This document shows, one piece after another, positions 1 through 32,195 of a stretch of 32,195 nt of DNA. The notes below the pieces were generated by a model. It worked only from the letters and a program-made list of their open reading frames with translations, made no database searches and had not been told where the DNA came from. The position numbers and the translations under genes were made by a program. Numbering within the stretch: position 1 is the stretch's first letter; the number at the start of each line of letters is the position of its first letter. The stretch is from NCBI GenBank assembly GCA_016185105.1, contig JACPOE010000028.1, positions 1 to 32,195 of the forward strand, written 5' to 3'. Source of the stretch: Bdellovibrio sp. Lineage in GTDB: Bacteria; Bdellovibrionota; UBA1018.

Positions 1-37
1 GGTCAACCTAAAGAGCTTGGGCATTGAGGAGCAGGCG

Positions 38-460
38 ATGTTTGAAGTCATGGAGCGTGGCATTGGAAAAATTTTATCTCTTGTATCTCCTCGTTTTTTG
101 ACAGAGAGCGTAAGTGAATCTAAGAAAGATCCCGGGAACGAGACATCCTCACTGACTCAAGGTGAGGTAACAGGAAGGAAGTCCATGAGGGTGATCAAAA
201 AAGGTCCAGCAATGAGAGTGATCTTCTTCTATCCAGGAGAAGAGGGGACTTACGTGGACCACGCCGAGGTTACTCTTTACGAAAATGGGATTGTCCATAT
301 TGATTCCACTCAGGAAGAAACTACAACTCATTTGCAAAATTGTGAGATTCTTTGGCGCTTCGAAACCGATGCAGATGAAAGACAAAGCAAAGTCCGTCTA
401 TTGAAGCCAAAGACTCAAGATGTTCAAACGGATGATTCAAAGCACCCTCCTGAAAATTGA
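38..460 (+). CDS. Hypothetical protein, possibly 5'-truncated by the window
   Basis: I do not recognise this protein (140 residues from the ATG at 38). The middle, from about AMRVIFFYPG to CEILWRF, alternates hydrophobic and polar residues like a small beta-rich domain. The N-terminal third and the C-terminal tail are charged and probably disordered. There is no signal peptide or membrane segment. I chose ATG 38 because GAGGAG at 26-31 sits six bases upstream. The frame stays open to the left edge, and a TTG at 17 is also possible, so the gene may begin outside the window. Its stop overlaps the thiB start by four bases (TTGA), so it is probably translationally coupled to the thiamine transporter genes. 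That coupling suggests co-expression but does not reveal a function. Confidence 0.6.
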   Translation: MFEVMERGIGKILSLVSPRFLTESVSESKKDPGNETSSLTQGEVTGRKSMRVIKKGPAMRVIFFYPGEEGTYVDHAEVTLYENGIVHIDSTQEETTTHLQNCEILWRFETDADERQSKVRLLKPKTQDVQTDDSKHPPEN

Positions 461-1518
461 TTTTTGTGAAACCTCTGTTCTTTATTGCTGGAATTGCTCT
501 TCCAGGCCTTTTCCTGATTCAGGGCGGAGTGAGTGCAGTTCAAGCTGCAGAGTCTAATGAAATCGTTCTCTACACCTACGATTCGATCTTGACCAAAGGG
601 GGGCTTGGCGAAAAGCTTTTCCCTCTGATTGAGAAAAAAGTGGGCTGCAAAATCAAGGCGTTGGCCTGGGGAGATGCGGGGCAAATTTTAACTCGTCTTC
701 AGGTGGACGAAAGGCGGAAAAAGCCGGTAGCTCAGATTGTGTTTGGAATTGACCAACAGATTTGGCCCTCGATTAAAGCGTGGACCGAAGATTGGAAAAG
801 TTGGACCCCTAAAGGGTATGAGAAGGTCGGAAAAAATCTAAAAATTGGAAATGGTTTTCTCCCTTTTGATTACAGTTTTCTCGGGGTGATCGCCAATACC
901 AAGCTGGTTCCAAACCGAAAACCCGTTTCAGTTTTTGACTTAACCCGTTCGCTAGAGGGATTTAATAGACACATCGTTTTAGAGGACCCTAGAACATCGA
1001 CTCCTGGTTTAAGCTTCCTTCTGATGACTGAGGCGATCACTGGATCTTCCTTTATTAAGTTTTGGAAAGACTTTCGCCCCCATTGGCTAACCATCGCCCC
1101 TTCCTGGAGTTCCGCTTATCACCTTTTTATTCGGGGGGAAGCACCTTGGGTTTGGAGTTATTTTACAAGCCAGGCGTATCATGAAGAAAAGACCCCCTCG
1201 GGCGAACGGAATCCTTACCAAGTAGTTCTATTTAAGGAAGGGCAACCGCTTCAAATTGAGGGCGTAGCAGCTGTTCGAGGCTCTATGTCTACTGTTGAGA
1301 GCAGAAAACGAATTCAAAAATTTTTAGAAGTTGTCATTTCTCCCGAAGCGCAGGCTCTGATTCCAACCTCGAATTGGATGCTTCCTGTGAGAAGCGATGT
1401 GCGCCTGCCGGAGTCTTTTAAGAGGCTACCGAGGCCTTTGAAGGTGATTCAAGTGAAGACCGACCCTGATGAGGTAAAGCAAGTGCTGAACGAGTGGGCT
1501 AGGAGCATTCAGCCATGA
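457..1518 (+). CDS. thiB: Thiamine ABC transporter, periplasmic substrate-binding protein
   Basis: Periplasmic receptor that delivers thiamine (or its phosphates) to the ThiPQ importer. A Sec signal peptide covers about residues 1-30 (hydrophobic FFIAGIALPGLFLI, cleavage after AVQA). Segments typical of ThiB are PFDYSFLG (136-143), DPRTSTPG (177-184), SWSSAYHLFIRGE (216-228), SYFTSQAYH (234-242) and IPTSNWMLPV (302-311). These distinguish it from iron or spermidine receptors of the same fold. At 353 residues it is slightly longer than E. coli ThiB (about 327). The start is either TTG 457, overlapping the previous stop, or GTG 466; neither has a good Shine-Dalgarno site, which fits translational coupling. 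Its stop overlaps the thiP ATG (ATGA). No TPP riboswitch lies directly upstream, because the operon starts earlier. Confidence 0.9.
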   Translation: MIFVKPLFFIAGIALPGLFLIQGGVSAVQAAESNEIVLYTYDSILTKGGLGEKLFPLIEKKVGCKIKALAWGDAGQILTRLQVDERRKKPVAQIVFGIDQQIWPSIKAWTEDWKSWTPKGYEKVGKNLKIGNGFLPFDYSFLGVIANTKLVPNRKPVSVFDLTRSLEGFNRHIVLEDPRTSTPGLSFLLMTEAITGSSFIKFWKDFRPHWLTIAPSWSSAYHLFIRGEAPWVWSYFTSQAYHEEKTPSGERNPYQVVLFKEGQPLQIEGVAAVRGSMSTVESRKRIQKFLEVVISPEAQALIPTSNWMLPVRSDVRLPESFKRLPRPLKVIQVKTDPDEVKQVLNEWARSIQP

Positions 1519-3113
1519 TTTTTTTTTCTGCACTGTGGACTAGTGTTGCCTGGGTCTTAGCCGTTCTTGTTCCGTTGATTGCAGTTTTGTCTTTTGGGTT
1601 TTCTGGACAAAGCTCAGCAGAAGGAGCTGCGGGTTTCTTTGATCCTCTGATTTTAAGTGTGGTTAAACTCACTTTAGTTCAAGCCGCGTCTAGCACTGCG
1701 ATTTGCGTCTTGATGGGTTATCCTTTGGGCTTGTTTCTTGGAAAGTGGTTGCAGTTTCATCCTCGATCAAGAATCCCCACCCTCATGGCGCTGCCCTACG
1801 GCGTTTCAACTTTAGTGGCCGCGATGGCCTGGATTATTCTTTTAGGACGCAATGGAGTTCTGAGCGGCTTAGGAATTTTTCCCGATTGGGCTTACACGCT
1901 CAAAGCAGCGATTTTAGCCCATGTATTCTTGAATGTGCCTTGGGTTGCTCTGTCGGTTGCATATTCTAGGACACAGGTTCCTCTGAGGGAAATCGATGCA
2001 TCTATTACCCTGGGTGGTTCTTCGTGGCAGATCTATCGTTTTGTGACCTGGCCTAGAGTGAAGTGGGGGCTGCTCAGTGCTGCTGTTCAGGTCTTCTCTC
2101 TTTGTGTAATGAGTTTCACACTAGTTCTTATTTTGGGAGGTGGACCTCCAGTCGAAACTCTCGAGACCCTTCTTTATAGTTTTATTCGATATCGGGCCTT
2201 AGATATTCAATCCGCGGTCATTTGTGGCCTTTGGGAAATGGTTTTGACACTTGCTCCATGGTTCGTCCTGATTGTCTTTCGTCGTTGGGCCCAGCATAAC
2301 GAGAAGGGGCTTAAATGGGGAGTTCATTTCCAACCTATTTCCGGTGTTGGACCTCCCCTCTATTGGGGTTGGCTATTGAGCGGTGTTGCCATTTTTTTTA
2401 TTCTTCCTTATTTAGTGGTCTTCTCTGCACCTTTGGCAACATGGCATACTCTGGCTTTGGGTCTGATCCGGGGTGACTGGTTTGAGGCGCTGGTGATTTC
2501 GATTGAGTTGGCGTGTCTGAGTGCGGCTTTGTCGGTCTTGACAGCGATTCTAGCTGTCTTTTCTTTAAAAACTTTGCCTCGAATGTCTCCTTTAAGAAGA
2601 CTATTTGAAACCCTGCTAACTCTTCCTTCAGGGTTATCGATTCTGGTTCTGGCTCTAGGTTTTTGGCTAGCCTACGGCCAGTGGGTCGATCCTTTTGAGG
2701 GAAGTCTCGCAGCCATGGCAAGCGTACAAGCGACAGTTTTCTTCCCGTTAGCTTTTCGCATCCTCTGGCCCTTAAGTGAAATCGGTTCGTTTACTCAGTT
2801 AGATGCTGCATTCACGCTTGGAGCCTCTCGATTTCAAGTCTTTCGTTGGGTAGAGTGGCCCCGATGGAGGGGGCCAGTAGTTTCATCTATCGCTGCGGTA
2901 GCTGGAGGTTCGTTGGCGGAGCTCGGAGCGGTGTCTTTTTTTTATAGCGAGAAACTGATTCCACTTCCATTGTTGATTTCAAGATGGATGGCCAAATATC
3001 GTTTTGATGAAGCTCAGGGGTTGGCGGCCTTCCTTCTCTTGGTATCGTGTTTTCTTATTTTCTTCGCGTTTCGCATCGGTCGAATGAGCGAAATGAGAGG
3101 AGTCTTACGATGA
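1515..3113 (+). CDS. thiP: Thiamine ABC transporter, fused two-domain permease
   Basis: Inner-membrane permease of the thiamine importer. The 532 residues form two homologous halves with about a dozen hydrophobic helices, the fused-permease layout of ThiP/FbpB-type transporters (E. coli ThiP is 536). Each half carries an EAA-type loop that contacts the ATPase: around residues 159-180 (EIDASITLGGSSWQIYR) and around 428-449 (QLDAAFTLGASRFQVFR). The ATG lies inside the thiB stop (ATGA) and the TGA overlaps the thiQ ATG, so the three genes form a tightly coupled thiBPQ unit. The specificity assignment rests mainly on the ThiB neighbour, since permeases of this class look alike. Confidence 0.9.
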   Translation: MIFFSALWTSVAWVLAVLVPLIAVLSFGFSGQSSAEGAAGFFDPLILSVVKLTLVQAASSTAICVLMGYPLGLFLGKWLQFHPRSRIPTLMALPYGVSTLVAAMAWIILLGRNGVLSGLGIFPDWAYTLKAAILAHVFLNVPWVALSVAYSRTQVPLREIDASITLGGSSWQIYRFVTWPRVKWGLLSAAVQVFSLCVMSFTLVLILGGGPPVETLETLLYSFIRYRALDIQSAVICGLWEMVLTLAPWFVLIVFRRWAQHNEKGLKWGVHFQPISGVGPPLYWGWLLSGVAIFFILPYLVVFSAPLATWHTLALGLIRGDWFEALVISIELACLSAALSVLTAILAVFSLKTLPRMSPLRRLFETLLTLPSGLSILVLALGFWLAYGQWVDPFEGSLAAMASVQATVFFPLAFRILWPLSEIGSFTQLDAAFTLGASRFQVFRWVEWPRWRGPVVSSIAAVAGGSLAELGAVSFFYSEKLIPLPLLISRWMAKYRFDEAQGLAAFLLLVSCFLIFFAFRIGRMSEMRGVLR

Positions 3114-3811
3114 GTTTCGGTGAAGGAACGTCTCAGCTCGAAGATTTTACCGTTCGAAATTTGAAAGTGACTTGGCCCGATTTTTCTCTGAGTGCGGACT
3201 TTCAGATTCGGGTCGGTGAAAGAGTGGCGCTCATTGGGAAGAGTGGGAGCGGTAAGACCACACTTCTGAGAGCTTTGGCAGGCTTGGAGCCGGTCGAACC
3301 AGGTGCGGAAATTCTTTTGGGAGGGCGTAATTTGGCGGTTCTCCCGGCTCAAAAGCGTGAGATTGGGTTTCTTTTTCAGGATCACGCGCTTTTCGAATCT
3401 ATGAACGTTTTGGACAATTGTACTTTTGCTCTTAGAATGCAGGGAGTGGCGCGTAGTATTCGAGATGAGGAGGGCAGACGTTGGCTAAAAAAAGTATCCT
3501 TGGCCGAACATGCGCTCTCTTCGGTCACCACTCTTTCGGGTGGTGAGCGTCAGAGAGTGGCTTTTATTCGGGCTTTGATAGGCCGTCCCCGCCTTATTTT
3601 CTTGGATGAGCCTTTTTCCTCTTTGGACTTAGAACTGCGGGAAACTCTGAGGCGAGAGTTTCGGGATCTCCACACGCTTTGGCCAGCCCCGGTTCTTTTG
3701 GTGACTCACGATGAGGGGGATATCCTCGCACTTGCGACAGCAAGACTGAAGTTGCGCTGGGACTCTGGGCATCCTGACAGAAAAATTACTAGAGAGTTGA
3801 CGACAGGGTGA
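3110..3811 (+). CDS. thiQ: Thiamine ABC transporter, ATP-binding protein
   Basis: Cytoplasmic ATPase of the thiamine importer. Counting from ATG 3110, the Walker A is GKSGSGKT (43-50), the Q-loop glutamine is at 90, the signature is LSGGERQRVAF (from 142), the Walker B is RLIFLDEP (161-168) and the H-loop is His200 in LVTHDEGD. At 233 residues it matches the short ThiQ class (E. coli 232), which lacks the C-terminal regulatory domain of other importers. ATG 3110 is preferred over an in-frame ATG at 3047: AGGAG at 3098-3102 lies seven bases upstream and the start overlaps the thiP stop (ATGA), whereas 3047 would overlap thiP by 67 bases. Confidence 0.92.
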   Translation: MSFGEGTSQLEDFTVRNLKVTWPDFSLSADFQIRVGERVALIGKSGSGKTTLLRALAGLEPVEPGAEILLGGRNLAVLPAQKREIGFLFQDHALFESMNVLDNCTFALRMQGVARSIRDEEGRRWLKKVSLAEHALSSVTTLSGGERQRVAFIRALIGRPRLIFLDEPFSSLDLELRETLRREFRDLHTLWPAPVLLVTHDEGDILALATARLKLRWDSGHPDRKITRELTTG

Positions 3812-3856
3812 GATAGGTTCTAAATGTTCCACATCAACTGCTAAGGAGATTTCAAA

Positions 3857-5182
3857 ATGTCGAACGCGCCCTCATTTCGTCAGCTTACAGCTCCAAAATC
3901 CGGTGAAGGAATCAGCATTAAGAATGGGAAATTGAACGTTCCCCACAATCCGATCATTCCGTTCATTGAAGGGGATGGAACCGGAAGGGACATCTGGCGA
4001 TCCTCGCAGATGGTTTTTGATGCAGCCGTGAAAAAAGCTTATAACGGTGAGCGCAAAGTTGAATGGTTTGAAGTTTTTGCGGGCGAAAAAGCCTTTAACC
4101 AATACAAGGATTGGCTTCCCGAAGATACTCTGACGGCCCTTCGGCATTATCTGGTATCGATCAAAGGTCCTCTGACGACTCCAGTGGGCGGAGGAATTCG
4201 CTCCCTGAATGTTGCTCTGCGCCAGATGCTCGACCTCTATGTTTGTTTGCGACCGGTAAGATGGTTCAAAGGCGTGCCTTCGCCAGTGAAGCATCCGGAA
4301 AAAGTCGATATGGCTATCTTCCGTGAAAATACCGAAGACATTTATGCAGGTATCGAGTTTGAAAAAGGGAGCGATAGTACAAAAAAGCTTTTGAAGTTTC
4401 TCCAAGACACGTTTCCAAAAGAATATTCTAAAATTCGTTTTCCGGACAGCAGCGGTTTAGGCGTGAAGCCCGTTTCTCAAGAAGGAACCGAGCGTTTGGT
4501 GCGCTCGGCAATTGAGTTTGCAATCCGAGAAAAGCGCAAGTCCGTTACGATTGTTCATAAAGGCAATATTATGAAGTTTACCGAAGGTGGGTTCCGTCAA
4601 TGGGCCTATGCTTTGGCCGAACGTGATTTTGGAAACCAAGTCTACACTTGGGAGCGCTGGGAAAAGACCAAAAAGGAAAAGGGTGAAGAAGCTGCTAATG
4701 CTGAGCAGAAAGCTGAGCTGGGCAAAGGCAAGATTCTCATTAAGGATGCGATTGCAGACATTGCTCTTCAACAAGTCCTAACCCGGCCAGACGAGTTTGA
4801 CGTAATCGCCACTTTGAATCTGAACGGTGATTACTTGTCTGATGCGCTTGCGGCCCAGGTAGGGGGAATTGGGATCGCTCCCGGCGGTAACGTGAACTAT
4901 GTCACCGGCCATGCAGTATTCGAGGCGACTCATGGAACTGCGCCAAAATACGCCGACCTGGACAAAGTAAATCCAGGCTCGGTCATTTTGTCTGGGGAAA
5001 TGATGTTCAGGTATATGGGCTGGACAGAAGTGGCCGATTTGATCATAAAAGGGATCGATGGGGCGATCGGAAGTCGTAAAGTAACTTACGATTTTGCTCG
5101 ATTGATGAAGCAAGAGGGAGCTTCCGGGGTGACTGAAGTGAAGTGCTCCGAGTTTGGTCAGCAAATTATCGCCCACATGTAA
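3857..5182 (+). CDS. icd: Isocitrate dehydrogenase, NADP-dependent
   Basis: Oxidises isocitrate to 2-oxoglutarate and CO2 in the TCA cycle. Family segments are [10 protein letters not shown] (38-47), the substrate loop [11 protein letters not shown] (108-118), [13 protein letters not shown] (155-167), [13 protein letters not shown] (234-246), [10 protein letters not shown] (321-330) and [12 protein letters not shown] (355-366). Lys364, Tyr365, Tyr411 and Arg415 correspond to the E. coli residues that bind the NADP 2'-phosphate, so NADP use is inferred. Ser116 corresponds to the E. coli Ser113 phosphorylation site, but I see no aceK here. The protein is 441 residues against 416 in E. coli; part of the excess is a Lys/Glu-rich stretch at about 266-292. 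The start has AAGGAG at 3843-3848, eight bases upstream. Confidence 0.96.
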
Positions 5183-5193
5183 GGGGCGAATCT

Positions 5194-5952
5194 ATGCAAT
5201 TCAAATCAGTATACATCAGTGCGATTTTAGTCGCGGGTCTTTCCGCGCCTATTTGTCGGGGTGCAATTCAGGAGATTAAGTCATTTTCTGAAATTCAACC
5301 CTTCGTGGATAAGGACACCTTACTGGTATTTGATGTCGACAACACTTTGCTTACACCGACTACCTCTATTGGTTCGGATCAATGGTTTTATTGCCTTTAT
5401 GACGTGGCTCGGGTGAAACCGTTGCAGGATAAAAAAATGGATTCAAAGCTGATGAAGTTTTGGAACCGTGTGCAGAGCAAAATCAAAGTAAGGGCGGTCG
5501 AACCCTCAGTACCTGGGTGGATTAGTCAACAACAGCAGAAGGGAATTCCTACCTTAGGTCTCACAGCTAGAACTTCGGATATCCTAAGCGTGACCCGCCG
5601 TCAGCTTGCCTCAATAGGGATTAAGCTTGAGAACAATACGATTTATAAGGGGCTTCTGAAAATTTCGAAGAAGGTTCTTCATTCCAATGATGAAGCGGTC
5701 TTTAGTCATGGAGTTTTATCGGTCGGAGAAAGCAACAGTAAAGGGTTGGTTTTTTCCGAGTTTTTAAGGAAATTGAAGTTCGTCCCTAAAAAAGTGGTCT
5801 ATGTGGATGATCGTGAAAAGCACGTTAAATCGATGGAAGTCGAGCTCAAAAAAGCTGGAATTCCATACTATGGATTTCGGTATGGAGCTTTAGATACCGA
5901 GGTAAAATCATTTAAGTGTGAGTCTACAGTTCCACTAAACCTTTTTCTTTAG
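5194..5952 (+). CDS. Secreted HAD-superfamily phosphatase-like protein (DUF2608-like)
   Basis: Predicted exported hydrolase of the HAD fold. Counting from ATG 5194: a signal peptide at about 1-24 (hydrophobic YISAILVAGLSAPI); HAD motif I as FDVDNTLL (46-53) with nucleophile Asp47 and Asp49; motif II in LTART (123-127); a candidate motif III lysine near 183; and motif IV as VVYVDDREKHV (201-211). The closing segment AGIPYYGFRYG resembles DUF2608 proteins. All catalytic positions look intact, so it is probably an active phosphatase of unknown substrate. I chose ATG 5194 over an upstream TTG or ATG inside icd because AAGGGG at 5181-5186 lies seven bases before it and the signal peptide begins there. 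It sits 11 bases after icd and may be cotranscribed. Confidence 0.8.
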   Translation: MQFKSVYISAILVAGLSAPICRGAIQEIKSFSEIQPFVDKDTLLVFDVDNTLLTPTTSIGSDQWFYCLYDVARVKPLQDKKMDSKLMKFWNRVQSKIKVRAVEPSVPGWISQQQQKGIPTLGLTARTSDILSVTRRQLASIGIKLENNTIYKGLLKISKKVLHSNDEAVFSHGVLSVGESNSKGLVFSEFLRKLKFVPKKVVYVDDREKHVKSMEVELKKAGIPYYGFRYGALDTEVKSFKCESTVPLNLFL

Positions 5953-5955
5953 TCC

Positions 5956-5978
5956 AAGAGACTTTCTGGATCTCTTTT
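5956..5978 (+). terminator. Weak terminator-like hairpin after the HAD gene
   Basis: AAGAGA (5956-5961) can pair with TCTCTT (5971-5976) around a nine-base loop, followed by a short T run. The stem is only six base pairs and poor in G+C, so it is at best an inefficient stop between the icd unit and mdh. Confidence 0.25.
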
Positions 5979-6018
5979 CCCAAAATCCCGATTCCTTTGG
6001 AGTGGGCGAATTTTTAGG

Positions 6019-6047
6019 CTGAAGTTTACACAGAGCTAGCCTATAGT
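6019..6047 (+). promoter_or_regulatory. Possible sigma70-like promoter for mdh
   Basis: TATAGT at 6042-6047 matches the -10 consensus at five of six positions. CTGAAG at 6019-6024 is a poor -35 at 17-base spacing. It would give a leader of under 25 bases before mdh. The -35 is weak, so this is tentative. Confidence 0.3.
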
Positions 6048-6070
6048 TGACGCATCCGGAGGTTAATATC

Positions 6071-7009
6071 ATGCGTCGTCCAAAAATTTCGGTAATTGGT
6101 GCGGGTTTTGTTGGCTCAACATGTGCTCACTGGGCAGCTTCTAAAGAATTAGGTGATGTGGTTTTGATCGACATCAACGGGGATGCTGCCAAGGGTAAGG
6201 CCTTGGATCTTTTCGAGGCTTCCCCGGTTGAGGGTTTTGATTCTACGATACAGGGCGGAAGTGATTATTCCTTAACTAAAGATTCTGACGTTGTGATCGT
6301 AACCGCAGGACTTCCCAGGAAGCCGGGGATGAGCCGTGATGACCTCTTGTCGACCAACGCAAAGATTGTGAAAGAATGCGCGGGTCAAGTAGCAAGGTAT
6401 TCGCCCAATGCGGTGATGATTATTGTAAGCAATCCCCTAGATGCTATGTGCCACGTTGCCATGAAAGCTTCAGGCTTTCCAAGGGAGCGAGTTTTGGGAA
6501 TGGCCGGCGTTTTGGATGGTGCAAGATTTCGCGCCTTTATTGCTGAAGAACTAAATGTAAGTGTTGAAGATGTTCAAGCCTTTGTCTTTGGGGGCCATGG
6601 CGACACTATGGTGCCAATGCCTCGTTATGTCAGTGTAGGAGGCATCCCCCTTGAGCAGCTGTTGCCCAAAGACAAGATTGACGCGATTGTGGACAGGACG
6701 CGCAAAGGCGGAGCTGAAATCGTAGGTTTACTAAAAACGGGTTCTGCCTATTACGCTCCTGCAGCCAGCGCAGTTCAAATGGCAGAGGCCATCGTCCGCG
6801 ATAAGAAGCGGTACTTGCCTTGCGCAGTTTATTTGAATGGTGAGTACGGAACTCAAAATCTTTTTTGCGGAGTCATCGCAAAGTTGGGAGCCAAGGGTCT
6901 GGAAGGAATTCCAGTCCTCGAATTGAACGAGACCGAAAAAGGGATGTTCGAAAAGTCGGCCTTCGCAGTTCGCGAACTGGTCGAGGCTATGGATAAGCTC
7001 GGGCTCTAG
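6071..7009 (+). CDS. mdh: Malate dehydrogenase, LDH-like type
   Basis: Interconverts malate and oxaloacetate with NAD in the TCA cycle. Counting from ATG 6071: the Rossmann loop is GAGFVGST (10-17), and the acidic residue after the second strand (VLIDI, Asp34) favours NAD over NADP. The dicarboxylate-binding loop is [13 protein letters not shown] (80-92) with Arg83 and Arg89, followed by SNPLDAM (120-126). The catalytic histidine is His176 in GGHGDTM. The Arg83/Met87 loop identifies malate rather than lactate as substrate. At 312 residues it fits the LDH-like MDH class used by deltaproteobacteria and alphaproteobacteria. ATG 6071 has GGAGG (6058-6062) eight bases upstream and is preferred to TTG 6047. 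sucC follows after 17 bases. Confidence 0.95.
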
Positions 7010-7026
7010 TTTGGAGAAATAAAGAA

Positions 7027-8223
7027 ATGAATATTCATGAGTATCAGGCAAAGCAGTTATTAAAGAAATTCGGTGTAGCAGTTCCCGAAGGTAGGCTTGT
7101 GGAAGAAGGTCTACAGGTTGGAGAAAGAGCTCTGGCCGCCGCCGAAGATCTTGCCAAGGAGAGAAAAAACTCAGTTTGGGTTGTAAAAGCTCAGATTCAT
7201 GCTGGTGGAAGAGGTAAGGCGGGCGGAGTTAAAGTCTGTAAAGACGTCGCTGCAGTCTCCAAAGCTGCCGAAGAAATTATGGGCAAGGTGTTAGTAACAC
7301 CTCAAACGGGTGCTCATGGAAAGAAAGTTCATAAGATCTGGATTGAAGAGGGTTCTGCGATTGCTCGTGAACTTTACCTCGGGGTTGTCATTGACCGTGC
7401 TGTCTCTCAAGTCGTGATGATGGCGTCCACCGAAGGTGGGATGGAAATCGAGGAAGTTGCAGAAAAGCACCCTGAGAAAATTGTAAAGGTCGCGATTGAT
7501 CCCACCACGGGATACATGCCTTTTCACGGCAGGAGATTGGCTAGTGCTTTGGGTTTAACTCCTGAACAGACCCGTGATGCTGTTCAGTTTTTCGGTGGAA
7601 TCTACAAATGTTTCGTAGAGTCCGACTGTTCACTGGTTGAAATCAATCCTTTGATTATTACTCAGGCCGGAAAAATGATGGCCCTCGATGCGAAGTTTAA
7701 CTTCGATGATAACGGATTGTATCGCCGTCCGAATATTGTCGAAATGCGAGACATTCAGGAAGAAAACGCACAAGATGTAGAAGCCTCCAAATATGAGCTG
7801 GCTTACATCGCGCTAGACGGAAATATTGGCTGTCTGGTCAACGGTGCGGGTTTGGCAATGGCCACCATGGATATCATCAAGTTGCACGGCGGCGAGCCTG
7901 CAAACTTTCTCGACGTCGGCGGCGGAGCGACTAAGGAAAAAGTGGCCCACGCCTTCAAAATTATCCTCAAAGATCCCTCCGTAAAAGCCATTTTGGTCAA
8001 TATCTTCGGTGGAATCATGAAGTGTGATGTGATTGCAGAAGGTATTATTGAAGCAGCAAGAGAGCTTCAGCTTCAGGTTCCTCTGGTCGTTCGATTAGAA
8101 GGTACCAACGTGGAACGAGGTAAGGATCTTCTTGCGGCTTCTGGGTTAAAAATCACTCCCGCAAACGGATTAACTGATGCAGCGAAAAAAGTGGTCGCGG
8201 CTTCACAAGGAAAAAGTGTTTAA
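7027..8223 (+). CDS. sucC: Succinyl-CoA synthetase, beta subunit (ADP-forming type)
   Basis: The ATP-grasp subunit of succinyl-CoA synthetase, which makes ATP or GTP from succinyl-CoA in the TCA cycle. It opens with the classic [19 protein letters not shown]. Other family marks are the nucleotide loop [16 protein letters not shown], the metal-binding segment [24 protein letters not shown], and the CoA/phosphate-site segments [17 protein letters not shown] and [10 protein letters not shown]. At 398 residues it is about ten longer than E. coli SucC. GGAG at 7013-7016 precedes the ATG by ten bases. It lies 17 bases from both mdh and sucD, consistent with an mdh-sucC-sucD operon. Confidence 0.96.
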
Positions 8224-8240
8224 AGGCTCAAGGAGTTACT

Positions 8241-9110
8241 ATGTCAGTCTGGGTAAATAAGAGTACAAAGTTATTGGTTCAGGGACTTACCGGTTCACAA
8301 GGCAGCTTTCATGCCCTGGGGTGTCGGGATTATGGAACTCAAGTGGTGGGAGGGGTTACCCCTGGTCGTGGAGGCCAAGTTCACGAAGGGATCCCTGTTT
8401 TCAACACGGTCGGTGAGGCTGTTCACAAGACTGGCGCTAATGCGACAATGATTTTCGTACCTCCTGCCGGTGCAGCAGATGCGATTTGTGAAGCAGCGGA
8501 CGCAGGAATTCCGATGATTGTTTGTATCACCGAAGGAATTCCGGTGAAGGACATGCTTGCAGTGAAACGCTATCTGGCGTCGACGAAGTCGCGTTTGATT
8601 GGTCCAAATTGTCCGGGAATTATTACTCCGGGCGAATGTAAAATTGGAATTATGCCTGGCTCTATTCACAAACCCGGGAATATTGGGGTTGTGTCTCGAT
8701 CTGGGACCTTGACCTACGAAGCTGTTTTTCAGCTGACCCAGTTGGGCATTGGTCAGAGTACTTGTGTCGGAATTGGCGGAGACCCGATCAATGGCACAAA
8801 CTTTATCGACGTTCTAGAGGCCTTTAACAAAGATAAGGCCACTCATGGCGTGATTATGATTGGTGAAATTGGTGGAACTGCTGAAGAAGAAGCGGCGGAA
8901 TACATCAAGCGGGAATTTAAGAAACCAGTCGTTGGCTTTATCGGTGGTGCAACAGCGCCCAAAGGTAAACGGATGGGTCATGCTGGTGCTATTATTTCTG
9001 GCGGAAAAGGAACCGCCGAAGAAAAGTTTCAGGCTTTGCAGAGTGCGGGGGCGAAGATTGCCCGGAGCCCAGCGGACCTGGGATCTACGCTTGCAGATGC
9101 TATGCGCTAA
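8241..9110 (+). CDS. sucD: Succinyl-CoA synthetase, alpha subunit
   Basis: CoA-binding subunit that carries the phosphohistidine intermediate. Family segments include the CoA-binding loop [12 protein letters not shown] (14-25), the conserved [14 protein letters not shown] (32-45), [12 protein letters not shown] (121-132), and [17 protein letters not shown] (246-262), which contains the phosphorylated His247. The length of 289 is standard. An AAGGAG site lies just before the ATG, and it is the immediate partner of sucC. A 64-base gap with no clear terminator separates it from ndk. Confidence 0.97.
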
Positions 9111-9174
9111 ATCCACTCGCAATCGGCAGTGATTTGCGCTACGAGAATTAAAAGAATTTTTAGACGGAGGATTT

Positions 9175-9603
9175 ATGGCGATCGAACGCACTTTTTCAAT
9201 TATTAAACCTAATGCGGTTCAAAAGAATGTGATGGGGGAAATTATTTCCCGTTTCGAAACAAAGGGGCTCCGCATTGCTGCGGCCAAGTTTTCAAAACTA
9301 TCCCGCGAAAAAGCGGAAGGCTTCTATATTGAGCACAAGGACCGTCCATTTTTTCAAAGCTTGGTTCATTTCATGACCAGCGGGCCAGTTCTTTTGATGT
9401 GCCTGGAAGGCGAAAATGCAGTCGCTTTGAACCGTGAAATCATGGGAGCGACAGATCCTGCAAAGGCTGCTCCTGGCACAATTCGGAAAGACTTTGCCGA
9501 CAGCATCGAGGCAAATGCCGTGCACGGTAGTGATAGTGTGAAGTCTGCTGACCGTGAGTTGGCCTACTTCTTCGACAAAGCTGAAATTCAAAAACGGTAC
9601 TAA
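9175..9603 (+). CDS. ndk: Nucleoside diphosphate kinase
   Basis: Transfers the gamma-phosphate between nucleoside triphosphates and diphosphates through a phosphohistidine. [12 protein letters not shown] (4-15) is the classic start, and NAVHGSDS (114-121) holds the catalytic His117. At 142 residues it matches the bacterial family (about 140). A GGAGG-type site (GACGGAGGATTT) precedes the ATG. It directly follows sucCD; succinyl-CoA synthetase and Ndk are known to cooperate in NTP supply, so the linkage makes functional sense. Its TAA overlaps the nadE ATG by one base (TAATG), so the two are translationally coupled. Confidence 0.97.
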
Positions 9604-11309
9604 TGATCAGAATCGCTGTTGCTCAGATTGACCCTGTAGTAGGAGCATTCGACGCGAACGTTGATCAAATTGCTGATTCGTATTCTCGGGCCTGCGCAGG
9701 GCAGGCCCGCATTCTTATCACCCCGGAACTTAGTGTCTGCGGGTATCCTCCTCATGACCTCTTAGATCGTCCCGAAATTTTTGAAAGAAATGAAAAGGCT
9801 CTCGCCAAATTAGCGGCCCTAACTCAAGGCAAGTCTTGCGCTTTGGCTGTCGGTCATGTTGCAAGAAATCCATCTCAGACAGGTAGGCTGGCTCAGAATT
9901 CTGTTAGCGTTTTCGAAAATGGAAAAAAAGTTTTTGAACAGGCCAAGACACTTTTACCTACCTACGACGTTTTTGATGAGGCTCGCTATTTTGAGCCTTC
10001 CACGGAAATTCGCTCGTGGAATTGTGACGGGCTGAAAATCGGCTTTGCTATTTGTGAGGACCTTTGGGTTAACCACCCCACTCTCGGGCGGCGTCTTTAC
10101 GGCAAGGACCCTATCTCCAGATACCAAGAGCTAGGTTTAGATTTAATTTTTTCAATTTCCTCTAGTCCCTACGAGTGGGGTAAGCGAGCCATTCGCGAAA
10201 GCTTACATTCTCAAACTGCGGCTCATCTGGGACTCCCTTTGATTTATGTGAACCAGACAGGGGCTACAGACGAGATCCTTTTCGATGGTGGGTCTTTTTT
10301 TCTCGATTCTCAGGGCAAGTCAGTTGGTCGCTTACCTTTCTTTAAGAAGGCTTTTTCGATTCTTTCTTATTCCAAAGGTATTCTTAAAGTAGAGACGCCC
10401 GCCAAGCAGGACCGGGAAGATCATCCTGGGAGTTCTCAAACTGCAGATCAACCCAGTGAAATGGAAATTTTGTTTCGGGGGTTGGTCGTTGGGATTCGAG
10501 AGTATTTTAAGCGAACTGGGTTTAAAAAAGCGGTCTTGGGTCTCAGTGGGGGAATCGATTCCGCCGTAGTGGCAACGCTAGCCGTAGAAGCTCTTGGTGC
10601 TGAGAATGTCTTGGGCGTTGCGATGCCGAGTCAGTATTCTTCTTCGCATAGTTTAGAGGATGCGGAGACGTTAGCTAGGAATTTAAAAATTCGTCTTGAG
10701 ATCCGTCCTATTAAATTCATGTTTTCAAATGCGGTTCGTGAACTCTCTGAAGGGCGTGGGGAATTGGCTCCAATTGCCAAGGAAAACCTTCAGTCTCGCT
10801 TACGTGGTCTAATCTTGATGACTCTGTCAAACCACGACGGGTCGCTAGTCTTGACTACCGGGAATAAGTCTGAATTGGCGACCGGGTACTGTACCTTGTA
10901 TGGGGACATGGTTGGTGCTTTAGCTCCTTTGGGAGATGTTCTAAAGACGAGAGTTTACGAGTTAGCTCATCATTTGAACGCAGTCTGTGGTGCTCCTATT
11001 CCGGTGCGTTCGATTACAAAGCCGCCCTCCGCGGAGCTAAAACCTGGCCAAACGGACCAGGATACCTTGCCTCCCTATGAGCATCTTGATCAGGTTTTGA
11101 AGGCGTATTTGGAAGACCATCTGCCTGTTTCTGAGATTATCAAAAGCCTCAACGGAGTGCTGGGAGAGGCCGAAATTCGCGACATTTTGAAACGCCTTGA
11201 AATCAATGAATATAAGCGTAGGCAGGCCGCACCAGTCTTGAAGACCAGTTCAAAGGCATTCGGAATCGGCAGGAGAATTCCTATTGCCAAGAAGTGGGAC
11301 CAGCTTTAG
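9603..11309 (+). CDS. nadE: Glutamine-dependent NAD+ synthetase
   Basis: Last step of NAD synthesis: amidates deamido-NAD using glutamine ammonia and ATP. The N-terminal nitrilase-type glutaminase domain (about 1-265) has the Glu-Lys-Cys triad: Glu42 in ITPELSVCGYPP, Lys115 in KTLLPTYDVFDE and Cys151 in FAICEDLW. The C-terminal synthetase domain (about 290-568) has the pyrophosphatase loop LSGGIDSAVVATL, with SGGIDS at 315-320, and the conserved TTGNKSELATGYCTLYGD. At 568 residues it fits the two-domain form and is shorter than the mycobacterial enzyme. The ATG overlaps the ndk stop. An NAD-making enzyme next to NAD(P)-using TCA dehydrogenases is a sensible neighbour. Confidence 0.96.
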   Translation: MIRIAVAQIDPVVGAFDANVDQIADSYSRACAGQARILITPELSVCGYPPHDLLDRPEIFERNEKALAKLAALTQGKSCALAVGHVARNPSQTGRLAQNSVSVFENGKKVFEQAKTLLPTYDVFDEARYFEPSTEIRSWNCDGLKIGFAICEDLWVNHPTLGRRLYGKDPISRYQELGLDLIFSISSSPYEWGKRAIRESLHSQTAAHLGLPLIYVNQTGATDEILFDGGSFFLDSQGKSVGRLPFFKKAFSILSYSKGILKVETPAKQDREDHPGSSQTADQPSEMEILFRGLVVGIREYFKRTGFKKAVLGLSGGIDSAVVATLAVEALGAENVLGVAMPSQYSSSHSLEDAETLARNLKIRLEIRPIKFMFSNAVRELSEGRGELAPIAKENLQSRLRGLILMTLSNHDGSLVLTTGNKSELATGYCTLYGDMVGALAPLGDVLKTRVYELAHHLNAVCGAPIPVRSITKPPSAELKPGQTDQDTLPPYEHLDQVLKAYLEDHLPVSEIIKSLNGVLGEAEIRDILKRLEINEYKRRQAAPVLKTSSKAFGIGRRIPIAKKWDQL

Positions 11310-11394
11310 CTGTCCTCAACGAGTCCGATTGCGCCGTGTTTGAGTTCGTGCTATTCGTTCGACCCAGCAGGATGGCCAAGGGGGGATAAATAGG

Positions 11395-11832
11395 ATGGAA
11401 ATTATGAACTCAGTGAACTCAGAAATCAAAAAAGTCGTTGGCCGTGTCAAAGAAGCTCAGGCTCAGCTCGAAACCTTGGTTAAAAGCCATGATTGGGTTG
11501 CTGAAGCCCGTCACTATGCTGAACGCCAGGGCAAAGAAGTAAAAAAGCTATTTGGACCTGATGTAGAAAAAATCAGGGTTTTTCTTGAACATGAGCGTAA
11601 AGAACTGGAAAGAATTCAAAAGCAAATTCCAGGAGAAGTGAAGAAATTTCGCAAGTTTATGGATATGCAGAAGAAGGAATTCGAAAGACTCCTAGTGAAT
11701 CTTCGAAAACTCCCCAAGAATGGTGCGAAAAAGAAGGCTAAGAGTTCTAAGAGCAAAGGCACAACTAAAAAGAAAACAGCGGGACGGGCTGCCAAGGCAC
11801 CGGTATCAGTTGAAAAAACCGTAAATCCTTAA
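11395..11832 (+). CDS. Small coiled-coil protein with lysine-rich, histone H1-like tail
   Basis: I do not recognise a named family. Residues about 5-105 are strongly helical and charged, with heptad-like spacing (for example the stretch from VEKIRVFLEHERKELERIQ), so a coiled coil is likely. Residues about 108-135 form a Lys/Ala/Ser/Thr tail with KKKAKSSKSKG and TTKKKTAGRAAKAP, much like the tails of bacterial histone H1-like proteins. There is no signal peptide, membrane segment or cysteine. A nucleic-acid-binding or nucleoid role is possible, but only by composition. AAGGGGGG at 11378-11385 supports ATG 11395 over ATG 11404. The gene stands alone between nadE (85-base gap) and a strong terminator. 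Confidence 0.75.
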   Translation: MEIMNSVNSEIKKVVGRVKEAQAQLETLVKSHDWVAEARHYAERQGKEVKKLFGPDVEKIRVFLEHERKELERIQKQIPGEVKKFRKFMDMQKKEFERLLVNLRKLPKNGAKKKAKSSKSKGTTKKKTAGRAAKAPVSVEKTVNP

Positions 11833-11846
11833 AAAATTCCGTTTTG

Positions 11847-11878
11847 GGTCCCCTTTTTCGCAAAAGGGGACCTGTTTT
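11847..11878 (+). terminator. Strong rho-independent terminator
   Basis: A perfect 11-base-pair stem pairs GGTCCCCTTTT (11847-11857) with AAAAGGGGACC (11862-11872) around a four-base loop, followed by TGTTTT. It lies 15 bases after the stop of the lysine-tailed protein and before the infC promoter, so it separates the metabolic block from the translation block. Confidence 0.85.
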
Positions 11879-11888
11879 CCTGTATATC

Positions 11889-11917
11889 TTGACAGTTTTC
11901 AGACAGTTAGGTATCAG
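11889..11917 (+). promoter_or_regulatory. Sigma70-like promoter for the infC operon
   Basis: TTGACA at 11889-11894 is a perfect -35. After exactly 17 bases, TATCAG (11912-11917) matches the -10 at four of six positions. Transcription would begin near 11924, giving a leader of about 34 bases. Its position just after a terminator and ahead of infC-rpmI-rplT-pheST supports the call. Confidence 0.7.
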
Positions 11918-11926
11918 ATCCTTTAC

Positions 11927-11932
11927 AGGAGG
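11927..11932 (+). promoter_or_regulatory. Perfect Shine-Dalgarno site, displaced from infC
   Basis: AGGAGG is complementary to the 16S rRNA 3' end, but the infC ATG is 25 bases downstream and an in-frame TAA at 11940 rules out a longer IF3. No ATG, GTG or TTG lies at normal distance (5-12 bases) from it. It may act by looping of the spacer or serve an uncommon start. Confidence 0.5.
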
Positions 11933-11957
11933 TTCCCAGTAAGAACCAAATTCAAGA

Positions 11958-12701
11958 ATGGCATTTATACCGTCTAGTCCTTCCAGTCCGTCAAATCCCT
12001 CAAACCCTTCATTCCCGCGCCCGCGATTCTCGCGAGGTCCTGTTCCTAATCAGAGCAAAGATGAGCACCGCTTAAACGAGCGTATTCGAGTGCCTCAGGT
12101 TCGCCTGATTGACGAGCTAGGTAACCAGGTGGGTGTAGTTCCGACCTATGAGGCCCTTCAAATGGCCCGAGAGCGTGGTCTGGACTTGATGGAGGTTTCC
12201 CCTAATGCTCAACCTCCCGTGTGTAAAATTTGTGATTACGGCAAATTTAAATACGAAAAGAAGAAAAAAGAGCAGGTTGCCAAAAAGAAGCAAACCGTTA
12301 TCAAAGTTAAAGAAGTTCAGTTGCGTCCTCAGACTGAGGAGCATGATCTTGATTATAAATTCAAGAATGTGCGCCAGTTCCTAGAGGACGGCGATAAGGC
12401 CAAGATCACCATCATGTTTCGCGGTCGCGAAATTGCTTATGTAGATCAGGGCTTTAAGATCATGAAGCAGCTTGTAGAGCTCGTGAAGGATGTTGGGAGC
12501 GTTGAGGCTCCTCCTAAAATCGAAGGTAAGAAGCTGATCATGGTGCTAGCTCCAGGGGCTCAGAAGAAGCCTACTGTTGCGACCGGTGTTGTGAAGGTCA
12601 ATGGTCCGGGTCCAGTGACTCCGGTGATTACCCCAGTTTCCCCGGTGAAGCCTGTTGAAAATCCCGCTCCAACCAAGCGTGGAGATAAAGATCAATCTTG
12701 A
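11958..12701 (+). CDS. infC: Translation initiation factor IF-3 with N- and C-terminal extensions
   Basis: Binds the 30S subunit, prevents 50S joining and checks start codon and initiator tRNA. The IF3 core is clear: LNERIRVPQVRLIDELG (from 39) and LDLMEVSPNAQPPVCKICDYGK (from about 75) in the N domain, a lysine-rich linker (about 97-115), and the C domain from VKEVQLRPQTEEHD through GDKAKITIMFRGRE to KIEGKKLIMVLAP (ending near 199). The core is about 165 residues, but the protein is 247 because a 34-residue Ser/Pro/Asn-rich N-terminal tail and a 47-residue Pro/Val-rich C-terminal tail are added. The start is an ordinary ATG, not the rare AUU used for autoregulation in E. coli. It is followed by rpmI and rplT, the usual order. 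Confidence 0.93.
   Translation: MAFIPSSPSSPSNPSNPSFPRPRFSRGPVPNQSKDEHRLNERIRVPQVRLIDELGNQVGVVPTYEALQMARERGLDLMEVSPNAQPPVCKICDYGKFKYEKKKKEQVAKKKQTVIKVKEVQLRPQTEEHDLDYKFKNVRQFLEDGDKAKITIMFRGREIAYVDQGFKIMKQLVELVKDVGSVEAPPKIEGKKLIMVLAPGAQKKPTVATGVVKVNGPGPVTPVITPVSPVKPVENPAPTKRGDKDQS
11970..12014 (+). repeat. Five tandem 9-base units encoding Pro-Ser-X in IF3
   Basis: The units CCGTCTAGT, CCTTCCAGT, CCGTCAAAT, CCCTCAAAC and CCTTCATTC encode PSS, PSS, PSN, PSN and PSF (residues 5-19 of IF3). They are degenerate at third positions, so the repeat is older than a recent slippage, or the peptide is under selection. Confidence 0.7.
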
Positions 12702-12736
12702 CTGAGTGAGCTGATCTACGATAGGTTGCAACCCTT

Positions 12737-12934
12737 ATGAAAATGAAGACAAAAAAAGCAGCTGCCAAGCGATTTTCGTTTACTGCTACTGGGAAAGTAA
12801 AATTCAAAAGAACCAACAAGAGACACAATCTTGGTAACAAGAATGCTGCTCGCAAATTGAAACTTCGTAAGAGTGGTTTGGTGTTTGAAGGGGATATTAA
12901 ACACATCGAAAAGTGTTTGCCTTACGGCGCCTAG
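12737..12934 (+). CDS. rpmI: Ribosomal protein bL35
   Basis: Large-subunit ribosomal protein of 65 residues. It opens KMKTKKAAAKRFSFTATGK, the L35 signature, and continues with KRTNKRHNLGNKNAARKL. The length is typical (64-66). The start has only a weak AGGTT (12723-12727) within the palindrome GGTTGCAACC, so translation may depend on coupling to infC or on regulation by L20 as in E. coli; the latter is inferred from the family and not shown here. It lies 35 bases after infC and 33 before rplT. Confidence 0.97.
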   Translation: MKMKTKKAAAKRFSFTATGKVKFKRTNKRHNLGNKNAARKLKLRKSGLVFEGDIKHIEKCLPYGA

Positions 12935-12967
12935 TAAGATTGGAATTGCTCAAAAAGGAGAGTAGTC

Positions 12968-13330
12968 ATGCCTCGTGCAAAACGCGGTTTTAAACGCCGC
13001 CGTCGTCATAATAAAGTTTTGGATCGCGCCGAAGGCTTTGTCCTAGGTAGAAAAAATAAATTCAAAAGAACCGCGGAAGCTGTAGATCGTTCATTCATCT
13101 ATGCTTATCGTGATCGTCGGGCCAAGAAGCGTGACTTTCGTCAGCTCTGGATTGCTCGTCTTTCTGCAGCAGCCAACAACAATGGCATTAGCTATAGCCG
13201 GTTAATCGCTGCTTTGAAAAAGGCAGAATGCAAGCTCGATCGTAAGGTCTTGTCTGATATTGCGATTGTGGATCCAACAGGTTTCAGCGCGATTATTGAA
13301 CAGGTTAGAGCTCTGGCACCCGCTCAGTAA
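12968..13330 (+). CDS. rplT: Ribosomal protein bL20
   Basis: Large-subunit protein that binds 23S rRNA early in assembly; in many bacteria it also represses its own operon. It opens PRAKRGFKRRRRHNKVLDRA, then GRKNKFKRTAEAV, YRDRRAKKRDFRQLWIARL and NGISYSRLIAALK, all standard L20 segments. The 120 residues match the family (117-120). AAAAAGGAGAGT precedes the ATG at good spacing. pheS follows after 23 bases. Confidence 0.98.
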   Translation: MPRAKRGFKRRRRHNKVLDRAEGFVLGRKNKFKRTAEAVDRSFIYAYRDRRAKKRDFRQLWIARLSAAANNNGISYSRLIAALKKAECKLDRKVLSDIAIVDPTGFSAIIEQVRALAPAQ

Positions 13331-13339
13331 AATACTGAG
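13323..13339 (+). other. Inverted repeat across the rplT stop codon
   Basis: CTCAGTA (13323-13329) and TACTGAG (13333-13339) form a perfect seven-base-pair stem with a three-base loop. It contains the rplT TAA and ends 14 bases before the pheS ATG. It is followed by an A run, not T, so it is not a plus-strand terminator; mRNA processing or control of pheS initiation is possible. Confidence 0.4.
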
Positions 13340-13353
13340 TAGAAAAAAATCAA

Positions 13354-14412
13354 ATGATCGAAAAACTGAACGCAATTGGCGGTCAGGCTTTAAACGACAT
13401 TGAAAATGCCGCAGACCTGGATCGTCTTGAACAAGTTCGGATTTCAATTTTAGGAAAAAAAGGAGCACTGAGCGAGGTCCTCAAGGGCCTGGGCGGTGTT
13501 TCACCTCAGGAGCGACCAGTCATCGGCGGTGTGGCGAATGACTGGAAGCGAAAGGTTGAAGATTCCTTGGAGAATAGGCGAAAGAGCCTCCAGGAAATCG
13601 AGTTGAACCGAAAGCTTCAAAGCGAAAAAATCGATATTTCGATTCCGTCTCGGATGCCTCACAGGGGCTCGCTTCATGTCATTACTCAAACCACCCGAAG
13701 GATCGTACAGATCTTTTCTAAAATCGGGTTTGACGTCACCACAGGTCCTGAAGTGGAGACTGAGTACCTTAACTTTGAAGCAGTCAATATTCCCGCAGAT
13801 CATCCCGCAAGAGATATGCAGGATACCTTTTTCCTGGGGCCCGGAGTAGTTCTACGGACTCATACTTCCCCCGTGCAGATGCGGGCAATGCGTCGGCAGA
13901 AGGCTCCTGTTCGTGTGCTTTGTCCAGGTGCTGTTTACCGCGCCGATGATGATGCAACTCATTCCCCGATGTTTCATCAGATTGAGGGACTCTGGATCGA
14001 CCGTGGCGTCAAGATGAGTGACCTGAAAGGGACACTGCAGTTTTTGGCTGCGGAGCTTTTTGGCAAAGAAACACGAATTCGACTCCGTCCAAGCTATTTC
14101 CCTTTTGTGGAGCCTGGTGCAGAAGTTGATGTCAGCTGTTTCCAATGTAGGACCCGAGTTTCGGACACCTGTAGGGTTTGCAAGGGGACAGGCTGGTTAG
14201 AAATTCTAGGTGCTGGGATGGTTCATCCTAGGCTTTTTGAAATGGCTGGCTATTCGAACGGGACTTCCGGTTCTGGCGAGTTAGGCGAATGGGAAGGTTA
14301 CACCGGTTTTGCTTTTGGAATGGGTGTGGAGCGGATTGCAATGTTGCTCTATCAGATTCCAGACCTTCGTCTGCTTTTTCAAGGGGATATTCGTCTTTTT
14401 TCTCAGTTTTGA
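13354..14412 (+). CDS. pheS: Phenylalanyl-tRNA synthetase, alpha subunit, with a four-cysteine cluster
   Basis: Catalytic subunit of the alpha2beta2 enzyme that charges tRNA-Phe. After an N-terminal coiled coil (about 1-95) come the class II motifs: FEAVNIPADHPARDMQDTFF (141-160), LRTHTSPVQMRAM (167-179), YRADDDATHSPMFHQIEGL (195-213), YFPFVEPGAEVDVSC (248-262) and the motif 3 region GFAFGMGVERIAMLLY. Four cysteines at 262, 265, 273 and 276 (C-x2-C-x7-C-x2-C) suggest a zinc-binding loop just before WLEILGAGMV. Such loops occur in some bacterial PheS, but not in E. coli. At 352 residues the length is normal. No good Shine-Dalgarno site precedes the ATG, which fits coupling to rplT. Confidence 0.96.
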   Translation: MIEKLNAIGGQALNDIENAADLDRLEQVRISILGKKGALSEVLKGLGGVSPQERPVIGGVANDWKRKVEDSLENRRKSLQEIELNRKLQSEKIDISIPSRMPHRGSLHVITQTTRRIVQIFSKIGFDVTTGPEVETEYLNFEAVNIPADHPARDMQDTFFLGPGVVLRTHTSPVQMRAMRRQKAPVRVLCPGAVYRADDDATHSPMFHQIEGLWIDRGVKMSDLKGTLQFLAAELFGKETRIRLRPSYFPFVEPGAEVDVSCFQCRTRVSDTCRVCKGTGWLEILGAGMVHPRLFEMAGYSNGTSGSGELGEWEGYTGFAFGMGVERIAMLLYQIPDLRLLFQGDIRLFSQF

Positions 14413-14434
14413 AATCTAGCGCAGGAGCACGTCA

Positions 14435-16939
14435 ATGCGAATTTCATGGAAATGGCTGGCCGAGTTTGTCGACCCATCAGTCTTGCCCGGGTGTAAAGAC
14501 CCACAGGTCGACGGACCTAGGGTTTTGTCAGAGATTTTGACTTCTCGTGGGCTAGAGGTCGAGGGAATTGAACGGCTCGATCATGGGTTTGAAAAAGTTG
14601 TCGTAGCGCAGATTCTAGAGAAGAAGCCTCATCCACAGGCCGACCGCTTGAGCTTATGTCAAGTGACTATAGGCCAAGGTGAGCCGTTGGCAATTGTTTG
14701 TGGAGCCCAAAATATGAAAGCGGGTGACAAGGTTGCCCTCGCTCAGGTCGGCTCGTCGCTTCCCAATGGGATGAAGATTTCTCAAGGCAAAATTCGGGGT
14801 GAAATCTCAAATGGAATGCTTTGCTCTGAGTCCGAACTTCGTTTGGCAGAGGAGTCAGAGGGGATTCTGATTTTGCCGGAAAACGCTCCTCTCGGTATGC
14901 CCTTGGCCAAGGTTCTAGGACGTGACGATATTATTTTATCTCTAAAATTGACTGCCAACCGTGGAGACTGCCTTAGTCATATAGGAATTGCGAGAGAGGT
15001 GGCTGCTGCAGTTGGTACGAAAGTCAAGTTTCCGCAATTTCCGAAAATTCAGGAGAAAGGCCCTCAATCCCTGCCTTACGAGATTGAGCTGAACGCTGGA
15101 CCCATGAATCCTCAGTTTTATGGCTGTTTGATTCGTGGTGTAAAAGTGGGACCTTCGCCCGAGTGGTTGGTGAAACGTTTGGAATCTCTCGGGTCTCGCT
15201 CGATCAATAATGTCGTGGACGTTTCTAATCTCGTTATGTTGGAGATGGGGCATCCCACTCACGCCTATGACGCAAGTCGAATTGAAGGCGGAGTTGTTAG
15301 AGTTCGTCAGGCAGCTCCAGGGGAAACGCTGCCTCTTTTGGATGGGACTGAGATTACCCTTCAAGGCTTTGAAGTGGTGATTGCGGATGGCAAAAAGCCC
15401 ATCGGACTAGCAGGTGTGATGGGGGGCGGTAACTCTGAGGTTCAGAATGAAACTAAAGATATTTTCTTTGAGTGTGCCGAGTTTGATCCGACCTTAGTTC
15501 GCAAAGCCAGCAGCAAGCACCAAAAGAAAACGGATGCCTCGCATCGTTTTGAGAGGGGCATTGACCCAGCTGGCCTTTCCACGGTGGTGAGCAGGGCGGT
15601 GAGCCTCATTCTAGAGTTAGCCGGTGGAAAAGTAGAAGGGTCTCATTGGGAACACCTGCCGTCACGTTCCTCCGATGTTCCGGAGTGGAAGCGTCAAATT
15701 AGTTTCAAGTCTGATTATTTAAGAAATTTCTTAGGGTTTGATTCTGGGAGCCCTGACTTTGCCCCTAACCGAGTGAAAGAGGTTCTTGAGGCCCTAGGCT
15801 GCAAAGTTATCTCGATGCCAGGGAACGCGCCCCAAGGGGAGTGGATTATCGAACCGCCGTCCTATCGGCTCGACCTAGCTATTCGTGAGGACATTGCAGA
15901 AGAGGTGGCTAGATGTGTTGGTTATGCCGCTATCCCAGCTACCCTTCCTCAGCTCACTTCGTCGCCCGTTTTTACTTATTCTTCCTCGAATGATTTTGCC
16001 GTCATTGAAAAGGCCAAGGATTGTTTAAAAGGGTTAGGATTTCATGAGACCTTAAACTATGCGTTCACCAGCTCGGCTTGGTTGGGACAATTGGGGATGC
16101 GCTCCTCAGTGGAGCTTTTGAATCCCCTGAGTGAAGAGTACCGCTCGATGGTTCCATCTCTCCTGCCTGGTCTTATTCGGAACGCATCGGAAAATTGGAA
16201 TCGTCATTTCGGGTCAGAGCAACCAGCAATTCGTCTTTTCGAGCTAAGACCAGTTTTTAGCGCCGCAGGTCCAATCCAGTCTCAGGAACAGACCCAAACG
16301 GGTGTTCAAGAGTCATGGAAGCTTTCTTGGATCCTCTCAGGTCCTCGGTACGCCGAGGGGCTAAGGAGCGAGAGAGGAGAAGTAGACTTCTTTGATGTGA
16401 AAGCTACGGTTGAGGGAGTTTTGACAGCTCTCGGTACGAAGGGAATTCGCTTTCAATCTTTCACAGAGATTGTTTCAAAAGAGAATCCTCTTTTCCACCC
16501 AGGCAAAAGCGCCATTGTTTTGGCGGGGAATCGGATTGCCGGAGTGATTGGTCTTCTTCATCCTGGAAAAGCTCAGGAACTCAAGTCCCGGGCTCCTTTA
16601 TGGATGGTGGAGTTAGATTGGCAAGCATTAATTCAGCTTTCAAGGAAGTCCTTTGATGTGCCAGCATTTCGCTCCTGGCCTGTGTTTCCGCCAATGGAGA
16701 GGGATTATGCTCTTGTGGTGAGTCAGGATGTTTCGGCGGAAAAATTATGTCAGGTTGCATTGAAGGCTGGGAAGCCTTTGGCCAAAACTGCTCGGGTATT
16801 TGACGTGTATAAGGGAATCGCAGTACGGGTTATCTTTTATGATGAGGGTCGAAGTCTCCAAGAATCTGAGACTGAAGCAGTCTCGGCACGCATCCTAGAG
16901 AGTTGGAAAAAAGAGCTCGGAGCGGACCTTAGAAGTTAG
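14435..16939 (+). CDS. pheT: Phenylalanyl-tRNA synthetase, beta subunit
   Basis: Beta subunit of PheRS, for tRNA binding, editing and structure. Domains in order: a B1-type start (RISWKWLAEFVDPS); an EMAP/OB-fold tRNA-binding domain at about 45-150 (VVVAQILEKKPHPQADRLSL, GKIRGEISNGMLCSESEL); the B3/B4 editing region at about 210-395 with MLEMGHPTHAYD and HRFERGIDPAG; B5 at about 415-500; the catalytic-like core; and a C-terminal FDX-ACB anticodon-binding domain at about 745-834 (FPPMERDYALVVSQDVSAE). The 834 residues are near the family norm (about 800). AGGAG lies upstream of the ATG, 22 bases after pheS. Confidence 0.97.
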   Translation: MRISWKWLAEFVDPSVLPGCKDPQVDGPRVLSEILTSRGLEVEGIERLDHGFEKVVVAQILEKKPHPQADRLSLCQVTIGQGEPLAIVCGAQNMKAGDKVALAQVGSSLPNGMKISQGKIRGEISNGMLCSESELRLAEESEGILILPENAPLGMPLAKVLGRDDIILSLKLTANRGDCLSHIGIAREVAAAVGTKVKFPQFPKIQEKGPQSLPYEIELNAGPMNPQFYGCLIRGVKVGPSPEWLVKRLESLGSRSINNVVDVSNLVMLEMGHPTHAYDASRIEGGVVRVRQAAPGETLPLLDGTEITLQGFEVVIADGKKPIGLAGVMGGGNSEVQNETKDIFFECAEFDPTLVRKASSKHQKKTDASHRFERGIDPAGLSTVVSRAVSLILELAGGKVEGSHWEHLPSRSSDVPEWKRQISFKSDYLRNFLGFDSGSPDFAPNRVKEVLEALGCKVISMPGNAPQGEWIIEPPSYRLDLAIREDIAEEVARCVGYAAIPATLPQLTSSPVFTYSSSNDFAVIEKAKDCLKGLGFHETLNYAFTSSAWLGQLGMRSSVELLNPLSEEYRSMVPSLLPGLIRNASENWNRHFGSEQPAIRLFELRPVFSAAGPIQSQEQTQTGVQESWKLSWILSGPRYAEGLRSERGEVDFFDVKATVEGVLTALGTKGIRFQSFTEIVSKENPLFHPGKSAIVLAGNRIAGVIGLLHPGKAQELKSRAPLWMVELDWQALIQLSRKSFDVPAFRSWPVFPPMERDYALVVSQDVSAEKLCQVALKAGKPLAKTARVFDVYKGIAVRVIFYDEGRSLQESETEAVSARILESWKKELGADLRS

Positions 16940-17006
16940 TAAAACTTTAAGGAACTCACAAGAAGTCAGGTAGTTTTTGAACTGACAGAAACAGGAGACG
17001 CTAGCC

Positions 17007-17345
17007 GTGGCAATGACGAAAGCGGATATTGTTGAAGCGCTTTACGAGAAAGTTGGCTTTTCAAAAAAAGAAGCTGCTGACCTAGTAGAGTTGGTGTTCG
17101 ATACCCTTAAGGGGACTCTAGCGGACGGGCAGAAAATCAAGATTTCAGGATTTGGTAATTTTGTCGTTCGTGAAAAAAGGTCTCGAGTGGGACGAAATCC
17201 TCAGACAGGCGAGAGCATCGAAATCAGCGCCCGCCGTGTCCTCACCTTTCGCCCTTCTCAAGTTCTGAGGTCGGATGTGAACTCCGCATTAGAAGGTAGA
17301 CCTATTTCTCCTTCTGGAAATCAGGATGACGACTCTAACGAGTAG
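17007..17345 (+). CDS. ihfA: Integration host factor, alpha subunit
   Basis: DNA-bending protein of the HU/IHF family that shapes the nucleoid and helps transcription and recombination. It opens AMTKADIVEALYEKVGFSKK, then has ISGFGNFVVREK (46-57) and the minor-groove arm GRNPQTGE (62-69) with the intercalating Pro65, then ARRVLTFRPSQVL. IhfA identity is supported by position directly after pheT, its classic place. At 112 residues it has a short acidic tail (residues 100-112) beyond the usual 99. GTG 17007 is preferred to ATG 17013 because AGGAG (16993-16997) is nine bases away. Its 3' end overlaps the next gene by 20 bases. Confidence 0.9.
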   Translation: MAMTKADIVEALYEKVGFSKKEAADLVELVFDTLKGTLADGQKIKISGFGNFVVREKRSRVGRNPQTGESIEISARRVLTFRPSQVLRSDVNSALEGRPISPSGNQDDDSNE

Positions 17346-17940
17346 TTCTTCCGAAGGTTCCGCCAAGCTTTATTACAAAATTGGGGATGTGGCGAAACTC
17401 CTGGGAGTTAAGGCCTATGTCTTGCGCTATTGGGAGTCCGAATTCTCTTTCATTCATCCTCAGAAATCTTCTACCGGGCAGCGGGTCTACAAGAGGGGAG
17501 ATGTAGAGTCTCTCTATTTGATTAAATACCTGCTCTATACAGAGCGCTACTCGGTCGAAGGCGCTCGGAAAAGACTCTCGGAGTTAAAGAGGACTGGGGA
17601 ATTCAAAGAGTTCAGGAATAAGGTCTTGGAAGGCCTTACCCGCGAAGGTAGTAGAATTGAGGGAGAAGGACCGCAAATTTCTTCCTCAGACTCTCTTCCT
17701 CAAGGTGATCCGGTAGAGGATGCACCTTTTCTGGTTGCTCCACCCCCCGCTTTGCAACAATCTCCTGAAAAGAGTGTTCCTTCTGTTTCGACATCACCAC
17801 CATCGGGACCTCCTTCCAATTCCGTTCAGGCTGAAAGAGGTAGAGTCCCCACCGCCCAGATTGCTCGGGCGAAAGAATTGCTGGCGGAGCTTCAGCTTTT
17901 AACACAGAAGCCCATCACTGATTTGTTTAAAGATGTCTAA
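17326..17940 (+). CDS. MerR-family transcriptional regulator
   Basis: DNA-binding regulator with a MerR-type winged helix-turn-helix at about residues 17-88: YYKIGDVAKLLGVKAYVLRY, WESEF and a wing with GQRVYKRGDVESL. After it comes a Pro/Ser-rich stretch (about 108-170) and a short conserved-looking helix at the end (about 176-198). There is no cysteine or metal site to indicate an effector. A MerR gene after pheT-ihfA is widespread in Proteobacteria, usually with unknown targets. The ATG lies inside ihfA with only a weak site upstream, so translation is probably coupled. The next in-frame start would remove the first DNA-binding helix. The 129 bases that follow contain no gene and no convincing terminator. 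Confidence 0.85.
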   Translation: MTTLTSSSSEGSAKLYYKIGDVAKLLGVKAYVLRYWESEFSFIHPQKSSTGQRVYKRGDVESLYLIKYLLYTERYSVEGARKRLSELKRTGEFKEFRNKVLEGLTREGSRIEGEGPQISSSDSLPQGDPVEDAPFLVAPPPALQQSPEKSVPSVSTSPPSGPPSNSVQAERGRVPTAQIARAKELLAELQLLTQKPITDLFKDV

Positions 17941-18069
17941 TAAACCGAATACTTAGGTCTAGTACCGCCTCTAGTTTTTAATACACAGTTGAAGTTCAAT
18001 GAAAAATATGACACAAAGTGACTCCTTCTGGGGCTTAATTGCGTCTAGATAAATATATTTTGTGGATGT

Positions 18070-18588
18070 ATGAAAAAAAGTTTTAAATTAATAGTCTTCG
18101 CTATTTCGCTATGTACCGTTAACGTCGCATCTGCTTATCAAGAGGCTTGGAAGTTGATCGACAATGATTGTGATCGTCAAAGCGGGCATCTTACTCTAGT
18201 CTTTCTAACTAAAGGTTCTTACCTAGCTTACGATGTTGGAACCGCTGAGTCTAAGTGTGATCTTATTCTCCCTGCTAAAGTGGGTGTTAATGAAGAGGAA
18301 GCCTATTTAACGATTTCTTCTTTAGACTCCTACAGGTTTGAGCCCCCAACCTGTGCCCCGAAGAAACCATCCCTCCTGGATAAGAAAAAGACTGAAATTT
18401 ACCAAAAGTTCTTGGCAAAAATGCAGAGTCTCTTCCAGCTGAATCCGCAATATTCTTTCGTTGAAAAAGAAGGAATTCTGGTTCTAACTACCGACCATGA
18501 TCCCTACTATTGCAAAGGGCCCGCAAAGCTCACTTTCAGGAAAATTGAGGGTGTTAAAAGTTCAGCTAGCTCTAGTAGTAATGAGTGA
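18070..18588 (+). CDS. Small secreted four-cysteine protein, unknown function
   Basis: Not recognised. A clear Sec signal peptide covers residues 1-22 (KKSFKLIVFAISLCTVNVASA, cleavage before Tyr23). The mature 150 residues contain four cysteines (34, 63, 95 and 148), enough for two disulfides in the periplasm or outside. The pattern of short hydrophobic strands and an ending PAKLTFRKIEG suggests a small beta-rich domain, followed by a Ser-rich tail. The ATG has only a weak GGA upstream. The gene faces a minus-strand gene and their ends overlap by 17 bases. It is the first of four neighbouring signal-peptide genes. An inhibitor or chaperone for the nearby peptidase is conceivable, but nothing in the sequence shows it. 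Confidence 0.75.
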   Translation: MKKSFKLIVFAISLCTVNVASAYQEAWKLIDNDCDRQSGHLTLVFLTKGSYLAYDVGTAESKCDLILPAKVGVNEEEAYLTISSLDSYRFEPPTCAPKKPSLLDKKKTEIYQKFLAKMQSLFQLNPQYSFVEKEGILVLTTDHDPYYCKGPAKLTFRKIEGVKSSASSSSNE

Positions 18589-19273
18589 ACGGAATGAGTT
18601 CGAAACGGCTCCAAATCAGAGGCTGATCATCCGAAAAAAAATATTTTCTGTAGGACTCAATTTTAAGCGTACCTATCTTTTTTAGATCTTCTCCGAGCGC
18701 TCTTTGCGATGCCAAGACTGACAGGCGATAAAACACGGGGAAATTCTTTTCTGGGGGCGGTGGAATTCGAATCAGAGTTGCTTGAACCTGGGAATCGAAG
18801 GTGTCAAAACAAACTACTTGGCGGTTAAACCTCACCTGAATCGAGACTAGTTTTGAGGGTTGAACCGAAACCGAAAAATCTAGGGCGCTCAGGGGGGCTT
18901 CGACAAGCTTGATAGGGGTTAGTTCCCTCCAGGCTTTGCTCACTTTTCTGTCGGCAGGAACAGGGGTCGAAAAATGCGCCTTCCAAAAATTTGTGGCTGG
19001 ATCGAAGGTGCCAGTTAGAACCTCCAGAGACTTCAAGCTGGGCGTAGCAAGGTCGATTAGATCTAGGAGTTGAGTGCTTGCTAGCAATGAGCCTCTAAAA
19101 GGGACCACCGGTACATAGGGAATATCTGGTTCCCCCTGAAAGTCCCGTAAGGCCTCGATCGCTTTTTCAACGGTGACCCGAGCGATCAATCTGGGGTCCG
19201 CGAAAGCAGTCCCCGCATAAAAAAGGACGAAGACAAGCGTTTTACCCAGGCTCAGGTTTTTGGTAGAAGCCAC
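18572..19273 (-). CDS. Predicted secreted protein, unknown function
   Basis: Not recognised (233 residues). A signal peptide spans about residues 1-25 (positive NLSLGK, then TLVFVLFYAGTAFA, cleavage before DPR). The rest is mixed and soluble, with a Pro-rich segment IRIPPPPEKNFPVFYRL and a single cysteine (VVCFDTF). No catalytic motif is visible. The start is GTG 19273 with no strong Shine-Dalgarno site; I kept it because the signal peptide begins right after it. The gene diverges from the peptidase gene with about 50 bases between starts, so they may share a control region, and it converges on the four-cysteine protein gene with a 17-base overlap. Confidence 0.7.
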   Translation of the reverse strand: MASTKNLSLGKTLVFVLFYAGTAFADPRLIARVTVEKAIEALRDFQGEPDIPYVPVVPFRGSLLASTQLLDLIDLATPSLKSLEVLTGTFDPATNFWKAHFSTPVPADRKVSKAWRELTPIKLVEAPLSALDFSVSVQPSKLVSIQVRFNRQVVCFDTFDSQVQATLIRIPPPPEKNFPVFYRLSVLASQRALGEDLKKIGTLKIESYRKYFFSDDQPLIWSRFELIPFTHYY

Positions 19274-19322
19274 GAGCCGGTGTATATCTGTAACCTTTGA
19301 ATTACAAAAGAGAAAATCGGAA

Positions 19323-20900
19323 ATGGCTCATTACCACAGTCGCAAGAAGGAAGAATGGCCATGTTTACATAGTTATAGTATAGAAAGGCTTATGAGAGCC
19401 GGGCTCGCCCTTCTAGCTTTATTGGGAATTCTAACTGCTTCGAGCGCTTTCGCGGGAGCTAGGGGCCTGCTCGAAAGTAAGATCGACCTAAGAACCGTAG
19501 TTCTAGATGTGAAGTCTGCTGAGATTAGGGCTCTTCAAAAATATCAACGTAAGCTTCTTTCTTGGATTGGCCCTTTTGCTATAGCTGAAGGGATTGGTCC
19601 TGTTTTTGTAGACTGGTGTGGCCTGACCGGAGGCGTAGTTCGGGTTACAGATGCTCGAGGCGTTCATCTTTTTTTTATTCCGATCGGAGCTCTGGAGCCT
19701 CTTTTCCCTCCTGGAACCCCTATCAACATAGTTATGGAAGTTCGTGCACTCCGGGAGAGTGTCAAAGCTACCGAAAGGGCGTTGATCCAAACTGAGGCTC
19801 TTCTGGAAAATTTTGCCATCGAAATTGAAAAGCTTAGGAAAGCTGTTGCAGACGAAGAAGGGCGTTTTGGAACGGACTTCCTGATGGTGGATACTCCCTG
19901 GAAAATATCTGAAAAACAGTGTCGCGAGATTACCTTTGATCGGCGAGAAAAAATGGGCCCTGATTCCGACCAAGGAGCCAAACAGACTTGCTGGGCACAT
20001 GCGGCCGCTGCCCTATTGGAAGAGCAAATTTGTGAGTCGGATCCCAGGAATTGTGGTCTTCAGGTTTCCAGAAGCGCTGTCGCTGAAGGTTCTTATAGAG
20101 AAAGAAATCTCTATCGGTTGGCAAGGCCAGGAACAGGATTTACCGAAGACGCGCTCAGACACTATTCTCTTCCGGAAAACAGAACCGTCTGTTTGGCAAG
20201 ATACGCTCCTGATACATCCGGAGCTACCGAGGCGCAGCTTTTCGCAGATCTTAGGGCGTTATTTAAGCTTTTTAAAACAAATGGGTTACTGCTAGATCGT
20301 AGCCAATACACGATGACCTTTTTCAGGACGCTATTTAGAGTCAAAGAATTCCTGGAAAAAAATCGGCATGAGTGGAATTTGAGGACGGGGGATGAAAGCA
20401 AAATTCTGAGTTCGACGACTTTCCAGGCCACATTGTCTGCGGCGAAAGATGCCGATGAGTTCATTGAAAAGGTCATGCTTTATTACTGTAATGTCATGGA
20501 TCAGCCCCAGATCAATCGACGGCTCCCACTTGTGCCGACTTTTCGTCACTATCCGCTGTTGAGACCAAACGAACGTTTGAACGTGGAGGCCTTTTTGGGT
20601 GAAATTCGGCATGCGACCAAAGAAGGGCACAGCCTAGCGCTTGACCTGTGTTATTTCCCTTTAGTGTCCGAGAGCTCGGAGAACGTGCAGAACCATTTCT
20701 TAAATCCAAATCATTGTGGAAGACATGTTGTGGTACTCAACGGTGCAAAGTGGAACCCTGACACTCAGAGCTGTCAAATTCATATCAAAAATTCTCATGG
20801 TTCCCATGGGAAGTTCAGATCGGGTTGGTACGATGCTGAAGTAGTTTTTGAACAGACTTTTGGAATAGACTACTTTGAGCTTCTTCTCGATAGTGAATAG
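19323..20900 (+). CDS. Secreted papain-fold (C1-like) cysteine peptidase, predicted
   Basis: A predicted exported cysteine peptidase. Counting from ATG 19323: the catalytic cysteine motif is DQGAKQTCWAHAAAALLE, with Gln217 (oxyanion hole) and Cys223, matching the papain pattern DQG..C/S-CWAF. The histidine is His468 in HCGRHVVVLNG, and the asparagine is Asn490 in IHIKNSHGSHG, where papains have NSWG. The order and spacing fit a papain fold. Before it, residues about 138-185 look like a coiled coil and may form a propeptide. ATG 19392 is an alternative start that would give a textbook 23-residue signal peptide (RAGLALLALLGILTASSAFA). From 19323 that peptide is preceded by a charged 23-residue leader. 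The ORF can also be extended to TTG 19260. The function is inferred from motifs; no named subfamily is recognised. Confidence 0.75.
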   Translation: MAHYHSRKKEEWPCLHSYSIERLMRAGLALLALLGILTASSAFAGARGLLESKIDLRTVVLDVKSAEIRALQKYQRKLLSWIGPFAIAEGIGPVFVDWCGLTGGVVRVTDARGVHLFFIPIGALEPLFPPGTPINIVMEVRALRESVKATERALIQTEALLENFAIEIEKLRKAVADEEGRFGTDFLMVDTPWKISEKQCREITFDRREKMGPDSDQGAKQTCWAHAAAALLEEQICESDPRNCGLQVSRSAVAEGSYRERNLYRLARPGTGFTEDALRHYSLPENRTVCLARYAPDTSGATEAQLFADLRALFKLFKTNGLLLDRSQYTMTFFRTLFRVKEFLEKNRHEWNLRTGDESKILSSTTFQATLSAAKDADEFIEKVMLYYCNVMDQPQINRRLPLVPTFRHYPLLRPNERLNVEAFLGEIRHATKEGHSLALDLCYFPLVSESSENVQNHFLNPNHCGRHVVVLNGAKWNPDTQSCQIHIKNSHGSHGKFRSGWYDAEVVFEQTFGIDYFELLLDSE

Positions 20901-20910
20901 TGCGTAAGCT

Positions 20911-22131
20911 CTATTTCTTACCCCGCGGTTTTGCCTTTTCTGGCGAATCGATAACAATATCTTGAAATGTTCCCTTTAGCCCGGCCTCAACGTCATAATC
21001 GACACCTAAAGATACAAGTGTAAAGTGAGGGGGGGCACCGATGGTTCCCGCTACTGTAATATACGGCGGATTCTTAAATTGAATCTCGGTAGTGTAATCG
21101 AAGTGCTCACGGTCTTTTCTTGTTTCGCCATAAGTATTGGGGGTGTTTTGGGAAGCTCCATAAAGGAGGAGTGTAGCCAATTTCATGTGCGGATTTTTTG
21201 CTAAATCCTCTTCAAAATCTATGTTCGCTTTTCGGAGGACATAGTCCTTCCAATCTGCGGATTTCTCCTTGAGTTCTGGTTTTTGAATAGGAGGCTTTGT
21301 TTTCAGAAAATTCTTGTCGTGCGTAATCTTGGAGACATCGGCGTTTGCTTTCTCGAGTTCCCCTGCGACAGCACTCACAAGTTGTTTCCTGATTAGAACA
21401 TTAGCTTCTACGCTGTTTTTTTCCTCCGCAGAAAGTTTGGCTTTAAAGGCGTTCCAAAAGTTTAAAACGGTGTCGCGTACGCCATTTATTTCGATAAAAG
21501 TGTTACTCCCTCTTTCCGCTGTGTCTCGATCAATTGCGGTATAGTCGAATTTTTTATCTTCTCGAAGTGAAACACGTTTATTCATGTCTTTCAGCCCGTT
21601 CTTAACAAGACACTCGACAATTTTTGCCCGTCTTTGAGGGGGTACTGCGCTTAGAACAGCTGCGAACTTTGAAAACTCTAATGAGTTTTTTAGTTCTTTT
21701 CCTTTAGCCATGAAAGACTTTTTCATTTTTGAGTCCATTTTGGCCAGCATTGCCGGGTTCAGTGCCTGAAACTCTCGATAGGCTCCCAACTGGGAATAGA
21801 AGTCACGATAGAGATCTAGGTCGTCAAGCGCTTCGCGGCCGAGTAATTTTTCAACTGCCGCTGCAGCACCTGTAGCCGATGCAGCGCCTACATGCGAAAG
21901 AATTCCTCCGGCTCCGGGTACTCTTAGGCAGGGAGGAGAGTTCGAGTCGGATTGGGTGTCGGTTGCCTCTAGCGAAGACTCTCTACTTTTATCCGATTTT
22001 TCCTGGGGAAGCGGGACAAAGCCCTCAGGATTTCTGAAATAGGAGTCAAAGTCTTTGCACGTCAGGTCTGCGGAATAGGCATTGCTGGAGATCACCGTCA
22101 GAATCAGCAAGCTGGTGTAGAATTTCGTCAT
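20911..22131 (-). CDS. Large predicted secreted protein, unknown function
   Basis: Not recognised (406 residues). A signal peptide covers residues 1-20 (KFYTSLLILTVISSNAYS, cleavage before ADLT). A charged Ser/Asp/Glu-rich stretch follows (about 41-66), then a Gly/Ala-rich segment (about 72-92, PGAGGILSHVGAASATGAAA), then a long helical, charged middle and a more strand-like end (PPYITVAGTIGAPPHFTLVS). Cysteines are at 25, 68 and 174. There is no catalytic motif that I can name. It ends only 10 bases from the peptidase gene, which converges on it, with no terminator between. GGGGG just before the ATG is the ribosome site and lies in a hairpin. Confidence 0.72.
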   Translation of the reverse strand: MTKFYTSLLILTVISSNAYSADLTCKDFDSYFRNPEGFVPLPQEKSDKSRESSLEATDTQSDSNSPPCLRVPGAGGILSHVGAASATGAAAAVEKLLGREALDDLDLYRDFYSQLGAYREFQALNPAMLAKMDSKMKKSFMAKGKELKNSLEFSKFAAVLSAVPPQRRAKIVECLVKNGLKDMNKRVSLREDKKFDYTAIDRDTAERGSNTFIEINGVRDTVLNFWNAFKAKLSAEEKNSVEANVLIRKQLVSAVAGELEKANADVSKITHDKNFLKTKPPIQKPELKEKSADWKDYVLRKANIDFEEDLAKNPHMKLATLLLYGASQNTPNTYGETRKDREHFDYTTEIQFKNPPYITVAGTIGAPPHFTLVSLGVDYDVEAGLKGTFQDIVIDSPEKAKPRGKK

Positions 22132-22132
22132 T

Positions 22133-22149
22133 TCTCCCCCTTAGGGAGA
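22133..22149 (-). promoter_or_regulatory. Inverted repeat covering the ribosome site of the 406-residue protein gene
   Basis: TCTCCC (22133-22138 on the plus strand) and GGGAGA (22144-22149) are perfect inverted repeats around five bases. On the minus-strand mRNA the hairpin sits directly before the ATG at 22131 and pairs part of the G-rich Shine-Dalgarno site, so it could limit translation. The effect is inferred. Confidence 0.4.
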
Positions 22150-22176
22150 TTCTATCATTTCTTTCTAAAACAGGAA

Positions 22177-22476
22177 CTAACTTGCTCTGCGGGGTTCTTC
22201 GGAAAGTTTCTCCATTTGGGAGACGACAAGGCGGTTCACCCAATACATCACCGGCAGGCTCAGATAGACGCCAAGAACCATGCCTACCGCAATTCCAGAA
22301 GAATCGAGGTGTTTAAAACCAAATTTAAGCACCAGAAAGTAGATCACATATTTTAAAGTGGTAAGGTAGAAAGGGACTGCTCCGCCTCCCATAAAACCTC
22401 TGACCGCAAGGAAGCAGATCAGGTAAGCAAGTAGGATCACGTGAACACCATAAACTACGGATAAAGCAAAAAACAT
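22177..22476 (-). CDS. Small integral membrane protein
   Basis: A 99-residue protein with about three hydrophobic helices: roughly residues 2-27 (ALSVVYGVHVILLAYLICFL), 35-52 (VPFYLTTLKYVIYFLVL) and 62-84 (IAVGMVLGVYLSLPVMYWV), then a charged tail. Size and layout are like the AtpI-type proteins found near ATP synthase genes, but no such genes are here and the match is loose, so I leave it unnamed. CGGGG lies five bases before the ATG, and a good promoter stands just upstream. It is followed after 45 bases by the 406-residue secreted protein gene in the same direction, which it may share a transcript with. Confidence 0.7.
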   Translation of the reverse strand: MFFALSVVYGVHVILLAYLICFLAVRGFMGGGAVPFYLTTLKYVIYFLVLKFGFKHLDSSGIAVGMVLGVYLSLPVMYWVNRLVVSQMEKLSEEPRRAS

Positions 22477-22501
22477 TTTAAAACCCCGAAATATTCGGAA
22501 G

Positions 22502-22530
22502 GTTATAAATGAAATTACGAATAATTACAA
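22502..22530 (-). promoter_or_regulatory. Sigma70-like promoter for the small membrane protein gene
   Basis: Read on the minus strand, TTGTAA (22530-22525) is followed after exactly 17 bases by TATAAC (22507-22502), in an AT-rich gap of 135 bases with no gene. Transcription would start near 22495, about 20 bases before the ATG at 22476. Confidence 0.5.
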
Positions 22531-22611
22531 TAATAATTGATTAAAATGGTGTGTTTTTAAAGTCCCAGGTTTTCAGTAGGTTAGCTAGCTTTATTAAAGG
22601 CTCCCAAAAAA

Positions 22612-23892
22612 CTATTCCTGTGAACCACTTTCCATCTGGTACCGGTAGGACGGACCAAAGTCTCCCGTAAGTGCGCCGTGGTTAATGTGGATATAGTAGA
22701 GAAACAGCGCGCTTACAAACAATTGAAGCCCCCAGATCCAAGGTAAGAGCTTTCTAGTTTTGTCGCGGGCAAGGGCTAACCGGGCTAGCCAGACCCATTC
22801 GAGAGGAAAAGTCATAATCAGGTAATGGCGGGTCACTCTTACCCCAGTCAGGTGAAGCAGAGGGCCGAAGCCCCAAAACGAGGCTTTTTCCAGGGTAGAA
22901 GTTGAGGGTTGATCCGGTCCTAAAAAAAGCTGCGTTCTTTTGTTCTTTGACTTTACCTGGACGAAGAAATCTTTGAGGGAAGTAAAGAAAATCTTCAACC
23001 CCATCCCAATCAGAATTAAATGAGCGATGCCCACTAAGAAAGTAGGAGAGTTGAAGAAGTACGGATACTTCCAAAACTGAAAAAATTCGTTCTTGTGCAA
23101 GCTGTAAGAGAGTCCCACCCCTAAGGAGTCCGTAGCCCAGTACTCCCAAAAGCATTCCACAAGGTTTCTAATGTCTAAGCCTGAAGCGGGAATCGAGCGC
23201 AATTTGCCTTGAGACAAAATTTCAAAGGCCCAGGGAATGAGCGGTAACGCACCCAAGACAGATCCCACGAGCCAATATTTCCAACGGACCGGATACTTCT
23301 TAGCCCAAGTCCAAACAAAAACTGCAAAGGCCACGAAAAATCCAGACAGATGAATCTGTCCAACGAGCGCACCGATGACACCCCAAAGAAAAGCGCCCCA
23401 CCGTTTGTTGCGCCAGTGCCACCCAAAAATCAGTGTCATACAAAATAGGGGAAGTACCGACTGGGCCCATATTTTTCTCTGCAATAAGACTGCTATCGGG
23501 CTAACGCAAACGAGTGCTGTCCCCCAGAGCCAAGACTCCCTTACCTGTTTTTCAACCTGGCTGAAAGCAAACCAAGCTAGAAAAAACAATGCGAGGGTGT
23601 TCAAAATTTGAACTGCTTGGGCTAGCTCTGGTGGAGTGGTCGCCCCAAAGATTTTTGCCAGGGCGACAAAAACTGCAATGCTTAGACCTGGATTTGGAAT
23701 TTGCACCCCTGCGAGCATCCCCGAGTGGAACCAGGCTTCCCAGAATTCCCGAGTTTGGCTTTGTTCGAACATAAATTGTTCGTCGTACTTGTATTCAATG
23801 TCTAGCCCCCAAATGAGGCGTAACAGGGCTCCAAGAGAGAGGGAGATGAAAAGAAAGAGTAGCCACCCGCGGTTGGATTTAGAAATTCCCAT
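22612..23892 (-). CDS. GT-C-type membrane glycosyltransferase, predicted
   Basis: An integral membrane protein of 426 residues with about ten helices. The first helix (about 10-29) is followed by a periplasmic loop with an acidic pair, YKYDEQF (Asp37, Glu38). This is the position of the catalytic Asp in GT-C enzymes of the PMT/ArnT type, which take sugars from polyprenyl-phosphate carriers. Later marks are PNPGLSIAVF and the conserved-looking GQIHLSGFFVAF. Acceptor and sugar are unknown. It begins inside the 3' end of the MFS gene (14-base overlap), with GGAG 11 bases before the ATG, and is the last gene of the long minus-strand run. A polyprenyl-diphosphate synthase four genes up is a suggestive, unproven link. 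Confidence 0.75.
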   Translation of the reverse strand: MGISKSNRGWLLFLFISLSLGALLRLIWGLDIEYKYDEQFMFEQSQTREFWEAWFHSGMLAGVQIPNPGLSIAVFVALAKIFGATTPPELAQAVQILNTLALFFLAWFAFSQVEKQVRESWLWGTALVCVSPIAVLLQRKIWAQSVLPLFCMTLIFGWHWRNKRWGAFLWGVIGALVGQIHLSGFFVAFAVFVWTWAKKYPVRWKYWLVGSVLGALPLIPWAFEILSQGKLRSIPASGLDIRNLVECFWEYWATDSLGVGLSYSLHKNEFFQFWKYPYFFNSPTFLVGIAHLILIGMGLKIFFTSLKDFFVQVKSKNKRTQLFLGPDQPSTSTLEKASFWGFGPLLHLTGVRVTRHYLIMTFPLEWVWLARLALARDKTRKLLPWIWGLQLFVSALFLYYIHINHGALTGDFGPSYRYQMESGSQE

Positions 23893-25084
23893 AGGACTTG
23901 GATCTCCGCACGCTGAGGGTGAGCCCGAGTAAAGCCAGCGTAATCAGCGTTGCAATCAGGTAGGGGAGTTGGGGACTCACTGCAAAGGTCAAAAGGCCAC
24001 AGAACGGACCGGTGGCTCGCGCAAGACTTCCCAGACCCTGAGAGAGGCCTAGAGTAGTACCCTGCTTATCTGCGGCTGCGCTTTTAGAAATCAGAGCTGC
24101 CAGAGAAGGGTTAATTAAGCCTGATCCAAGTGCGAGCGGTATCGTTAAGAAAAAATAGATCATATAGGTGGCTCCATAGGGGAAGAGAGCCATCGAAAGC
24201 GCGTTTAGGAAAAGGCCGGCAATGAGGAGCTTTACCTCGCCAAATTTTTTTACCAGTGAGCGAATCATTCCTCCCTGGACGAGGGCCCCAATGATCCCAG
24301 CCACCATCAATACCAAACCTGTTTTCAAACCGGCCTCACCCGTTTCCAAATTGAATTTTGTTTGAAAAAGCAGTGAAAAAGTTTGTTCCATTGTTGAAAA
24401 AGCAAAAGTCACAACGAAGAACGTGAAGAGGAAAAACCCTAATTGCCGATTGGCAAAAGATCTTTTGAGACCTTCCCATCGGATCGGTGAAAGCGAGCGG
24501 TCGAGAGCGCTCTTCTTCAATTCAGGACTTAGGGATTCAGGGAGCCGCCAGATGGCCAACAAGAAATTGGTTCCACAGATCAAGGCTGCAATTAGCCCTG
24601 GAGCTTCTAGCCCGAGCTTCGCCGAAGCAATTCCGCCAAGTGGAGGACCCAAGGTGAAGCCAATCCCAAAAGCCGCGCCAATCAGTCCCATTCCTCTGGC
24701 TCGATCTTCAGGGAGTGTGACATCCGCGATATACGCCTGAGCAGTTGAAATATTTGCGGCGAAGATTCCGCCAAAAGCTCTTGCGATCAGTAACCAAAGA
24801 TAGCTCGGAGCAAATGCAAAAATCACGTAGGAGAGTGTAGATCCTAAGAGGGAAAGAAGAATAATTGGACGCCTTCCCATTCGGTCAGACAGGGCGCCCC
24901 AGATGGGGGCAAAGAAAAATTGCATCAGGGAGTAAATTCCCCCCAGGATCGCAAGGTCAAAACCGTCCGCACCGTAGTGTCGCCCGTACAGACCGATCAG
25001 AGGAATGACCATCCCAAATCCAATAAGGTCGACCATCACGGTCGTGAAAATGACTATCAGAGGCGACTTGGCGGCTTTTCCCAT
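23879..25084 (-). CDS. MFS transporter, TetA-like (DHA1) drug/metabolite exporter
   Basis: A 12-helix proton-coupled transporter of 401 residues. Motif A between helices 2 and 3 is WGALSDRMGRRPIIL (about 62-76), and the exporter-type motif C is FGIGFTLGPPLGG (about 139-151), which indicates an antiporter. The start (LIVIFTTVMVDLIGFGMVIP) is typical of the TetA/DHA1 group. The actual substrate cannot be read; many such chromosomal genes are not antibiotic exporters. It starts nine bases after the ATP-grasp gene with a short purine-rich site (AAGAAGAGG), and its end overlaps the glycosyltransferase start. Confidence 0.87.
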   Translation of the reverse strand: MGKAAKSPLIVIFTTVMVDLIGFGMVIPLIGLYGRHYGADGFDLAILGGIYSLMQFFFAPIWGALSDRMGRRPIILLSLLGSTLSYVIFAFAPSYLWLLIARAFGGIFAANISTAQAYIADVTLPEDRARGMGLIGAAFGIGFTLGPPLGGIASAKLGLEAPGLIAALICGTNFLLAIWRLPESLSPELKKSALDRSLSPIRWEGLKRSFANRQLGFFLFTFFVVTFAFSTMEQTFSLLFQTKFNLETGEAGLKTGLVLMVAGIIGALVQGGMIRSLVKKFGEVKLLIAGLFLNALSMALFPYGATYMIYFFLTIPLALGSGLINPSLAALISKSAAADKQGTTLGLSQGLGSLARATGPFCGLLTFAVSPQLPYLIATLITLALLGLTLSVRRSKSYGNF

Positions 25085-25093
25085 CCTCTTCTT

Positions 25094-25948
25094 TTAAGCG
25101 CGGGAGAGTCTTTTTACAATCGTTCTTGCGAGGTTAAGCCCTAAAAGAGGCTCCATTTTTGTAATTAAACCGGGGCTGGTGAAATTAAAGTCCGTGACCC
25201 AGCCCTCAATTAGGTCAACCGCAGCAAGTCTGATTTTTCTGGACCTAAGGTAGGAGGCTATCTTAAGGGCTGCTAGTTTTTCAGCTCGATTCAATTTCGT
25301 TTTTTGAAGCTGGCTCCCTTGGTCAATATTCACCCGAAAGTCTCCGCTGACGGGAAGTTTTTTTACCGCAGCTAGAAGCTTGCCGTCCAAAAACCAGAGT
25401 CGGGTTTCTCCCTTTGAGATTCCCTCGAGGTAGCTCTGAAGTAAGACCGGCTGATAGAAGCCGTGGGTAGCCGCACTCAGCAGCAACTTCGCATTTTGGA
25501 CCCGATCCTCCTTAGACCAATCCAAGAGTTCTACACCGTGACTCTGTGCCTCATAAAGAGGCTTCAAGACAGTTCGTCCGTGTTTTTTCCCAAATTCTCT
25601 GAGCTTGTCCCACTGGCTGCTGACTAGGCTGGGGGGGAAGAGTTTTGCTTTACGTAAAAAAGCCGCCTCCATTTTCTCGTTCCCCTGCAACAGGACAGAG
25701 AGAGGATTTACAAGTTCAGTCTTCTTTGAACCCTCTAGGCCAATAGCGAGGATCTGAAGAGGATGAAGAATTTGCTGAGCGTCCAGCTTGGCTTCAGAGT
25801 AGTCCAAGCGTATCGATCGTACGTCACACCAGTACTGGGGAATTCCCAGTTTGAGCCCCTCTTCCGCTAGTCTAAGCGATGTGTCATTGGGGTGATCCAA
25901 CGTATTCCAGGGGTCAGTGATCCATAAGGTAGCTTTTTTTCGGGTCAC
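25094..25948 (-). CDS. Divergent glutathione-synthetase-like ATP-grasp ligase
   Basis: Resembles GshB along its length: an N-terminal domain (LWITDPWNTLDHPNDTSLRL, like the DP..I..KDTS of GshB), VNPLSVLLQGNEKM (80-93, like NPQSLRDCNEK), TVLKPLYEAQSHGVELL (126-142), LQSYLEGISKGETRLWFLDG (170-189) and TDFNFTSPG (252-260, like TEINVTSP). The metal ligands Asp245, Asp253 and Asn255 correspond to E. coli Asp273, Glu281 and Asn283, so one Glu is replaced by Asp. The glycine-rich GMGG of the ATP loop is replaced by AQSHG. At 284 residues it is about 30 shorter than E. coli GshB. I therefore call the fold but not the substrate. GTG 25948 overlaps the ispA stop (GTGA). Confidence 0.75.
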   Translation of the reverse strand: MTRKKATLWITDPWNTLDHPNDTSLRLAEEGLKLGIPQYWCDVRSIRLDYSEAKLDAQQILHPLQILAIGLEGSKKTELVNPLSVLLQGNEKMEAAFLRKAKLFPPSLVSSQWDKLREFGKKHGRTVLKPLYEAQSHGVELLDWSKEDRVQNAKLLLSAATHGFYQPVLLQSYLEGISKGETRLWFLDGKLLAAVKKLPVSGDFRVNIDQGSQLQKTKLNRAEKLAALKIASYLRSRKIRLAAVDLIEGWVTDFNFTSPGLITKMEPLLGLNLARTIVKRLSRA

Positions 25949-26802
25949 GGATGAGCTCTCCTTAGTTTTTTCAAAACCTCTTCAGCAAGGAGGATCAATT
26001 CCCTGCTCTGGTTTCCCCATAGCGCTGAGATTTTTTCCATCGCCGGAGTTAACTTAGCCGAACTCGAGCGGATTGCCTCCTCGGGACTGAGATAGGCTAA
26101 CACACTTGTCTTTGCTGTGTCGGTAGGGATTCCATCTTCGAGGTCGTCGGCAACTTGAAAGGCATTTCCAAGACTCTTGCCAAAAGCTGCTAGGGCTTGG
26201 CCCCTTTCGCTGGCTTCTTCGATTCTTGCGAATGCGGCTGGCACCAGGATGGAAGCTAAAAATAGGGCTCCTGTTTTCTGAGCATGCACCCACTGAAGAT
26301 CGGAAAGAGTTGCTTCTGGCTGCAAGAGGCCCGATTCAGCGGCCTGACCGCCAATGACTCCTCTGGGACCAACCGCATCCTGGAATTTTCTCAGTCCTTC
26401 CAACACCACGTCCGCTGGCAAGGGTGTATTTAGAAACGCATCCACGGCAATCGCCTGCAAGGCGTCGCCCGCTAAAAGAGCAACATCTTCACCAAACTTT
26501 TTGTGATTAGAGGGCTGACCACGACGCATATCGTCATCATCCATGCACGGCAGGTCATCATGAATTAAAGTGAAGCAATGGATAAATTCCAGTGCAGCAG
26601 CTGCAGGAATCAGAGATTCCTTTTTTAGTCCCAACATTTTTCCAGTGGTCAAAAGCAGACGGGGTCGAATCCTTTTTCCAGGGGTAAAAATGCTGTATCG
26701 GATTGAATCCGATAAGATTTTTGGGGAATGTCCTGCTTTGCCAGATAAATGCTTCTCTAACTCCGAGTCCAATTCTTTTTCTAACTCGATTTGTAAATCC
26801 AT
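25945..26802 (-). CDS. ispA: Polyprenyl diphosphate synthase, probably farnesyl diphosphate synthase
   Basis: Condenses isopentenyl diphosphate with allylic diphosphates for quinone and cell-wall carrier lipids. Counting from ATG 26802: GKRIRP (42-47), the first Asp-rich motif HDDLPCMDDDDMRRG (81-95), GDALQAIA (112-119), GGQAAE (151-156), KTGALF (176-181) and the second Asp-rich motif FQVADDLEDG (215-224). The four-residue spacing in DDxxxxD is that of bacterial type II enzymes. Phe77, five residues before the first Asp, is bulky, which predicts a C15 product. The 285 residues are close to IspA (299). ATG 26802 is preferred to GTG 26811 because AGAAAG lies eight bases before it. It sits 21 bases after gspN. 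Confidence 0.92.
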   Translation of the reverse strand: MDLQIELEKELDSELEKHLSGKAGHSPKILSDSIRYSIFTPGKRIRPRLLLTTGKMLGLKKESLIPAAAALEFIHCFTLIHDDLPCMDDDDMRRGQPSNHKKFGEDVALLAGDALQAIAVDAFLNTPLPADVVLEGLRKFQDAVGPRGVIGGQAAESGLLQPEATLSDLQWVHAQKTGALFLASILVPAAFARIEEASERGQALAAFGKSLGNAFQVADDLEDGIPTDTAKTSVLAYLSPEEAIRSSSAKLTPAMEKISALWGNQSRELILLAEEVLKKLRRAHP

Positions 26803-26823
26803 AAGGTGCACTTTCTAAGACGT

Positions 26824-28050
26824 TCAGTCTGAAGATGTTGTATTCTCTTTGGTCAGGCTGGGCTGCGCTCCTCCTGGAGGAGGAGATTGAACCGAGTCGC
26901 CGGTAGGTTGGCCAGCTTGAGGGGAGCCGGTTAGAAGTGAAGGAAGAGATCCTCCTCCTAACGGTGTTGGAACCAGACCATCTAGGGTTCCACTCAAGCT
27001 ATAGGAGTAACTTCCGTCTGACTCTTTCGCCTGACCTAACAGAGCATCTAGGATAGGGAAAGCCTTCATCACAGTTTCGGAAATACCGAACCTGACTTTC
27101 GCATTTAACCCACTGGAGGGCCAGGTTGCTGCAAGGCTCAAGTCTCCGGTTAGGTTTGCAATGAGATCATCTTTCGAATTTCCGGGTTTGCCGAGCTTTA
27201 AAGCCTTGATCGGGCCCTTACCCTTGTCGAGGTTGGCTTCAAGTTCACCTTCGGAGATAAAGATCTTTGGAATCAGGAATCCAGCAATGGATTGAGACTC
27301 AAGCGTGATTTTCTTGGCTGTGAAATGCGCTTGTCCGCCTAGGGTGCTCGGAAGATTGAAATCACCACTCAGGTCGCCTTCTCCGTCTAGTGTTCCGCCT
27401 CCCTGAATCCCTGCAAGGAACGGCAAAACTCCAAGTTTCTGAATTTCCAACTTTTCGGCTTTAACTCGTATAGAACCCTTGGTCCCACTAAAGGAAAATG
27501 CTCCTCGGAGTCTTCCTTCGCCATTTCTGATTTGGATTTCACCTGCCATTTTGCGAAAAAGAGCACCAATCAGCGAAGGGGAAATTTCCAATCTTTCAAT
27601 TCTAACGGCAGGATTGGGCTGGGGCAGCGTGATCAATGCATTTTTGAGAGTGAAGCTCAGGCCAAATAGAAGACTGAGGTCGGTCTCTGTTGTGGAGACG
27701 GAAATACCGGAATGCGCCAGCTCTGACGTGATCGTTCCTAAGATATCGTTTTTTATTTTATCATCTGGAAGTTTAATCCAGGTGAACATCACCAATAAAA
27801 ATAGCGTGGTGAGCGCCCATCCGGCAAACCTGCCAATCTTTCTAAGGCGCGTAGGTGGTGGAATGGGTTCGCTAGATTCCGTCTCATCAGGGGTTGGGAG
27901 AGCCTCTATCGTTACAGACGAGCCTTCTTCGGCTACTAAGCCCGTAGAGGATCTTTCAACTGAAATTTCTCCAGTGAGAGATCCGGGTTCCTTTGGAGGC
28001 GAGATAGAGGTCGAACTGCCAGAGTCGTCGTCTTTTTGAGAAGTTGTCAT
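26824..28050 (-). CDS. gspN: Type II secretion system protein GspN
   Basis: Inner-membrane accessory protein of the T2SS. A 74-residue cytoplasmic tail, rich in Ser, Pro, Glu and Asp, precedes a single helix at about 75-92 (FAGWALTTLFLLVMFTWI). The periplasmic part has repeating beta segments as in GspN/AsmA-like proteins, for example GTLDGEGDLSGDFNLPSTLG and LTGDLSLAATWPSSGLN, and ends in a Gly/Pro/Ser-rich tail (about 365-408). GspN is absent from many T2SS. The identification rests on this architecture and on position after gspM, with which it overlaps by four bases (ATGA). The long acidic N-terminal tail is unusual. Confidence 0.82.
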   Translation of the reverse strand: MTTSQKDDDSGSSTSISPPKEPGSLTGEISVERSSTGLVAEEGSSVTIEALPTPDETESSEPIPPPTRLRKIGRFAGWALTTLFLLVMFTWIKLPDDKIKNDILGTITSELAHSGISVSTTETDLSLLFGLSFTLKNALITLPQPNPAVRIERLEISPSLIGALFRKMAGEIQIRNGEGRLRGAFSFSGTKGSIRVKAEKLEIQKLGVLPFLAGIQGGGTLDGEGDLSGDFNLPSTLGGQAHFTAKKITLESQSIAGFLIPKIFISEGELEANLDKGKGPIKALKLGKPGNSKDDLIANLTGDLSLAATWPSSGLNAKVRFGISETVMKAFPILDALLGQAKESDGSYSYSLSGTLDGLVPTPLGGGSLPSLLTGSPQAGQPTGDSVQSPPPGGAQPSLTKENTTSSD

Positions 28051-28664
28051 TTTGGAGTTACCAACGTAAATGCAGACACGGCCAGACTGGCATCCAGATA
28101 TCCGGAATGGTCGCCCTTAGTGTCAATGGTTAGATTTCGCAGTTTTACCGGACGCTGTCCAGATTCTAACATGAACGCATAACGGACAATCTGCTTGAGA
28201 TTGACATGTTTAAGTCCAAGCTCAAAAAGTTGCTCTTTGCTTTGTTCAGTAGATGATCCGGTCTTTTCTCCCTGGATTGATAAACTAGACTTCTCCACTC
28301 CGGCAGATCCGGCCGTAGTTTCAAAATAGGCATTCCAACCAGAAGTCTCAGTACCTGAAGAGCTTGCGGCAGACGGAATGGTTTCCCTGAGGTGGCGAAG
28401 TTCGTCAGTCGCGCTTTGAACTAGGGTGAGTAGAGCTCTTTTTTCCAGGAGTTCAGATTTCAAGCTATGGACGCTCCAAACTGCATTGATCAGCAGTCCT
28501 AATACAAAAAGAACTGACAAACCAACGCCGGCAAACTTGAGGTAGGTCTTGCTCTGAGGGTCGAGCTCATCCCATTTGCCTTTCCCCTCCTGAAACCAAG
28601 ACTGTTCATTCAATTTATCTACAGCCTTTTGTAGCCATTCCTTAAACTTTGATTCACTTTCCAT
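28047..28664 (-). CDS. gspM: Type II secretion system protein GspM
   Basis: Assembly-platform protein that pairs with GspL in the inner membrane. The 205 residues have a 41-residue cytoplasmic start, one helix at about 42-64 (LKFAGVGLSVLFVLGLLINAVW), a coiled-coil stretch (about 65-97) and a small ferredoxin-like periplasmic domain at the end (NLKQIVRYAFMLESG, VKLRNLTIDTKG). GspM is longer here than the usual 160 residues or so, with a Ser/Gly-rich linker (about 100-145). It starts inside the gspL 3' end (11-base overlap) and overlaps gspN by four bases, so gspL-M-N are coupled. Confidence 0.87.
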   Translation of the reverse strand: MESESKFKEWLQKAVDKLNEQSWFQEGKGKWDELDPQSKTYLKFAGVGLSVLFVLGLLINAVWSVHSLKSELLEKRALLTLVQSATDELRHLRETIPSAASSSGTETSGWNAYFETTAGSAGVEKSSLSIQGEKTGSSTEQSKEQLFELGLKHVNLKQIVRYAFMLESGQRPVKLRNLTIDTKGDHSGYLDASLAVSAFTLVTPK

Positions 28665-30312
28665 AAGACTCCTCGACAGGTTTTCCTGAGAAGGTCACTT
28701 TCCATTTCTTTTGAGCTTCGCCTTCTAATACGGTTTCTTCGGTTTTGCCTCTTTGAAGACCCGCTACTTTGTCCCCGAGGAGCGAGTTAAGTCGTTCCAA
28801 GTTCTGTGGATTAGAAACCAGAAAAGTCATTTGGGTCGCCGCAGGCCCGGTGCCAGAGACATAGCTGTCACTGGTCGGAGTCCCCGATTGAAAATACGTC
28901 ATATCGACGACCAGATCTTTTGGAATCGTTTTAGAGAGCAAATGGAGGTAGTCCGTGGGTGAACGGGGATTAGGTCCGAACAGCCTGGCTAGCTCTCGTT
29001 GTTTATCAAGCTCCTTGTTGATGGCCTTTCTCAGGTTATTTGTATTGATCATATAAGTCCGCACGGTGTTGGCCGACGGGGCGCCAAAGAAAGTTCTTAC
29101 ATTTTTTTCCAGCGCGGCTTGAGTGGTCTCCATCTTACTTCTGTAGACTGCCGACTGAATGGTCAGACTGAGCAGAAGGGTAGTGACCACAATGGCCGTG
29201 GCAATCAGGGGTTTTCTCAAAATCTTAAGATTGAGCTCTCGGTTTTTTCCCGACTTCGAAAATTCACCTTTCCGAAAGTTAATCGAGTTGTTTCGATTCG
29301 TGCTGACCATACATAAGGCCAAGGCCGCCGCTAAAGGAAAGGTCGCGTTGGATTGGTCGGAATAGGTCACTCCTGATGAAGTAATTGAACTCAGGGAAGG
29401 TAGGATCTGCGCAGGGACTTGAAGTTGTTCTTGCATCCAATGAGTCAGCCCACTCAAAAGTGCCGTACTACCGGCAAGGTAGATTTGGCCGGGGCCTTGA
29501 CCTGCTAAGTTATTAGTCATTAATGCAACTTGGCGGAGTTCATTGCCGAGGGATTGCGAGAGCGCCTCCCTCAAGCACTCCGACATTTCCAGGTGTTCGG
29601 GAGTAACCTCCTGATGGTCTGTAGAGGAAAGGATAACTCCGCGGTCTAATTTCGCTGCTTCGGCTTGTTCTTTGGATAAACCGAACTTATTCATGATGGC
29701 TTGAGTTAAGTCTCCGCCTCCCCATGCGATTTCTCGAACAAAAACTGGGATGTCCTTGTTTTGTACATAAAAGACTGTTTTATCCCGCCCGATATTCATG
29801 AGGAGGACGGGCGTCGCCGGGGAATTATTTACAAAGATCTTATTTAACAGCATTCGATAAGCCCAGGGCTCTGTGGTCACCAAGTCCGGGGAAATTTTGC
29901 CGCTATCTAATTTAAATAAAAGAGCGCCTAAATGAGTTTTTAACGTTGAAGCCACATGAATAGTACTGCCCTGTTTCGCTTGATGGAGGATGGTATAATC
30001 GTAAACCGCATCCTCCAGAGCGAAAGGAAGCTCATCTTCCAGCTCGAAACCGACTCCAGCTAAAATCGCTTTCTTATCGCGCGTTGGGAGCTGTAAGTTT
30101 CTAAGTGTAACCTTATCCGGCGGCATCGCGACCACGACTCGATCAGGTGCTTTTGCCAACGAGCCAATAAGCCTGGCGAGGACTTTCTCTTCTCCTTCTC
30201 GTTCGTTAAAAGGAAACTCGTGGTAGTCGTGAATATCAAACCGTCCAAAAGCACTTTCCATTTCCAGTGCCTTGATACTTGAGCTTCCGATATCGATACC
30301 TAATATACGCAT
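28654..30312 (-). CDS. gspL: Type II secretion system protein GspL, PilM-like actin fold fused to membrane part
   Basis: Inner-membrane platform protein that links the secretion ATPase to the pseudopilus. The cytoplasmic part (about 1-340) is an actin-like fold as in PilM: phosphate-1 ILGIDIGSSSIKALE (3-17), phosphate-2 VLLMNIGRDKTVFYV (169-183) and the adenosine motif IYLAGSTALLSG (277-288). The linker NFRKGEFS (345-352) leads to one helix at about 367-389 and a periplasmic PilN-like/ferredoxin-like domain (about 430-540). At 552 residues it is longer than enterobacterial GspL (about 400). ATP binding is plausible since the glycines are kept, though many GspL proteins have lost it. It begins nine bases after gspK. 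Confidence 0.88.
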   Translation of the reverse strand: MRILGIDIGSSSIKALEMESAFGRFDIHDYHEFPFNEREGEEKVLARLIGSLAKAPDRVVVAMPPDKVTLRNLQLPTRDKKAILAGVGFELEDELPFALEDAVYDYTILHQAKQGSTIHVASTLKTHLGALLFKLDSGKISPDLVTTEPWAYRMLLNKIFVNNSPATPVLLMNIGRDKTVFYVQNKDIPVFVREIAWGGGDLTQAIMNKFGLSKEQAEAAKLDRGVILSSTDHQEVTPEHLEMSECLREALSQSLGNELRQVALMTNNLAGQGPGQIYLAGSTALLSGLTHWMQEQLQVPAQILPSLSSITSSGVTYSDQSNATFPLAAALALCMVSTNRNNSINFRKGEFSKSGKNRELNLKILRKPLIATAIVVTTLLLSLTIQSAVYRSKMETTQAALEKNVRTFFGAPSANTVRTYMINTNNLRKAINKELDKQRELARLFGPNPRSPTDYLHLLSKTIPKDLVVDMTYFQSGTPTSDSYVSGTGPAATQMTFLVSNPQNLERLNSLLGDKVAGLQRGKTEETVLEGEAQKKWKVTFSGKPVEESYGK

Positions 30313-30321
30313 GACGTGCTC

Positions 30322-31689
30322 CTAATAAATCTTCATTGCAGTGATTTTCAAGCCAGACTCCGAACCGCTTCCGGGAGCACTTTGGCCACCACCTGGATTG
30401 GGACCTGGTCCCACAACAGATGGGGGGGCTCCGGCCGTGCGGCCACTCGGTCCACCCGCAGACGCGGTTGGATCTGGGCTTCCCAGCGTAACCCAAGCTT
30501 CAATGGTCCGGGTCGCCGAGTTCACGCTAGCTCTCACTGTGATTTTAAAATACGTCTCATCCGTGACGATATTGATATTTCGTTTCTGCAGGTCGCCTTT
30601 AAACTGGTCTAAACTATACTGGTCTCGGAAGAGGGACACACTCCCTTGAAGGTATTTAAAAAAAGCTTCCGGCTCTCTGAAGGAGTTATCACTTTCAGGA
30701 TCGTCCCTAAATTTGAAAAACTCAGCTCTCTCTTCCTTTACCATCTGGGGCACCAGTGCTTTCAATGTAAAATCATCGATTGTATTTACATTGATCCCCG
30801 CAGTAGGGCTTACGGTAAGGACTGGCGTGAATAATCGATACAGATCGTCGTCAATATTAGCTAGAAAATGCAACTCGGTAATCGAGTAAAAAGGAGCCCG
30901 TTTCATCGGGATTTTATCCCGATTTGAAGTCGTTCTTCTATCGTACAGACGATCTGCCCAAGCAGCGATATTATCGACCAGATCTTCCAAACGAAGATCA
31001 CGGTAGTTGGCAGCAAAATCCTGATCTTCCTCAAACTTTTGATTCAAGATAGTTCCAAGTAAAGTGGAAAGGCTTTGTCTAGCGGCTTCAGGGTCAAAGC
31101 TGGGTGCAGGGCTAGGTGTAGGTGCGGGGCTGGTAGGATTAGGAGTAGGGGCAGCGCCTGGGGTTGGTGTAGGTGAAGGCGATGGAGAGGCTGATGGGCT
31201 GGGCATCGGTGCATAGCCCGGGACAATAAAATTGATATTAAAGCGCTGGGATTCAGATTCAATTGTGGCCGAAAATTTCCCATCCAGTCCGGATTCTTTT
31301 TGAAATTTATTGATCAAATCTTTGTCTGAGTTGCTAATTCCAGGGATACTTGTAGGAATCGGATAAAAGAAAGGAAAGCTCCAGATCTTCTCGATCATTC
31401 CCCGAGGGACACCTTGAGTGGCGCCTTTGCCCATATTTGCGATTAGGGCCTTAACCTGTTGGTAAGCTTTCAGGCGAAGCAGCGAGATTTTTAGGCCACT
31501 CTTGGCGAGGTAATGGGCTTTGGCTTCATCTAAGGCACCAAAAGCGATAGTCTGATTCACCTGCGAGACATAAGTAAATTCAGACACCAAAACCGTAAGC
31601 ATGGCAATGGCTGCAAGAACCATGAATAGAGCAATGCCGCTGGAATCGCGGCCTATTTTTGCAGGCTTAGATTCTTGCTGGTATTCCAT
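30322..31689 (-). CDS. gspK: Type II secretion system minor pseudopilin GspK
   Basis: The large minor pseudopilin at the pseudopilus tip. From ATG 31689 the prepilin signal is DSSG (15-18), with cleavage before Ile19 and then the helix IALFMVLAAIAMLTVLVSEF; the usual Glu5 is missing, as is normal for GspK. AKAHYLAKSGLKISLLRLK (56-74) is typical. Unusual are a Pro/Ser/Thr-rich insert at about 161-199 and a Gly/Pro-rich C-terminal stretch at about 403-446. ATG 31689 is preferred to 31746 because GGAG lies ten bases before it and the leader is then of normal length. It overlaps the gspJ end by 23 bases. Mature GspK is 437 residues, longer than usual (about 320). Confidence 0.88.
   Translation of the reverse strand: MEYQQESKPAKIGRDSSGIALFMVLAAIAMLTVLVSEFTYVSQVNQTIAFGALDEAKAHYLAKSGLKISLLRLKAYQQVKALIANMGKGATQGVPRGMIEKIWSFPFFYPIPTSIPGISNSDKDLINKFQKESGLDGKFSATIESESQRFNINFIVPGYAPMPSPSASPSPSPTPTPGAAPTPNPTSPAPTPSPAPSFDPEAARQSLSTLLGTILNQKFEEDQDFAANYRDLRLEDLVDNIAAWADRLYDRRTTSNRDKIPMKRAPFYSITELHFLANIDDDLYRLFTPVLTVSPTAGINVNTIDDFTLKALVPQMVKEERAEFFKFRDDPESDNSFREPEAFFKYLQGSVSLFRDQYSLDQFKGDLQKRNINIVTDETYFKITVRASVNSATRTIEAWVTLGSPDPTASAGGPSGRTAGAPPSVVGPGPNPGGGQSAPGSGSESGLKITAMKIY
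31093..31209 (-). repeat. Low-complexity Pro-Ser/Pro-Thr segment inside gspK
   Basis: This stretch encodes residues about 161-199 of GspK, mostly alternating Pro with Ser, Thr or Ala (such as PSPSASPSPSPTPTPG). It is a degenerate repeat at DNA level and probably a flexible or extended linker within the pseudopilin. Confidence 0.8.
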
Positions 31690-32195
31690 AAAAGGGAAAC
31701 TCCGGTTTAAACTTAAAGGTACCTTCGAAAAAGACTCTTTCTTCACCTTCCATGTTTAGCTTCATCTCGATGACGTCGGGGTAGATGTTTTTAAATTCAT
31801 CCCTTTCGTTATCCCAATTTTTTTGGATCTTAAATTTATCTTGATCCCATTTGTAATAGCTAAAGGTTAGGGATTTGATGCCTCTCAAAAGTTCATATTT
31901 TTTCTCAAATGGGTCTCTCTCGTCGGGATCAAACGCGTTGGGGCTTTCGGTTCGAACAAGAACATAGAGCCCTCTTTTTGCATCGTCTCGGCTGTCTGGC
32001 AAAAGTTCATATGAAATTTTTGCAAATTCGGATTCTGGAGAATCTTTGTAAATCCGGATGTGAGACTGAGTGACAAAGGACATTCGACGGTCATCTCCAA
32101 TGAAGTGGGAAAGGCGTAATCCGGAGGCATCTCCTACAAGCCAGAAACGATTGCTCACCCCGACATTATCGTTGCCCCCAATTTGGTTGGGATTG
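31667..32195 (-). CDS. gspJ: Type II secretion system minor pseudopilin GspJ, 5'-truncated by window end
   Basis: C-terminal part (about 176 residues) of a minor pseudopilin. The frame is open to the right edge, so the prepilin signal lies outside. The visible part is the periplasmic beta-rich head, with strands such as ASGLRLSHFIGD, AKISYELLPDS, GLYVLVRTES, YELLRGIKSLTFSYYKWD and YPDVIEMKLNMEGEERVFFE; GIKSLTFSYY followed by a P-x-V-I-E-M-K-L strand is typical of GspJ. Position directly before gspK, in the order J-K-L-M-N, supports it. The GTG at 32158 is not the true start. Confidence 0.82.
   Translation of the reverse strand, partial: NPNQIGGNDNVGVSNRFWLVGDASGLRLSHFIGDDRRMSFVTQSHIRIYKDSPESEFAKISYELLPDSRDDAKRGLYVLVRTESPNAFDPDERDPFEKKYELLRGIKSLTFSYYKWDQDKFKIQKNWDNERDEFKNIYPDVIEMKLNMEGEERVFFEGTFKFKPEFPFYGIPARI

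Follow-up and report, generated by a model that had tools for sequence, protein, structure and literature searches.

A divergent papain-like peptidase family of Bdellovibrionota and a probably exported member with His in place of Trp177

Described papain-type enzymes and the kinship of the window protein

Peptidases of MEROPS family C1 (PF00112), which includes papain and cathepsins K, L and S, carry their active-site residues in the order Gln-x5-Cys, His, Asn-Ser-x-Gly. In papain, the Trp of the last motif (Trp177) shields the Cys–His pair and binds the P1′ carbonyl. The second-best related family for the protein described here, PF03051 (Peptidase_C1_2; aminopeptidase C of the bleomycin hydrolase type, C1B), consists of enzymes that are typically cytosolic. 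Marasmius oreades agglutinin (MOA) is an active papain-like protease of low activity that has Gln (Gln276) in place of Trp177 (PMC4764322, PMC8244254), and replacement of this Gln by Ala lowers activity without abolishing it (PMC8244254). By this analogy, Trp177 may be a usual rather than an essential feature of C1 enzymes.

We analysed a 32,195-nucleotide stretch of DNA from Bdellovibrio sp. (contig JACPOE010000028.1), hereafter the window, which encodes a protein of this kind (Table 1). The open reading frame runs through all its codons without interruption, and its translation contains DQGAKQTCWAHA, CGRHVVVLNG and IKNSHGSHG. A nucleophilic Cys lies six residues downstream of an oxyanion Gln (Q217..C223), in register with cathepsin K, followed by the catalytic His (H468) and the Asn of an NS.G motif (N490); the Trp that follows Asn-Ser in papain is absent. 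The residue numbering and the reading of NSHG for NSWG in the earlier note were correct on recheck. Literature searches turned up no account of this family from Bdellovibrio, and a papain-family review makes no mention of the genus.

Table 1. Features of the peptidase gene and its immediate neighbours in the window.
Feature	Position	Strand	Remarks
Divergent neighbour, orphan protein, signal-like N-terminus	18572..19273	-	No Pfam/NCBIfam match
Putative exported papain-like (C1A-related) peptidase gene	19323..20900	+	525 aa from ATG 19323; 502 aa from ATG 19392
Probable Sec signal peptide MRAGLALLALLGILTASSAFA	19392..19454	+	AFA motif, predicted cut before Gly; by eye
Orphan N-terminal extension	19455..19880	+	Helix, short beta-rich stretch, coiled-coil-like helix; low-confidence model and heptad scan
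Catalytic domain	19881..20900	+	Helical insert separates Cys half from His/Asn half
Gln217 (papain oxyanion Gln19) to Cys223 (nucleophile Cys25), QGAKQTC	19971..19991	+	Family and cathepsin K alignments
His468 (papain His159)	20724..20726	+	Family and cathepsin K alignments
Asn490-Ser-His492-Gly, AAT TCT CAT GGT	20790..20801	+	Papain Asn175 kept, Trp177 to His
Convergent neighbour, orphan exported-looking protein, 406 aa	20911..22131	-	No Pfam/NCBIfam match

Searched singly, the window protein scores 12.1 bits against Pfam Peptidase_C1 (PF00112), below the gathering cut-off of 20.7, and has no significant match in the PDB; PF00112 has no match in the window's own genome, and NCBIfam holds no relevant model for the family. 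The kinship emerges at the level of the family. Among PDB entries, a profile built from eight family sequences picks up aminopeptidase C and cathepsin L (E about 1e-6). A 40-member profile matches cathepsin K at E=8e-14 and reaches 156 PDB sequences with E no greater than 0.01, the best 60 of which are papain-family enzymes. The matches of this larger profile include cathepsins K, L and S, ficin and cathepsin C, with both halves aligned: the family block pvrdQgsiglCyAfa faces PVKNQGQCGSCWAFS of cathepsin K, and HavvviGrRw...iRNSWG faces HAVLVVGYG...IKNSWG. Moreover, 16 of the 40 members match Peptidase_C1 in Pfam on their own at E<0.01. Since the best of these reaches 2.3e-11, the claim is one of a distant relative that works like papain. 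These comparisons make it clear, at the level of sequence, that the family is homologous to C1A; the window protein, as a member of a family whose profile matches C1A, is a distant C1A relative. The papain assignment of the earlier note is thus borne out through the family profile, as is its view that no named subfamily can be given; a Pfam C1 search, which it had proposed, succeeds for those 16 members and falls short for the single protein.

Differences from C1 are nevertheless considerable. Besides His for Trp177, the window protein has Lys at the position of Cys22, which in papain forms the Cys22–Cys63 disulfide; a large helical insert parts the two halves, placing Cys and His 245 residues apart (family median 246); and an I29 propeptide is not recognised. 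The C1B family is also within reach, as the PDB chains 3pw3 and 5wdk match the eight-sequence profile and 4 of the 40 members match PF03051, but the larger profile scores higher with cathepsin-type C1A enzymes. Papain-type folds also serve amidase or acyl-transfer reactions, and one of the 40 members has a weak match to Peptidase_C39_2, so a papain-fold hydrolase catalyzing such a non-proteolytic reaction can be envisaged. Against this, C1A peptidases are the best matches by a wide margin, and the C1 Asn and the Gln before Cys are in register; we consider this the least probable of the alternatives weighed here. AlphaFold2 runs with four sequences gave low-confidence models (pLDDT 50.4 and 44.2, pTM 0.32 and 0.38), for which the best Foldseek E values, 0.64 and 0.47, were not significant; among the Foldseek matches listed for the low-confidence domain model, most were papain-family chains.

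Signal, N-terminal extension and surroundings of the gene

Translation from Met24 (ATG 19392) gives a compact Sec signal peptide, without a lipobox Cys, that by eye is cleaner than that obtained from ATG 19323; the real start may therefore be 19392. Export by the Sec route is most likely, in line with the earlier note, which had called the protein secreted.

The gene stands alone, with both neighbours in the opposite orientation, and its third-position GC (0.44) is similar to that of adjoining genes. Exported-looking proteins with no significant Pfam or NCBIfam match surround it over 18070-22131, namely the two neighbours of Table 1 and the product of 18070-18588 (+); the products of the two neighbours have no relatives in the 57 nearest genomes. 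Membership of a defence system was considered and dropped, there being no PADLOC match, as was a mobile or phage origin, since searches of plasmids, phages and viral contigs came back empty.

The region between the signal peptide and the catalytic domain was described earlier as a putative coiled-coil prodomain. A coiled-coil look is indeed present at residues ~138-185 but is confined to them, so that no single long coiled coil spans this part of the protein; residues ~93-120, between two helices, appear beta-strand-like in a low-confidence model. For residues 45-186 (the ~140-residue extension), a search of 369 genomes gave no convincing relative; one weak match (E=0.002) extends over 37 residues in a short frame. 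No Pfam family, Inhibitor_I29 included, matches the N-terminal region at an E value of 1 or below. Of the two closest relatives, introduced below, L023 has a helical N-terminal extension of about 100 aa that aligns only at its end, and L049 has none. From first Met to catalytic Cys, the family median is 68 residues. Because the extension is an orphan and is missing from L049, the case for a prodomain is weak; a propeptide role is possible for the window protein's own extension, which is not a feature of the family.

These observations bear on the proposal in the earlier note that the protease is used against other cells. A secreted effector or antibacterial toxin, with the N-terminal extension acting as a delivery or pro-domain, would suit an exported protein with an unusual N-terminal region from a phylum known for predators. 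However, Pfam and NCBIfam searches recognised no toxin-delivery, immunity or defence gene beside the peptidase, the neighbours being orphans; plasmid and phage matches are lacking; the family occurs in over half of the phylum genomes searched; and L049 does without the extension. We therefore regard this proposal as very unlikely.

A Bdellovibrionota family with repeated loss of Trp177

When the window protein alone served as query, 7 of the 57 nearest other genomes yielded distant relatives. Most of these are exported-looking proteins, ~290-520 residues long, that share its Cys, His and Asn. The eight-sequence profile extended the family to 197 of 369 Bdellovibrionota genomes, often with several copies per genome, and found no second member in the window's own genome (1.69 Mb, 82% complete). 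Where the genome of a relative has a name, it is a Bacteriovoracaceae or Oligoflexia MAG, and a crude, unvalidated rule classes 55 of 91 members as signal-like. Of the 369 genomes searched, 185 contain proteins scoring above the Pfam C1 cut-off, and many of these matches are strong and canonical; canonical C1A papains and the divergent type thus coexist in the phylum.

Within 95 members gathered for alignment, Gln, Cys, His and Asn are kept save in fragments or misaligned rows, and the catalytic Cys is present in all 92 rows carrying a letter at that column. Among 40 aligned members, Cys389, His468 and Asn490 never vary, and conservation is at least 90% for Cys200, Gln217, Cys223, Cys290, Gly474, Cys484, Trp at 492 and Gly493. 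The window protein shares with the family its profile similarity together with C200, Q217, C223, C290, C389, H468, C484, N490 and G493. As the same order of Gln, Cys, His and Asn recurs in homologues across the phylum, its presence here is not due to chance. The earlier claim that the catalytic residues are present is thereby upheld, and the loss of Cys or His from homologues, which would have told against it, was not what the family comparison revealed.

Several loci deserve separate mention. L013 (G048:C27) and L040 (G017:C146) each consist of two halves in different frames or separate ORFs, which suggests frameshifted copies or assembly errors. Directly downstream of one member, L053:6735-7688 (+) encodes a second papain-like candidate containing PAPDQGETVTCLFVAS and HIILIVGFDD, then RDHNG, by eye resembling C39-type peptidases. 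Upstream of the closest homologue, two near-identical fragments (L051:375-962 and 2142-2519, +) resemble a group II intron reverse transcriptase/maturase in its C-terminal part.

Turning to the altered motif, the residue after Asn-Ser was readable in 93 of the 95 members: Trp in 80, His, Tyr and Phe in 3 each, and Arg, Glu, Ala and Lys in 1 each, the Glu coming from a misaligned row without the motif. A contig scan with an alignment of closer relatives yielded three loci. The closest relatives of the window protein, L023 (NSRN; pair E=4e-53) and L049 (NSHG; blastp 1e-32), both come from genome G118, which belongs to another family of the phylum; L023, also recorded as L051, is from Oligoflexia bacterium nN3bin31, and L049 is from the same genome. 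Both keep Gln, Cys, His and Asn and have lost Trp at an identity of about 29-30% to the window protein, and all three share an MGPD/VGPD-xxQ start. In a tree built without the Asn-motif loop they form one clade (support 99/97); the loss of Trp is therefore a trait shared by the clade. In the window, His492 is encoded by CAT, which differs from the Trp codon TGG at all three bases, so a single miscalled base does not explain it. Codon and clade-wide distribution led us to reject sequencing error, and the occurrence of the loss in three proteins from two genomes led us to reject one-off decay. On this evidence, the NSHG substitution is real and inherited within a small side branch of the family.

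A wider quick tree places L099 (NSHG) as sister to L089 (NSWG) with support 100. Since L089 has Trp, His arose separately in L099, and His at the Trp177 position has originated independently at least once more. L112 and L063, with Lys or Ala at this position (NSKG, NAAG), are placed together in that tree with support 85 and represent a possible further independent loss of Trp.

The main rival to an active enzyme also arises from this clade. Its members could be pseudoproteases or strongly weakened enzymes whose cleft would serve to bind peptides or proteins, catalysis having become dispensable: all three carry another residue in place of Trp, and the motif of L023 has decayed to NSRN. As Gly is lost there too, relaxation towards a pseudoenzyme is conceivable. 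Pseudoproteases usually lose Cys or His, however, and Gln, Cys, His and Asn are retained in all three proteins at ~30% identity, which makes this reading unlikely.

Proposed activity and its meaning

We propose, with a probability of about 0.7, that the window protein is an active, perhaps slow, Sec-exported cysteine endopeptidase using papain chemistry. Cys223 would attack the substrate carbonyl, with His468 serving as its general base/acid, Asn490 orienting His468 and Gln217 completing the oxyanion hole. A hydrogen bond to P1′ could still come from His492. Activity is expected, possibly slower or with changed primed-side specificity, and the substrates would most likely be proteins degraded or processed in the periplasm or outside the cell.

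A described enzyme that likewise lacks Trp at 177 is MOA, which differs in carrying a compensating Trp where papain has Gln19, a residue that the window protein retains; in needing Ca/Mn; and in anchoring its His with Glu, where the window protein has Asn. MOA is considered convergent with papain, so the likeness is an analogy only. Given that MOA is active without this Trp, an active enzyme with altered kinetics is the best guess for the window protein. A more specific version is doubtful: that in the subclade, where the Trp177 shield is gone, a His at this site serves P1′ binding or tunes the Cys–His pair, giving an active, possibly pH-dependent centre with more than one origin in Bdellovibrionota.

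Published protease work found for the phylum concerns other enzymes, for example serine proteases. The family described here is a large, mostly unannotated group of exported-looking papain-like proteases in a phylum that has been investigated for predation, and the repeated replacement of Trp177 within it would provide a natural test of how far papain catalysis depends on that residue.
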